Shown here piece after piece: positions 1 to 55,116 of a stretch of DNA of 55,116 nucleotides; position 1 is the stretch's first letter; the number at the start of each line of letters is the position of its first letter. Under the pieces are notes generated by a model. That model searched no databases and was not told the DNA's origin. It worked only from the letters and a program-made list of their open reading frames with translations. Source of the stretch: Paludibacter sp. (GTDB lineage Bacteria > Bacteroidota > Bacteroidia > Bacteroidales > Paludibacteraceae); NCBI GenBank assembly GCA_028691965.1, contig JAQUYE010000010.1, forward strand, positions 1 through 55,116, written 5' to 3'. The translations under genes were made by a program, and so were the position numbers.

Positions 1-166
1 CAACTTCAGAAACCAGATCCGGAATCAGAATATTGCCGATGTAAACGACAAAAAATACGAATACCAGGCAAGTGTAACCTATATGGACATCGTTACCGAA
101 TGCGAAAAAATGGGCGATTACATTATTAATATTGTAGAAGCACTCAACGAAACCAGAAGTAATTAG
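1..166 (+). CDS. Na/Pi cotransporter family protein, C-terminal fragment (PhoU-like tail)
   Basis: An open frame enters from the left edge (first full codon at base 2) and stops with TAG at 164-166, giving 54 residues. The helical sequence, including YMDIVTECEKMGDYIINIVE, resembles the PhoU-like helical domain that closes Na+/phosphate cotransporters of the NptA type. A perfect terminator hairpin follows at 193-227, so this is the true 3' end of a transcript. The membrane part lies outside the window, so the assignment rests on the tail only. A stand-alone PhoU-like protein is the alternative. Confidence 0.6.
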   Translation, partial: NFRNQIRNQNIADVNDKKYEYQASVTYMDIVTECEKMGDYIINIVEALNETRSN

Positions 167-192
167 TCGATTCTTTCGACCTTAGTTTTACG

Positions 193-227
193 AAATCCGG
201 ACAAAATGAGTACTTTTGTCCGGATTT
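193..227 (+). terminator. Perfect 14-bp hairpin terminator after the Na/Pi gene
   Basis: Bases 193-206 pair perfectly with 214-227 around a 7-base loop. The stem has A-rich and T-rich ends, as in bidirectional rho-independent terminators. It sits 27 bases after the upstream stop codon. A TTG codon at 216 lies inside the right arm, which argues against using it as the start of the next gene. Confidence 0.85.
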
Positions 228-245
228 TCATTTATAGAGATTACA

Positions 246-1178
246 ATGGATTACATCTTAATTATCGTTGGTTTTGTATTGCTGATTGCCGGAGCAAACT
301 TTCTGGTAGATGGAGCTAGCGGAATGGCAAAGCGCTTTAACGTACCTAATCTGGTGATCGGGCTCACTGTGGTTGCCTTCGGAACCTCCGCTCCCGAGCT
401 GGTAGTAAACTTAGTGGCGGCTTTCGATCCTGCCACTACCGATATTGCACTTACCAATATTATAGGTAGCAATATGATTAATACCTTTGTCATACTGGGT
501 GCTGCTGCGGTGGTGTACCCGATCGTATCTCAGAAAAGTTCGCGGCGCTTCGACATCCCCCTTAGTTTTATAGGCCCTGTTATTATCCTGCTGATGACAC
601 TTACCGGCGAACTATCGCGAATCGATGGCATCATTCTGCTTTTATTTTTTGCCGGATTTATGTATTCAACTTTCAGCCGGTCGATTAAGAATCCCGATGT
701 ACAGGCCGACGACTACAAGCCGATGAAAATATGGAAGAGCCTGTTGCTGATAGCCGGAGGACTGGCAGCCCTGGTAGGCGGTGCTCAGCTGATTGTACCT
801 GCGGCCACTAATATCGCAGCCGGATTTGGCATTAGTACGGCGGTAATCGGATTGACCATCGTAGCCCTCGGCACCTCACTGCCCGAGCTGGCCACCTCGG
901 TGGTTGCTGCGATGAAGAAGAATTCGGATATCGCGCTGGGGAATGTGATTGGATCGAATATCTTCAATATCTTTCTGGTGCTTGCAGCCAGTGCCGTCAT
1001 TCGTCCGCTGCCTGCCTACAAGGATATGCTTATCGACCTGATCGTTACTGCAGCCGGCAGCCTGCTGGTGATTCTGTTTATCTACAGTAATAAAGAACGA
1101 AGCATCCGACGATGGGGCGGACTGGTACTCCTGCTCGCGTATGCAGCTTTTCTCGTGTGGAAGATTTCCACTCTTTAA
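246..1178 (+). CDS. Calcium/sodium antiporter (CaCA family, YrbG-like)
   Basis: A 310-residue integral inner-membrane exchanger of the Ca2+/cation antiporter family, which moves Ca2+ out against Na+ or H+. The two inverted alpha repeats are visible: GLTVVAFGTSAPEL with IIGSNMINTF in the N-terminal half, and GLTIVALGTSLPEL with VIGSNIFNIF in the C-terminal half. About ten hydrophobic segments are separated by a short polar loop near residues 145-165. The ATG at 246 (MDYILII) is chosen because the upstream in-frame TTG at 216 lies inside a terminator stem. The length is normal for the YrbG group. Ion specificity cannot be read from the sequence. Confidence 0.9.
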   Translation: MDYILIIVGFVLLIAGANFLVDGASGMAKRFNVPNLVIGLTVVAFGTSAPELVVNLVAAFDPATTDIALTNIIGSNMINTFVILGAAAVVYPIVSQKSSRRFDIPLSFIGPVIILLMTLTGELSRIDGIILLLFFAGFMYSTFSRSIKNPDVQADDYKPMKIWKSLLLIAGGLAALVGGAQLIVPAATNIAAGFGISTAVIGLTIVALGTSLPELATSVVAAMKKNSDIALGNVIGSNIFNIFLVLAASAVIRPLPAYKDMLIDLIVTAAGSLLVILFIYSNKERSIRRWGGLVLLLAYAAFLVWKISTL

Positions 1179-1211
1179 TCACCACTTACCGATCTTTAAA
1201 CTAGTTATCAT

Positions 1212-2348
1212 ATGAAATTATTTGATGTATACCCTCTGTTCGATGTTGAAATCGAGAGAGGAGTCGCTTGCAGAACCTACGACACCAATGGAGTTGAATA
1301 CCTCGACCTGTACGGGGGCCATGCCGTTATTTCGGTGGGACACTCCCATCCCTATTTTGTAAAACGCCTGACGCAGCAAGCTGAGAAACTGCTGTTTTAT
1401 TCCAATTCGGTTATCAACCGCCTGCAGCAAGAGCTGGCCGACAAGCTTGGAAAGCTATCGGGATACGACGATTACAGTCTGTTTTTAGTGAATTCGGGTG
1501 CCGAAGCCAATGAGAATGCACTAAAACTAGCTTCGTTTCACAACGGTCGCAAAAAAGTACTGGCGTTCAGGAAAAGCTTTCACGGGCGGACTTCAGCTTC
1601 GGTGCGGGTGACCGACAATCCATCGATTGTTGCCCCTATCAATGCTGATATGGAGGTAGTTTTCGCCCCCTGGAACGACCTTGCAGCAGCACAAGCTATA
1701 CTCGAACAAGGAGATATCAGTTCCGTGATTATCGAAGGTATTCAGGGTGTGGGAGGAATACAGATTCCCGATCCGGAGTTTCTGAAAGGCCTTGAACGTG
1801 TGTGTGCCCAAACAGGCACCGTGTTGATACTCGACGAGATTCAGTCGGGTTACGGTAGGAGTGGCAAATTCTTCGCTCACCAGCATGCTGGTATTCGTCC
1901 GGGACTAATTACCGTTGCAAAAGGAATGGGGAATGGTTATCCGATAGGTGCAGTACTGATCAGTCCGGAGTTTAAAGCCTCCTACGGTCTGCTGGGAACC
2001 ACCTTTGGCGGGAACCACCTGGCCTGCGTGGCCGGTATCGCCGTACTCGACATTATGAAGAACGAGCAACTGATGGAGAACACGACTACCGTTGGTAATT
2101 ACCTGCTCACTGAGTTGAAAAAGCTTCCGGGCATACGGGAAGTGCGCGGACAGGGACTGATGATTGGTATCGAGTTCGATCAGCCTGTAAAGGAAATTCG
2201 TCGCCGCCTGCTGATGGAAGAAAAAGTTTTCACCGGAGCTTCGGGAACTACCATCATCCGGCTGCTTCCTCCTCTGTGCCTTACGCTTGCTGATGCCGAC
2301 CTGTTCATGAGTCGGTTTAAAAAGGTGCTGGAATCACAGCCTGCCTGA
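1212..2348 (+). CDS. argD: Class III aminotransferase, N-acyl-ornithine aminotransferase type (ArgD-like)
   Basis: A PLP-dependent fold-type I aminotransferase of 378 residues. The phosphate-binding NSGAEANENALK region is near residue 94, the FHGRT motif near 123, the cofactor-binding Asp at D208 (ILDEIQSGYGRSG), and the Schiff-base lysine at K237 (VAKGMGNGYPIGA). Length and motifs match ArgD, which makes N-acetylornithine from the semialdehyde in arginine synthesis. Bacteroidales are known to use succinylated rather than acetylated intermediates, so the substrate may be N-succinylornithine (inference). No other arg genes are adjacent. The last 15 bases overlap the convergent gene downstream. 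Confidence 0.8.
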   Translation: MKLFDVYPLFDVEIERGVACRTYDTNGVEYLDLYGGHAVISVGHSHPYFVKRLTQQAEKLLFYSNSVINRLQQELADKLGKLSGYDDYSLFLVNSGAEANENALKLASFHNGRKKVLAFRKSFHGRTSASVRVTDNPSIVAPINADMEVVFAPWNDLAAAQAILEQGDISSVIIEGIQGVGGIQIPDPEFLKGLERVCAQTGTVLILDEIQSGYGRSGKFFAHQHAGIRPGLITVAKGMGNGYPIGAVLISPEFKASYGLLGTTFGGNHLACVAGIAVLDIMKNEQLMENTTTVGNYLLTELKKLPGIREVRGQGLMIGIEFDQPVKEIRRRLLMEEKVFTGASGTTIIRLLPPLCLTLADADLFMSRFKKVLESQPA

Positions 2349-3344
2349 TCGCTCCATCGCCTTACATACCTCTTTTACAACTTCGCTCACCGGACTGAAA
2401 ATCAGTCCGGTGCGTTGTTGCAGGGCTGCCGACGAGTAGAGGGTTATGTTGGCCGACGAACGTGCAGAAGTGGTATTGAGCGGAGGCGTAAACCGGAACA
2501 ACTTTCCGGTAACTTCGAGTAAAGAGGCTGCTACTACGAGTAAGGGTATTCCTATTTTTATCCGCGGTGGACGCTTATTAAAACCAAGGGCTATCATCGA
2601 CAACAACTCACGGTTGGTTACATTTTCGGCTACCACTATAAAGCGTTCCCCCACTATCCCCTGCTTGCGAAGTAAAAGCAGCGCAGCTACTACATCCCTC
2701 ACTCCCACATAGCCCGAACCGCCATCAATATAGAAGGGTAAACCCTTGCGCACCTGGTGAAAAAGCATGGAGCTTCCGCTGTTCACTCCCGAAAAACCAA
2801 GGATAACACCCGGGTTAACGACCGAAACCTTCAGTCCCTGCTTCATAGCCTTCCACACCTCCTGCTCGGCAAGGTATTTCGTTTGAGCATAGAGCGACTT
2901 CTGCTCCATACCCGCCCATGGAGCCTGCTCATCAACCGGTCGGCCATCGGCGTACTGTCCGCAGGCAGCAATGGAACTTACATAATGGAACGCAGTAACT
3001 CCGTGTTTCAGACAAAGTTCGGTAAGGAGCCGTGTGCCTTCCACATTCACGTCTCTGATAGCCTCATCCTTGCCGCCCAGCGACACCACAGCCGCGCAAT
3101 GAAACACTTCGGTGATCCCGGTGAGGGCAGTGTCGAGCGCCATGCTATCGTTAATAGCCGCCACGCGAAACTCCACGCGACTTAAATAGCTGTCGGGGGT
3201 ATCGGTATAACTGCCAAATACAGCCCTGAGCGCCCTTAAACTGCTGGTATAGCGGATCAGCGCAACGACCCTGTGCTCGACCTTCAATAATTCCCACAAC
3301 AGATGACTTCCTACCAATCCGGTAGCTCCGGTTACCAATACCAT
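2334..3344 (-). CDS. NAD-dependent epimerase/dehydratase, extended SDR family
   Basis: A 336-residue extended short-chain dehydrogenase. It has an N-terminal Rossmann glycine motif TGATGLVG at residues 5-12 and the catalytic pair Y152/K156 in YAQTKYLAE. A Ser-containing strand (YVSSIA) lies near 121-126. The overall look is that of dihydroflavonol reductase/epimerase-like SDRs that are common and uncharacterised in Bacteroidales; the substrate cannot be deduced. It converges with argD, sharing 15 bases. It is divergent from the LOG gene, with its own -7 box at 3370-3377. Confidence 0.8.
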   Translation of the reverse strand: MVLVTGATGLVGSHLLWELLKVEHRVVALIRYTSSLRALRAVFGSYTDTPDSYLSRVEFRVAAINDSMALDTALTGITEVFHCAAVVSLGGKDEAIRDVNVEGTRLLTELCLKHGVTAFHYVSSIAACGQYADGRPVDEQAPWAGMEQKSLYAQTKYLAEQEVWKAMKQGLKVSVVNPGVILGFSGVNSGSSMLFHQVRKGLPFYIDGGSGYVGVRDVVAALLLLRKQGIVGERFIVVAENVTNRELLSMIALGFNKRPPRIKIGIPLLVVAASLLEVTGKLFRFTPPLNTTSARSSANITLYSSAALQQRTGLIFSPVSEVVKEVCKAMERSGRL

Positions 3345-3369
3345 AATTCTGATTTTATCGATTCATTCG

Positions 3370-3377
3370 CAAAAATA
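3370..3377 (-). promoter_or_regulatory. -7 promoter box (TATTTTTG) for the SDR epimerase gene
   Basis: The minus strand reads TATTTTTG, matching the Bacteroidota TAnnTTTG -7 consensus, 25 bases upstream of the ATG at 3344. It lies 13 bases from the divergent plus-strand box at 3391-3398, so the two promoters share their upstream DNA. Confidence 0.6.
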
Positions 3378-3390
3378 CAGAAAGAAACTG

Positions 3391-3398
3391 TACTTTTG
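3391..3398 (+). promoter_or_regulatory. -7 promoter box (TACTTTTG) for the LOG gene
   Basis: TACTTTTG fits the TAnnTTTG consensus and sits 22 bases upstream of the ATG at 3421. A weak TTCG at 3366-3369 is at about the right distance for a -33 element. Confidence 0.65.
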
Positions 3399-3420
3399 CA
3401 GATAAATTCAACTAAAGTCT

Positions 3421-3999
3421 ATGCAAAACATTTGCGTTTATTGTGCTTCGAGCTCACAGGTGAAAGAAGAATATAGTCAGGCTGCCGAAAAGCTGGGTCG
3501 TTTACTCGTTGCGGCGGGGATGCAATTGGTGTACGGAGGCGGAAAGCGGGGGTTAATGGGTAAGATTGCCGACAGTATGCTGGCCGATGGTGGAAAGGTG
3601 ACAGGGATCATGCCCCGGTTTATGACCGAGGTGGAGTGGAACCATACCGGTATTACCGAAATGATACTCGTCAATTCGATGCACGAACGAAAAGAGAAGA
3701 TGGCTCTCATGGCAGATGCCGTGGTAGCTTTACCCGGTGGATGCGGTACGTTGGAAGAACTACTGGAAGTAATTACCTGGAAACGACTGGGCATTTTCAG
3801 CAAGCCCATTATAATTTGTAATGTTGACGGCTATTTTGATCCCCTGATAGAAATGCTGAATAAATCGGTGGATGAAAACTTTATGCGCGAAGAACACCGG
3901 CTGATGTGGCAGGTTACCAACACCCCCGAAGAAGTTATGGAAGCGCTGAAAAACCCGATGAAATGGGATGAAAATGCACGTAACTTCGCAGCACTCTGA
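3421..3999 (+). CDS. LOG family protein (nucleoside-5'-monophosphate phosphoribohydrolase-like)
   Basis: A 192-residue Rossmann-like protein of the LOG/TIGR00730 family. Members cleave the N-glycosidic bond of cytokinin riboside monophosphates or other nucleoside monophosphates. The signature PGGCGTLEE is at residues 105-113 and the conserved SMHERK is at 86-91, with R90 as the expected active-site arginine. An early GGGKRGLMG loop near 39-47 fits the nucleotide-binding site. The physiological substrate in Bacteroidales is not established. Five bases separate it from the following DUF4271 gene, so they are probably co-transcribed. Confidence 0.88.
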   Translation: MQNICVYCASSSQVKEEYSQAAEKLGRLLVAAGMQLVYGGGKRGLMGKIADSMLADGGKVTGIMPRFMTEVEWNHTGITEMILVNSMHERKEKMALMADAVVALPGGCGTLEELLEVITWKRLGIFSKPIIICNVDGYFDPLIEMLNKSVDENFMREEHRLMWQVTNTPEEVMEALKNPMKWDENARNFAAL

Positions 4000-4004
4000 G
4001 TGAA

Positions 4005-4715
4005 ATGACAGATAGCGCCATCCATACTATACTACTTTATGCAGGTAACACGCTGCCTGGTTACTTTCATCGGGAAGACTGGGTTGCCGCTACCCTTTTT
4101 GTGCTTTTCGTATTCATACTGGTTGCGTATGCCATTTCATCGCATTTTATCAACAGCTCCATCAGCGGTTTATTTACTTCTCCGAAAAAGACAGTGCTGG
4201 CGCATAAACTGACTATTGCCGATTCGACAGCACGCTTTTTATTGTTAATAAATGCCATCTCGGTGTATAGTCTGTATATATACACTGTTTTTTCAGAAAA
4301 CAGCACTAACACTTTACGGGTGTTTATCGAATTAGCTGCTGTCACCTTTGCATTTTATACCCTGAAATACCTGGGCATGGTACTCATGGGCTATGTTTTT
4401 GCTTCAAAAGAAAAAACCAGACTGGGAATTACCAACTATTTCAGGATGTTTATGCTGGGGGGACTAGTTCTTTATCCGTTGCTGGTGCTTAGAATCTATC
4501 TTAGCGGGAGTCAATTTGTACTTATTTTAGATATTTTAGCCTTTTCGGCCACGCTTTTCCTATTGGGATTGATTTCAGTGAAAATATTTCAGATTTTTTA
4601 CACGAAATATCTAGCCTCATTTTACATTTTGTTGTATCTTTGCACCCTGGAATTTTTGCCCTATATTGGCATAATTCAGGTGTATTATTTACTCATAAGG
4701 GATATAAATATTTAA
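4005..4715 (+). CDS. DUF4271 domain-containing membrane protein
   Basis: A 236-residue protein with about six hydrophobic segments, including one near residues 28-45 and clusters across 75-235. It matches what I recognise as DUF4271, a Bacteroidota family usually found directly upstream of uroporphyrinogen-III synthase, as here. No catalytic motif is visible and no function is known. A strong -7 promoter box for the next gene lies inside its 3' end. The close spacing after the LOG gene suggests a shared transcript. Confidence 0.8.
   Translation: MTDSAIHTILLYAGNTLPGYFHREDWVAATLFVLFVFILVAYAISSHFINSSISGLFTSPKKTVLAHKLTIADSTARFLLLINAISVYSLYIYTVFSENSTNTLRVFIELAAVTFAFYTLKYLGMVLMGYVFASKEKTRLGITNYFRMFMLGGLVLYPLLVLRIYLSGSQFVLILDILAFSATLFLLGLISVKIFQIFYTKYLASFYILLYLCTLEFLPYIGIIQVYYLLIRDINI
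4635..4642 (+). promoter_or_regulatory. Internal -7 promoter box (TATCTTTG) ahead of hemD
   Basis: TATCTTTG is an exact TAnnTTTG match lying inside the DUF4271 coding sequence, 85 bases upstream of the proposed hemD start. Transcription from it would give hemD, and probably rnpA and yidD, expression independent of the LOG gene. No clear -33 TTTG is seen. Confidence 0.5.
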
Positions 4716-4726
4716 ACTGTCAGGTC

Positions 4727-5485
4727 TTGAAAATTAAGAAAATACTGGTTTCACAACCACAGCCCTCAGGAGAAAAATCTCCCTATTTCGATATTAGCGA
4801 AAAACACAATGTAAAACTGGAGTTTCGTCCTTTCATTAAAGTAGAGGGATTAACATCCAAAGAATTCAGAGCTCAACGTATCACAATTCTTGACTATACG
4901 GCTATTATTTTCATTGCCAAACAAGGAATCGATCATTTTTTTGCTTTATGTGAAGAGATGCGTATTACTGTTCCTGAAACAATGAAGTACTTTTGTACTA
5001 CCGAATCGGTGGCTGTATACCTGCAGCATTATATCCACTATCGCAAACGGAAGGTATTTTTCGGCACTTCGTCAAAAGTGAGCGATCTGATCCCGGTACT
5101 TAACAAGCATACCGGCGAGAAATTCCTGTTTATAGCTCCCGAAGTAGTCAGCGAGGAAACCTCCAACGCACTCGAAAGCTCCAAAATAAGCTTCACTAAA
5201 GCTGTTATGTACCGTACGGTAAGTAACGACTTTGGGCCCGACGAAGAATTCAACTACGACATGCTATTGTTCTTCAGTCCGATTGGTGTTCAATCGCTGA
5301 TGAAGAACTTCCCTGACTTTGAACAGGGAGAGATTCAGATTGGATGCCTGGGAAGCAGCACCGCTGCTACGGTGAAAGAACTTGGATTAAGGCTTGATAT
5401 GGAAGCTCCTACTCCTCAGTATCCTTCGATGACGATGGCGCTTGACGCCTTCCTGAAGGAGCACGCCAAAAAGCAGAAGAAATAA
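4727..5485 (+). CDS. hemD: Uroporphyrinogen-III synthase (HemD family)
   Basis: Cyclises hydroxymethylbilane to uroporphyrinogen III in tetrapyrrole synthesis. The 252-residue protein has the bilobed HemD layout: a first domain with ILVSQPQ and a long linker, then a second half with TTESVAVYL, the LFFSPIGVQSLMKNF segment and GCLGSSTAATVKELG near the C-terminus. HemD is poorly conserved, and the call leans on these segments and on the DUF4271 neighbour. I chose the TTG at 4727 (reading MKIKKILVSQP) because Bacteroidales homologues begin this way. The longer frame back to 4640 would overlap DUF4271 and start at its own promoter box. Confidence 0.82.
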   Translation: MKIKKILVSQPQPSGEKSPYFDISEKHNVKLEFRPFIKVEGLTSKEFRAQRITILDYTAIIFIAKQGIDHFFALCEEMRITVPETMKYFCTTESVAVYLQHYIHYRKRKVFFGTSSKVSDLIPVLNKHTGEKFLFIAPEVVSEETSNALESSKISFTKAVMYRTVSNDFGPDEEFNYDMLLFFSPIGVQSLMKNFPDFEQGEIQIGCLGSSTAATVKELGLRLDMEAPTPQYPSMTMALDAFLKEHAKKQKK

Positions 5486-5517
5486 ATCACAGCTGTGCTC
5501 CCGGGGAGCACTTTATC

Positions 5518-5922
5518 ATGGATACCGTACCAATTGACAGGCATTTCAGAAAAGACGAACGTCTGTCGGGGAAACTAAGTACCGATAGACTGTTCGAAGC
5601 GGGAAAGGGATTCATTGCTTATCCCCTTCGTTTTGTGTATTACCAAAGCGAGGCAGCAGAGAAGGCAAAAGTTCGTATCCTGATTAGTGTCCCCAAAAAG
5701 AAAATCCGCCATGCGGTCGACAGAAACCGTATCAAACGGTTGATACGGGAGGCCTATCGCCTCAACAAACAGCTGCTTACCGATGGCCTGGGATCCGACG
5801 CGAACTGCCTGCACCTGGGCATCATCTATCTTTCGAACGAACCGGCAAACTACGGTGTAATCGAAGAAAAAATGATTGCCGCACTGCAAAAGCTACGGCT
5901 TAGAGTTTCAAACAATGATTAG
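5518..5922 (+). CDS. rnpA: Ribonuclease P protein component
   Basis: The 134-residue basic protein subunit of RNase P, which helps the catalytic RNA cleave the 5' leader of pre-tRNAs. The family signature [15 protein letters not shown] lies at residues 67-81, preceded by the ISVPKKK strand. An N-terminal [16 protein letters not shown] region matches the usual start of the fold. It is followed by yidD with a short overlap, the classic rnpA-yidD pairing. The ATG at 5518 follows a GGGGAG purine run. Confidence 0.95.
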
Positions 5923-6151
5923 CATGAAGCTAAAAACACTTTTCCGACACCTGGTGTTGCTACCGGTATATTTGTATCGCTACAGCATTTCCCCCCTCAA
6001 AGCCCCCAGCTGCCGATACACTCCTACCTGCTCGCAGTATACGGTAGAAGCAATCCTGAAACACGGCATTTTCAAAGGTGGCTGGTTAGCTATCAAGCGG
6101 ATAACGAGCTGTCATCCCTGGGGAGGAAGTGGCTACGATCCGGTACCCTGA
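5915..6151 (+). CDS. yidD: Membrane protein insertion efficiency factor YidD
   Basis: A small 78-residue membrane-associated protein that assists YidC-dependent insertion. The diagnostic core [16 protein letters not shown] and the C-terminal [13 protein letters not shown] are complete. The ATG at 5915 overlaps the end of rnpA by 8 bases, suggesting translational coupling. A second ATG at 5924 (MKLKTLF) is equally possible. The frame extends further upstream without a better start. Confidence 0.93.
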
Positions 6152-6242
6152 CATACTCATTAAGGGAAGCAGTTACGCAAGCAGTACTGAACAGAAAGCA
6201 CTAAAACCTGTTAATTTCTAAGGATAGCTCCTGAATTTTTTT

Positions 6243-6250
6243 TAAGTTTG
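6243..6250 (+). promoter_or_regulatory. -7 promoter box (TAAGTTTG) for lpxK
   Basis: TAAGTTTG matches TAnnTTTG and lies 35 bases upstream of the lpxK ATG at 6286, in the only sizeable gap between yidD and lpxK. It follows a T-rich run. Confidence 0.55.
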
Positions 6251-6285
6251 TCGGACTTAACCATCACAGTTACTGTTTACTCCCC

Positions 6286-7368
6286 ATGAAAAAAACCCTT
6301 CGTTATATACTACTCTTCCCTTTTTCGTTCCTCTATGGCACTGTTGTAACCCTTCGCAACTGGCTGTACGATCTGGAACTACTCAAACAACACACCAAAC
6401 AGGTTCCTTTACTAGTAGTGGGTAATCTCACTGTAGGGGGCACCGGCAAAACTCCTCACATCGAATTTTTAATTGAGCAGTTACAGACTGAGCTCCGCCT
6501 TGCAGTGCTAAGCAGGGGATATGGACGGAAAACAAGCGGTTTCAGACTGGTGAGCCCCGACGCCACCTCGGTGGAAACGGGCGATGAGCCCTTGCAACTC
6601 GCACGGAAATACCCGCAGCTCCCGGTTGCCGTGTGTGAGAACAGAAGCATTGGAATCGACAGGCTGATACAACTCTACCCCGAAACGGATTTGATATTAC
6701 TCGACGATGCCTTTCAACACCGAAGGATAAAACCCGGAATGTCGGTTTTACTGACCGACTTCAACCGGCTACATACCCGTGATAGTATGTTGCCGGGTGG
6801 AACACTGCGGGAACCTGTATGGGGAAGCAGACGGGCTAGTGTTATGATTGTTACAAAATGCCCTCCCGATAGTTCGCCCATCGACCTGCGGATTATCGAG
6901 CTGGAACTGAAGCCCCGTCCCGGTCAGGAGGTGCTGTTCTCGTGCTTTACCTACGATAGGCTGAAGCCACTTTTCCCCGATCAACAGGAGAAAAACACGA
7001 CTATCAACTCCCTTTCTGAACGTTCAGTTTTACTGCTTACAGGTATTGCTTCACCTCAGCCCATCGTGAATCTTCTTACTGAAAAGAGTAAGGAGCTATC
7101 CGTTATGAACTTCCCCGATCACCATGAGTTCACGCGTCGGGATCTGCATCTTGCCGAAACACGGTTTAATGAGATGAACGGCGCCGACAAACTGATCGTT
7201 GTAACCGAAAAGGATGCGGTACGAATAAGTTCCAACCCCCATCTTTCAGATTCAATAAAAAAACATATCTTTGTGCTACCCGTGCGTGTGAGCATGCTAA
7301 ACGACCAAACCGAAGTATTCACCCAAAAAATCATTGATTATGTTAGAGAAAATAAAAGAGACCTCTGA
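6286..7368 (+). CDS. lpxK: Tetraacyldisaccharide 4'-kinase
   Basis: Phosphorylates the 4' position of the lipid A disaccharide at the cytoplasmic face of the inner membrane. The protein has 360 residues, a hydrophobic N-terminal anchor at about 8-25, and a P-loop VGGTGKT at 50-56. An LDDAFQHR motif sits near 145-152, and a VTEKDAVRI segment in the C-terminal third is typical of LpxK. The length is normal. Its 3' end overlaps the purine nucleoside phosphorylase start by 29 bases, implying coupled expression of two unrelated functions. Confidence 0.95.
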   Translation: MKKTLRYILLFPFSFLYGTVVTLRNWLYDLELLKQHTKQVPLLVVGNLTVGGTGKTPHIEFLIEQLQTELRLAVLSRGYGRKTSGFRLVSPDATSVETGDEPLQLARKYPQLPVAVCENRSIGIDRLIQLYPETDLILLDDAFQHRRIKPGMSVLLTDFNRLHTRDSMLPGGTLREPVWGSRRASVMIVTKCPPDSSPIDLRIIELELKPRPGQEVLFSCFTYDRLKPLFPDQQEKNTTINSLSERSVLLLTGIASPQPIVNLLTEKSKELSVMNFPDHHEFTRRDLHLAETRFNEMNGADKLIVVTEKDAVRISSNPHLSDSIKKHIFVLPVRVSMLNDQTEVFTQKIIDYVRENKRDL

Positions 7369-8152
7369 TTACCTGAAAAAGTTAATGCCATCGGCCCCTG
7401 CAACAGGAATCATTCTGGGTACCGGCCTGGGAAACCTGGTGACTCAACTAACCGACACGACAGAAATTTCGTATGAAACGATACCCAACTTCCCTGTATC
7501 CACCGTTGAAGGTCATAGTGGCAAACTAATCTTCGGCAAGCTGGGTGGTGTAGATGTTTTGGCTATGCAGGGTCGTTTTCACTATTACGAAGGATATACC
7601 ATGCAACAGGTTACATTCCCTGTACGCGTTATGTACGAACTGGGAATACGTACGCTATTGGTATCCAATGCATCGGGAGGAATGAATCCTGATTTTGAAA
7701 TTGGTGATTTGATGATTATCACCGATCATATAAACCTGTTCCCCGAGCATCCCCTACGTGGGAAAAACTACAAGGAGCTGGGTACCCGTTTCCCCGATAT
7801 GAGCGAACCTTACTCGAAAGAATTAATTGCCAAAGCGAAAGCAATCGCTGCTAAAAATAATATCAAAGTGGTAGAAGGGGTGTATGTAGGGACTACCGGA
7901 CCTACCTTCGAAACTCCTGCCGAATACAGGTATTTTCATATTATCGGAGGGGATGCAGTAGGCATGAGCACTGTTCCCGAAGTAATCGTAGCCAACCACG
8001 CCGGCATACGGGTATTTGGCATGTCGATTATTACCGACCTGGGAGTACCGGGTAAAATTGTAGAAGTAACTCACGAAGAGGTTCAGGAGATTGGCAATAA
8101 AGCACAACCCCTGATGACTAAAATCATGACCGAATTAGTCGCCGGCAATTGA
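7340..8152 (+). CDS. punA: Purine-nucleoside phosphorylase, type I
   Basis: Phosphorolyses purine (deoxy)ribonucleosides to the base and (deoxy)ribose-1-phosphate. The protein has 270 residues with GTGLGNL near residue 30, STVEGHSGKL, GRFHYYEGY, SNASGGMNPDF and the late GMSTVPEVIVANHAG segment. All are hallmarks of the trimeric PNP/MTAP family with inosine/guanosine specificity. I use the ATG at 7340 rather than the in-frame TTG at 7334. The 3' end overlaps the convergent regulator gene by 18 bases. Confidence 0.95.
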   Translation: MLEKIKETSDYLKKLMPSAPATGIILGTGLGNLVTQLTDTTEISYETIPNFPVSTVEGHSGKLIFGKLGGVDVLAMQGRFHYYEGYTMQQVTFPVRVMYELGIRTLLVSNASGGMNPDFEIGDLMIITDHINLFPEHPLRGKNYKELGTRFPDMSEPYSKELIAKAKAIAAKNNIKVVEGVYVGTTGPTFETPAEYRYFHIIGGDAVGMSTVPEVIVANHAGIRVFGMSIITDLGVPGKIVEVTHEEVQEIGNKAQPLMTKIMTELVAGN

Positions 8153-11100
8153 TTGGCGGTACTCTGAAGGAGTCATACCATATTTCAACTTGAAACACCT
8201 GCTAAAGTAACGGGGGTCTTCTATCCCCACCCGATAGGAGATCTCCGACATTGAAAAGTTGGTATTCCGTATATAATCGGCCGCCCGTTCTACCCTCATT
8301 TCACGCACAAATTCGACCGGCGAGAAACCAGTCAGACTCTTCAGCTTATTAAAGAATACGGTTCTGCTCATCCCCATCTCTGTTGCCAGAAAATCAATGT
8401 TCAGTTCAAAGTTATCAATGTTCTCGTTCATCACCTCAATAAGGTGCTTCATGAACTGTTCCTCCTGCGATTGAACCTCAATGGGAGGAAGTTTGATAGC
8501 TACTCCCTGTTGGGGAGAGAGTTGTGAGCGGTAATATTGCTGCAATTGAAGTCGCTGTTTGATAAGGTTTTCGATACGCGCATGCAGGAAAGCCGAACTA
8601 AAGGGCTTCGTAATATAATCGTCGGCACCGGCTTTCATACCTGCCAGTTTATTCTGCATATCGGTTACAGCCGTTAGCATTACCACCGGAATATGCGAAG
8701 TTCGTTTATCGGTTTTTACTTTTTCGAGCAATTGCAGTCCGTTCATCTCGGGCATCCGCAGGTCGGCAATGATGATGTCGGGCATCAGGTGTTCGGTTTT
8801 CTGCCAGCCTACCAGCCCGTTTTCCGCTTCTTCGACCCGGTAATTATTCTTCAGCGTTGTACGCAGGAATTGACGTAATTCGGTATTATCCTCAACAATC
8901 AGGATTAAGGGGATAACCGAATGACCGTGTTCCGATTTTGTGGATTCTTCTTCTTTACCCGTGTCGTTTAAGGTGGTTTCTTCCGAAATTACCACGTCAT
9001 CGTCGCCCACGAAATGTTCGGTCCCCGTGAGCAACTCGATTTCAAAATCAGAACCCTTGCCCGGCTGACTCTCCACATGAATTTCGGCACGATGCAGGTC
9101 AACTAACTTCTTAACGAGATCCAGTCCGATGCCCGTACTCTTTTGAGCTATGTTTCGAAGGGCAGGAACCGAGAAGAAGCGGTCGAAGATAAAGTTGATT
9201 TTCTCGCGCGCTATGCCAATGCCTTCGTCGGCGACCAACAATACCACTTTGTTCTGACGGATAAAGGTACGTACAGTAATCTTTTTTCCCGGCTCGGTAA
9301 ATTTAAAGGCATTGGAAAGCAGGTTATAGATGATGGAGTCGAAACGCTCGGTATCAATCCATACGGTAGCGTCGTTGGTATCGTCCTGTACAGCAAAATC
9401 AATATTGCGTGAAAGTGCAATTTCGTTAAAGTTCTGACATGAATTCTTTACGAATTCGCCAAAATGAACCTCTTCGACGGTGAGTCGCATCTTGTTATTC
9501 TGCAACTTACGGAAGTCGAGTATCTGGTTAATTAAGGTAAGCACCCTGTCGAGGTTCCGGCGCATCAGTACCAGTTGCTCGTGTACGGGGCTCTCCAGCT
9601 GTTCGTTCAACAGGTTATCGACCGGTAACGAAACGAGTGTAAGAGGAGTGCGCAGTTCGTGTGATATATCAGTAAAGAACCGCAACTTCATTTCTGTCAT
9701 CTGTTTCTCGATCAGCACACTGTTTTTAAGTTTGAAGAAGGTAAGAAAAATGTACAGGGTAAGCAGGAACAACAGTAATATGAAGATAACATATAAAAAC
9801 TTCGCAAAAGAGGAATTCCAGAAGGAAGGCAGAATCTTTAACCGGATAACACGTTCATTGTCGAGCCAGTATCCTTCGCTATCGGTCGACTTCACCCTGA
9901 AGGTATACTCTCCGGGCGACAAGGTAGTATAGGTGGCAAAATGCTTATTATCCACATAGTTCCATTCGTCTTCGAAGCCCTCCAGGCGATAGGCGTATTG
10001 AATTTTCTCGGGAGCACGCATATCCAGGGTGGCAAACTCAAGGGTAAATACATTCTGGCGGTGCGAGAAGCGGATCTCTGAAGTTTCGTCCAGTTGCCTG
10101 CTAAGTAAAGCCTTTTTGCCATCACCTATCAGTACTTCTTTGTTGAAGAGAAGCAGACGGGTAAACACCAGGGGGGCATTGATTTTTTTACGAAGTACCG
10201 TTTCGGGATTAAAACTATAAAAACCTGATTTGGCCCCGAAACAGATTTCACCGTTCGACAGACGCCATGCTGCTGCTTCCGAGAATTCGACATTTTCGAG
10301 CTCGTTGCCCTTGCCAAAGACTTCGATGGTTCGTTCCGTCTTATTAAACCTGACGATCGAATTGTCGGTTGTGAGCCAAAGGTTCCCTTTTAAATCGTCG
10401 ACAATAGCATAAACAACGTTGTTGGGCATGCCGGAGGACCGGTCGTACACTTCGAAACGGGGATTATCGTAGGTGCCCGGAATCATTCGGCTTAGTCCGC
10501 CCCCAAAGGTACCCATCCAGATGGTTTGCGCTTCGTCTTCATAGATATAATGCACATCATTGGCCCCCAGTCCCTGTGGTTGATTTTTGTTAACATGGTA
10601 GGATTTAAACTCCGGGTTCTTCACTTTATCAACGGCTGTATTCAGCATTACAAAACCTTCGGTAGTAGCTACCCAGAGTCGCTGACGGGAATCGACCATC
10701 ACCTGACGTACCTTCGAAAACCGATCCATCGGATAGTTGGTAAGCTCGTTACCGGCGTGTAAAAATCGTATCCGCCCGTTTTGCTCATCCACCAGGTGCA
10801 GACCGGCACCATAACTACCGGCCCAAATTCGTCCCTGCTGATCCTGAGTTACGGAATAAAAATCGTTGTTTCCGGGCGAATAGGGGTTGGCGGGATTGTG
10901 CTCAAAGTGCTCCATTGAATAGCGAAGCGGGTCGGAGGTGGCCGTAAGCCGGAACAAACCCCTTCGTTTTGAGGCCATCCATATCCTGCCCTGCCGGTCG
11001 TAAAAGAAATTATAGGCAAAGAACTCACTGTCGTTTCCCTTACGGATAGTCCCGTCGGCACCCAGTTTCCCGATAAGGTTTTTGTTTTTATCGTACACAT

Positions 11101-12493
11101 GCACCTGACGATCCTTGGAGGCCACCCACAGGCGTTGCCGGTCGTCTTCGAACAGGGCGCGTACTTCGTTCGACAGACTATAAATGGTGTTCGACTGCAA
11201 GAGGTGGTGCTCAAAATAACCCGGGAGGAAGGTACAGCGGTAAAACCCGTTTCCCCGGTTTGTACTTAACCAGATAATTCCCTGCTGATCGGTAAGGGCG
11301 TGGTTTACTCCATACGAAAAGAGCACATTAATATCCTGGTGGTAGGCACTGTGAAAACTTTCAAGGCGGGATGCCGGGCGGTTATAGTGCGAAAAAGTTC
11401 CGTAATAAGGCTGTATCCACAACACATCCCTGCTATCTTCAAAAATAAGATAATTAGGGTTGATTACCTGTCCCTCGTTCACCCGGGTAGCTATGTATTC
11501 CAACTCACCCGAGGGAGGTAAATAGTGGAGCACCCCGGCATCTGCAATTTCGAGCCATACTTCTTCCGAGCGATCGATGTAGATGGAACGGATATCATTC
11601 GTTTTCATCTGAGGGTGCGACTTCCGGTTATAATGCTTCCACTCCGGGCGGTTCAGGTCGTAGGTAAGAAAACCATTATTATCAAGTACCATCAGGTACT
11701 TTCCGGTACCTACATGACTGATAAGCCTGACACTCCCTTCTATCGGGAGTTGAACCTGAGCGAAAGAAGAATTATGTTTATCGAAAACAATTAATTTATT
11801 TGCTCCTCCGAAAACAATGCGGCGGGTATTTTCGGTAAGGGTGCGTACGGGTACCGATTCGAAATAGCAACTTTGCTTACCCAGACTATCAATAGCGCAG
11901 ATTCCGCCTTCCGACAGTATCCAGGTTGTTTTAAGCTCATCTTCTTCGACCAGATTTACCACTGCTGCACGTGGATTTTTACCGGGATGTACAAACTTTT
12001 TAAAAGTAAGGGTATGCGTATCAGGATCGGTATCAACCACCAATAAGTCGCCCGCAAAGGTATTCAGCCATACTTTTCCTGAGGGTAAAACGTAGAACTC
12101 ACGGATTTTATCTTCGAGCACCGATCCATCGGGATTACTAACCTGCTGAAGCTCTTCGGTCGATGGATTAACCCTGTACACGATTTCATCGTAGGTTTTA
12201 ACCCATATATAGCCCCATTTATCTTCGCGGATGGTGAGGATACGATTGCTGAGGCCCGTCTGCTTTTTCTGAGGTTTGGAATTATAATGTGTAAAATTAT
12301 AGCCGTCGAACTTGTTCAGTCCATCGCGGGTACCCAGCCACACATAGCCCTTGCTATCCTTCATTATAGCAGTAATACTGTTTTGCGACAACCCATTGTC
12401 GGAGGTATAATGCGTGAAGGAAAAGCGATGCTGAGCCATCAGACTAAGGGCGAAAAAGAGGAGCAAAAGAAGTAAGAGAGTACGGTTTTTCAT
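8135..12493 (-). CDS. Hybrid two-component system sensor kinase/AraC regulator (HTCS)
   Basis: A 1452-residue one-polypeptide signalling protein of the kind that controls polysaccharide use in Bacteroidota. In order: a signal peptide (1-20); a long periplasmic array of propeller repeats (about 25-780, with many VWLGT/IWMGT/LWVAT motifs); a Y_Y_Y domain (about 800-865); a transmembrane segment (FLYVIFILLLFLLTLYIF); HisKA with the phospho-His box FFTDISHELRTPL; HATPase (NLLSNAFKF, STGIGLDLV); a receiver domain with IIIADLRMPEMNG; and a C-terminal AraC-type HTH. All catalytic boxes look intact. It lies beside pectin-degrading genes, which are its likely targets. The ligand is inferred to be a pectin oligosaccharide or uronate. 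Confidence 0.95.
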   Translation of the reverse strand: MKNRTLLLLLLLFFALSLMAQHRFSFTHYTSDNGLSQNSITAIMKDSKGYVWLGTRDGLNKFDGYNFTHYNSKPQKKQTGLSNRILTIREDKWGYIWVKTYDEIVYRVNPSTEELQQVSNPDGSVLEDKIREFYVLPSGKVWLNTFAGDLLVVDTDPDTHTLTFKKFVHPGKNPRAAVVNLVEEDELKTTWILSEGGICAIDSLGKQSCYFESVPVRTLTENTRRIVFGGANKLIVFDKHNSSFAQVQLPIEGSVRLISHVGTGKYLMVLDNNGFLTYDLNRPEWKHYNRKSHPQMKTNDIRSIYIDRSEEVWLEIADAGVLHYLPPSGELEYIATRVNEGQVINPNYLIFEDSRDVLWIQPYYGTFSHYNRPASRLESFHSAYHQDINVLFSYGVNHALTDQQGIIWLSTNRGNGFYRCTFLPGYFEHHLLQSNTIYSLSNEVRALFEDDRQRLWVASKDRQVHVYDKNKNLIGKLGADGTIRKGNDSEFFAYNFFYDRQGRIWMASKRRGLFRLTATSDPLRYSMEHFEHNPANPYSPGNNDFYSVTQDQQGRIWAGSYGAGLHLVDEQNGRIRFLHAGNELTNYPMDRFSKVRQVMVDSRQRLWVATTEGFVMLNTAVDKVKNPEFKSYHVNKNQPQGLGANDVHYIYEDEAQTIWMGTFGGGLSRMIPGTYDNPRFEVYDRSSGMPNNVVYAIVDDLKGNLWLTTDNSIVRFNKTERTIEVFGKGNELENVEFSEAAAWRLSNGEICFGAKSGFYSFNPETVLRKKINAPLVFTRLLLFNKEVLIGDGKKALLSRQLDETSEIRFSHRQNVFTLEFATLDMRAPEKIQYAYRLEGFEDEWNYVDNKHFATYTTLSPGEYTFRVKSTDSEGYWLDNERVIRLKILPSFWNSSFAKFLYVIFILLLFLLTLYIFLTFFKLKNSVLIEKQMTEMKLRFFTDISHELRTPLTLVSLPVDNLLNEQLESPVHEQLVLMRRNLDRVLTLINQILDFRKLQNNKMRLTVEEVHFGEFVKNSCQNFNEIALSRNIDFAVQDDTNDATVWIDTERFDSIIYNLLSNAFKFTEPGKKITVRTFIRQNKVVLLVADEGIGIAREKINFIFDRFFSVPALRNIAQKSTGIGLDLVKKLVDLHRAEIHVESQPGKGSDFEIELLTGTEHFVGDDDVVISEETTLNDTGKEEESTKSEHGHSVIPLILIVEDNTELRQFLRTTLKNNYRVEEAENGLVGWQKTEHLMPDIIIADLRMPEMNGLQLLEKVKTDKRTSHIPVVMLTAVTDMQNKLAGMKAGADDYITKPFSSAFLHARIENLIKQRLQLQQYYRSQLSPQQGVAIKLPPIEVQSQEEQFMKHLIEVMNENIDNFELNIDFLATEMGMSRTVFFNKLKSLTGFSPVEFVREMRVERAADYIRNTNFSMSEISYRVGIEDPRYFSRCFKLKYGMTPSEYRQSIAGD

Positions 12494-12636
12494 GGATTTT
12501 CGTCTATCAGTAGGATGTGTTACAAAGTTATAGCGAATCGTTCAGTTTTCAATCGTTGAAAACCTGCTTTGTAGCATGCAGTCAAATATTACACGTTAAA
12601 AAATAGATATTCCACCTGTTTATTGAGATATAAACC

Positions 12637-12644
12637 TATATTTG
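12637..12644 (+). promoter_or_regulatory. -7 promoter box (TATATTTG) for the secreted T9SS-tagged protein
   Basis: TATATTTG is an exact consensus match 42 bases upstream of the ATG at 12687, in the 193-base gap that also carries the upstream region of the divergent HTCS. The rest of that gap is A+T-rich without other obvious elements. Confidence 0.65.
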
Positions 12645-12686
12645 CAGTTGTAAGTTAATTTGTAAACCCATAAAAATAACACGCTC

Positions 12687-13436
12687 ATGAAAAAAACAGT
12701 ACTCATTTTATCACTTTTTATTGCTGGTGCCAGTGTATTAACTGTACAGGCACAGAAGGAATGGACATTCGACAAAGCTCCATTTGAAGCTACAACGTAT
12801 TCTCAGACCACTACCTTAGATGGACTAACGGTATATGCTACCGAAGGTAAAACCGTTGTTATCGACGAAAATAACAAAAGAAATGGCGAATATGCGTTTA
12901 CTCATCGTTTGAAATTTGGTGGATCAGGAACCATTGCTGACAGTGAAAATGCTCCTTTCTTACCTTCCGAACGTGCAATCAGTTTTCCTGTTACCGGACC
13001 AACTACAGTTAAAATTGCTGCTTTATCCTCTTCGTCAAGTACAGATCGTACGCTGGTAATGTCGGACGGTATTACTTCGCTGCATACTTTTGCTGCTCCC
13101 GGATCGTACTCGGAAGGAACTGATAATGTGCCTCTTGAAACCTATCAATACACAGGTGGTGCAGGAACACTTTATATATGGTCGCCAAGTAGCGGTGTGA
13201 ATCTTTATATGGTTGCTACCAGTACTACTACAGGTATTTCGAAAGTAACTATCGATGGAGTAAGCTTCAACGGTCGTGAAATTGTAAACGAAAACCAGGT
13301 TCGCCTCGAAGTGTACAATATTCTTGGTAACAAAGTTGCTGAATCAACTTCTAACATCTCGATGGTAGAACAGGGACGCGGTATTTATTTTGTTAAAGCT
13401 GCCAACTCTAAAGTAGTATTGAAAATCAATCGCTAA
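12687..13436 (+). CDS. Secreted protein with T9SS type A sorting domain
   Basis: A 249-residue exported protein. A signal peptide (1-22, ending VQA) is followed by a beta-rich domain (about 25-175) containing FDKAPF, GLTVYAT, RLKFGGSG and a Ser/Thr-rich strand region. The C-terminal 60-70 residues (VRLEVYNILGNKV ... GIYFVKAANSKVVLKI) look like a type A T9SS sorting/anchoring domain. I recall similar N-terminal domains attached to Bacteroidota pectate lyases, but here no catalytic domain is present. A carbohydrate-binding or surface role is an inference. It sits between the HTCS and the pectinase genes and ends at a strong shared terminator. Confidence 0.7.
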   Translation: MKKTVLILSLFIAGASVLTVQAQKEWTFDKAPFEATTYSQTTTLDGLTVYATEGKTVVIDENNKRNGEYAFTHRLKFGGSGTIADSENAPFLPSERAISFPVTGPTTVKIAALSSSSSTDRTLVMSDGITSLHTFAAPGSYSEGTDNVPLETYQYTGGAGTLYIWSPSSGVNLYMVATSTTTGISKVTIDGVSFNGREIVNENQVRLEVYNILGNKVAESTSNISMVEQGRGIYFVKAANSKVVLKINR

Positions 13437-13453
13437 GATATTTCAGACTTATG

Positions 13454-13496
13454 TATAAAAAAACACCATGCTTGTACGGCATGGTGTTTTTTTATA
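13454..13496. terminator. Perfect 18-bp bidirectional terminator
   Basis: Bases 13454-13471 pair perfectly with 13479-13496 around a 7-base loop. One arm has an A run and the other a T run, so it works on either strand. It lies between the convergent T9SS-tagged gene and the GH28-GH105 gene. Confidence 0.92.
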
Positions 13497-13510
13497 CTAC
13501 TACTTATCGA

Positions 13511-16228
13511 TTAGCGATTCAGCAACAGACTTACCATCAGAAAAGGACCGATTGCTTTCGGATCGTTATCCCGTACAGGTTCGGACAGGTAATACGCATA
13601 ACTTCCGTCGCGGTACACCTTTTCACCTCCCAGTCCGGCTACCGAACAGCAATCGGTAATCGAAACAACCCCGTTTTCATCGGTACGAACGAAGCGTTTT
13701 ACAAATTGATCATAGGCTTCTTTCCCTTTTTCGAGGTATTCGGCAGGCAATACACCGAGTTGCGCTCCCTTCACCCAACTGTAGATAAACATCGCTGAGG
13801 AAGTTGACTCCAGGTAATTGCCGGGAGCACCTACCTTATCGGTTACCTGATACCACATGCCTGTCGGCTTATCTCTGAATTTCTCGAGCGAGTTACTAAG
13901 GTTCGTTAACACCGAAACCACCTCGTCGCGTTTTGGATGTGTTGCCGGCAGGTGCTCAAGCACATCTACCAATGCCATCATATACCAGCCCAGACTTCTT
14001 CCCCAGAAATTTGGAGACACTCCGGTTTCGGGATTTGCCCAGCGCTGCTGGCGACTCTCATCCCAACCGTGGTAATACAGTCCGGTAGCCGGGTCGTAAC
14101 TTTTCGCAGCCATCAGGAGCAGCTGATGAGTAACCTCATCAAACAAGGCAGGTTCGTTGAAGCGCGCTCCAAACTCAGCCAGAAAAGGAGAAGCCATGTA
14201 GAGTCCGTCGAGCCACATCTGGTGCGGATACACTTTTTTATGCCAGAATCCGCCTTCGGAGGTGCGCGGGTGCGTCAGCATCTGATCACGCAGCAACTGC
14301 AGGGCCAGTCGGTACTTTTTGTCACCGGTTTTGTCGTACACCAGGTATAACAATTTACCAGGGTTCACCCTGTCGATATTATATTCCTCCGGTTTATAGG
14401 TGCGGATAGACCCATCGCTGCCCACCATCATATCGGCAAAACTAAAGGCGTAATTCCGGTAAGCCGGGTTCTTGTAGTGCTCGCCCACCATAGCAATTGC
14501 CTGCAGTTCCAGGCCGTGGGTGTAATCCCACTTGGGAGCCTTTGCAAAATCAACCATCCAGCTTTCGGGATTCCGCTTCATCTCCGAATCAACCATGCTA
14601 ACCGATAGTTTCTTTGAAAAACCGGGAATAGTGATATTCGTAGAAGCATCGTCGATACGTACCCCTTCATTCCCTTCGGGATAGCTAAATTCGCCCTCAA
14701 CATTCAGATTCTTTACCTTGTTCAGGATTAAGGCCGGTCCCTCTTGCGGTACTATCTGCACGTTACGCAATAAGATACCGTTGGATTCGGAAAATTCGGC
14801 TCCGTAGCGTGCCGAGAAAATGGCATCTTCTACTTTAATATTGGTAATGTTCATCTCGGGCAGGCCATTGAAGAACATGGCACGACGGGCATTGCGCGAT
14901 ACCAGGTTTTTCACAAAGATATTCCGGAAAGCAGGGGTTTCTTCGGTAACCGGCAAAGCAGCATCGGCACGTGGGGCATCAAGTCCGGCCTCCAGTGCTT
15001 CGGAAGCTGACCTGCCCCCGTAGAATAAATCGAACAGGAACGAGTCGGTTACGATGTCGAACATGTAGATATCGCTGATGTAGATATTCTCCACAACCCC
15101 TCCGCGTCCGCGGGTACTTTTGAAACGCAGGCCCACATCTGTTCCTAAAAACTGACAATTCGATACCTTAATATTACGTACGCTACCCGACATTTCGCTG
15201 CCCACTACAAAGCCACCATGACCTTTAAACACCTTGCAGTTATCAACTATCACGTTCTCGGTGGGGCGGTTACGGCGACGACCATCAGCATCTTTACCTG
15301 ATTTAATACAGATAGCATCGTCACCTACATCAAAATAACTATTAATTACCAACACATTACGACTCGACTCAATATCAAGTCCGTCGCCATTCTGCGAAAA
15401 AGAAGGATTACGAACGGTGATATTATCGATAATAACATTTTCGCACATGAGTGGATGGATATTCCAGCTCGGAGAGTTTTCGAACAACACACCCTGTAGT
15501 AATACATTTTTACATTCAGTCAGACTGATCATTACCGGGCGAAGGAAATCGCGGACTTCCATCCACTCTTCGTCGGTGGTTAATCCCTGAGGTACATTCA
15601 TATTGCTCATTTCGTGAGCTCTCAGCGATTGTTCGGTAGGGAACCAGTAGTCGGCATCGCGCAATACACCACCCGAACTTACTACTTTTTTCCAATGCGC
15701 TTCGGTAACCTTCGAGCGTTTCAAAGGGCGCCAGGCTTCGCCCGAGCCATTGATCGATCCTTCGCCTGTAATGGCAATGTTCTCAAGGCCGTTACCAGAG
15801 ATGGGCGACTGACAGCGCTTTGTATCGAGACCTTCGAATACCGTATTCACCAGGGGATAGAGGTCGAAGTCGGGCGAAAACAAAATCAATGCACCCTTCT
15901 CGAGGTGAAAATTGATGTTCGACTTAAGCACGATAGGTCCGGTAAACCAGACTCCCGGAGGTACAATAAGTTTGCCTCCCCCTTTGGCCGACAAGGCTTC
16001 GATACTTTTACGAAAAGCCTCCGTGTTGAGGGTCATCCCATCACCTACTGCACCAAAATCTGAAATGCTCACGGTATTTCGTGGAAATACCGGAGCCTTC
16101 AGTTCTTTCATAGAAAAAGGTAAATTCGTAAAATACGAGCGGTAGGAAGTTTTGGAACCTGCCATACCTGTCGACATCCCTAAAATGCCGGCTAACAAAA
16201 CAATCAATCTGAGATTCTTCACTATCAT
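13511..16228 (-). CDS. GH28 polygalacturonase fused to GH105 unsaturated uronyl hydrolase
   Basis: A 905-residue exported two-enzyme polypeptide. After a signal peptide (about 1-23), residues about 50-540 form a right-handed beta-helix of family GH28. Catalytic motifs are NGDGLDIES (D282), GDDAICIKSGKD (D303/D304) and GHGGFVVGSE (H337). Residues about 545-905 are an (alpha/alpha)6-barrel resembling GH105/GH88, with KWDYTHGLELQAI, HQMWLDGLYM, NFWGRSLGWY and the C-terminal RDGSYAYYLSEP. GH28 would cut galacturonan or rhamnogalacturonan. GH105 would remove the unsaturated uronate that lyases such as the upstream PL1 leave at oligomer ends. The PL1 gene is 14 bases upstream on the same strand. 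Confidence 0.92.
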   Translation of the reverse strand: MIVKNLRLIVLLAGILGMSTGMAGSKTSYRSYFTNLPFSMKELKAPVFPRNTVSISDFGAVGDGMTLNTEAFRKSIEALSAKGGGKLIVPPGVWFTGPIVLKSNINFHLEKGALILFSPDFDLYPLVNTVFEGLDTKRCQSPISGNGLENIAITGEGSINGSGEAWRPLKRSKVTEAHWKKVVSSGGVLRDADYWFPTEQSLRAHEMSNMNVPQGLTTDEEWMEVRDFLRPVMISLTECKNVLLQGVLFENSPSWNIHPLMCENVIIDNITVRNPSFSQNGDGLDIESSRNVLVINSYFDVGDDAICIKSGKDADGRRRNRPTENVIVDNCKVFKGHGGFVVGSEMSGSVRNIKVSNCQFLGTDVGLRFKSTRGRGGVVENIYISDIYMFDIVTDSFLFDLFYGGRSASEALEAGLDAPRADAALPVTEETPAFRNIFVKNLVSRNARRAMFFNGLPEMNITNIKVEDAIFSARYGAEFSESNGILLRNVQIVPQEGPALILNKVKNLNVEGEFSYPEGNEGVRIDDASTNITIPGFSKKLSVSMVDSEMKRNPESWMVDFAKAPKWDYTHGLELQAIAMVGEHYKNPAYRNYAFSFADMMVGSDGSIRTYKPEEYNIDRVNPGKLLYLVYDKTGDKKYRLALQLLRDQMLTHPRTSEGGFWHKKVYPHQMWLDGLYMASPFLAEFGARFNEPALFDEVTHQLLLMAAKSYDPATGLYYHGWDESRQQRWANPETGVSPNFWGRSLGWYMMALVDVLEHLPATHPKRDEVVSVLTNLSNSLEKFRDKPTGMWYQVTDKVGAPGNYLESTSSAMFIYSWVKGAQLGVLPAEYLEKGKEAYDQFVKRFVRTDENGVVSITDCCSVAGLGGEKVYRDGSYAYYLSEPVRDNDPKAIGPFLMVSLLLNR

Positions 16229-16242
16229 ATGTTTTTATTTAT

Positions 16243-17688
16243 TTAATACAAGTGTTCAACCAGCGAATACAGGTACATTTCAAGCCAGGTATACGCTGAA
16301 TCTTTATAGTTCTTTGCGGCATCTGTTGTATCCTGAGGATTCAGACCCTTCTTTTTCTCCCAGCTATCAGGGATGCCATCTTCATCCGTATCCACCGGTA
16401 CCTGATCGGCTGTAAAGCGTAGCTCAGGCCACCCTCCTACATCTTCCTGCGAATCGATCATCCCGAATTCACTTCCTTTCGAACCGGAAAAGGTATAGCT
16501 ACCTTCCTCTACTTCCTTCACTACTCGCTGATCAACTGCATCTCTCACCTTACTGGCTCCTGCTTTGAGCAGTACCTGTTCGTAAGCCTGCTCTGCCGGT
16601 TGGGTTGGCATGGCAGCAATCGGGAACTCGGTGGCCACACACAGTTGCTCAGCCGTCATCGTTTCACCCTCCTGCACATCGGGATGAATACCCAGCAGGT
16701 TATTGGCAGTTACCTCAGCATGGTTGTGCATTATATTGCCGGCAACATAAAACGAACCCCATACCCCTTTGGGCTGCTGATTCGTCCCGGTATCCGAATT
16801 GGGAGCAAAAATGCGGTAGGTTAACTTCCCTTTACGAGCTAGGGTAGCAGGTCCGGGCTTGTAGTAATTATTTACGAGATTGTACGAACCTCCCTCACCG
16901 GCATAGGCACTGTTGCTTCCCCAGTTATAAATCACGTTATTACGAAAATCGACCATTTCGGATGACGGGTCATTACTATAGCGACTTCCACAAAAGCGGG
17001 GATTTCTGCTGTCGTGGTGTGCCAGCAGGTTATGGTGAAAAGATGCTTTTTTTCCTCCCCATATACCACCATATCCGTGCAAACCTTTTGCATGAATAGA
17101 AGTGCGTAAACTCTCGGAAAGAATACACCACTGCATGGTGAAGTTCTCATTATCGTAAAACGAGGAACACTCATCGGTACTCCAGCTCATCGAACAGTGA
17201 TCAATCAGTACATTTGTCCGACGTATTCCCTTGAGTGCATCGTCGGCCAACCCTCCTTCATCACCCATCCGAAAGCGCAGAAACTGTACAATTACATTAT
17301 CAGCACTAACGGTAACGGGATAGCCGCGCAGGGTTATTCCATCGCCGGGTGCCGACTGCCCTGCAATGGTAAGATCGCCTTTGTTAATTTTTAAAATAGA
17401 TTGAAGTTGAATACTCCCCGCAACCTTAAACAGGATGGTGCGCGGACCGGATTGATTGATTGCCCAGCGAAGTGTTCCCTGTTGCTTTGGATCATCCTCG
17501 AGCGAGGTAACATACAAGACCTTTCCTCCTTTTCCACCGGTTACCACCGCACCTCCACCGAGAGCTCCGGGGTAAAGGCCATATTCGATTGCTGATGAAG
17601 AAGCTACCGGTAATTTTTGGGCAGAATTACAAGAAAATAACACAAAAAATATAAAACTGAGTGAGAGTAGATTTGCTTGTTGTTTCAT
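16243..17688 (-). CDS. Pectate lyase, polysaccharide lyase family 1
   Basis: A 481-residue exported lyase cleaving alpha-1,4-polygalacturonate by beta-elimination, usually with Ca2+. The N-terminus is a hydrophobic segment ending LFSC with Cys at residue 20, so it is probably a lipoprotein, although F before S-C is not ideal. The parallel beta-helix carries the PL1 motifs DHCSMSWSTDE, SRNPRFCGSR with the catalytic arginine region, and VIYNWGSNSAYAGEGG. Near the C-terminus VDTDEDGIPDSWEKKKGLNP is a Ca-binding thrombospondin type 3-like repeat. It is the first gene of a two-gene operon with the GH28-GH105 fusion. Confidence 0.93.
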   Translation of the reverse strand: MKQQANLLSLSFIFFVLFSCNSAQKLPVASSSAIEYGLYPGALGGGAVVTGGKGGKVLYVTSLEDDPKQQGTLRWAINQSGPRTILFKVAGSIQLQSILKINKGDLTIAGQSAPGDGITLRGYPVTVSADNVIVQFLRFRMGDEGGLADDALKGIRRTNVLIDHCSMSWSTDECSSFYDNENFTMQWCILSESLRTSIHAKGLHGYGGIWGGKKASFHHNLLAHHDSRNPRFCGSRYSNDPSSEMVDFRNNVIYNWGSNSAYAGEGGSYNLVNNYYKPGPATLARKGKLTYRIFAPNSDTGTNQQPKGVWGSFYVAGNIMHNHAEVTANNLLGIHPDVQEGETMTAEQLCVATEFPIAAMPTQPAEQAYEQVLLKAGASKVRDAVDQRVVKEVEEGSYTFSGSKGSEFGMIDSQEDVGGWPELRFTADQVPVDTDEDGIPDSWEKKKGLNPQDTTDAAKNYKDSAYTWLEMYLYSLVEHLY

Positions 17689-17714
17689 GTGCTCGATTTA
17701 AAAGGATGCGGTAA

Positions 17715-17722
17715 CAAAAATA
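17715..17722 (-). promoter_or_regulatory. -7 promoter box (TATTTTTG) for the pectate lyase operon
   Basis: The minus strand reads TATTTTTG, 26 bases before the pectate lyase ATG at 17688. This would drive the PL1 and GH28-GH105 genes. The region further upstream is A+T-rich and contains a 7-base tandem repeat. Confidence 0.6.
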
Positions 17723-17785
17723 AAACAGAAACAACAAATGAAGGTGTAAAAACTGACTTAATGTATAGAGAAATCGACTAATTTT

Positions 17786-17813
17786 TTAATTGTTAATTGT
17801 TAATTGTTAATTG
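17786..17813. repeat. Four tandem copies of a 7-base unit (TTAATTG)
   Basis: Four exact head-to-tail copies of TTAATTG, followed by a partial copy TTA. They lie about 65-90 bases upstream of the pectate lyase -7 box and just outside the sppA terminator. Most of the remaining 17689-17904 gap is A+T-rich. Confidence 0.9.
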
Positions 17814-17843
17814 TTAGGGGGACTGGTGAGTTTGGTATAAAAG

Positions 17844-17880
17844 AACAGGTTCAGTAATCATCCGGATTACTGAACCTGTT
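17844..17880 (-). terminator. 16-bp hairpin terminator after sppA
   Basis: Bases 17844-17859 pair perfectly with 17865-17880 around a 5-base loop. Reading the minus strand, it begins 24 bases after the sppA stop and is followed by CTTTTAT, a short T-rich tail. Confidence 0.85.
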
Positions 17881-17904
17881 GAGTGTTGATTTATTAAATC
17901 CTTT

Positions 17905-19647
17905 TTAGTACATCCTGAGTTCGTAAGGCATACGGGCCTGAATTCCATTCATGTACTGAAGTTGCTTCACCTGTTTTACAAGCTTGTAATGTTCGCCCAG
18001 TTGCATTTTGAGCAGGCGGGTTTCGGCTTCTTCGCCAAAGCTTTTCATCAGGCGGGTCTGGAAGCTTTCCTTAGCAGGGAACTCTTTCACGTTATAGTCA
18101 CTTAATCCTGCTTTTTCGGCAGCGATCAGGATAGCGTCGTCGAGACCGGCCAGTACATCTACCAAGCCGAGGCGCAGAGCATCCTCGCCGGTATAAACAC
18201 GTCCTTCGGCAAGGGCTTTGATTTCGTCGGTAGTTTTGGAACGACCATCGGCACAGCGTTTTACAAACAATTCGTAGCCACGCTCTACATAAGCCTGCAT
18301 AAGTGCCCGTTCTTCGGGTTTAAACGCACGATTTACGGAAGGAGCATCGCTCATCGCATTGGTCTTCACTCCATCGTAGTTTAAGCCCAACTTGTTGTTA
18401 AGTCCTTCGATATTAGGAATCAGTCCGAAAATACCGATAGAACCGGTAATGGTATTCGGCTGTGCAACGACAGTATCGCCGGGAACGGCAATGTAATAAC
18501 CACCCGAAGCTGCGTAATCGCCCATCGAAACGATCAGCGGTTTTTCTTTCTTCAGGTTCATCAGGGCATGCCAGATTTGTTCGGATCCGTAGGCACTACC
18601 ACCCGGCGAACTTACCCGTAACACTACCGCTTTAACCATATCGTCTTTTATAACTTCGTTGATGGTTTTAACCAACTTATCAGAAACAATGCCGGTACCC
18701 GAACCATCATCGATGCCACCCACTGCGTAGATAACCGCCACTTTATCCTTGCTGAATTTAGTTTTATCAACTACCTTGGTCATCGAATTGTGCGTCAGCA
18801 GTTTATAATCCTTCACATAAGAAGTAAGAATACTATCCGCTTCATCGGCATAAACCAGCGAATCAACCAGTTTATATGCCAACAGTTTTTCAACCGGCTG
18901 CATGGTCATCATCTCATCAGCATAGGCATTGAGCTGTTCAACAGAGATACCACGGGCTGCAGAAATCTCACCAAGCATGGTATTCCAGATCGAAGTTGTA
19001 TAAGCGGTAACCTGTTCGCGGTTTGCTTCGCTCATTTTAGTTTCGATATAGGGCTCAACAGCCGATTTGTAGGTACCTACTTTTACTACCTGCATTTCAA
19101 TGCCCAGTTTATCGAGGGTGTTCTTAAGGAACAATACTTCGGAAGAGATACCACGGAAATCGACCATACCGGAAGGATTCACCAATAGTTTGTCGGCTAC
19201 CGAAGCCAGGTAATAATTCGACTGCAGATAGGTATCAGCATAGGCTACAATAAATTTGCCGCGTGCTTTGAAATCGACCAAAGCATCCCGTATTTCCTTG
19301 ATCGAAGCCATCCCACCGATCAGCGAACCGCCTTTCAGGTAAATACCTTTAACAAGGGTGTCGTTCTTCGCTTTATCAATATTCAACAACACTTCATCCA
19401 GGCCCAGCTGTTTAGGCTGATTTGGATTCATAGCTTCAGCAAACAGAGCAAAAGGATCTTCTTCATAGCGATCAACCAGCTGACCTTTCAGATCGAGCTG
19501 ATAGATGGATGAGGATTTGATTTTTACAGGAGAATCGGAAGAACTGGCGATGGCACCGAAGATGCCCATCATAATAAACAATCCAACAACGGAAGTGATT
19601 ACTATACCGGTGATGGTAGCAAGAGTGAATTTAAGAAACTGTTTCAT
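17905..19647 (-). CDS. sppA: Signal peptide peptidase SppA, 67-kDa type
   Basis: A 580-residue membrane-anchored serine protease that digests cleaved signal peptides in the inner membrane. An N-terminal transmembrane helix (about 10-33) is followed by two tandem S49 domains. The first carries the general-base lysine region (SVADKLLVNPSGMVDFRG). The second carries the nucleophile motif MGDYAASGGYYIA and NTITGSIGIFG. The two-domain length matches the E. coli-type 67K enzyme. It is monocistronic, with a terminator behind it and a divergent M6 protease gene in front. Confidence 0.95.
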   Translation of the reverse strand: MKQFLKFTLATITGIVITSVVGLFIMMGIFGAIASSSDSPVKIKSSSIYQLDLKGQLVDRYEEDPFALFAEAMNPNQPKQLGLDEVLLNIDKAKNDTLVKGIYLKGGSLIGGMASIKEIRDALVDFKARGKFIVAYADTYLQSNYYLASVADKLLVNPSGMVDFRGISSEVLFLKNTLDKLGIEMQVVKVGTYKSAVEPYIETKMSEANREQVTAYTTSIWNTMLGEISAARGISVEQLNAYADEMMTMQPVEKLLAYKLVDSLVYADEADSILTSYVKDYKLLTHNSMTKVVDKTKFSKDKVAVIYAVGGIDDGSGTGIVSDKLVKTINEVIKDDMVKAVVLRVSSPGGSAYGSEQIWHALMNLKKEKPLIVSMGDYAASGGYYIAVPGDTVVAQPNTITGSIGIFGLIPNIEGLNNKLGLNYDGVKTNAMSDAPSVNRAFKPEERALMQAYVERGYELFVKRCADGRSKTTDEIKALAEGRVYTGEDALRLGLVDVLAGLDDAILIAAEKAGLSDYNVKEFPAKESFQTRLMKSFGEEAETRLLKMQLGEHYKLVKQVKQLQYMNGIQARMPYELRMY

Positions 19648-19782
19648 ACTACTACTTTTAAACTATTAACTAAGGGTTTAGAACATTTATGAAGGTGAAA
19701 TGGTTTTCTATATTACATACACAATTGTATGTATAAAAAATTTAGTGTTAATTTGTTCACTTTATAACTTAACAAGCGTCAA

Positions 19783-21696
19783 ATGTACCAATTATTTAGA
19801 AACACAGCAATAGTTTTCCTTTTTTTCCTTTCAACAGGCAACATAGAGGCTGTTCCGGCCTATCCATTTCCCATACAGGTTATTCAACCGGATGGCAGTA
19901 CCTTAACCTTGCTAATCCGGGGTGATGAGTCGAGTAAGCTGCGTACTACTATCGATGGCTACCCTGTAAGACAGAACAGCAATGGGTATTATACCTATGC
20001 TGAAGAGTTGAATCCAACGGGTACAGGTCGTATAGCCAACGATCCGGAACTACGTAGTGCTGAAGAAAGAGAGTACCTTGCACGGTTACCTAAGCTTTCG
20101 TCTGTTAACTCACAACCCGGTATGTCAAGAATGAAGCAGGCTTCTTTTGCCCGCTCTTCCTCCGGTTTTCCGGCATCCGGCTCTCCCCGTTCGCTGGTGA
20201 TATTGGTGAATTTTACGGATAAGAGTTTTGTTGTGCCCGATCCTGCTACTGCTTTTCATCGCTTGTTAAACGAAGAAAACTATACCGACAACGGCGGTAC
20301 GGGTTCGGCTGCCGACTATTTCCGCGCTTCGAGTAACGGGCAGTTTGCGCCCGTATTCGATGTAATTGGTCCGTATAACCTGCCCAATACGATGAATTTT
20401 TATGGTGCCAACGATGAGGATGATTACGATGTTCGTCCGACTAATATGGTGATAGATGCCTGCAACCTGGCGAATGCTGACGTAAACTTTGCTGATTATG
20501 ATGCCGATGGCGACGGGTACGTGGATAACATATTTATTTATTATGCTGGTTACAACGAGGCAGAGGGTGGCCCCGAAAATACGATCTGGCCACATCGGTG
20601 GGTGGTGTATTCAGGAAACTACAGCGGCTCAACCACCTTCGATGGCAAGACTATCTTCGATTATGCCTGTACTTCGGAGTTAAAGGGAGCAACGGGTACT
20701 CAGCAATGTGGTATCGGAACCTTTACCCACGAATTTGGTCATGTAATAGGAATGCCTGATTATTACCATACCGATGAACCCGATAAAGCTACACTTGAAA
20801 CGTGGAGTATAATGGATTACGGCGCCTATTTGAACGAAGGACGCACACCGCCGGTTTATTCGGCCTACGATCGTTTTTACCTGGGCTGGCTCACTCCCGA
20901 AGAATTGGCTCAGCCTGCCGACAAGGCGCTCTACCCCTTATCACAAGCTAAAACTCCGCTTGCAACGAGTACGGGACAAGCCTATCTGCTCTCTGCGACA
21001 ACGCACAACCTGAATGGATCCGTTCCTGCACCAGGTGAATTTTTTGTATTGGAATACAGAAAGAAAACCGGATGGGATGCCTATTTACCGGCTGAGGGAT
21101 TATTAATCTGGCATATCGATTACAACCAATCGGCATGGGACCAGAACGGTCCGAATAACTATACGGAAACCACACAAACTGCAGCAAGTCACATGCGGGT
21201 ATACCTGCAACCCCTGTCGGGAAACAGTGCGACTCCGGGTACTGCATTTACAAGCGGTTCGTTTACACCGATAAGCTGGGCAGGCACCTCCATCAACCGT
21301 CCTATCACCGGCATTTCTAAAACACCCGAAGAAATTACGTTCTCAGTATTGGGAGGAGCTGCTGAAACATCTCCCAAAGTGGAGGTAGGAGTAATTACGA
21401 ATCTACTGGTTTTCCCTCCGACAAAGGTCGGACAGGAACAGATTAAACACCTTAACTTCAGGTCGGATGCCTTGAGCGGAACGATAGATGTAGAGCTGAC
21501 AGGTGTGGATGCAACTCAGTTTCAGCTATCAGCCACCTCCCTTTCAACTGCTGAGTCGGGTACGACCGGGGGTACTGAATTACTGATAACTTACAAACCG
21601 GTACTTGCCGGTCAGCATACTGCTATTCTAACGGTAAAAACGAATAATGTTCTCCCCGATCGCATCATTGTATTGCAGGGAGAAGCAGTAGAGTAA
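19783..21696 (+). CDS. Secreted M6 family metalloprotease (immune inhibitor A-like)
   Basis: A 637-residue exported zinc protease. A signal peptide (about 1-23) and a prodomain-like region precede the catalytic domain. The zinc motif HEFGHVIGMPD is at 316-326, with H316, E317, H320 and the distal D326. An Asp-rich DYDADGDGYVDN at 238-249 looks like a Ca-binding loop typical of M6 peptidases. A C-terminal beta-sandwich (about 530-637) resembles an ASPM-SPD-2-Hydin/choice-of-anchor type module. No T9SS sorting domain is seen at the end, although another protein in the window has one. The role is likely extracellular or periplasmic proteolysis. Confidence 0.9.
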   Translation: MYQLFRNTAIVFLFFLSTGNIEAVPAYPFPIQVIQPDGSTLTLLIRGDESSKLRTTIDGYPVRQNSNGYYTYAEELNPTGTGRIANDPELRSAEEREYLARLPKLSSVNSQPGMSRMKQASFARSSSGFPASGSPRSLVILVNFTDKSFVVPDPATAFHRLLNEENYTDNGGTGSAADYFRASSNGQFAPVFDVIGPYNLPNTMNFYGANDEDDYDVRPTNMVIDACNLANADVNFADYDADGDGYVDNIFIYYAGYNEAEGGPENTIWPHRWVVYSGNYSGSTTFDGKTIFDYACTSELKGATGTQQCGIGTFTHEFGHVIGMPDYYHTDEPDKATLETWSIMDYGAYLNEGRTPPVYSAYDRFYLGWLTPEELAQPADKALYPLSQAKTPLATSTGQAYLLSATTHNLNGSVPAPGEFFVLEYRKKTGWDAYLPAEGLLIWHIDYNQSAWDQNGPNNYTETTQTAASHMRVYLQPLSGNSATPGTAFTSGSFTPISWAGTSINRPITGISKTPEEITFSVLGGAAETSPKVEVGVITNLLVFPPTKVGQEQIKHLNFRSDALSGTIDVELTGVDATQFQLSATSLSTAESGTTGGTELLITYKPVLAGQHTAILTVKTNNVLPDRIIVLQGEAVE

Positions 21697-21697
21697 C

Positions 21698-22351
21698 TTA
21701 TAATTTAGGACCATAGGCAAGATCACCTGCATCTCCCAGACCGGGGACGATGTAGGAGTGATCGTTCAGCTGGGGATCGATGGCAGCTGTCCACAGAGTC
21801 ACATTGCTTCCTTCGAAATGCTTCGATAAATAGTCGACAGCCTGCTGACTGCAAATGACAGAAGCAATATACACTTTATCGGGTTTCCCTTTGGTAAGTA
21901 ATGCACCATGTGCTAACTCCAGCGAACCGCCGGTGGCTAACATTGGGTCGGTGATGATAAGTGTTTTCCCTGTCAAATCGGGAGAAGCAATGTATTCTAT
22001 AAAAATCTCAAACTTCAGGGCATCTTTGTATTTGCGGTAAGCTGATACAAAGGCATTTTCGGCCCGGTCGAAGTAACTTAGAAATCCCTGGTGAAAGGGA
22101 AGTCCGGCACGTAATATAGTCGAAATTACGATCTTCTCGTTAATTACATTTACAGGAGCTTTACCAAGAGGAGTCTCCACCTCTTCGGCTTCGTAGTTCA
22201 TGGTTTTGCTGATTTCGTAAGCAATTATCTCTCCGATGCGTTCTAAATTCCGCCGGAAACGAATCGGGTCGCCCTGAATAGCTACCGATCGGATTTCTTT
22301 TATAAACTGATTTAATACGGAATTGGTAGTGGATAAGTTAATTATTTCCAT
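21698..22351 (-). CDS. upp: Uracil phosphoribosyltransferase
   Basis: Converts uracil and PRPP to UMP for pyrimidine salvage. It has 217 residues with the PRPP-binding motif ITDPMLATGGSL, a preceding STILRAGLPFHQGF segment, and a C-terminal SYIVPGLGDAGDLAYG uracil-binding region. It lies four bases after proC on the same strand, so the two form an operon. It ends one base from the convergent M6 protease stop, with no hairpin between. Confidence 0.95.
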   Translation of the reverse strand: MEIINLSTTNSVLNQFIKEIRSVAIQGDPIRFRRNLERIGEIIAYEISKTMNYEAEEVETPLGKAPVNVINEKIVISTILRAGLPFHQGFLSYFDRAENAFVSAYRKYKDALKFEIFIEYIASPDLTGKTLIITDPMLATGGSLELAHGALLTKGKPDKVYIASVICSQQAVDYLSKHFEGSNVTLWTAAIDPQLNDHSYIVPGLGDAGDLAYGPKL

Positions 22352-22355
22352 GAGA

Positions 22356-23156
22356 TTATTTAAGATGTGATGCTTTTAGTCCTTTAATTACTGCCGACGA
22401 AAATCCCTGTGCTTCCATTTCGTTCAGGCCTTTGATGGTTATTCCTCCGGGGGTTGTTACCTTGTCGATTTCGGCTTCGGGGTGACCGCCACCCGCTTCG
22501 AGTAAATCGATCGCACCGCGCAAGGTTTGTAGAACTACCTGTTTGGCCTGTTCGGGATAGATCCCCATTTCGACTCCACCTTCCATTGCTGCCCGTATGT
22601 AACGGAATGCATAGGCTATTCCACAGGAAGAAAGTGAGGTAAATGCCCCCAGTTGGGTTTCGGGAACCAGAAAAACTTTTCCCGATTCTTCGAAAATGGC
22701 TGCAACCAGTTCTTGTTGTTGTGCAGTAACATTGTGGGAAGAAATGACCGATACACTTTGTAAAACTTCTATAGCTGTATTTGGAATTACCCGAAAGAGC
22801 GCTGCGGCCGGGCTGAACAACTCCGACAAGGTAGTGAAATCGACCCCGGCAGCGATAGAAACTATAAGTTGTTGCCGGTAATCAATACCTGCTTTAATTT
22901 CAGCAGCGATAGTGGCAACCAGCCAGGGCTTAACAGCGACTATAATTATATCAGCATTTTGTATGGCAGCAACATTGGAAGTAGTGGTGGTGAGTCCCGG
23001 AGCAAACTCTTTTAACTGATCCAGAATCTTTTGGTTGATATCACTAACAGTGATTTGATCGGGACGAACAAGCCTGCCACGGGCCATCCCCCGTACAATG
23101 GCACCGCCCATGTTACCTCCCCCGATTACGGCAATTCGTAAAGTAGTTGTGTCCAT
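22356..23156 (-). CDS. proC: Pyrroline-5-carboxylate reductase
   Basis: Last step of proline synthesis, reducing pyrroline-5-carboxylate with NAD(P)H. The 266-residue protein starts with the Rossmann motif VIGGGNMGGAIVRG. It has an AVKPW strand end, an FRVIPNTA segment, and the C-terminal family signature around VTTPGGITIKGLNEME. The length is normal. A -7 box at 23174-23181 drives proC-upp. Confidence 0.95.
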   Translation of the reverse strand: MDTTTLRIAVIGGGNMGGAIVRGMARGRLVRPDQITVSDINQKILDQLKEFAPGLTTTTSNVAAIQNADIIIVAVKPWLVATIAAEIKAGIDYRQQLIVSIAAGVDFTTLSELFSPAAALFRVIPNTAIEVLQSVSVISSHNVTAQQQELVAAIFEESGKVFLVPETQLGAFTSLSSCGIAYAFRYIRAAMEGGVEMGIYPEQAKQVVLQTLRGAIDLLEAGGGHPEAEIDKVTTPGGITIKGLNEMEAQGFSSAVIKGLKASHLK

Positions 23157-23173
23157 ACACGTTTAAATTTGAG

Positions 23174-23181
23174 CAAAGATA
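23174..23181 (-). promoter_or_regulatory. -7 promoter box (TATCTTTG) for proC-upp
   Basis: The minus strand reads TATCTTTG, an exact TAnnTTTG match, 17 bases before the proC ATG. It lies in the 42-base gap after the DUF5686 gene, so proC-upp can be transcribed independently of it. Confidence 0.65.
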
Positions 23182-23198
23182 CGTAAAGTTTGAAAAAG

Positions 23199-25574
23199 CT
23201 AAAAATTAAATCGTATTCCGGCAACTAATCCCCAGGGAGTAACTCCCGGTTTCGACCGTTCGGTAAGTCGCCACACCGATTGAAGAGAGGCTACTTTAAA
23301 GATGTTAGTGACACCAACTCCAACTTCCACATAGGGTTTGGAGCTGGTTGAAAGTCCCGGAGGCATATCATAACTACTGCTTCGATCCGAATCCATTCCT
23401 CCGTAAATAGCTTTCAGGGTAACCAACTCACGCAGGTTCCAGTTTTTAACAAGGGGGAGATAGTTGAATAGCAGTCCGTTGAACTGTACCTCCTGATGAG
23501 TGGAGATGTACTTATCGTAACTGTATTCCATATAATTCATCAGGTTAAAGTGCAATTTACGGTGGAGCAAAGCCCGGCCGCTACCCTGATTAAAAAAGAG
23601 ATTATAGGGAACATCGCCGAACAACCAACCGGCATCGACGCTATACATCCACTGACCTGTCGGGAACAACAGTTTATGTTTGTACTTTACAACCAGCCTG
23701 GCATAGGTCAGGTCGGTCGCATACGGAGTTATCTTTCCGGCCTCCGCTATCAGGTATACCACCGGCTTCTCGTTGGGAACATAGAGTCGGTCGAGGTGAT
23801 CTTCGTAGGTTCGCTCGTACGACGAAAAGCGGGTTACCAGGGTAAGGGATTGATGCAGGTAGTCCGAATCCACACCCCGATCAGAGGAGAACGGGAGATA
23901 TTCGTTTCCGAAATACCGGTTGGAACGGAAAAATAGCTTACTTTCCATATCATCGTTCCAGTCGTGCGAAAGCGATACCTGCCATTCCTTCCGTGCGTTG
24001 AGCCTGCGTTGAGTGGTAAAAGTAACCAACGAATTGGCTATATCAATATCGCCCGAAAGCAGGGGATTCTCTTTCACCATATAATCATTGTACTCGTAGT
24101 CGGTACGCCGGATATCATCGGTATAGGATGCCCTCACCACCGTTTTTCGCTCAAACGGAAGCTTAAATCCCGTATTCACCGAATAATAATGGCGCCTGGA
24201 GTGTAGTCCGTACCCCCAATACCCACCGACTTCAACATTCGGCATCAGGAGTTCGTTGGTACGCAATGGCAGGGTAAAGCGCAAGCCCTCCTCTTCAGTA
24301 AGCCGGGCAACCTGATACACCTTTCCCAGGTCAATTTTCCCGAATTTGGCATAGCCGGTAATGATGATGTCGGCTATCCAGCGAGCCGTCTTCATCAGCG
24401 GCATTTCGTTCAATTCGGCTATCTGCGACTCAATTTCTTCTTTCTTAAACGTAGTGCCAGCGAATCCGTCATTAGCCGGCAGCAGCATTTCGTCGGGCAG
24501 CGTATGTATACGTTTGTAGGTATATACTTCAGGAATTAGCTGTGCACTATCAACCTGCACAGCATACCTAATGGCAGTATGTACCAGCGTAGTTTGGGGA
24601 ATCCATCTGCGCCCCTGATACCTAAATTGCTGACGAACCGAAAGCGCCTGTACGTAGTTAAGATTGGCTTGCCGGGGGAGTTCGACCGTTAGATCGGTCA
24701 ATGCAAGCGTAGCCGAATCGATATACATCTCACCGTTGAAAGCGAGGTTTTTCGGATTTTTGGACCAGAACCGGAGGTAATACTGCTTGCCTGTAGGTCT
24801 GGCAACACTATCAACCAGGTAATAGCGGTAAAACGCGTTGCCCGACGAGGCGAGCGGACTGATAACTGACTTCCCGAACACCTGGATAGAATTGTGGTAG
24901 AAGTTAAAGTCGGAGCGGAGGTTACCGGCCAGCTTTTCCATGATTAGCTGTAGGTTTTCGGGACTTGCCGACGAAGTCCGTTCATGGATTATGTGCGGAG
25001 CATCGCCTTGTCGTGTAAGCTGTTCCTCAGCGATAAACAAGGGGATGAAATGGGTTGAATCCGTGTGCGATACCAAACCAGCAGTCCATTTTCTAAACCG
25101 TGAACGCACCGACTCACTACCGACTGGCATCAGCACCAGCTCCTCTTCTTTCGACCGGAAGGCTTGTTGCGAGTTGAAAACATCGTTCACACCGGCTGCT
25201 TCTCTTACTTTCTTCATTAATAAAGTAGCAGGATTAACCCCCGGGAATACGATTAACTCCTGTAGGGCAAGGATATCTTCGCGCAGTTGAACGTTCAGAC
25301 TTACCGGTTCGCCGGGGCGAACAGTAGCGACATGCTTTTTGTAGCCTATACTCGAAAACACCACCTTACGTTCCCCACCGCTATGCTTTAACACATAGAA
25401 ACCCTCCTCATCTGTCTGTGTGCCGTAACCGGTCCCTTCGAAATACACATTCACAGCAGGAATCGGTGATTTATCGAACGCATTGCGAACATAACCCACA
25501 ACAATGGTCTCACTCTCCTGAGCAAAAGAGAGAGCAGGCATTAAAAACAGAAACAGGATAAGAAGGTATCTCAT
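23199..25574 (-). CDS. DUF5686 family outer-membrane protein with carboxypeptidase-regulatory-like domain
   Basis: A 791-residue exported protein. A signal peptide (1-18) is followed by a CarboxypepD_reg-like beta-sandwich (about 23-110, VGYVRNAFDKSPIPAVNVYFEG ending near VSLNVQLRE). A large DUF5686 region follows, with alternating aromatic strands in the C-terminal half that ends in Phe (IRFNF), as expected of an outer-membrane beta-barrel. The function of DUF5686 is unknown. It is not a TonB-dependent transporter, since no plug is seen. Its start overlaps the xerD stop by four bases, so the two are co-transcribed. Confidence 0.88.
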   Translation of the reverse strand: MRYLLILFLFLMPALSFAQESETIVVGYVRNAFDKSPIPAVNVYFEGTGYGTQTDEEGFYVLKHSGGERKVVFSSIGYKKHVATVRPGEPVSLNVQLREDILALQELIVFPGVNPATLLMKKVREAAGVNDVFNSQQAFRSKEEELVLMPVGSESVRSRFRKWTAGLVSHTDSTHFIPLFIAEEQLTRQGDAPHIIHERTSSASPENLQLIMEKLAGNLRSDFNFYHNSIQVFGKSVISPLASSGNAFYRYYLVDSVARPTGKQYYLRFWSKNPKNLAFNGEMYIDSATLALTDLTVELPRQANLNYVQALSVRQQFRYQGRRWIPQTTLVHTAIRYAVQVDSAQLIPEVYTYKRIHTLPDEMLLPANDGFAGTTFKKEEIESQIAELNEMPLMKTARWIADIIITGYAKFGKIDLGKVYQVARLTEEEGLRFTLPLRTNELLMPNVEVGGYWGYGLHSRRHYYSVNTGFKLPFERKTVVRASYTDDIRRTDYEYNDYMVKENPLLSGDIDIANSLVTFTTQRRLNARKEWQVSLSHDWNDDMESKLFFRSNRYFGNEYLPFSSDRGVDSDYLHQSLTLVTRFSSYERTYEDHLDRLYVPNEKPVVYLIAEAGKITPYATDLTYARLVVKYKHKLLFPTGQWMYSVDAGWLFGDVPYNLFFNQGSGRALLHRKLHFNLMNYMEYSYDKYISTHQEVQFNGLLFNYLPLVKNWNLRELVTLKAIYGGMDSDRSSSYDMPPGLSTSSKPYVEVGVGVTNIFKVASLQSVWRLTERSKPGVTPWGLVAGIRFNF

Positions 25575-26461
25575 TTGCGTAGTAAAGGGTGAAAATCGAA
25601 AATTGTTTTTTTAAGGAAATGAATGTCTATGTGCGTATAAATCTCGGTCGTGGTGATGGATTCGTGCCCCAGCAAGAGCTGGATGGCCCGAAGGTTGGCA
25701 CCGTTTTCCAACAAATGCGTAGCAAAAGAATGGCGCAGGGTGTGCGGACTCACCGATTTCCTGATTCCCGCTAGTTCGGCAAGCTGCTTTACAATCACAA
25801 AAATCATGGCTCTGGTTAATTTACTTCCCCTGCGGTTTAAAAAGATAAAATCTTCATGCCCTTTCTTTATAGCGAGTACATGCCGGTCGATGTACCATAA
25901 CTTTAACTCTTTGAGGGTTTGTTCGGAGACAGGCACCAACCGCTGTTTGCTCCCTTTCCCTTCCACAAGAATATATCCTTCGTCGGCATTCAATCGTGAA
26001 AGCTGCAGGTTGATGAGCTCCGACACCCGCAATCCCGAGCCATATAGCATTTCAATAATCGCTTTATTACGCTGACCTTCAGGCTTCGAAAGATCGATGG
26101 CAGCTATCATTGCATCAATTTCGGCAACTGTCAGCACTTCAGGCAAATACAGACCGGTTTTGGGTGTACCTATCAACTCAGTGGGATCGTCGGCACGACG
26201 GTCGTTGTACAGCAGAAAACGATAGAACGACTTGATACCCGAAAGAATACGTGCCTGAGTGCGGGGATGGATACCCATCGAGCCGAGCTCCACCATAAAA
26301 TCGCTGAGATGCTCCCTTTCAGCATGCTCAGGAGCAATATGAGCATCACTCAGGAATACAAAAAGCTTCTCCAGATCACTCTTATATGCTTGAATCGAGT
26401 TTTCTGACAGGCCTTTCTCAACCTTTAAATAGTACATGTATTCTTTAAAAACGGAGTTCAT
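25571..26461 (-). CDS. xerD: Tyrosine recombinase XerD
   Basis: A 296-residue site-specific recombinase that resolves chromosome dimers at dif with XerC. It has an N-terminal SAM-like core-binding domain (about 1-85) and a C-terminal catalytic domain with the complete set R145, K169, H240, R243, H266 and nucleophile Y275 (HTLRHSFATHLLENG, LLGHESITTTEIYTH). There are no neighbouring integron or phage genes, so a housekeeping Xer role is favoured over a mobile integrase. It is coupled to the DUF5686 gene by a 4-base overlap. Confidence 0.92.
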   Translation of the reverse strand: MNSVFKEYMYYLKVEKGLSENSIQAYKSDLEKLFVFLSDAHIAPEHAEREHLSDFMVELGSMGIHPRTQARILSGIKSFYRFLLYNDRRADDPTELIGTPKTGLYLPEVLTVAEIDAMIAAIDLSKPEGQRNKAIIEMLYGSGLRVSELINLQLSRLNADEGYILVEGKGSKQRLVPVSEQTLKELKLWYIDRHVLAIKKGHEDFIFLNRRGSKLTRAMIFVIVKQLAELAGIRKSVSPHTLRHSFATHLLENGANLRAIQLLLGHESITTTEIYTHIDIHFLKKTIFDFHPLLRK

Positions 26462-26496
26462 TCACTGCGAATATAGAAGATAAGGAAATAGCGACA

Positions 26497-26504
26497 CAAA
26501 GATA
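26497..26504 (-). promoter_or_regulatory. -7 promoter box (TATCTTTG) for xerD-DUF5686
   Basis: The minus strand reads TATCTTTG, 35 bases before the xerD ATG. The divergent S1/P1 nuclease box lies 60 bases away. Confidence 0.6.
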
Positions 26505-26564
26505 CAAAATATTATCCGCTCTAAAATTAAAGGCTTATCTATAGTGATTTTAACATGAAATGAA

Positions 26565-26572
26565 TATCTTTG
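26565..26572 (+). promoter_or_regulatory. -7 promoter box (TATCTTTG) for the S1/P1 nuclease gene
   Basis: TATCTTTG is an exact consensus match 25 bases upstream of the ATG at 26598. It argues that the in-frame TTG at 26583 is within the leader rather than the start. Confidence 0.65.
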
Positions 26573-26597
26573 TAGAGCATTTTTGTACAACTATTAT

Positions 26598-27368
26598 ATG
26601 AAAAAAACGAAACACCTTCTTCTGGTTTTACTACTTGTTTCAACTGCTGCGTTGGCCTATGGCCCTACCGGGCACCGGACAGTTGCCTCCATTGCACAGG
26701 ATGAGCTCTCGCATTGTGCCCGTAAGAAAATAGCTAAACTACTGGGCGCAAACGGTATGATTTACTATTCGACCTGGGCCGATGAGGTGCGTAGCGACGC
26801 TGCCTATAATTATAGTTCTCCCTGGCATTACCAGAATCTGAGCGAGAATATGTCGCCTGAAAGTATCGAATATCTTTGGGAAAACCCCACTTCCGAAGGC
26901 GAGCATTTATTTTATGCTATTCAGGAGATGATGGACAGACTAAAGAAAAACAAGAAAGATGTAGAGGCTTTACGTTTTCTTATCCATTTCACCGGTGATC
27001 TTTATCAGCCTATGCATTTAGGGCGTAAAGAAGATCGTGGTGGCAATCAGGTTGGCTTTACCTGGTTCGGTACTCAAACAAACATCCATTCGTTGTGGGA
27101 TGGCTACCTTATTGATCACCACAAGATGTCGTTTACCGAATTGACTACCTATTTAAAGGACCGGTATTCAGGTGAAAAAAAGAGCTTAAAAAAGAATTCA
27201 CTAACCGACGACTTAAAAAGTTCGTATCTGATTTGCAGGCGAATCTATTCGTACGACAACACCGATAGAAATAACTACCTGTATTTTTACCGCTTCGGTG
27301 ATGACCTGAACCTGCAACTATACAAAGCAGGTTTACGACTGGCTCAATTCCTGGAATCGATTTACTAA
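26598..27368 (+). CDS. Secreted S1/P1-type nuclease
   Basis: A 256-residue exported single-strand nuclease/3'-nucleotidase of the trinuclear zinc S1/P1 family. A signal peptide (1-20, ending ALA) leads to a mature start YGPTGHRTVASIAQ, then WADEVRS, the SSPWHYQNL segment, HFTGDLYQPMHLGRKEDRGGN and NIHSLWDGYLI, which carry the zinc-binding His/Asp residues. The first mature residue is normally Trp and contributes zinc ligands; here it is Tyr (Y21). Length and remaining motifs are normal. It is the first of a run of plus-strand genes with a 50-base gap to the thioredoxin gene. Confidence 0.92.
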   Translation: MKKTKHLLLVLLLVSTAALAYGPTGHRTVASIAQDELSHCARKKIAKLLGANGMIYYSTWADEVRSDAAYNYSSPWHYQNLSENMSPESIEYLWENPTSEGEHLFYAIQEMMDRLKKNKKDVEALRFLIHFTGDLYQPMHLGRKEDRGGNQVGFTWFGTQTNIHSLWDGYLIDHHKMSFTELTTYLKDRYSGEKKSLKKNSLTDDLKSSYLICRRIYSYDNTDRNNYLYFYRFGDDLNLQLYKAGLRLAQFLESIY

Positions 27369-27418
27369 GAACATTATTTATACTACAGGCGTTTTCGTCT
27401 TTACTAACTCAACTCAAA

Positions 27419-28501
27419 ATGAAACAATTCATCCTGCTTATAGTATTTACTTTCACAGTGACAACCGGAGCACTGGCACAAGGTATTCAGTTTTTAAACG
27501 ATACGGTTTTCGAAAATGTACTTGCAAAAGCGAAAGCGGAGAACAAACTGGTGTTTATGGATTGCTATGCGGTGTGGTGTGGCCCTTGTAAATACATGGA
27601 CGCTAACATCTTCCCCGACGAAGCACTGGGAGCATTTCACAATGCCAACTTCATCAATGTGAAGTACGACATGGAACAACCCTATGGTATGAAAATAAGA
27701 TCAGCATACGGAATAAAAGCATATCCCTCTTTTCTTTACCTGGATGGTGATGGCGAGGTAGTTCACCGCGTAGTAGGATCTGTTGAGAAACCGGAAGATT
27801 TTCTGGCAATCAGCAAACTGGCAACCGATCCGGAGAAAAACTTCAGAGCAGTGAATACTAACATTCTTCTCGGCGACCGCAGGGCAACAACCATCCGGAA
27901 TTACCTGGATATGAATTATGGTGCTTCCAACACCGATACGCTGATTAACGAGCATTTTAGTCTTATACCCGAAACACAGAAACTAAGCAAAGCTACCTGG
28001 GAACTGATGAAGGAATATGGCACCGCTGTTTCAGGAGCAGCTTTCAACTATTACCTCAACAACAAGGCTGCCTATCTCGGAGCATTTGGTAAAGAGGAGG
28101 TTGATGAGTACCTGTACAGTGTATTAAGCGACACCTACCGTAAATCGCCGGCAACTTACGAAAGTCTGAAATCACATGATGAGCAGGTATTTGCCAACCA
28201 TCAACGGGAAATGAACTTCCGAAAAGCACATTCAGCCTTTTCGAGGGATAAAGCTAACAAACAACTTTGGAGTGACTATATTCTGGCTTCTGAAGTGTTT
28301 ATTAATCAGAACAATCCTCAGCCCGGTTTTGTAACCAGCATAGCGCGTACTATTTTATCCAATTACGCTACCTTTAAAGATAAAGCATCTCTGAACAAAG
28401 CGTTACTGTGGGTATCGAACGCACGAAAGAATTTCCCCGATCAAAAGGAGCTGAATACCCTATCAGAAGAATTGATGAAGGCAACCGGCAAAAAGAAATA
28501 G
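27419..28501 (+). CDS. Exported thioredoxin-fold protein
   Basis: A 360-residue protein with a signal peptide (about 1-20) and a thioredoxin domain (about 25-130). The redox motif CGPC is at 54-57 within CYAVWCGPCKYM, with the cis-proline segment IKAYPSFLYLDGDG following. The C-terminal 220 residues are helical and unassigned. Likely a periplasmic disulfide reductase or isomerase. The stop codon directly abuts the start of the hemerythrin-LuxR regulator, so the two are co-transcribed. Confidence 0.85.
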   Translation: MKQFILLIVFTFTVTTGALAQGIQFLNDTVFENVLAKAKAENKLVFMDCYAVWCGPCKYMDANIFPDEALGAFHNANFINVKYDMEQPYGMKIRSAYGIKAYPSFLYLDGDGEVVHRVVGSVEKPEDFLAISKLATDPEKNFRAVNTNILLGDRRATTIRNYLDMNYGASNTDTLINEHFSLIPETQKLSKATWELMKEYGTAVSGAAFNYYLNNKAAYLGAFGKEEVDEYLYSVLSDTYRKSPATYESLKSHDEQVFANHQREMNFRKAHSAFSRDKANKQLWSDYILASEVFINQNNPQPGFVTSIARTILSNYATFKDKASLNKALLWVSNARKNFPDQKELNTLSEELMKATGKKK

Positions 28502-29449
28502 ATGCATACAGTATTTACATCATCCAGCAAAATGAACGATCTCATCAGGGAGGATGCCTCTCTGCTGCTTACTATTACCCGATTCGGACTGGCTTTAGGT
28601 TTCGGGGATAAGACTGTTCATGAAGTGTGCCGCGAGAAGGGAGTTGATGTAGCTACTTTTCTTGCCGTAGTCAATTACATCTACAGCGACTTTAAGAGTA
28701 ACCCGGCACAAAACGGGACTATCTCGATAAGCGACCTGATTACCTATCTTAAAAATGCTCACAGTTTCTTCCTTGATTTCAAATTACCCCTGATTCGCAA
28801 AAAGCTGATCGAGGCCATCGATGATTCGATGAGTGAAGATCCGTATAAAAATATGATCCTGAAGTTTTTTGATGAATACGAGCAGGAGGTAAGAAAACAT
28901 ATGGATTATGAAAACGAAACTGTTTTCCCCTATGTACTCCAGCTTTGCGAAGGATCAAAGAACCCCGAATATAATATTGCTATCTTTGAGCAGAATCACG
29001 AAAACATCGAATCAAAATTATCCGATCTGCGAAATATCCTTGTTAAGTATTTCCCGTCGCAACAACCGAATTTTCTGCTTAACGAGGTACTGTTCGACTT
29101 ATCCGATTGCGAACTCGACCTCGACCGGCATACAAAGGTGGAAGATCATCTGTTCGTACCAATGACCGAACGACTGGAAAAGAAACATACAATGGTACGT
29201 CAGGAGATAGTTGCTCCCGAAAAAAATGAGAGTCTTACTGATCGCGAAATTGAGATTCTTACCTGCGTTGTAAAAGGGATGACCAATAAAGAGATTGCCC
29301 AGCAACTGTTTGTATCTACCCATACTGTAATTTCGCACCGTCGGAACATTACCCGGAAGCTGGAGATACATAGTACGGCCGGACTTACCATTTATGCTAT
29401 CGTAAATAAATTAATTTCTATAGATGATATAAAAGCTGTAATAGAATAA
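28502..29449 (+). CDS. RIC/YtfE-like hemerythrin domain fused to LuxR-type HTH regulator
   Basis: A 315-residue cytoplasmic protein with three parts. Residues about 14-60 (LLLTITRFGLALGFGDKTVHEVC) resemble the ScdA_N/DUF542 domain of RIC proteins, but without its CC pair. Residues about 75-230 form a four-helix hemerythrin-like domain with H87, H133xxxE137, H166 and H210xxxE214, the ligand set and nearly the spacing of YtfE's di-iron site. Residues about 243-305 are a LuxR/GerE HTH (LTDREIEILTCVVKGMTNKEIAQQL). It is likely a one-component sensor of NO, oxygen or oxidative stress. It lies between a thioredoxin and an antiporter gene. The sensing role is inference; the residues are seen. Confidence 0.85.
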   Translation: MHTVFTSSSKMNDLIREDASLLLTITRFGLALGFGDKTVHEVCREKGVDVATFLAVVNYIYSDFKSNPAQNGTISISDLITYLKNAHSFFLDFKLPLIRKKLIEAIDDSMSEDPYKNMILKFFDEYEQEVRKHMDYENETVFPYVLQLCEGSKNPEYNIAIFEQNHENIESKLSDLRNILVKYFPSQQPNFLLNEVLFDLSDCELDLDRHTKVEDHLFVPMTERLEKKHTMVRQEIVAPEKNESLTDREIEILTCVVKGMTNKEIAQQLFVSTHTVISHRRNITRKLEIHSTAGLTIYAIVNKLISIDDIKAVIE

Positions 29450-29471
29450 GCACAAAGACCACTACCACCTT

Positions 29472-31835
29472 ATGTCCCGAAAACACTTAAACACATGGAT
29501 ATTTTACCTGCTGATGATCGTATCGTTCGTACTACTCACCTATGTGCTCTTTAACAAGGCAGACCGGTTTGAAGTGTACGAACAACATGTAAGCAGCATA
29601 GAAGCACCACCCTTAAGTGATTTGGATTCCTTCAAACTCTCTGTCCACCACAACCTTGCCGAACCACTTGGAATGTTGCTCCTGCAGATCATTGCAATAT
29701 TAATAGTATCGCGAATAGTAAGTTGGTTCTTTGCAAAAATTGGTCAGCCCACCGTAATCGGTGAAATACTGGCCGGTATCCTCCTCGGTCCTTCCTTATT
29801 AGGCTATTTTTACCCCGAAACCTATCAGTTCTTATTTGCTGCCGAAACGCTCGACAACCTCTACATTCTTAGTCAGGTGGGATTGGTGCTGTTCATGTTT
29901 GTAATCGGTATGGAGCTCAACCTTGGTATGTTGCGTAACAAGATGGGATCCACCTATGTTATCAGCCATGCCAGCATAATAATTCCTTACTTCCTTGGAA
30001 TGCTGTTCGCCTACTATGTATTCGAAGAATTTGCAGCGGGACAGACCGACTTTTTATCATTTGCCCTTTTCATCGGTATTTCTATGAGTATAACAGCCTT
30101 CCCGGTGTTGGCACGTATTGTCCAGGAAAAGGGTTTAAGTAAAACACATTTGGGGAGTGTATCGATTATGGCTGCGGCCTTTAACGATGTTACAGCCTGG
30201 TGTCTTCTCGCAGCTGTTATTGCCATTGCTAAAACCGGCAGTTTTGTAAGCTCACTCTACACGATAGGCATATCGATTGTATACGTGGTATTTATGTTCT
30301 ATGTAATCCGGCCTTTTATGAAAAAGATCGGTTCGATATACAGCAACAGTGAAGTGCTGAATAAGAACTTCGTTGCCTTTTTATTTCTGTTACTCACACT
30401 GTCGGCTTTCGCAACCCATGCCATTGGTATCCATGCTTTATTCGGAGCTTTTCTGGTAGGTGTAATTATGCCCGAACTTCCCACCTTCAGAAAGCTTATT
30501 ATTGAAAAACTGGAGGATGTTTCGCTTTCACTCCTGCTACCGCTCTTCTTTGTATATACAGGTTTGCGTACAGAAATAGGACTATTAAACACTCCGCACC
30601 TTTGGAGCATAACTGCCTTGTTAATTGGGTTTGCGGTGGTTGGAAAGTTTGCAGGTAGTGCAATAGCAGCACGCATTACCGGCGAAAACTGGAGAGATAG
30701 TCTTTCGATGGGAGCTCTTATGAACACACGCGGCCTGATGGAAATAGTGGTGCTTAACATCGGTTATGAGATGGGGATTTTACCTAAAACCATCTTTGTT
30801 ATGCTGGTGTTGATGGCCATAGTAACCACCTTTATGACCACCCCCTTACTTGCTCTTATCCAAAAGATATTCCCTCAGAAACAAATTCAGGAAGAATATA
30901 AAAGGCAACAGGCACGTGGTGTATTCAAAGCCCTCATTGCATTGGGTAACCCCGAAAACGGTAAAGCCCTGTTGAACGTTGCCCGCTATACCCTCGACGG
31001 AGCTAAAAATATCCTGTCTGTTACAGCTCTTCACATCACTCCCGGTTCATATACTAATCCAATTTATGGAGAGGATTTCGCAGAAGAGAGTTTTAAAAAC
31101 ATCTTATCGGAAGCTGAAAGATTGAAGTTGGAAATAACAACAGAACATAAATTTTCAGATATAGTTGAACAGGACTTAATCCGAACCGTAAACTCTGAAA
31201 ATTATGATTTTCTGCTGGTTGGTGCCGGTGTGTCACTTTCCGGAATCAGCTTTGAGAAAAAGAATCCATTTCTGAGCAAATTCGGATTTTTATCTACCAT
31301 CCTTTCAAAGGTTAACAGCTCTTCAAAGGAGATTTTCTATCCCGGTTCGCTCATAAAGGACAAGACCAAGTATTTTGTAGAACATAGCAAGTGCAGTGTC
31401 GGAATCTTTATAAATCGTAATTTTGAATCTGTACAGCAAGTGTTGGTGCTTATTCAGGATGTAAACGACGACTTTTTAATACGCTATGCGCATCGTTTAC
31501 TCAAAAACAATCCGGCCATACAGCTAACCATTCAGGATGAAGAAAAACTAATACAGTCGACAACTGCATTCCAATCGTCGTTTCGCAACCTTATCGGCAA
31601 CTTCCCGAATTCAGTCAGGATCGTTCGTACTGCACGCAATAACTACAATCACTTTGGCCGTTTCAGCCTGATGCTGGTGAGTTACCTATCCTGGAACCAA
31701 CTAACTCAGAGAAACAGCTCTAAACTGGAGAATATTCCTTCGACCCTGATCATCAACAAAAAAGAAAGCCGTTTCTCTTCTTCCGGGCATTCAGGAAGTA
31801 GTGAAGTCGCCAATTTGAAGGACGAAACCCATTAA
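29472..31835 (+). CDS. CPA2-family cation:proton antiporter with cytoplasmic C-terminal domain
   Basis: A 787-residue membrane protein. After one N-terminal transmembrane helix (about 10-27), residues about 70-470 carry some 12 hydrophobic segments of the Na+/H+ exchanger type, with QPTVIGEILAGILLGPSLLG, FMFVIGMELNL, MAAAFNDVTAWCLLA and MGALMNTRGLMEIVVLNIG. These are typical of KefB/NapA-like CPA2 antiporters. The remaining 300 residues are soluble and look like universal-stress-protein-type repeats. The ion (K+ or Na+) cannot be read. It follows the RIC-LuxR regulator by 22 bases, suggesting co-transcription. Confidence 0.9.
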   Translation: MSRKHLNTWIFYLLMIVSFVLLTYVLFNKADRFEVYEQHVSSIEAPPLSDLDSFKLSVHHNLAEPLGMLLLQIIAILIVSRIVSWFFAKIGQPTVIGEILAGILLGPSLLGYFYPETYQFLFAAETLDNLYILSQVGLVLFMFVIGMELNLGMLRNKMGSTYVISHASIIIPYFLGMLFAYYVFEEFAAGQTDFLSFALFIGISMSITAFPVLARIVQEKGLSKTHLGSVSIMAAAFNDVTAWCLLAAVIAIAKTGSFVSSLYTIGISIVYVVFMFYVIRPFMKKIGSIYSNSEVLNKNFVAFLFLLLTLSAFATHAIGIHALFGAFLVGVIMPELPTFRKLIIEKLEDVSLSLLLPLFFVYTGLRTEIGLLNTPHLWSITALLIGFAVVGKFAGSAIAARITGENWRDSLSMGALMNTRGLMEIVVLNIGYEMGILPKTIFVMLVLMAIVTTFMTTPLLALIQKIFPQKQIQEEYKRQQARGVFKALIALGNPENGKALLNVARYTLDGAKNILSVTALHITPGSYTNPIYGEDFAEESFKNILSEAERLKLEITTEHKFSDIVEQDLIRTVNSENYDFLLVGAGVSLSGISFEKKNPFLSKFGFLSTILSKVNSSSKEIFYPGSLIKDKTKYFVEHSKCSVGIFINRNFESVQQVLVLIQDVNDDFLIRYAHRLLKNNPAIQLTIQDEEKLIQSTTAFQSSFRNLIGNFPNSVRIVRTARNNYNHFGRFSLMLVSYLSWNQLTQRNSSKLENIPSTLIINKKESRFSSSGHSGSSEVANLKDETH

Positions 31836-31929
31836 GCTGAACATTAACTTTATTTAATAGAATATAATTCCATTCTTTCTTTCTATTATCTAACTGTATA
31901 TGTGTACATTATAAAATATAACATCGTCC

Positions 31930-31943
31930 CGTGTCCGCACACG
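31930..31943. promoter_or_regulatory. LacI-type operator, perfect palindrome CGTGT-N4-ACACG
   Basis: CGTGTCCGCACACG has exactly complementary 5-base half-sites around a 4-base centre. It lies upstream of the -7 box of the hexuronate operon, 70 bases from the second, nearly identical site. The G+C-rich motif stands out in A+T-rich surroundings. Binding by the LacI protein encoded just downstream is inferred. Confidence 0.6.
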
Positions 31944-31978
31944 AGTACCATTGGATTTTACAATGCCATATTTTATAG

Positions 31979-31986
31979 TACATTTG
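31979..31986 (+). promoter_or_regulatory. -7 promoter box (TACATTTG) for the hexuronate operon
   Basis: TACATTTG matches TAnnTTTG. A TTTT at 31956-31959, 19 bases upstream, could serve as a weak -33 element. It is flanked by the two operator-like palindromes. The rest of the 31836-32039 gap shows no coding signal. Confidence 0.65.
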
Positions 31987-31999
31987 CATCACGGTAGAC

Positions 32000-32013
32000 T
32001 GTGTGCGTACACG
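32000..32013. promoter_or_regulatory. Second LacI-type operator, TGTGT-N4-ACACG
   Basis: TGTGTGCGTACACG shares nine of the ten half-site bases with the 31930-31943 palindrome. It begins 13 bases after the -7 box, over the expected start of transcription, the usual position for a repressor roadblock. It ends 26 bases before the regulator's ATG. Confidence 0.6.
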
Positions 32014-32039
32014 GCTAACGGTAAAAACTCCAACTTACG

Positions 32040-33116
32040 ATGCAAAACAACAATCACAAACCACGGATAAAAGATATTGCCCGCATGGCCGGGGTATCGG
32101 AAGGTACAGTCGACCGCGTGCTACACAATCGTGGTGAAGTGTCAGACAAAAGCAAGAGTGCCGTTATGCAGGTATTGGAAGAAATTAACTACTCCCCTAA
32201 TCTTCTGGCCCGTTCACTAGCCTCAAAAAAGAATTATACCTTCATCTGTCTGATTCCGTCGTTTCAGCCGGGTGATTACTGGGAATTTGTTGAGAATGCA
32301 TTCCGACAAGCGGGAAAGGATTTTCTGCATTATAATATTCACCTCGATATCCGTTATTTCAATCAATTTGAGGTAGATTCATTTTCGGAGCTTTCAGAGG
32401 AGGTAATCAAGCTGGAGCCTGATGCGATTATTATTGCTCCCATCTTCCGGGAAGAAACTCTTGAATTCACAACCCGACTTCTAAAATCAGATATTGCTTT
32501 TTCGTTGATTGATTCAATTATAGAAGAGGCATCCTATACTACTTACTACGGTCAGAATTCATTTCAAAGCGGTTACGTGGCTGCTAAGCTACTGCTTAAT
32601 GATCTTCCACAGAAAAGCAGGGTGTTGATTCTTCGAACCAAACGCCAGGGATCGATCTCTAATCAGACTAAATACCGTTTTGAGGGTTTCATGAACTATG
32701 TGAATGAGCATCCTGATAATTCGAAGGAACTGGTTCATATTGAAATCAGCGATAAAGACGATAAAGCAAACTTTCGAATTATTGAGGAGGTTTTTAAACA
32801 GTATAACGATATAAATGCTGCTATAACGTTTAATTCGAAGGTATACCGATTGGCCAATTATCTGAAACAACTGGGGCAGACTTCTATCCGGTTAATCGGT
32901 TACGACTTACTCGACAAAAATGTGGAGTATCTTAAAAAGGATGTTATATCGTACCTGATAGCTCAGAGTCCGGGTAAGCAGGCATATTATACTGTCAGGG
33001 ATTTATGCAATAAATTAATCCTTAAAAAGGAAGTTCAGCAGACCAACTTCGTACCGATCGACATTTTATTAAAAGAGAATATTATTGACTATATAAACTT
33101 CAGAGAAAATTATTAA
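32040..33116 (+). CDS. LacI family transcriptional regulator of the hexuronate operon
   Basis: A 358-residue repressor with an N-terminal LacI HTH (RIKDIARMAGVSEGTVDRVLHN, hinge helix near NLLARSLASKK) and a periplasmic-binding-protein-like effector domain (about 65-350). It heads the operon and is preceded by two matching palindromes, so autoregulation is likely. The inducer is probably a sugar acid or its keto derivative handled by the downstream enzymes (inference from context). Twenty-one bases separate it from the tagaturonate epimerase gene. Confidence 0.9.
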   Translation: MQNNNHKPRIKDIARMAGVSEGTVDRVLHNRGEVSDKSKSAVMQVLEEINYSPNLLARSLASKKNYTFICLIPSFQPGDYWEFVENAFRQAGKDFLHYNIHLDIRYFNQFEVDSFSELSEEVIKLEPDAIIIAPIFREETLEFTTRLLKSDIAFSLIDSIIEEASYTTYYGQNSFQSGYVAAKLLLNDLPQKSRVLILRTKRQGSISNQTKYRFEGFMNYVNEHPDNSKELVHIEISDKDDKANFRIIEEVFKQYNDINAAITFNSKVYRLANYLKQLGQTSIRLIGYDLLDKNVEYLKKDVISYLIAQSPGKQAYYTVRDLCNKLILKKEVQQTNFVPIDILLKENIIDYINFRENY

Positions 33117-33137
33117 TTACTTTAAATTTGACATATT

Positions 33138-34385
33138 ATGAAACTAGGAAAGATTAGTATTGGAATGGGCGACCGATTCGCTCATCAGGGTGTAGCTCAA
33201 TTACGTGCAATTGTAAAAGCAAACAAAGCCGGAATGGACATCAGTCCGGTGTGGAATAAATCAAATCGTGAACATATCTATGTTCATTCTCATCCGGCCG
33301 ATGTGCGCAAAGAAGCTGATCATGCTGTTGCCACCCTGGACTTCAAGGGTAAATACTTCGTCGATGCCGACCATATCAACTTATCTACAGTGGCTCCTTT
33401 TGTTGAAACGGCCGACTTCTTCACACTCGACGTGGCTGCTTTCATCGGCAAACCGAGTCCCGATGCTGAAGTACAGAAATTTGTAGATTCTTGCTCTGCT
33501 TATATGGGAGACCTCGTAATTCCGGGCATTCAAAAACCAATCAAAGTTACCCGCGAACTTCTTGTTGAGATTGCTTCAAAGTTCTTAGCAGCTACTCAAC
33601 AAGCTTCTGAGATTTATCAGTACCTGGTAGAAAAGAAGGGGAAAGGTCAGTTTATTACCGAAGTATCCATGGACGAAGTAGAACATCCGCAAACTCCGGT
33701 TTACTTGTTCTTCATTCTTAAAATGCTTGCCGATAAGGGAGTACCTGCTCAGACTATTGCACCTAAATTTACAGGTCGCTTTAATAAGGGTGTAGATTAT
33801 CGTGGTGATCTGGATCAGTTTGCCCGCGAGTTTGAAGAAGATATTCTGGTAATAGATTATGCTGTAAAGCAATTTGGCCTTCCGGAAGAATTGAAACTAA
33901 GCGTTCACTCCGGAAGTGATAAGTTCTCCATTTACCCGATTATGGCGGCTGTTATTAAAAAATATGATAAGGGTCTGCACCTGAAGACTGCCGGTACCAC
34001 CTGGCTGGAAGAGGTAATCGGACTTGCACTGGCAGGAGGCGATGGACTGGAAATGGCAAAAGCAATTTATGCTGACTCCTTCAATCGTCGTGAAGAACTC
34101 TGTGCTCCTTATGCCGATGTTATTGATATTGATCCTGCACGTTTACCTTCCGTTGAGGAAGTTAATTCATGGAGCGGAGAGAAACTGGCAAATACACTTC
34201 GTCATATTCCGGGTCATCCTGATTACAACGCCGACTTCCGTCAGCTTGTACATGTGGCCTATAAAGTGGCTGCTGAAAAGGGAGATGCTTACTATGCCAT
34301 GTTGAAGAAATACAGCGATGTAATTGGTGAATGCGTTGAAGAAAACATCTATGAACGCCACCTGAAACGCTTATTAAACATTTAA
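33138..34385 (+). CDS. uxaE: Tagaturonate epimerase family protein (UxaE-like)
   Basis: A 415-residue protein that I recognise as the UxaE family, which interconverts D-tagaturonate and D-fructuronate and so lets galacturonate enter the glucuronate/mannonate branch without UxaA/UxaB. Recognisable segments are the N-terminal SIGMGDRFAHQG, YFVDADHIN, APKFTGRFNKGVDYRGD and LSVHSGSDKFSIYP. The family is a metal-dependent epimerase, so His/Asp in these segments are probable ligands (inference). It is the first enzyme gene of the operon, followed 11 bases later by the SDR reductase acting on its product. Confidence 0.85.
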   Translation: MKLGKISIGMGDRFAHQGVAQLRAIVKANKAGMDISPVWNKSNREHIYVHSHPADVRKEADHAVATLDFKGKYFVDADHINLSTVAPFVETADFFTLDVAAFIGKPSPDAEVQKFVDSCSAYMGDLVIPGIQKPIKVTRELLVEIASKFLAATQQASEIYQYLVEKKGKGQFITEVSMDEVEHPQTPVYLFFILKMLADKGVPAQTIAPKFTGRFNKGVDYRGDLDQFAREFEEDILVIDYAVKQFGLPEELKLSVHSGSDKFSIYPIMAAVIKKYDKGLHLKTAGTTWLEEVIGLALAGGDGLEMAKAIYADSFNRREELCAPYADVIDIDPARLPSVEEVNSWSGEKLANTLRHIPGHPDYNADFRQLVHVAYKVAAEKGDAYYAMLKKYSDVIGECVEENIYERHLKRLLNI

Positions 34386-34396
34386 AATACTGAAGG

Positions 34397-35209
34397 ATGA
34401 GAAACTTATTTGATATAAAAGACCAGGTTATAGTCCTAACCGGCGGCACCGGGGTATTGGGCAGCTGTATGGCTGAATACCTTGCCGAACAAGGGGCTAA
34501 AGTAGTGGTATTGGCACGAAATAAAGAAAAGGGTGATGCCCTGGTAAACGGTATTCGTGCTAAAGGCCAGGAAGCAATGTTCCTGGTTACCGACGTGAAC
34601 GATAAAGCAGTATTGGAGAAAAACGCCGAAGATATCGTGGCCAACTACGGCAGAATCGATGTTCTTGTAAATGGTGCAGGCGGAAATATGCCTGGTGCAA
34701 CTATTGGTCCTGATAAGACATTATTCGACTTGAATATTGATGATTTTAAAAAAGTAGTTGATCTGAACTTATTCGGAACCATTATTCCTACTATGGTCTT
34801 TGCTAAGGTAATGACACAACATAAAAAGGGAAACATCATTAATATTTCCTCTGAAGCTGCACTTCGTCCGCTTACCAGGGTTGCCGGCTATGGTGCGGCT
34901 AAAGCAGCAGTAACTAACTTTACAAAGTACCTTGCCATTGAGTTGGCAACTAAATTCGGAGAAGACTTCCGGGTAAATGCATTTGCACCGGGATTCTTTA
35001 TCTCAGAACAAAACCGTGCTTTACTAACCAATCCTGATGGATCGCTTACGGCACGCGGACAGTCGATCATTGCTCATACTCCATTCGGCCGCTTTGGAGA
35101 GCCGGAAGAACTGCTGGGAACACTTCACTGGTTAGCCAGTGATGCTTCAAAGTTTGTAACCGGCACACTGACCGTAATCGACGGAGGATTTGATGTATTC
35201 AGCATTTAA
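34397..35209 (+). CDS. uxuB: SDR family D-mannonate oxidoreductase (fructuronate reductase)
   Basis: A 270-residue classical short-chain dehydrogenase: TGGTGVLGSC cofactor motif near residues 16-25, NGAGGN near 93-98, catalytic S/Y/K (NISSEAAL ... YGAAKAA), and C-terminal GTLTVIDGGFDVF. It closely resembles the SDR-type fructuronate reductases seen in Bacteroidales and Bacillus hexuronate operons, which reduce D-fructuronate to D-mannonate. The name uxuB refers to the function; the fold differs from E. coli UxuB. The position directly after uxaE supports this substrate. Other sugar-acid dehydrogenase activities are possible. Confidence 0.82.
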   Translation: MRNLFDIKDQVIVLTGGTGVLGSCMAEYLAEQGAKVVVLARNKEKGDALVNGIRAKGQEAMFLVTDVNDKAVLEKNAEDIVANYGRIDVLVNGAGGNMPGATIGPDKTLFDLNIDDFKKVVDLNLFGTIIPTMVFAKVMTQHKKGNIINISSEAALRPLTRVAGYGAAKAAVTNFTKYLAIELATKFGEDFRVNAFAPGFFISEQNRALLTNPDGSLTARGQSIIAHTPFGRFGEPEELLGTLHWLASDASKFVTGTLTVIDGGFDVFSI

Positions 35210-35224
35210 TTCACAAAAAACAAT

Positions 35225-36304
35225 ATGAGTATCACATTAAAAGAAAACTGCAAGTACAATCTACTGGTTGCCAGTAGTATGGGAGTTCGTATTACGCCAT
35301 TGAACGGGCAGCCTGTTCACACAAGTAAAACGTTTGAAATGCAGGCTACCAGTGCGGAGACAAATGTTGCTAACATAGCTTCGTCTCTGGGCATGTCGGT
35401 GAAGGTGCTAACCACCTTTGTTAAAGATAGCCCTATTGCTCAATTCATTAAAAACGAACTTCGGAGTCGTAATATTGCTTACGAAGGACCGGAAATGGCA
35501 CAGTCCGACCCCTGGGGTTACCGTCATCAGTTCAACATTGCCGACAGTGGCTTCGGGACCCGCGGACCAAGAGTTCAGAACGATCGTGCCGGAGAAGTAG
35601 GACGCACCCTTAACGTAAAGGATTTTGACCTGGATCGAATCTTTGTACAGGAAGGGGTACAGATACTTCACCTTTCCGGTCTGATTGCTGCTTTGTCGGA
35701 AGAAACCAGCCAGTTCTGTCTGGAACTTGCCCGTTTTGCACGCAATACCGGAACGCGCATTTCATTCGACCTCAACTACCGTGCTTCGTTCTGGAAGGGT
35801 AGAGAAAAAGAACTACGGGCGGTATTTACCGAAATAGCTTCTGTTTCGGATATCCTGATTGGTAATGAAGAAGATTTTCAGCTTTGCCTGGGTATCGAAG
35901 GACCGGAAGCCGGAGGAAAAGGGATAGAAGCGGAGATTGAAGGATTCAAAGGAATGATAGGCCGCGTTAAGGCTGCTTTCCCGAATGCTTCGGTATATGC
36001 GACTACACTGCGTCAGGTTATCAGTGCCAACGAACATCTTTGGGGAGCTATCCTGCTTGACGAAAACGACTGGCAGGTAATATTACCCCGTAAGATTAAC
36101 GTACTCGACCGTATTGGTGGTGGTGACGGATATGTGGGTGGCATGCTTTACGCTATCCTGAAAGGCTGGGAATCTGAAAAATGGCCTCAGTTTGGATGGG
36201 CTACCGGAGCATTGGCTACTACTATGCTCACCGACTATGCTTCACCTGCTGATGAAGACCAGGTGTGGAGTATATGGGGTGGGAATGCGCGTGTTAAACG
36301 TTAA
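35225..36304 (+). CDS. PfkB-family sugar-acid kinase (KDG kinase-like)
   Basis: A 359-residue ribokinase-fold kinase. It has the substrate-side region SAETNVANIASSLGM (43-57), a conserved SFDLNYRASFW (180-190) typical of 2-keto-3-deoxygluconate kinases, an IGNEEDF segment (212-218) and the anion-hole/catalytic motif RIGGGDGYVGGML with D301 as the base. By family it would phosphorylate 2-keto-3-deoxygluconate. By operon context gluconate is an alternative substrate, because no KDG-forming dehydratase is encoded here and 6-phosphogluconate dehydrogenase is. Spacing to neighbours is 15 and 11 bases. Confidence 0.82.
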   Translation: MSITLKENCKYNLLVASSMGVRITPLNGQPVHTSKTFEMQATSAETNVANIASSLGMSVKVLTTFVKDSPIAQFIKNELRSRNIAYEGPEMAQSDPWGYRHQFNIADSGFGTRGPRVQNDRAGEVGRTLNVKDFDLDRIFVQEGVQILHLSGLIAALSEETSQFCLELARFARNTGTRISFDLNYRASFWKGREKELRAVFTEIASVSDILIGNEEDFQLCLGIEGPEAGGKGIEAEIEGFKGMIGRVKAAFPNASVYATTLRQVISANEHLWGAILLDENDWQVILPRKINVLDRIGGGDGYVGGMLYAILKGWESEKWPQFGWATGALATTMLTDYASPADEDQVWSIWGGNARVKR

Positions 36305-36315
36305 GAACTACTACA

Positions 36316-37605
36316 ATGATGTATTTTGAAAAGGGAGGTGCCGGGCTGGAGCTTGGCTCCTCCGATTTAAAGGAAGGTCTTTTTACCGCGTTGGAGAAAT
36401 TAGGTAAACGCCATAAGGTTCTTGCCATTCCTCCTGATTATACGCGACTTCCAAGTCGGGCCGGTGAATTGACGGAACTATGCTGGAACTACTACGGAGA
36501 GGCTCTTACCGACGTACTTCCTGCACTGGGAACGCATAGTCCGATGACTGCCCCGCAGATTGAGCACATGTTTGGTGCTATGCCCTCATCACTGATCCGG
36601 GAGCATGATTGGCGCAATGATGTGGTAACACTGGGTACAGTTCCGGCTGAGTTTGTTAAGGAAGTATCGGAAGGTGCAGTTGACTTTCCATGGCCTGCCC
36701 AGGTAAATAAATTACTGAGAGATGGTGGTTTTGATCTTATTCTTTCAATAGGACAGGTTGTGCCTCACGAAGTAGTGGGCATGGCTAATTACAACAAAAA
36801 CATCTTTGTAGGTACCGGAGGATCGGAAGGAATTAATAAAAGTCATTTTATTGGAGCAGCTTATGGCATGGAACGCATGATGGGTCATGCCGACACTCCC
36901 GTACGCAGAGTATTTAACTATGCTTCCGATAATTTTGCCAACCATCTTCCGATCGTTTATGTACAGACTGTCGTGGGACTTGACAAGACCGACGGCAAGG
37001 TGAAAACACGCGGTTTGTTTATAGGCGACGACTTTGAGGTATTTGACAAGGCAGCGCGACTGGCACTGGAAGTAAACTTTGAGATGCTCGATCGTCCGCT
37101 TAAAAAAGTGGTAGTTTACCTCGATCCTACCGAATTTAAAAGCACCTGGCTGGGTAATAAATCAATCTACAGAACCAGAATGGCTATCGACGATGAAGGA
37201 GAACTAATCGTTCTTGCACCGGCATTAAAGGAATTTGGAGAAGATAAGGAAATAGACCGCCTCATCCGCAAATACGGCTATTTCGGAACACCTTTCACCC
37301 TGAAAGCGTGCGACGAAAACGAGGAGCTCCGTCAGAACCTCGGTGCAGCGGCACACCTTATACATGGTTCAACGGAAGGTAGGTTCTCCGTTACCTATTG
37401 CCCGGGTAAAAAAGAAGGAAACCTTAGTCGCGAAGAAATTGAAAGTGTGGGCTTCAAGTGGGCCGACTACGATGAGGTAGTGGGTAGTTACAACCCTGAT
37501 GAATTAAAAGACGGCTTTAACATCCTTCCAGATGGTGAAGAAATATTCTATATATCGAATCCTGCACTGGGCTTATGGGCTTACAGGGAACGTTTTAAGT
37601 ACTGA
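36316..37605 (+). CDS. LarA-superfamily nickel-pincer racemase/epimerase (DUF2088)
   Basis: A 429-residue homologue of lactate racemase LarA. All key positions of the L. plantarum enzyme can be placed. D41 and R44 lie in PPDYTRLP (its D72/R75), H74 in LGTHSP (H108) and H151 in VPHEVVG (H174). The cofactor-attachment lysine K161 lies in NYNKNIFVG (K184), and the nickel-ligand H177 in INKSHFIG (H200). The 10- and 16-residue spacings of the last three are identical. It therefore probably carries the nickel-pincer nucleotide. The operon points to an aldonate, such as D-mannonate/D-gluconate C2 epimerisation, rather than lactate. The cofactor genes larB, larC and larE are not in the window. Confidence 0.85.
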   Translation: MMYFEKGGAGLELGSSDLKEGLFTALEKLGKRHKVLAIPPDYTRLPSRAGELTELCWNYYGEALTDVLPALGTHSPMTAPQIEHMFGAMPSSLIREHDWRNDVVTLGTVPAEFVKEVSEGAVDFPWPAQVNKLLRDGGFDLILSIGQVVPHEVVGMANYNKNIFVGTGGSEGINKSHFIGAAYGMERMMGHADTPVRRVFNYASDNFANHLPIVYVQTVVGLDKTDGKVKTRGLFIGDDFEVFDKAARLALEVNFEMLDRPLKKVVVYLDPTEFKSTWLGNKSIYRTRMAIDDEGELIVLAPALKEFGEDKEIDRLIRKYGYFGTPFTLKACDENEELRQNLGAAAHLIHGSTEGRFSVTYCPGKKEGNLSREEIESVGFKWADYDEVVGSYNPDELKDGFNILPDGEEIFYISNPALGLWAYRERFKY

Positions 37606-37611
37606 TAAACA

Positions 37612-38745
37612 ATGAAAATCGTAATTGACGATAAAATCCCATACATCCGTGGCGCTTTTGAACCCTATGCGGATGTACTCTACTTGTCGGGACCTGCCAC
37701 AACTGCTTCAGTAGTAAAAGATGCAGCTGCCATAGTTACCCGGACACGTACCAATTGCAATAAAGAATTACTCGACGGTTCGTCGGTTAAAATTATTGCA
37801 ACTGCTACTATTGGTTTTGATCATATCGATACTGACTACTGTGAAAGAAATGGTATCAGATGGACAAATGCACCCGGTTGTAATTCAAAATCTGTTGAAC
37901 AGTACATTGCCTCCGTTCTGATGGTATGGGCTGAAAAACAAGAACGAAAACTAAGCGATAGCTGTATTGGGATAATTGGGGTTGGCAATGTAGGAAGCAA
38001 GGTAGCACGAATTAGTGAGTTGTTGGGCATGAAGGTTCTGCTGAACGACCCTCCCCGGGCCCGCAGGGAGCAATCAGGTGACTTTGTCGATATTTCGGTA
38101 ATACAGCAGGAAGCAGATATTATCACGTTGCATGTGCCGTTGGAAACAGCAGGAGAAGACCCTACCTATCATCTTATTAATCCTTTGTTCGTGAATGGGT
38201 TAAAGAAGCAAGCACTATTAATAAATTCGTGTCGGGGCGAGGTTACTGATACCAGCGCGGTAAAACTGGCTGTACAAGCCGGGCAGATTGCCGGCTTTGT
38301 AGCAGATTGCTGGGAGAATGAACCTGATATCGACAGAGAATTAATGGAGATGTGTTTTCTGGCAACTCCTCATATTGCCGGATACTCAAAAGATGGCAAA
38401 GCAACAGGAACGCGTATGAGCGTACAGTCGATCAGCCGCTTTCTGGGTATGGAACTTAATAATTGGGAACCTGCAGGTATAGAGCCTCCTTTAAAACCGG
38501 TACTCCACATCAATGGAAAGGGATTATCTGATCAGGAGATTGTTGCCAGGGCAATTTTGCATAGTTATGATATCCGCGATGACGATACTGCTTTCCGCAG
38601 TAAACCGGAAGCATTTGAACAGCTACGGGGTGATTATCCTGTGAGAAGAGAATTTCCGGCATATACCATTAAAGCAGAAAATATTCCGCCATCGGTGCTG
38701 AACATTTTGAGTCAGTTAGGCTTTAGAATTGATGGAGTACACTAA
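37612..38745 (+). CDS. pdxB: 4-phosphoerythronate dehydrogenase (PdxB-like 2-hydroxyacid dehydrogenase)
   Basis: A 377-residue D-isomer-specific 2-hydroxyacid dehydrogenase. The NAD motif GVGNVG is at 123-128, with R208, E237 and H254 as the catalytic triad (NSCRGE, WENEPDI, ATPHIAGYSKDG). TATIGFDHID and NAPGCNSKSVEQY are typical of PdxB, which acts in the DXP-dependent pyridoxal phosphate pathway, and the C-terminal extension fits PdxB. Its position six bases after the LarA homologue and ahead of gnd is unusual for a vitamin B6 gene. A sugar-acid substrate remains possible. Confidence 0.85.
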   Translation: MKIVIDDKIPYIRGAFEPYADVLYLSGPATTASVVKDAAAIVTRTRTNCNKELLDGSSVKIIATATIGFDHIDTDYCERNGIRWTNAPGCNSKSVEQYIASVLMVWAEKQERKLSDSCIGIIGVGNVGSKVARISELLGMKVLLNDPPRARREQSGDFVDISVIQQEADIITLHVPLETAGEDPTYHLINPLFVNGLKKQALLINSCRGEVTDTSAVKLAVQAGQIAGFVADCWENEPDIDRELMEMCFLATPHIAGYSKDGKATGTRMSVQSISRFLGMELNNWEPAGIEPPLKPVLHINGKGLSDQEIVARAILHSYDIRDDDTAFRSKPEAFEQLRGDYPVRREFPAYTIKAENIPPSVLNILSQLGFRIDGVH

Positions 38746-38751
38746 AACAAC

Positions 38752-38759
38752 TAAATTTG
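38752..38759 (+). promoter_or_regulatory. -7 promoter box (TAAATTTG) for gnd
   Basis: TAAATTTG fits TAnnTTTG and lies 26 bases upstream of the gnd ATG at 38786, just after the pdxB stop. A TTGA at 38729-38732, 19 bases upstream, is a possible -33 element. gnd could thus be expressed both alone and by read-through from the operon. Confidence 0.55.
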
Positions 38760-38785
38760 CAATTAAAAATAACAATAGAAATCGT

Positions 38786-40240
38786 ATGAAGCAAAAAGCA
38801 GACATTGGCCTGATTGGTTTGGCCGTAATGGGGGAAAACCTCGTTCTGAACATGGAGAGCAAAGGTTTCACTGTGGGTGTATACAACCGTACAGTTGAAA
38901 AAGTTGACCAGTTTTTGGCTGGCCGCGGTAAAGGTAAAAACTTTATCGGTGCACATTCTATAAAGGAATTGTGCGACTCACTTGAAAAGCCCCGTAAAGT
39001 AATGATGCTGGTAAAGGCAGGAAAACCGGTTGATGACTTTATCGAACAAATTATTCCTCACCTCGAAGAAGGTGATATCATTATTGACGGTGGTAACTCT
39101 CATTTCCCCGATACCATTCGTCGTACTAAGTACGTGGAAAGTAAAGGATTATTGTACATAGGTACAGGAGTTTCCGGTGGTGAAGAAGGTGCTTTACTTG
39201 GTCCTTCCATGATGCCCGGAGGATCACCTGCAGCATGGCCTGCAGTGAAGGAAATCTTCCAGGCTGTTGCAGCAAAAGTAGAAGACAATGTACCTTGTTG
39301 CGACTGGGTAGGCGAAGATGGTGCCGGTCATTTCGTAAAAATGGTACACAACGGTATTGAATATGGTGATATGCAAATCATCAACGAATCGTATCAGTTG
39401 ATGAAGGATCTGCTGGGTATGAATGCCGACGAGATGCACGAAGTGTTTAAGGAATGGAATAAGGGTGACCTGGATTCGTACTTAATTGAGATTACCCGCG
39501 ATATTCTTGCTTATAAGGATACCGACGGGGAGGCTTTGGTTGAGAAGATTCTCGATACTGCAGGCCAGAAAGGTACGGGTAAATGGACAGGTATAGTAGC
39601 ACTCGACCTGGGTATTCCCCTTACCCTAATTGGCGAGTCGGTATTTGCCCGTTGTTTGTCGGCCCAGAAAGACATTCGCGTAAAAGCATCGAAAGTAATC
39701 AGCGGACCGAAAGTTAACTTTACAGGCGAAAAGAAACAAATGATTGACGACTTGAAAGATGCCTTGTTTGGTGCCAAAATTATTTCGTATGCTCAGGGTT
39801 ATAACCTGATGATGGAAGCTGCTAAAGAATACAGCTGGAATCTGAACTACGGAGGTATTGCTCTTATGTGGCGTGGTGGCTGTATCATTCGCTCTGCGTT
39901 CTTAGGTGATATTAAAAAGGCTTTCGACAAGAACCCCGGATTAGAAAACCTGCTACTGGATCCTTACTTCAAGGAAAAAGTGGAAAAGGCACAGGCAGGA
40001 TGGCGTCGTGTATGTGCAGCAGCACTTAGCAACGGGATTCCGGTTCCGGCACTTACTTCGGCTCTCTGCTACTTCGACGGATTACGCAGCGAACGACTGC
40101 CGGCTAACCTGCTTCAGGCTCAGCGCGACTACTTTGGAGCTCATACCTACGAACGAATCGATCGTCCGCGTGGTCAGTTCTTCCACACTAACTGGACTGG
40201 TCGTGGTGGTGATACTGCTTCAACAACCTATGAAGTATAA
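38786..40240 (+). CDS. gnd: 6-phosphogluconate dehydrogenase, decarboxylating
   Basis: Oxidatively decarboxylates 6-phosphogluconate to ribulose-5-phosphate. The protein has 484 residues. It has an N-terminal Rossmann motif GLAVMGENLVLN with NRT (NADP-type), VKAGKPVDDFI, the substrate site SGGEEGALLGPSMMPGG, the catalytic lysine in HFVKMVHNGIEYGDMQ, and the C-terminal HTNWTGRGG tail. The start at 38786 is preferred because an upstream in-frame ATG at 38729 would lie before the promoter and inside pdxB. zwf and pgl are not adjacent. The gene ends at a strong terminator. Confidence 0.96.
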   Translation: MKQKADIGLIGLAVMGENLVLNMESKGFTVGVYNRTVEKVDQFLAGRGKGKNFIGAHSIKELCDSLEKPRKVMMLVKAGKPVDDFIEQIIPHLEEGDIIIDGGNSHFPDTIRRTKYVESKGLLYIGTGVSGGEEGALLGPSMMPGGSPAAWPAVKEIFQAVAAKVEDNVPCCDWVGEDGAGHFVKMVHNGIEYGDMQIINESYQLMKDLLGMNADEMHEVFKEWNKGDLDSYLIEITRDILAYKDTDGEALVEKILDTAGQKGTGKWTGIVALDLGIPLTLIGESVFARCLSAQKDIRVKASKVISGPKVNFTGEKKQMIDDLKDALFGAKIISYAQGYNLMMEAAKEYSWNLNYGGIALMWRGGCIIRSAFLGDIKKAFDKNPGLENLLLDPYFKEKVEKAQAGWRRVCAAALSNGIPVPALTSALCYFDGLRSERLPANLLQAQRDYFGAHTYERIDRPRGQFFHTNWTGRGGDTASTTYEV

Positions 40241-40266
40241 GCTCTAAGAATACCTTATATATACAG

Positions 40267-40300
40267 AAGTGCCCTGATAGTTAATTCTATCAGGGCACTT
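40267..40300. terminator. Perfect 14-bp hairpin terminator after gnd
   Basis: Bases 40267-40280 pair perfectly with 40287-40300 around a 6-base loop, followed by TTGTATTTG. It lies between convergent gnd and the OstA-like gene, so it may serve both. Confidence 0.9.
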
Positions 40301-40315
40301 TGTATTTGAAAATAA

Positions 40316-42181
40316 TTATTGCTGTTGAACAGGCGGAGTGGGTGTCACACCGGGAACTATCTGCCTGGCAGCTCCTTGTTCAGTTGCAGCAGGTTCTTCT
40401 GCCGGATCGGGTGGAGTGCCTGATTCGGGTAGGGTATCCTGAGGTGGTGAGTCGCTCCCGATAGCTGGTTGTGACCTAAAAACAATGGAGTTACGCTCTC
40501 CCTTTGGAAACCTGAAAAACACTTCCTCTTTTGAGAATGGTCGCAGGTTTTCAGCCCAATAAAACAGTTCGAGCCTTGATTTCTCCTCAGTAACCAGGTG
40601 TAAAGGAGTAAAGATTCCGGAAGATGCAGAGGTAAGTACAATCCGCTCAATCTTCTTATCCTTGAAATGCATCACTACCTTACTGCTTTCGGTACGGTTT
40701 GCACCAAGAAGCGTACTGTCGGCATCTTCACGGGCAAAATAAACCGTTTCAGCATTCCCGTTTACTTCAACCAGTTTTAGCTGACTACTATCCATGTAGG
40801 CTATAATATCTTTTCCGGTTATCTGATTAAAATGCACCGAATCGACCATCTCGACCACGATACAGTTCTCTTCCATATTAACTGTATCTACATTCTTGTT
40901 TTTGGTGTTTACCGCAATTTTTCTGGCCGACATTTGCTGGTTTTCCTGCCAGAGTATAGGATCGTAATACAGGGTCATCACCGAATCCTTACCATCGTAA
41001 AACAGAGAATCCGACAGTCCCTGAATATCTTCACGGTAGAAACGAACGTTGTACCAGGCTTTCGCATGATTGTTCAAACTATCATCCTTGAATGTCTGCA
41101 GCGTGTCGGCATGAATGTACATTGTTTTCAGACTATCCGACCAGTCGACCAATAATGCCGAGTCGGTCGCAATCCCCAGTTCGGTAGCCTCACTATAGTA
41201 CACATAATTTCCATTCAAAGTCGATTTCTGAACCGTGTCGTTCAATACCACTTTCCCGAAGGACTCACCGTAACCTGTTTTCTTATCGTAGAAAATTGTA
41301 TCGCCGGTAATGGATTTTCCTTCATTGTTGACAACCACGGAGCGATTAAGGAGCATAGAGCGCTCGGTATCGGTATTGTACCAACCTTTATTTGTATAGA
41401 TATCTGTTTCGTTATCGTATATAATATGTGTATCGCCCACCATATCGGCTATATGCGTATGCGTATTATACTTCAGGGTGTCGGAGTTCATAACGAAATT
41501 TTCATTCACCAGCTTAACATCATTGCTGAACAGGGCATCATCACTTCTGGTTGAGTACTGGCCCCATACAGAAGTTAAGGTATTCTCGGGATCGACAACT
41601 TTTCCGCCTGTAAAGTAGTAAGCCAACTCTGTATTACGATCGTAGTTCAGACTATCAGTAGTCAGTGTTGTCTTACGATTTTCCAATCGCACATTGCCGC
41701 GTAATCGGGCTAATTTAGTATTTCCATCGTAATACAACCGGTCACCGTAGGCAAACACTGTATCGCCCTGGTTGATTACAACCCGGCTAAATGCATCCAG
41801 CGAGTTAACTTCCTGGTAAAAGTAAGCACTATCACAGGATAAGGTAGCATTATCATGGCGGAAACGCACATTCCCTTTTGCAATTTGGATATCGGGGCGC
41901 AACATCTCATCAAAAGACAAAAGATCGGCGTTCTCCATGATTATGATGCGTGCATTAGGCTGATCATACGGACTCCGGATAGGAGCAACCGGCTGAGGAG
42001 TCGGGATCGGCTTAACAGTCCGTGTAGCCCGCGAAGGAGCAGGCTTTGGAGGAGCTGGTTTCATACTCTCCAGCACCTCTTCCCGAAGTTTCCGGTGACG
42101 AATCTGCGAGGATACATCAGCAACATACCCCACTGTTAGCAGCACTACGAATGCTGAACTTAATAAACCTTTATAGTTCAT
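40316..42181 (-). CDS. OstA-like (LptA/LptD N-terminal type) periplasmic protein
   Basis: A 621-residue exported protein rich in the beta-jellyroll repeats of OstA/LptA proteins that bridge lipopolysaccharide across the periplasm. Repeated motifs such as LSCDSAYFYQ, TLTTDSLNYDRNT and ADTLQTFKDDSL recur over residues about 60-540. The N-terminus has a hydrophobic signal, and both flanks carry Pro-rich segments. I use the ATG at 42181 (MNYKGLL); an in-frame GTG at 42193 is possible. It is the last gene of the SurA/PPIase operon, a sensible grouping for outer-membrane assembly. Confidence 0.85.
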   Translation of the reverse strand: MNYKGLLSSAFVVLLTVGYVADVSSQIRHRKLREEVLESMKPAPPKPAPSRATRTVKPIPTPQPVAPIRSPYDQPNARIIIMENADLLSFDEMLRPDIQIAKGNVRFRHDNATLSCDSAYFYQEVNSLDAFSRVVINQGDTVFAYGDRLYYDGNTKLARLRGNVRLENRKTTLTTDSLNYDRNTELAYYFTGGKVVDPENTLTSVWGQYSTRSDDALFSNDVKLVNENFVMNSDTLKYNTHTHIADMVGDTHIIYDNETDIYTNKGWYNTDTERSMLLNRSVVVNNEGKSITGDTIFYDKKTGYGESFGKVVLNDTVQKSTLNGNYVYYSEATELGIATDSALLVDWSDSLKTMYIHADTLQTFKDDSLNNHAKAWYNVRFYREDIQGLSDSLFYDGKDSVMTLYYDPILWQENQQMSARKIAVNTKNKNVDTVNMEENCIVVEMVDSVHFNQITGKDIIAYMDSSQLKLVEVNGNAETVYFAREDADSTLLGANRTESSKVVMHFKDKKIERIVLTSASSGIFTPLHLVTEEKSRLELFYWAENLRPFSKEEVFFRFPKGERNSIVFRSQPAIGSDSPPQDTLPESGTPPDPAEEPAATEQGAARQIVPGVTPTPPVQQQ

Positions 42182-42194
42182 TCCTGATCGCACC

Positions 42195-43556
42195 TTATTT
42201 TATCCAGCCCGGAAATTCGAATTCGCAGTTGGTCCATTCAGGATCAATGCTTATATAGGTTTCCTTCTGTTTTTTAGAAATCCAGCTTTTAAGGAACTTT
42301 CCTTTTTCAGTCTCTTCGTAAAAGTTTTTAAGCAACTGATAATCATCTGTAAGGTTGGCTTTGTGTGTTTCAACCTTAGACTTCAGTTTTACCAATGCAA
42401 CTACTTCCTTGTTCGACTGAGGATCGATCATCGTAAACGGTTCTGAAAGCTCTCCTACCTTCATAGAATATACTATTTTGGAGATTTCCTGAGGAAGATC
42501 CTTGTATTCAAACTTTGAAGTACCTGTGTTCGGATTGAGCATCAGACCGGCATTCATAGCAGTATTCTTGTCCTGGGAAAAATAAATAACCCCTTGTTCG
42601 AAAGTCATCTTCTCAGTTCTGATTTGATTGGCAATGGAATCGAGTTGCTTGATGGCCTTATCGGTATCGGCTATCGATACTTTAGGTTTCAGCAAAATAT
42701 GCCTGCAATTAATCCTGTCACCGCGTTTCTCAATTAACTGAATAATATGAAAGCCGTATTCTGTTTCAACAATTCGAGATACACGTTCCGGATCGGAAAG
42801 GTTAAACGCCACATTAGCAAACTCGGGCACATAATTTCCTTTCCCTCTAAAGCCTAATTCACCACCACGCTTTGCACTTTCAGGGTCTTCAGAATATAAG
42901 CGGGCCAACACCGAGAAATCGGTAGTTCCGCTGTGAACACGTTCGGTGAAGGAGCGCAGTCTTTCTTTTACAGCTTCTATTTCCTCTTCGGGAATAGGGG
43001 GTTGGAAACTGATAATCTGAAGTTCAACCTGGGCAGGTACTGTCGGGATACTATCGTCGGCCAGGGTTCTGTAAAAACGACGTACATCTGCGGGGGTAGA
43101 TTTTATATGTTCAACCAGCTTCTGCTGCATTTGCTGAATAATCTGGTTGTTGCGAAGCATCTCGCGGGTCTCCTCCCGGATAGCAACGATATTCTTTCCG
43201 AAATACTCTTCGAGTTTTTCACGCGAACCAATCTGAGTAACAAAATAGTTCATTTGCATTTCAACATTATTCATCACCATACTCTCGTTTGGTTCGATAC
43301 TGTCGAGCTGAGCCTGGTGTAAATAGAGTTTTTGAATGGCAATTCGTTCAGGGATTACACAATAGGGATCGCCTTCGATGGGGGTCCCTTCATATTGAGC
43401 ACGAAGTCGTTGTTGCTCCACTTCCGATCGAAGTATGGCCTCATCACCAACAATCCAGATTACCTCATCAATAATTCCTTGTTGAGCCATTAGCGACGAA
43501 AGAGAAAAAAGCAATACAAAACAACTGATTATTCTGTTGTACATAGTTTTATTCAT
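42195..43556 (-). CDS. SurA-like periplasmic chaperone/peptidyl-prolyl isomerase
   Basis: A 453-residue exported chaperone that helps fold outer-membrane proteins. A signal peptide (about 1-24) is followed by a SurA N-terminal helical domain (IDEVIWIVGDEAILRSEVE). Two parvulin domains follow, marked by GELGFRGKGNYVPEFANVAF ... GFHIIQLIEKRGD and then INCRHILLKPK. The frame is open back to 43658, but the ATG at 43556 (or 43544, MYNRIIS) gives a proper signal peptide. It overlaps the upstream stop by 8 bases, indicating translational coupling. Confidence 0.9.
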   Translation of the reverse strand: MNKTMYNRIISCFVLLFSLSSLMAQQGIIDEVIWIVGDEAILRSEVEQQRLRAQYEGTPIEGDPYCVIPERIAIQKLYLHQAQLDSIEPNESMVMNNVEMQMNYFVTQIGSREKLEEYFGKNIVAIREETREMLRNNQIIQQMQQKLVEHIKSTPADVRRFYRTLADDSIPTVPAQVELQIISFQPPIPEEEIEAVKERLRSFTERVHSGTTDFSVLARLYSEDPESAKRGGELGFRGKGNYVPEFANVAFNLSDPERVSRIVETEYGFHIIQLIEKRGDRINCRHILLKPKVSIADTDKAIKQLDSIANQIRTEKMTFEQGVIYFSQDKNTAMNAGLMLNPNTGTSKFEYKDLPQEISKIVYSMKVGELSEPFTMIDPQSNKEVVALVKLKSKVETHKANLTDDYQLLKNFYEETEKGKFLKSWISKKQKETYISIDPEWTNCEFEFPGWIK

Positions 43557-44385
43557 TGAAAAAAGTAATGGTTCCGTTAGTAACGGCATCGTTGTATAAT
43601 TCTTCTTCAAACCGGGATACAAATTCGGATTTAAGCTTATTCTGTATAATCTCCGCAATTCGTGTTCGGGCTATTTCATAGGGTTCTGTTTCCCCTTGTT
43701 TTCTTACTTCCCGGATATGAAGTAAATAATGTCGGGCAGAATCACTTACTTCTATAAATGTCCCTTTAAAATCATCGGGTTGCACCGGAATCTTCTTTTG
43801 CAATTCGCTGTATGGCATCCAGCTGTCGAAGAAGTATTGATAACTTAGCGCATTCTTCATGCTATACTTCTCGATCTTCTCCAACGATTTCTCATTCCCT
43901 GACCGCACCCATATCCTCACATCCGACATGGTAGGTGCCCCTTTGGGTACTACAAGCAACAGTCCTTTCAGGTAAGGTTCGCGCACTATAAACTGATCGT
44001 TATACTGATCGTAAAACCGGCGAACTTCGTCTTCCGACACTTCGTTGGATAAGCGTTGCTGAATCAGTTTCTGCTGGTATTGATGGATAGTAAGTGCTTT
44101 GCGGTAATCTTCCAGTAATTGGTCAATTGCAGCTTTATCATCAACATTTCGCTTTGCATTTTCATACAACAGAATATCGGTAGCCCATTTACGAATATAG
44201 CCTTCGGCTGTCTGCAAACTGTCAGCAGTGGAAACGTTTGGAGGAATAATAGCCTCAACCTGGTCACGGTACAAAAATTTACCCTCCACTTCCAGTAGAG
44301 CTACCCGGTCGTTTTCCTGTACAGCTGGTGTGCAGGAGAGAACTAAAAAACCGGTAAAAAGGAAGCAGAAAAATTTAGAGTACAT
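43549..44385 (-). CDS. SurA-N-like lipoprotein without a clear PPIase domain
   Basis: A 278-residue lipoprotein (LVLSC lipobox, Cys at residue 18). A helical region (about 55-135: YIRKWATDILLYENAKR, VSEDEVRRFYDQYND) resembles the SurA/parvulin N-terminal chaperone domain. The segment 135-255 lacks the conserved parvulin GGxLGxx and HIIKL-type motifs, apart from a weak SARHYLLHIREV. It is probably a periplasmic holdase-type chaperone. It sits between two genuine PPIases in an operon conserved in Bacteroidales as far as I know. Confidence 0.75.
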   Translation of the reverse strand: MYSKFFCFLFTGFLVLSCTPAVQENDRVALLEVEGKFLYRDQVEAIIPPNVSTADSLQTAEGYIRKWATDILLYENAKRNVDDKAAIDQLLEDYRKALTIHQYQQKLIQQRLSNEVSEDEVRRFYDQYNDQFIVREPYLKGLLLVVPKGAPTMSDVRIWVRSGNEKSLEKIEKYSMKNALSYQYFFDSWMPYSELQKKIPVQPDDFKGTFIEVSDSARHYLLHIREVRKQGETEPYEIARTRIAEIIQNKLKSEFVSRFEEELYNDAVTNGTITFFNE

Positions 44386-44403
44386 CCGGTAAGACTATCT
44401 TAT

Positions 44404-46347
44404 TTAATTTTTTTTGATGGTCGAAAGCACCTTTTGATTGATTCTAACCGGGTACTTCGCACGTAATGTTTTAACCCATTCCTTTTCAAGGTATTCCTGA
44501 TAATCGGCAGTTACCAAACCACGCACATCAGTGTATTCTTCAGGACCGTTAGTTAAATTCTTACCCGGCACGCAAACGAAAGGATATGCGTTATCAAGTT
44601 CCGGTTGAGACCCGGTTTTGAATCCATAATAATCGACCCATTTATTATCTCCCTGTACAAATAATCCCTTTTCAACTTTCACATTTACAACAGAGTCGTT
44701 GAGTTGACGAATGTATTTGTCGATAGAATCAGCAGGCTGTGAAGCAATAATTTGTTTTACCTTAGTAAGTACTTCCTCCGAATTACACTGCAGCACTCTA
44801 CCCTTGAAATGAGGTTTGTCCCATGCATACTTCGTTTTGTTTTGTTCAAAAAATGCAGCTAAGCCTTCGGTGTCGCGCGAAGCTTTTTCCCACACCTCGT
44901 TGTTACTGACTTCAAAAAGCAAAATACCATCATGATACTCCTGCATCAGCAATCGGAAATCAGCATGCTTTTTCTCCAGTTGGGTATTTTCGTACTCCAG
45001 GATCTGCTGATCTGTAAAGTCGTTGAACTTACTATGGATGATATCACCGGCATCCTTTTTTTCTCCTGCAGAAGGGTTTTTAAGCAGGAATTGGTAGAAG
45101 TCAGCCTGCGTAACACTCTTACCGGCAAACTTCATCATCGGTTTTGAAAGTGTAGCTGCACTTTGCTGGAAAGTTGAATCCGAAAGGGTCTTTCCTTCTA
45201 ACAAAGAAATGAAATCCTGAAGTTGATTACCTTTAGTAATCCGAAGTTTATACGCTTTTTTAAGCTGGTTGATGAAGGCCTTTTGTCCCATAGAGGCACG
45301 TTCATCACGCTTAATCTGACGTTCCATTTCAGCTTTCTTCTCCTCAAATGAGGGGATTCCTTTTTGATCTAACAATTTGATAATATGCCAGCCATAAGCA
45401 GATTCAACCGGTTTGCTGATTTGGCCCTTTTCGGTGAGGGCAAAAGCTGCATCTTCGAATTCTTTCACCATTCTACCCGCGCCAAACCAGGGTAATTCAC
45501 CTTTTCGTGAGGCCGAACCACGATCTTCGGAATGAGCTTCAGCAACTTCCCCGAAATCAGCTCCCGACATCACCAGGTTATATAAAGAATCGATAGAAGC
45601 TTTTGCACGCTTATTGGTTGCGTCGTCTCCCTGAGCAGTAAACCTCATGATATGCGAAACAAGAATTTCGCCCTGCGATTTGCGACGGTTAAGAACCTTT
45701 ATAATATGGTATCCGAAATTAGTACGCACCGGTGCCGAAACTGAACCAACCGGAGTTGCATAGGCCACTACTTCAAACGGGTATACCGTACGGAAACCGG
45801 TTATCCAGCCAATGTATCCTTCGTTATCTGTTACTGATTGGTCTTCGGAGGTTTCTTTTGCTACAGCAGTAAAATCTTCCTTCTTAATTCTTTCAGCAAC
45901 TTCAGTTATCTTTTTCCAGGCTTTCAGGGTATCAGCCGGAGTCGCATCCGGACTTACCCTAACCAATATATGACTTACTTCAACATCTTCCTTTAAGCGT
46001 TCGTAAGCTTCTTTTAATAAGACTTCCTCCACCTCAGGATTAGTAAGGTACGGTTTAACCAATTGATTTCGGTAACCATTCAGCTCTGAAGTAAATGCTT
46101 TAGTGGTATCCAAACCCTGGCTTAGTGCTTCTTCTACTTTCAGTTTAAAATTAACAAACAGATCTACATATTCCTCCAATGATTTTTTATCCAGGGAGTT
46201 GTTTGAATTATTCTTATTATATATGTATTCGAATTCTGATTTATACACCGGTTTCTCATTAATATGCATCAAAACAGGATCTTTTCCTTTCGCCATTAGC
46301 GATGCAGACAATAAAAGCAGCGGTATAAGTTTAGAAAGTGTTTTCAT
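44404..46347 (-). CDS. Peptidyl-prolyl isomerase with two parvulin domains
   Basis: A 647-residue exported protein. A signal peptide (1-19) and an N-terminal chaperone region precede two tandem parvulin-type rotamase domains (about 120-220 and 225-325), recognised by VSHILVRV ... NFGYHIIKVLNRR and LVSHIMRF ... SAYGWHIIKLLDQKG. The remaining 320 residues are helical and unassigned. It is the promoter-proximal gene of the ppiase - SurA-N lipoprotein - SurA - OstA run, pointing to outer-membrane protein and LPS assembly. Confidence 0.9.
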   Translation of the reverse strand: MKTLSKLIPLLLLSASLMAKGKDPVLMHINEKPVYKSEFEYIYNKNNSNNSLDKKSLEEYVDLFVNFKLKVEEALSQGLDTTKAFTSELNGYRNQLVKPYLTNPEVEEVLLKEAYERLKEDVEVSHILVRVSPDATPADTLKAWKKITEVAERIKKEDFTAVAKETSEDQSVTDNEGYIGWITGFRTVYPFEVVAYATPVGSVSAPVRTNFGYHIIKVLNRRKSQGEILVSHIMRFTAQGDDATNKRAKASIDSLYNLVMSGADFGEVAEAHSEDRGSASRKGELPWFGAGRMVKEFEDAAFALTEKGQISKPVESAYGWHIIKLLDQKGIPSFEEKKAEMERQIKRDERASMGQKAFINQLKKAYKLRITKGNQLQDFISLLEGKTLSDSTFQQSAATLSKPMMKFAGKSVTQADFYQFLLKNPSAGEKKDAGDIIHSKFNDFTDQQILEYENTQLEKKHADFRLLMQEYHDGILLFEVSNNEVWEKASRDTEGLAAFFEQNKTKYAWDKPHFKGRVLQCNSEEVLTKVKQIIASQPADSIDKYIRQLNDSVVNVKVEKGLFVQGDNKWVDYYGFKTGSQPELDNAYPFVCVPGKNLTNGPEEYTDVRGLVTADYQEYLEKEWVKTLRAKYPVRINQKVLSTIKKN

Positions 46348-46453
46348 AAAAATAAGTTCAATTATAACATATAACTATTAATCATGCGAAGTAAGCACAT
46401 AAAACGGTTACTAAACCACTATGTTGTAAAATCATTAAGCTTTTTAAGCTTTT

Positions 46454-47989
<1,536 letters not shown>

Positions 47990-48009
47990 TTACAGGATCC
48001 TGATTACTT

Positions 48010-50250
48010 TCATGTAGTAATACGCTGGGTCGAATTTACTTCCCTGATTTTATTAATATTCTTTGCAAGTGTGTCAATCTCTTGTTTATCGTGAACATAG
48101 ATATAGAACTGTCCGATAAAAATACCCGCTTGAGTCTCGATGTTGATTTTGCTTATATTCACTCCGTACTGATCGGTAATAATATGCAGGATTTGTATTA
48201 ATACTCCCTTTTTATCTATTCCGCGAATTTCGAGAACTTCGTTATATGTCTGGGTTTTATGAGCTGCCCATTTTGCCGACACAAGATCGTCTCCGTAGTT
48301 TGATTTTAACTTGGAAGCTGCTTCACACTCCCGGCGATGAACAATTACGACTTCATTGTTATCAACATATCCCAACACATCATCACCTGGAATGGGTTTA
48401 CAACAGGGAGCCAGGCGATAAGTAAGACCTGCATTTTCCTCTCTCAGTAAAAATGTCTTTTTACGGTCGACGCGACTTGCCGGCACTAATTCAGGTTCCT
48501 TTTCTTTTGTTTTATCAGAGGGAGTTACAAAAGGAATCTTTAAGTAGCGGGTAAATTTATTCTTTGGTTTAAAAACGGTTTGAGCCAGCTCGTCCAGGTT
48601 GATTTTATCATATCCGGCCTGGAGGTAAAAACTATTCCGATTCGTAAAGTTGTAATACTTCATTATTTTCAGAATCGTTTCGTTATCAGCCTTCTGATTA
48701 ATTGCTGTCAGGGCTGCTTCCACTTTATTCTGTCCCTCCAGTATAGTAGTTTTCTCTTCTCTTTTAAATATGGAGCGAAGCTTTGCTTTAGCCCTGGCTG
48801 TAGTAACATAGTCGATCCATTCGGGCTGAGGCACCTGCTTTTTGGAAGTAATAATTTCCACCTGATCTCCACTAAGCAGTGTATGACTAAGCGGAACGAG
48901 TTTATGATTCACTTTCGCCCCTATACAATGTTCACCGAGATCGGAGTGCAGGGCAAAAGCAAAGTCAAGTGCCGTTGATCCCTGGGGAATGGTTTTTATT
49001 TCTCCTTTAGGGGTAAAAACGAAAATTTCAGAAGCAAAAAGGTTTAATTTGAAGGTGTCAATAAAATCGATTGCATTGGGTTCCGGATTTTCCAGTAATT
49101 CCTTAATCGTTTTCATCCATTTGTCGAGTTCCGATTCATCCTGCTCCTCTCCGGTTTTATATTTCCAGTGAGCGGCAAGCCCTTTCTCGGCAATATCATT
49201 CATTCGTTCGGTACGAATCTGAATTTCAACCCATTTCCCTCCCGGCGCCATCACTGTTACATGAAGAGCTTCGTATCCGTTGGCTTTGGGATTACTCACC
49301 CAATCCCTGATTCGGTCGGGATGCGGTTTGTAAATAGCGGTTAAAGCCGAATAAATCATCCAGCACTGTTCCTTCTCAGTAAGGCCCTCTTTGGGAGTAA
49401 AGATAATTCGCAAGGCCATAATATCGTATACATCCTCAAATGAGATGTTTCGGCTGGTCATCTTTTTCCAGATCGAATAGACAGTCTTGACACGTGCTTT
49501 GTACCTGAAATTCCAGTCCTGCTCAGCAAGCTTCATAGAAATAGGTTCTGTAAAGTCGTCGTAAAACTGATTACGAGCCTGTTCGTTAGCCGCCAGCTTC
49601 TTTTCTATCCGGGCATAGGTATCGGGATGATCGTATTTAAAACTCAGGTTTTCCAGTTCGTTTTTAATTCTGAACAATCCCAGTCGGTGCGCAAGAGGAG
49701 CGTAAATATACTGAGTCTCGCCGGTAATTTTATACTGCTTGGCAGGAGGCATAGAACCCAGTGTTCGCATATTATGAAGGCGGTCTGCAATCTTAATAAG
49801 AATCACCCGAATATCCTCCGACATGGTTAGCACCAGTTTACGAAAGTTCTCTGCTTGTGCCGAAGCATGTTCGGCAAATACTCCACCGGAAATTTTAGTA
49901 AGTCCGTCAACAATCTGGGCAATCTTCGGTCCGAAGAGATTTTCAATATCCTCCACGGTATAGTCGGTATCTTCCACCACATCGTGCAACAAAGCCGAAC
50001 AAATGGAGGTAGAACCCATTCCGATTTCCGAAGAAACAATGCGTGCTACTGCCAGAGGATGCATAATATATGGTTCACCTGACCGTCGGCGAAAACCCTT
50101 ATGAGCTGCTTTGGCAAAATTGAATGCCTTTTTTATCAGCTCTACTTTCTTACGGTGAGGTGAGGCCAGATAATCATTCAACAACGCTTCAAACTCTTGT
50201 TGAACGAGGATATCTTCAGTTAATTCAGTATCTTGCTGCTTCGGGTTCAT
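48010..50250 (-). CDS. RelA/SpoT family (p)ppGpp synthetase/hydrolase
   Basis: A 746-residue stringent-response enzyme. The HD hydrolase domain (about 45-200) keeps H64 and the HD pair H89/D90 in ALLHDVVEDT, so hydrolysis is probably active. The synthetase domain (about 255-375) has EDVYDIMALRIIF and NGYEALHVTV. TGS (about 410-475, VFTPKGEIKTIPQGSTALDFA) and a C-terminal ACT domain (about 670-746) follow. It looks bifunctional. It follows alanine dehydrogenase by 10 bases in an operon with a POT-like transporter. Confidence 0.95.
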   Translation of the reverse strand: MNPKQQDTELTEDILVQQEFEALLNDYLASPHRKKVELIKKAFNFAKAAHKGFRRRSGEPYIMHPLAVARIVSSEIGMGSTSICSALLHDVVEDTDYTVEDIENLFGPKIAQIVDGLTKISGGVFAEHASAQAENFRKLVLTMSEDIRVILIKIADRLHNMRTLGSMPPAKQYKITGETQYIYAPLAHRLGLFRIKNELENLSFKYDHPDTYARIEKKLAANEQARNQFYDDFTEPISMKLAEQDWNFRYKARVKTVYSIWKKMTSRNISFEDVYDIMALRIIFTPKEGLTEKEQCWMIYSALTAIYKPHPDRIRDWVSNPKANGYEALHVTVMAPGGKWVEIQIRTERMNDIAEKGLAAHWKYKTGEEQDESELDKWMKTIKELLENPEPNAIDFIDTFKLNLFASEIFVFTPKGEIKTIPQGSTALDFAFALHSDLGEHCIGAKVNHKLVPLSHTLLSGDQVEIITSKKQVPQPEWIDYVTTARAKAKLRSIFKREEKTTILEGQNKVEAALTAINQKADNETILKIMKYYNFTNRNSFYLQAGYDKINLDELAQTVFKPKNKFTRYLKIPFVTPSDKTKEKEPELVPASRVDRKKTFLLREENAGLTYRLAPCCKPIPGDDVLGYVDNNEVVIVHRRECEAASKLKSNYGDDLVSAKWAAHKTQTYNEVLEIRGIDKKGVLIQILHIITDQYGVNISKINIETQAGIFIGQFYIYVHDKQEIDTLAKNINKIREVNSTQRITT

Positions 50251-50260
50251 AGATGTCTGC

Positions 50261-51475
50261 TTAATAGCCTGCTAAAAAAAGTCCGATTTCATTCGAAGGC
50301 ATTCCAAAATATCCCGCGATCAGACGGTTTACCAGTATTCCTCCATACATATACACTCCATTTCTGAAACCTACACTTTCGCTGACTGCTTGTTTTACAC
50401 TTCCGGATTGGCCAATCTTCAACAGCATCGGAGTGAATATATTACTCAATGCCATCGAACTAGTACGTCCAACCCTCGCTGAAATATTCGGTATACAATA
50501 ATGGATAATACCATACCTGTCGTACACAGGATCGTTGATAGTCCTGCATTCAGAGGTTTCAAAACAACCACCCTGATCGACACTCAGATCAACAATTACA
50601 GCTCCCTGTTTCATCGTTTTCACCAATTCCTCCGACACCATAAAACGTTCACTTCCGTTGATATACCTGAGGCTTCCTATAACAGCATCAGCCGAGGCCA
50701 GAGCTTTAAACAATACTGCAGGATGGATTACCGAGGTAAACACCTGCTGACCGAGGTAATGCTGAATTTTACGTAGTTTATTGATGTCGTGGTCGAATAT
50801 CTTTACAGAAGCTCCCAGGGCCAGTGCGGTTCGGGCAGCAACAGAGCCGGCCAGACCGGCACCAAGGATTACCACTTCGGAAGGAGTAACCCCGGCCACT
50901 CCGCCCAGTAGCACCCCTTTGCCTCCGCTCCCGTTACTCATCAGTTCAGAGGCAACAGCTATAGCCGAACTTCCTTCTAATTCGGCCAGGGTATTGATTA
51001 CAGGAAAGGCTTTTTGCTCATCCTTTATAAGTTCGTAGGCAATTGCATTCAGTTTCTTGGATGCCATCAGCCGGATAGTTTCCGTTGAGAAATTGGAAAG
51101 CTGCAACATGGAAAACACCGAACGTCCCGGTTTCATCATCATGAGTTCTTCGAGTGTTGGCGGTGCGATTTTAAGTATGATATCGGATGCAAACACTTCG
51201 GGTGCAGACCCGACAATGATGGCTCCGGCCTCACTGTATTGAAGATCCGTGTACGACATAGGCAAGCCTGCACCAGTCTGCACTAACACAGTATGCCCTT
51301 CTTCCACAACTATGGAAACGCCCTCGGGAGTTAATGCCAACCGGGTTTCGGAGACAGGGTTTTCACAGGGCAGACCAATTGTAAGTCGCACGTGCTGCTG
51401 AATTTCCCGGAGCAACGACTCCTCCGGATATAACCTGCGTTGAGTAAGCGGATCCTGTTTCATAACTGACAACAT
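50261..51475 (-). CDS. ald: Alanine dehydrogenase family protein
   Basis: A 404-residue NAD-dependent enzyme of the AlaDH/transhydrogenase-alpha family, interconverting alanine and pyruvate plus ammonia. The N-terminal domain has the RLALTPEGV substrate loop, where R binds the carboxylate. The Rossmann domain has VVILGAGLAGSVAARTALALGA, and VDLSVDQGGCFETS carries the conserved Asp/Glu region. The N-terminus is about 30 residues longer than classic AlaDH. It lies six bases after the transporter and 10 bases before RelA/SpoT. A transhydrogenase subunit is unlikely because no beta subunit is adjacent. Confidence 0.87.
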   Translation of the reverse strand: MLSVMKQDPLTQRRLYPEESLLREIQQHVRLTIGLPCENPVSETRLALTPEGVSIVVEEGHTVLVQTGAGLPMSYTDLQYSEAGAIIVGSAPEVFASDIILKIAPPTLEELMMMKPGRSVFSMLQLSNFSTETIRLMASKKLNAIAYELIKDEQKAFPVINTLAELEGSSAIAVASELMSNGSGGKGVLLGGVAGVTPSEVVILGAGLAGSVAARTALALGASVKIFDHDINKLRKIQHYLGQQVFTSVIHPAVLFKALASADAVIGSLRYINGSERFMVSEELVKTMKQGAVIVDLSVDQGGCFETSECRTINDPVYDRYGIIHYCIPNISARVGRTSSMALSNIFTPMLLKIGQSGSVKQAVSESVGFRNGVYMYGGILVNRLIAGYFGMPSNEIGLFLAGY

Positions 51476-51481
51476 TAAAAT

Positions 51482-52846
51482 CTATACCAAAGCTTTCTTT
51501 TGGTCGATTCTACGGGTTACATAACCGTAAATCAACAGGGCAACTGCAGAGATCAGACCGATACCAACAAAAACAAACCAGATGTAATGCGCATGTTCTG
51601 TAGCTTTTGCATACGCTTCTGCTGTTTCAAATCCTTTTGGGTCGGGCACATATTTATCAAGCAGGAATCCCGACAAACCGAAAGCAAACAAATAGGAGAA
51701 GAAGGAATGCAAATGACTAAATCCTAAATATAAGCCTTCCTCTCCTTTCGGAGATTGAAGCGAGAAGAACTCCAGAAATCGGGGAGAGATAAAACATTCG
51801 GCAATTGCCTGCAGGGCGATTCCGACTATCATCATAAATGCAATAGGATGCAATCCTAATACAAAGTCACTTCCGATCAGAGTACCCCCTGCCATTACCA
51901 GTGCCGAAAGGGGTATGATCAGCATTCCTATGGTCATGGAAGTAAGCGCCGTTCGCTTCTTCATAAAGGATGTTACAAAATTTACCAGAACGAACACCAC
52001 CAATGGATTAACGTTTGCGTACCAACCCGGAGAAGCTTCTTCGCCTATCATACGAATAACGTACTTAGGCATGGTGGCATACATCTGACTTTGGATCATC
52101 CAGAATCCGGAGATAATAAGGATAAGTACAATCAGTCGAACATTGCTCATCACCTTCCACATACCCGAAAGGATTTCGCTGAATGATTTGCCCTTGCCTT
52201 CAACATGAGTTGATTTATAGAAGATAATAACAGCAATCAAAGCAAGCAGCGTCATCCCGGCAGAGAAAAAGTTCAAATAAACAAGTCCCAGGTCGCCCAT
52301 ACTTTTCCGTAACGGGTCAACAACCGTTTTGCCGGTAAAAGCGCCGATATTTACCATCATATAAAAGATGGAATATCCTGCAGCACGCGTTTCAGAAGTA
52401 GTTTCGCGGGCAACTGTACCCGATATAACTGCCTTAATAAACGATCCACCGATTACAATAAGCACCAGTACCGGGACTATCGACCACCTGAGCGGACTGC
52501 TATCCAGTCCGTAGAAAGTGGTTTGCATATCGTAGTGTACCAAACCGGCTCCTTCGAGCAAGGTCGGCAACAATCCTAACCCACCGTAGCCTAAGGTTAA
52601 TAAAAAGAATGCAAGAATTATAGAAGAGCGGAATCCGATTTTGTCGGCTATAGCACCTGCAAAGGTGGGCAAAAGATATAACATAGCGGAGAAAGCTCCC
52701 GAGATAATCCCTGCTTCAATGTCGGAAAAACCCCAAACATTTGATAAGTATAGTGTAATAACGATAAAAACAGCATAATAGGCGAGCCGTTCCAGTAATT
52801 CGACTGAGTTAGCAACCCAGAATGCTTTTGAAAATTTTTGAGCCAT
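51482..52846 (-). CDS. MFS transporter of the proton-dependent oligopeptide (POT) type
   Basis: A 454-residue inner-membrane protein with about 12-14 hydrophobic segments. The first helix carries ELLERLAYY, matching the ExxERxxYY proton-coupling motif of POT/PTR peptide transporters, and GAIADKIGFR is the MFS loop 2-3 motif. Substrate is probably di/tripeptides or amino acids (inference). The start at 52846 (MAQKFSKAFW) follows a -7 box at 52875-52882; the in-frame TTG at 52870 is too close to it. It is the first gene of the transporter - ald - RelA/SpoT operon. Confidence 0.85.
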   Translation of the reverse strand: MAQKFSKAFWVANSVELLERLAYYAVFIVITLYLSNVWGFSDIEAGIISGAFSAMLYLLPTFAGAIADKIGFRSSIILAFFLLTLGYGGLGLLPTLLEGAGLVHYDMQTTFYGLDSSPLRWSIVPVLVLIVIGGSFIKAVISGTVARETTSETRAAGYSIFYMMVNIGAFTGKTVVDPLRKSMGDLGLVYLNFFSAGMTLLALIAVIIFYKSTHVEGKGKSFSEILSGMWKVMSNVRLIVLILIISGFWMIQSQMYATMPKYVIRMIGEEASPGWYANVNPLVVFVLVNFVTSFMKKRTALTSMTIGMLIIPLSALVMAGGTLIGSDFVLGLHPIAFMMIVGIALQAIAECFISPRFLEFFSLQSPKGEEGLYLGFSHLHSFFSYLFAFGLSGFLLDKYVPDPKGFETAEAYAKATEHAHYIWFVFVGIGLISAVALLIYGYVTRRIDQKKALV

Positions 52847-52874
52847 GTGTAATTTATTAACGTTTACCAAAACG

Positions 52875-52882
52875 CAAAAATA
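52875..52882 (-). promoter_or_regulatory. -7 promoter box (TATTTTTG) for the transporter - ald - RelA/SpoT operon
   Basis: The minus strand reads TATTTTTG, 28 bases before the transporter ATG, in the gap after the tolC-type gene's terminator. Confidence 0.6.
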
Positions 52883-52918
52883 AGAATTTAATTCATATAG
52901 GTAGCAGTTTTATACATA

Positions 52919-52944
52919 AAAAGCTACCCCGCGGGGTAGCTTTT
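52919..52944 (-). terminator. 12-bp palindromic terminator after the TolC-family gene
   Basis: Bases 52919-52930 and 52933-52944 are perfectly complementary with a CCCC-GC-GGGG centre. The minus strand continues with a T run. It lies 18 bases after the TolC stop codon. Confidence 0.9.
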
Positions 52945-52962
52945 ATTCTCTGACTGCCGTAT

Positions 52963-54285
52963 TCAGAACCTTGAAAGCAATTCTCCACTGATTTCAAGGA
53001 GTGAAATTTCGCACAGCTTAGTATTGTAACTGGCCTGTACCAATCTTTCTTCGGCATCCAGTAAGCTGTTTTGTGCTTCCCTGAGCTCTATCCCTGAAAG
53101 ATCTCCGAGCTTGTAGCGCTCAATAGCTATTTCATAATTCTCACGTGCGTGCGACAGACTTTCCTGTTCGAGTTTTTTTAATTCAATATTGTTATGATAT
53201 GCCATCCACAGATTCGAAAAGTCGCTTTTTAACGATAGGGTGAGTTGTTCAAGCATTAATTCCTGATTGGTCAACTGCAGTCGGGCATTCTTTTGCTTAC
53301 GCGAGCGGTTAAAGCCATCAAACAAATTATAACCAACACTTAGTCCATAATTTAATCCTAGATTATTTTGAAGTTTATTTGGGGCGAACTCATAGCGATT
53401 TTCAGAATAGCCATACCCCGCGTTCACCTTCAGGTAAGGATAGTTAGTGCTTCGTGCCGATTGCAATTCAAGCACCTTAATCGATTTTTCCTTTTCAGCC
53501 AGTTGAAGATAGGTGTTGTTGGCAATGGTTGATGCCCACAACTGCTCCTTTATCAAAAGATTATCTACGGCGATAATGGTATCCTTTGCTTCAATATCCT
53601 GTTCCACTTCCTGCTCTGAAACTAACTGATTCAGGTTAATCTTTACCGAATGAAGTATCTCTTGCTGGCGAATCAGTCTGGAGCTGTCGGAGTTGAAATC
53701 AACCCTTGCCTGTTGGAGATCCAGACGGGAAAGGTTACCTATATTATACCTGGCTTCGACAATACGTAGCCGTTCTTTCGAGAGTTTAACAGCCGACTTA
53801 AGATTTTGAATCCGTATTGTTTGTTGTACCAGGTCGTAATAGGCTGCCGATAAATCAGCAATGTAATTTTCAATTTTCATCCTGGTTTGCAGAGCTCCCA
53901 TTTGTTGCAATTCCTTTAGGCGGGAATAGTTGGCCTGGATATTAAATCCATCAAAGAGCGTCCAGTTAAGGTTCAGTCCGGCTGAAAAATTGGTTGAACT
54001 TACCCCCGGAGTCTTTTCGGCAGCACTTCCGTCAGCAGGATATTGCGCATTGTTGTATTCCGTTCCTCCGAAAGTACTGTTCAGATCCAGCACAGGAAGC
54101 ATACCGGCATTCCCCGGAGTGGCATTATTATCGGTAAGCTGTTGATCATTGCGGGCAATACGGAGTTGAAAATTCTGCTGCAATCCCTTTTCAATTAATT
54201 GATCCAGACTAACCGGCAAGGCAGCATCTGACTGCACTGCCAGTAAAAGTCCCAGACCAAGTATAAATGTACGTTTTGTTTTCAT
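52963..54285 (-). CDS. TolC family outer-membrane efflux protein
   Basis: A 440-residue exported outer-membrane channel. A signal peptide (about 1-21) is followed by two related OEP repeats of long helices and strands: LKELQQMG ... YNIGNLSRLDLQQARVDFN in the first half and YNLFDGFNRSRKQ ... YKLGDLSGIELREAQNSLLDAEE in the second. Those two YxxGxLSxxxLxxA motifs are diagnostic. It lies downstream of the RND pump gene by 26 bases and forms the exit duct of that tripartite pump. The membrane fusion gene is presumably beyond the window edge. Confidence 0.93.
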   Translation of the reverse strand: MKTKRTFILGLGLLLAVQSDAALPVSLDQLIEKGLQQNFQLRIARNDQQLTDNNATPGNAGMLPVLDLNSTFGGTEYNNAQYPADGSAAEKTPGVSSTNFSAGLNLNWTLFDGFNIQANYSRLKELQQMGALQTRMKIENYIADLSAAYYDLVQQTIRIQNLKSAVKLSKERLRIVEARYNIGNLSRLDLQQARVDFNSDSSRLIRQQEILHSVKINLNQLVSEQEVEQDIEAKDTIIAVDNLLIKEQLWASTIANNTYLQLAEKEKSIKVLELQSARSTNYPYLKVNAGYGYSENRYEFAPNKLQNNLGLNYGLSVGYNLFDGFNRSRKQKNARLQLTNQELMLEQLTLSLKSDFSNLWMAYHNNIELKKLEQESLSHARENYEIAIERYKLGDLSGIELREAQNSLLDAEERLVQASYNTKLCEISLLEISGELLSRF

Positions 54286-54311
54286 TGTGTTGAAGTCATT
54301 GCCACGAGGCC

Positions 54312-55116
54312 TTATTGAATTTCCTTTTTACGGGTTGTTGCAATCAGATAATACATCGACGGTACAATAAACATAGTAAGGAAAGTAGATACTATCATCC
54401 CTCCCACTACTGCCACACCCATGGCAATTCGTCCGTTAGCACCTTCGCCCGATGCGAATACAAGGGGCAGCAGACCGAGAACTGTTGAGAAGCTGGTCAT
54501 GAGGATAGGACGCAACCGTTGTACCGCTGCACCCTTCACAGCTGCCAGTTTGTCCATTCCAGCTTCCTGACGCTGGTTAGCAAACTCAACAATCAGGATA
54601 CCGTTTTTAGCTACCAATCCAATTAACATAATCAGCCCGATCTGACTGAATATATTCATTGTAATCCCCCCAATCCACATAAAAACAAGGGCTCCTGTTA
54701 AGGCCAGGGGTACGGCGAGCATAATAATCATCGGATCTTTGAAACTTTCAAACTGTGCCGACAACACCAGGTAGATCAGTACGAGTGCAAGCACAAAAGC
54801 AAACATCAGACTCGAAGAGCTTTCCCTGAAATCTTTCGAATCGCCTGCCAATGCAGTACGGAACGAGTCGTCGAGTGTCTCTTTGGCAATCACATCCATT
54901 TCGTCCAACGCCTCTCCCAGGGTAACACCCGGTGCAAGTCCGGCCGATACAGTAGCCGAGCTAAAACGATTATAGCGGTACAACTGAGGGGGAGCTACTG
55001 TTTCTTTCAGCTCTACCAGGTTATCCATCTGTATCATCTCCCCGTCTTTGTTCTTCAGGTAGATAGTCTTCAGGTCAAGAGGTGTATTCCGTTGTTGACG
55101 GTTTATTTCTCCAAGA
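54312..55116 (-). CDS. RND efflux transporter permease, C-terminal fragment
   Basis: The last 267 residues of an inner-membrane HAE1-type RND pump; the frame runs off the right edge with no stop. Seen are part of the periplasmic porter domain (APPQLYRYNRFSSATVSAGL) and the final transmembrane bundle: LVLALVLIYLVLSAQFESF, PLALTGALVFMWIGG, QIGLIMLIGLVAKNGILIVEFANQ and RLRPILMTSFSTVLGLLPL. All are AcrB-family signatures. It pairs with the TolC gene that follows. Substrates cannot be deduced. The missing part would lie to the right of the window. Confidence 0.95.
   Translation of the reverse strand, partial: LGEINRQQRNTPLDLKTIYLKNKDGEMIQMDNLVELKETVAPPQLYRYNRFSSATVSAGLAPGVTLGEALDEMDVIAKETLDDSFRTALAGDSKDFRESSSSLMFAFVLALVLIYLVLSAQFESFKDPMIIMLAVPLALTGALVFMWIGGITMNIFSQIGLIMLIGLVAKNGILIVEFANQRQEAGMDKLAAVKGAAVQRLRPILMTSFSTVLGLLPLVFASGEGANGRIAMGVAVVGGMIVSTFLTMFIVPSMYYLIATTRKKEIQ

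Follow-up and report, generated by a model that had tools for sequence, protein, structure and literature searches.

Between positions 33138 and 40240 of the window (the whole 55,116-nucleotide stretch of Paludibacter sp. DNA that was analyzed), the ORF list contains six reading frames, all on the plus strand, that fill the span. These ORFs and the regulator gene that precedes them were identified by their profile matches:

32040..33116, plus strand: LacI-family regulator (PF00356, PF13407)
33138..34385, plus strand: UxaE-type tagaturonate/fructuronate epimerase (PF16257, aligned over profile positions 80-475 of 475 at E 1.1e-54)
34397..35209, plus strand: SDR fructuronate reductase (D-mannonate oxidoreductase; NF006132, 374 bits vs. 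a cut-off of 281)
35225..36304, plus strand: PfkB-family kinase, putatively an aldonate (gluconate/mannonate) 6-kinase (PF00294, 9e-20)
36316..37605, plus strand: LarA homologue of group 18, putatively a D-mannonate/D-gluconate 2-epimerase (NF052594, 651 bits vs. a cut-off of 500)
37612..38745, plus strand: PdxB, 4-phosphoerythronate dehydrogenase (NF001309, 447 bits vs. 434; PF11890, DUF3410)
38786..40240, plus strand: Gnd, 6-phosphogluconate dehydrogenase (decarboxylating; TIGR00873, 760 bits vs. 427)

The gene content given by the first-pass annotation, UxaE-SDR-PfkB-LarA-PdxB-Gnd on a single strand, was thus borne out; the UxaE ORF had no match in the NCBIfam profile search. The regulator gene lies 21 bp upstream of uxaE, and the later intergenic gaps measure 11, 15, 11, 6 and 40 bp, the last on the assumption that gnd starts at the ATG at 38786. 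The LacI-family protein is likely the local regulator of this operon. A GH28-GH88 pectin enzyme is also encoded in the window. The annotation had raised a gnd-proximal promoter as a caveat. A relaxed search for a Bacteroidota-type promoter returned one match, at 38729; because at least one match also occurred in 24% of 500 mononucleotide shuffles, it was rejected as evidence. A generic promoter scan was at background (18 found vs. a mean of 16.1).

The gene run is more than a chance grouping, as the same genes also flank this LarA in other families, a few members of the Ignavibacteria included. Of 555 confirmed stretches we kept the 80 best, a sample that leans toward close relatives; the 44 of these with well-flanked LarA genes, plus the window, made up 45 loci. 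Counted as sequence clusters, which divergent UxuA, KdgK or PdxB proteins would escape, SDR and Gnd were present in 45/45 loci, PfkB in 42 (it was absent from three), the LacI-type regulator in 32 and UxaE in 22; both kinases, PfkB and KdgK, were held by 15, and PdxB was not seen in 19 loci that keep SDR and Gnd. Across all loci, the UxuA cluster was found in nine, and one locus (L053) had no LarA ORF.

Co-occurrence was also assessed in 60 genomes, 36 of which belong to one genus, using sets compiled by hand in which a PfkB match was a score band of about 93-179 bits, fragments included. Fisher values computed on these sets disregard relatedness and carry no weight here. Among the 33 LarA-positive genomes, 31 had a PfkB match (all except G041 and G057; in G042, some 31 kb separate LarA from the match that was counted), and all 33 had Gnd (31 over the cut-off, G010 and G027 as fragments). 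Only one of the 27 LarA-negative genomes had PfkB (G015, in which the contig ends just after that gene), and four had Gnd over the cut-off. Thus, LarA, PfkB and Gnd travel together in both samples. At this locus in the single-contig genome G016, PfkB and LarA were not found; SDR, UxuA, KdgK, KDPG aldolase, UxaC, PdxB and Gnd remain. A quick tree computed in this analysis had many weak forks.

What might such a module do? With moderate confidence, we read it as a pentose-phosphate exit of the hexuronate (pectin/galacturonate) pathway that runs via gluconate and operates alongside the canonical UxuA-KdgK-KDPG aldolase exit. Galacturonate would be converted to fructuronate by UxaC, whose gene lies on another contig, and by UxaE, after which the SDR would produce D-mannonate. 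Epimerization at C2 by the group-18 LarA would turn D-mannonate into D-gluconate, which the PfkB kinase would phosphorylate, and Gnd would convert the resulting 6-phosphogluconate to ribulose 5-phosphate and CO2. We infer every substrate in this scheme, as well as the order epimerase-then-kinase. The first-pass annotation, which suggested a genome search for uxuA, kdgA, gntK and larBCE, had proposed that the route would bypass mannonate dehydratase, KDG kinase and KDPG aldolase. However, uxuA and kdgA were both found: the organism's own genome encodes UxuA as well as KdgK and KDPG aldolase, the latter two forming a separate cluster with UxaC on the other contig. Because all three enzymes are kept, the LarA route would be a branch, diverging at mannonate, and the canonical exit has not been lost.

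The annotation had also been aware of no published pathway with this layout. In fact, the Thermotoga maritima operon aldH-pelB-gnd-uxaRED-gntEK is already in the literature (PMC3750489; here and below, papers are cited from the excerpts available). A mannonate-epimerase/gluconokinase/Gnd route was proposed for that organism by Rodionova et al. 2012 (via PMC6978723 and PMC3750489), and the activity of GntE on D-mannonate has been measured (PMC7583248). Both systems bring together UxaE, a reductase, a LarA-family epimerase (GntE in T. maritima), a kinase and gnd in a pectin context, and both keep the canonical set (kdgAK-uxuBA in T. maritima) apart from the gluconate branch. They differ in that our LarA belongs to group 18 rather than group 20, the kinase is of the PfkB family rather than gntK (presumably an FGGY protein), the reductase is an SDR rather than UxaD, and the regulator is of the LacI type rather than the GntR type. 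In addition, larC is present in T. maritima, whereas larBCE were not found in our organism's genome. What sets the present case apart from Thermotoga is the other kinase type and, surprisingly, hosts that seemingly do not synthesize the nickel cofactor.

The LarA homologue passes the curated group-18 model, named "nickel-dependent putative hexonate epimerase," and has the LarA fold. Its AlphaFold model (pLDDT 88) had 4nar (T. maritima Q9WYS3) as its best Foldseek match in the PDB (E 2.4e-28, 24% identity), followed by lactate/malate racemases. Ten inspected active-site residues were invariant in an alignment of 100 rows (from 101 sequences found, one being short; eight genes occur twice, leaving 92 distinct), and 31 of these rows come from genomes with no LarC match. 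The invariant residues include the loop residues E152 and V153 along with D41, R44, H74, H151, K161, H177 and K282, equivalent to LarA D72, R75, H108, H174, K184, H200 and K298, for which catalytic or cofactor roles are described (PMC7583248). The protein shares its superfamily, catalytic residues and an acidic loop residue with GntE1 and GntE2 (LarAH groups 19 and 20; PMC7583248). These are assayed D-gluconate 2-epimerases. The group-18 enzyme may carry the nickel-pincer nucleotide and may interconvert D-mannonate and D-gluconate at C2.

The two central steps could also run in the opposite order, with PfkB as a mannonate 6-kinase and LarA as a 6-phosphomannonate 2-epimerase; the module and the end point, 6-phosphogluconate, would be the same. 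There is a precedent in Lactobacillus suebicus, whose extracts convert mannonate and ATP to 6-phosphomannonate and some 6-phosphogluconate, not gluconate, with no genes assigned to either step in the excerpts of the report (PMC6978723). As in our scheme, the upper isomerase pathway there joins 6-phosphogluconate and bypasses the lower KDG enzymes; unlike in our scheme, mannonate is phosphorylated before it is epimerized and enters the phosphoketolase pathway (PMC6978723). We nevertheless consider the kinase-first order unlikely. The LarA loop is acidic (E152), as in GntE2, which uses free mannonate (PMC7583248); such a loop would be an improbable neighbor for a phosphate, and no LarA with a phosphorylated acid as its substrate is described in the excerpts of the literature examined. 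Were this order correct, the PfkB and LarA genes would be candidates for the two orphan activities of L. suebicus.

The identity of the kinase bears on a second alternative, in which PfkB is another KDG kinase and LarA runs in reverse, from gluconate to mannonate, which would reach KDPG via UxuA with no pentose-phosphate exit. PfkB shares its fold (model pLDDT 89.6) and a GGGD motif with KdgK, and KDG kinases are among the solved structures that resemble it most in sequence and in fold. Its scores against KDG kinase models fell below the cut-offs (171.9 bits vs. 700 for NF041633, 109 vs. 440 for NF041332, 47 vs. 400 for NF040938 and 33 vs. 400 for NF052444), but the KdgK of a relative (L024) also misses them (495 bits for NF041633, 218 for NF041332, 113 for NF040938), such that only the score gap between the two proteins is informative. 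Against the solved KDG kinase 2afb, the separate KdgK scored 318 bits vs. 103 for PfkB. Two distinct kinase groups exist, about 27% identical to one another. Positions G35, G36, Y90 and Y105 of the KdgK group, which we take to line the KDG-binding pocket, correspond to S43, A44, N104 and N119 in PfkB; GG/Y/Y was found in 22/22 KdgK sequences and SA/N/N, at each position, in 65/67 PfkB sequences.

Genomic context speaks on both sides of this second alternative. UxuA directly adjoins PfkB in 12 of the 33 LarA-positive relatives (G001, G004, G005, G007, G009, G014, G018, G023, G024, G027, G029 and G037) and in G015, and UxuA is present in our organism's own genome. Since two of the 12, G009 and G018, gave no match at the KdgK level, PfkB could be the KDG kinase there. 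These observations led us to lower our confidence in the gluconate route and to raise that in a KDG kinase. On the other hand, PfkB tracks LarA more closely than UxuA, and genomes that have UxuA and KdgK with no LarA match, such as G016, also have no PfkB. A UxuA match, sought with one family distinct from the enolase-superfamily mannonate dehydratases, was absent in 8/33 LarA-positive genomes, six of which have PfkB. With a dedicated KdgK encoded elsewhere in the genome, we thus think a KDG kinase quite improbable without rejecting it.

In the gluconate route, PfkB would stand in place of a GntK-type gluconokinase. The operon encodes no gluconokinase of the GntK or FGGY family, and the suggested gntK search found none over the cut-off in 60 genomes (TIGR01313 for GntK, TIGR01314 for FGGY); each cut-off was passed by just 2 of the 14 control genomes, which makes the genome-wide negative weak and leaves room for other gluconokinases. 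Sub-cut-off FGGY proteins do occur (126.8 bits vs. 648.55 for the best in the organism's own genome; 301 in G030), and G021, positive for LarA and PfkB, had no TIGR01313 or TIGR01314 match at E 0.001. The available portions of PMC6978723, PMC6353982 and PMC5788505 describe no PfkB gluconokinase, and the L. suebicus study was the only one found that reports a mannonate kinase.

LarA might instead act on another hexonate pair, such as altronate, gulonate or galactonate and its C2 epimer, with the kinase acting on that product. In the excerpts of PMC7583248, the action of group 18 on a hexonate is only hypothesized and no assayed member is described; moreover, GntE1 has a Km of 120 mM for mannonate, and its authors doubt that mannonate is the natural substrate. 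However, the SDR accompanies LarA at every one of the 45 loci, and that of the window passes a curated D-mannonate oxidoreductase model. Furthermore, Gnd requires the gluconate configuration. We regard this alternative as very unlikely.

The suggested larBCE search was negative in the organism's own genome (89% complete): there was no match to LarB or LarC, and LarE scored 33 bits vs. a cut-off of 150. Including this genome, LarB, LarC and LarE were all below cut-off in 26/33 LarA-positive genomes. Incomplete assembly alone was rejected as the cause, since 14 of these 26 are listed as at least 95% complete and isolates also yielded no LarC match (Maribellus sediminis, Draconibacterium aestuarii, Maribellus sp. 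YY47 and Seramator thermalis, on which the test covered LarC alone). Of 50 named loci among the 80, the source had a full-length or two-piece LarC in 13, a short, weak match in six and none in 31; larC was detected in the T. maritima control. As far as the draft genome shows, our organism seems unable to make the nickel-pincer cofactor by the known pathway, and would then need another source for it. A literature search on salvage of this cofactor gave nothing on point among the matches listed. PMC11796402 and other literature found mention larBCE without larA; the excerpted texts on larBCE distribution, that one included, hold no mention of larA without larBCE.

We tentatively entertain, as possible though doubtful, a broader picture: that a wide range of Bacteroidota, with a fully conserved nickel-pincer epimerase in a central sugar-acid operon but none of the known cofactor pathway, are auxotrophs for the nickel-pincer nucleotide, taking up either it or a precursor from neighboring microbes, or else use an unknown synthesis route, that their hexuronate flux to pentose phosphates depends on it, and that PfkB represents a new aldonate kinase family. 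Can a nickel-pincer enzyme be used by a cell that does not synthesize its cofactor? If so, the cofactor would be shared between microbes, much like vitamin B12. The gluconate route itself would extend the Thermotoga proposal to many Bacteroidota, provide a candidate aldonate kinase gene family in genomes that yielded no GntK-type enzyme, and hint at the types of genes behind the mannonate kinase and epimerase activities of L. suebicus.

PdxB, which the annotation had listed in the gene run, was rejected as a pathway step: it still adjoins Gnd in G016 and G034, where LarA had no match, as well as in G022, where only remnants of LarA are left, and it was not seen in the 19 loci noted above. It is probably a linked neighbor (vitamin B6), a passenger. 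In Pseudomonas, the sugar kinase KguK and the 2-hydroxyacid dehydrogenase KguD offer a precedent for a route in which PfkB would phosphorylate 2-ketogluconate and the PdxB-like dehydrogenase would reduce the product to 6-phosphogluconate, but we give it hardly any credence, given that PdxB passes the curated PdxB cut-off, is missing from those loci and persists without PfkB and LarA. Gnd had a single match in the organism's own genome, which also has zwf, and gnd is kept where LarA has been lost; it is also a housekeeping gene.

The first-pass annotation reported six genes at 33138-40240, and all of them were found there as open frames. A LacI-type regulator directly precedes them, and because the gaps from this regulator onward are short (21, 11, 15, 11, 6, and 40 bp), it is plausible that the run from LacI to Gnd forms one predicted transcription unit. 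The source is a draft genome of 3.04 Mb in 167 contigs, 89% complete, in which the window belongs to contig C56. The window's relevant features are:

13511-16228, minus strand, GH28-GH88 fusion
16243-17688, minus strand, weakly pectate-lyase-like protein (PelZ model 134 bits, cut-off 840; no Pfam match)
25571-26461, protein of the tyrosine-type phage-integrase family
from 32040, LacI-type regulator
33138-40240, plus strand, UxaE, SDR (fructuronate reductase), PfkB kinase, LarA homologue, PdxB, Gnd

Pectin fits as the hexuronate source: the GH28-GH88 and weakly pectate-lyase-like genes, some 14-19 kb upstream of the run, agree with it.

The LarA homologue exceeds the curated cut-off of NF052594, "nickel-dependent putative hexonate epimerase," which corresponds, by its model name, to group 18 of PMC7583248. 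In the available text of that paper, a hexonate is offered as the group 18 substrate by hypothesis only; D-mannonate/D-gluconate 2-epimerase activity was measured in groups 19 and 20. The best solved relative, by sequence and by fold, is 4nar from T. maritima. Among the 80 best stretches, out of 555 that were confirmed, the nearest LarA proteins came from Paludibacter sp. assemblies (90% for locus L021); that of locus L022, placed on the tree, stands at 87%. Seven residues with catalytic or cofactor roles, as well as E152 and V153 in the loop, did not vary in 100 aligned rows (92 distinct).

In which order would the two enzymes act? We favor the predicted epimerase before the predicted kinase, because the LarA loop is acidic and GntE2 acts on free mannonate (available text of PMC7583248). 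These same two points speak against a kinase acting first; extracts of L. suebicus did behave in that manner, according to the portion of PMC6978723 at hand, but we regard this order as the less likely one here. Either order ends at 6-phosphogluconate. With both orders counted, a route from hexuronate through mannonate to 6-phosphogluconate is quite probable; in its epimerase-first form, through gluconate, it is somewhat favored.

With the kinase portion of a model for an aldolase-kinase fusion, the window's PfkB scored no more than 172 bits; its score to the solved KDG kinase 2afb was 103 bits. The genome's other kinase (KdgK), which adjoins KDPG aldolase, UxaC, and MFS transporter genes on contig C48, scored 497 bits with that fusion model and 318 bits with 2afb; the KdgK group likewise falls below curated KDG kinase cut-offs. 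Identity between the two groups is about 27%. Where KdgK has conserved GG, Y, and Y, at positions that contact KDG, 65 of 67 members of the window's PfkB group carry S-A, N, and N instead; GGGD is retained. The fold leaves the substrate unsettled, since KDG kinases and other PfkB enzymes share it. A search for gntK had also been proposed; no GntK-type kinase exceeded its cut-off in any of 60 genomes (relatives, with the window's own genome counted in), each cut-off being passed by only 2 of 14 controls. Given that pass rate, and the FGGY proteins with no assigned substrate present below cut-off in these genomes, another gluconokinase might exist.

The LarA neighborhood was examined in the best 80 of the 555 stretches, nearly all from Bacteroidota (two were named Ignavibacteria(les) and one Chlorobiota). 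Forty-four of these were well flanked and, with the window, gave 45 loci, in which neighbors were counted as sequence clusters. SDR and Gnd occurred in 45/45 and PfkB in 42/45, followed by LacI (32/45), PdxB (26/45), UxaE and UxaC (22/45 each), Gfo/Idh (19/45), KdgK (17/45), KDPG aldolase (15/45), MFS (13/45), and UxuA (5/45); both kinases were present in 15/45. A Gfo/Idh/MocA-type oxidoreductase (L021:2196-3218; cluster of 37 loci) follows LarA in many relatives and is absent from the window. At L073:11313-14099 and similar loci, some from Dysgonomonadaceae, LarA is followed by a Gfo/Idh-type protein and one with a 3-keto-disaccharide hydrolase domain.

Does PfkB accompany LarA or UxuA? LarA exceeded its cut-off in 33 of the 60 genomes; 31 of these had a PfkB match, and all 33 had Gnd (two as fragments). 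UxuA (PF03786) was undetected in eight of the 33: G017 and G025 (98% complete), G019, G021, G030, G049, and G041 and G057, the last two also being without PfkB. Pointing the other way, 12 of the 33, and G015 as well, have UxuA directly adjoining PfkB. Two of the 12, G009 and G018, yielded no KdgK-level match, and in these PfkB might serve as the KDG kinase. The single-contig locus of G016 reads LacI-SDR-UxuA-PdxB-Gnd, with neither PfkB nor LarA, and has UxaC, KdgK, and aldolase nearby. G034 retains PdxB-Gnd, the rest being missing on its contig stretch, and G022 retains the pair beside LarA remnants. One stretch of G037 carries UxaC-SDR-UxuA-PfkB-LarA-PdxB-Gnd-KdgK-KDPG aldolase-MFS. PfkB thus tracks LarA more than UxuA; PdxB-Gnd is the neighbor pair that persists where PfkB and LarA are gone. 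At L105 (G022 contig C447), PdxB and Gnd are intact, and G022 has no match to the kinase/aldolase model NF041633.

The first-pass interpretation held in part: a module branching to 6-phosphogluconate is supported, but replacement of the canonical exit and novelty of layout are not. Mannonate dehydratase, KDG kinase, and KDPG aldolase were said to be bypassed; the genome encodes all three, UxuA being part of a locus of glucuronoxylan type that also encodes GH67, GH3, and another SDR. Two exits are thus open to mannonate, and the predicted LarA route is a branch beside the UxuA-KdgK-KDPG aldolase exit. Nor is the layout undescribed, since T. maritima has the same two-way division, gnd-uxaRED-gntEK versus kdgAK-uxuBA (available text of PMC3750489). 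The predicted route would be a variant of one already known, first proposed, as later papers cite it, by Rodionova et al. 2012.

The finding of most interest here is the absence of cofactor genes. LarB, LarC, and LarE exceeded their cut-offs in an identical set of nine of the 60 genomes, seven of which carry this LarA. All three were missing over cut-off in 26 of the 33 LarA-positive genomes, including the window's own, where larBCE had been suggested as a search; listed completeness is at least 95% for 14 of the 26. Weaker matches resembling LarE and LarB, at about 20-60 bits and thus under the cut-offs, are widespread and were taken as probable other enzymes. The cofactor-binding residues of LarA are nonetheless invariant, and the simplest reading is that LarA would still use the nickel-pincer cofactor, which the cell would obtain in another way. 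Sharing by larBCE-positive partner cells is one possible source. Alternatively, some unrecognized route may synthesize it, or LarA may use a different cofactor. We found no account of a LarA without its own cofactor genes in the available text of the literature searched.

Of 50 named loci from the best 80 of 555, 13 gave a LarC of full length or split in two, six a weak match of short length, and 31 no match. Four named isolates carrying this LarA (Maribellus sediminis, Draconibacterium aestuarii, Maribellus sp. YY47, and Seramator thermalis) gave no LarC match; LarC is present in four others (Mangrovibacterium marinum, Sunxiuqinia dokdonensis, Maribellus maritimus, and Mariniphaga sediminis). 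Presence and absence are scattered over a quick LarA tree, whose strong branches force at least six changes. In the genomes of L093, L094, L095, L096, L098, and L099, the LarC-like matches are short and weak and fall in open frames 268-284 residues long, possibly divergent or half LarC; the LarA proteins of this group make up one side of a strong branch.
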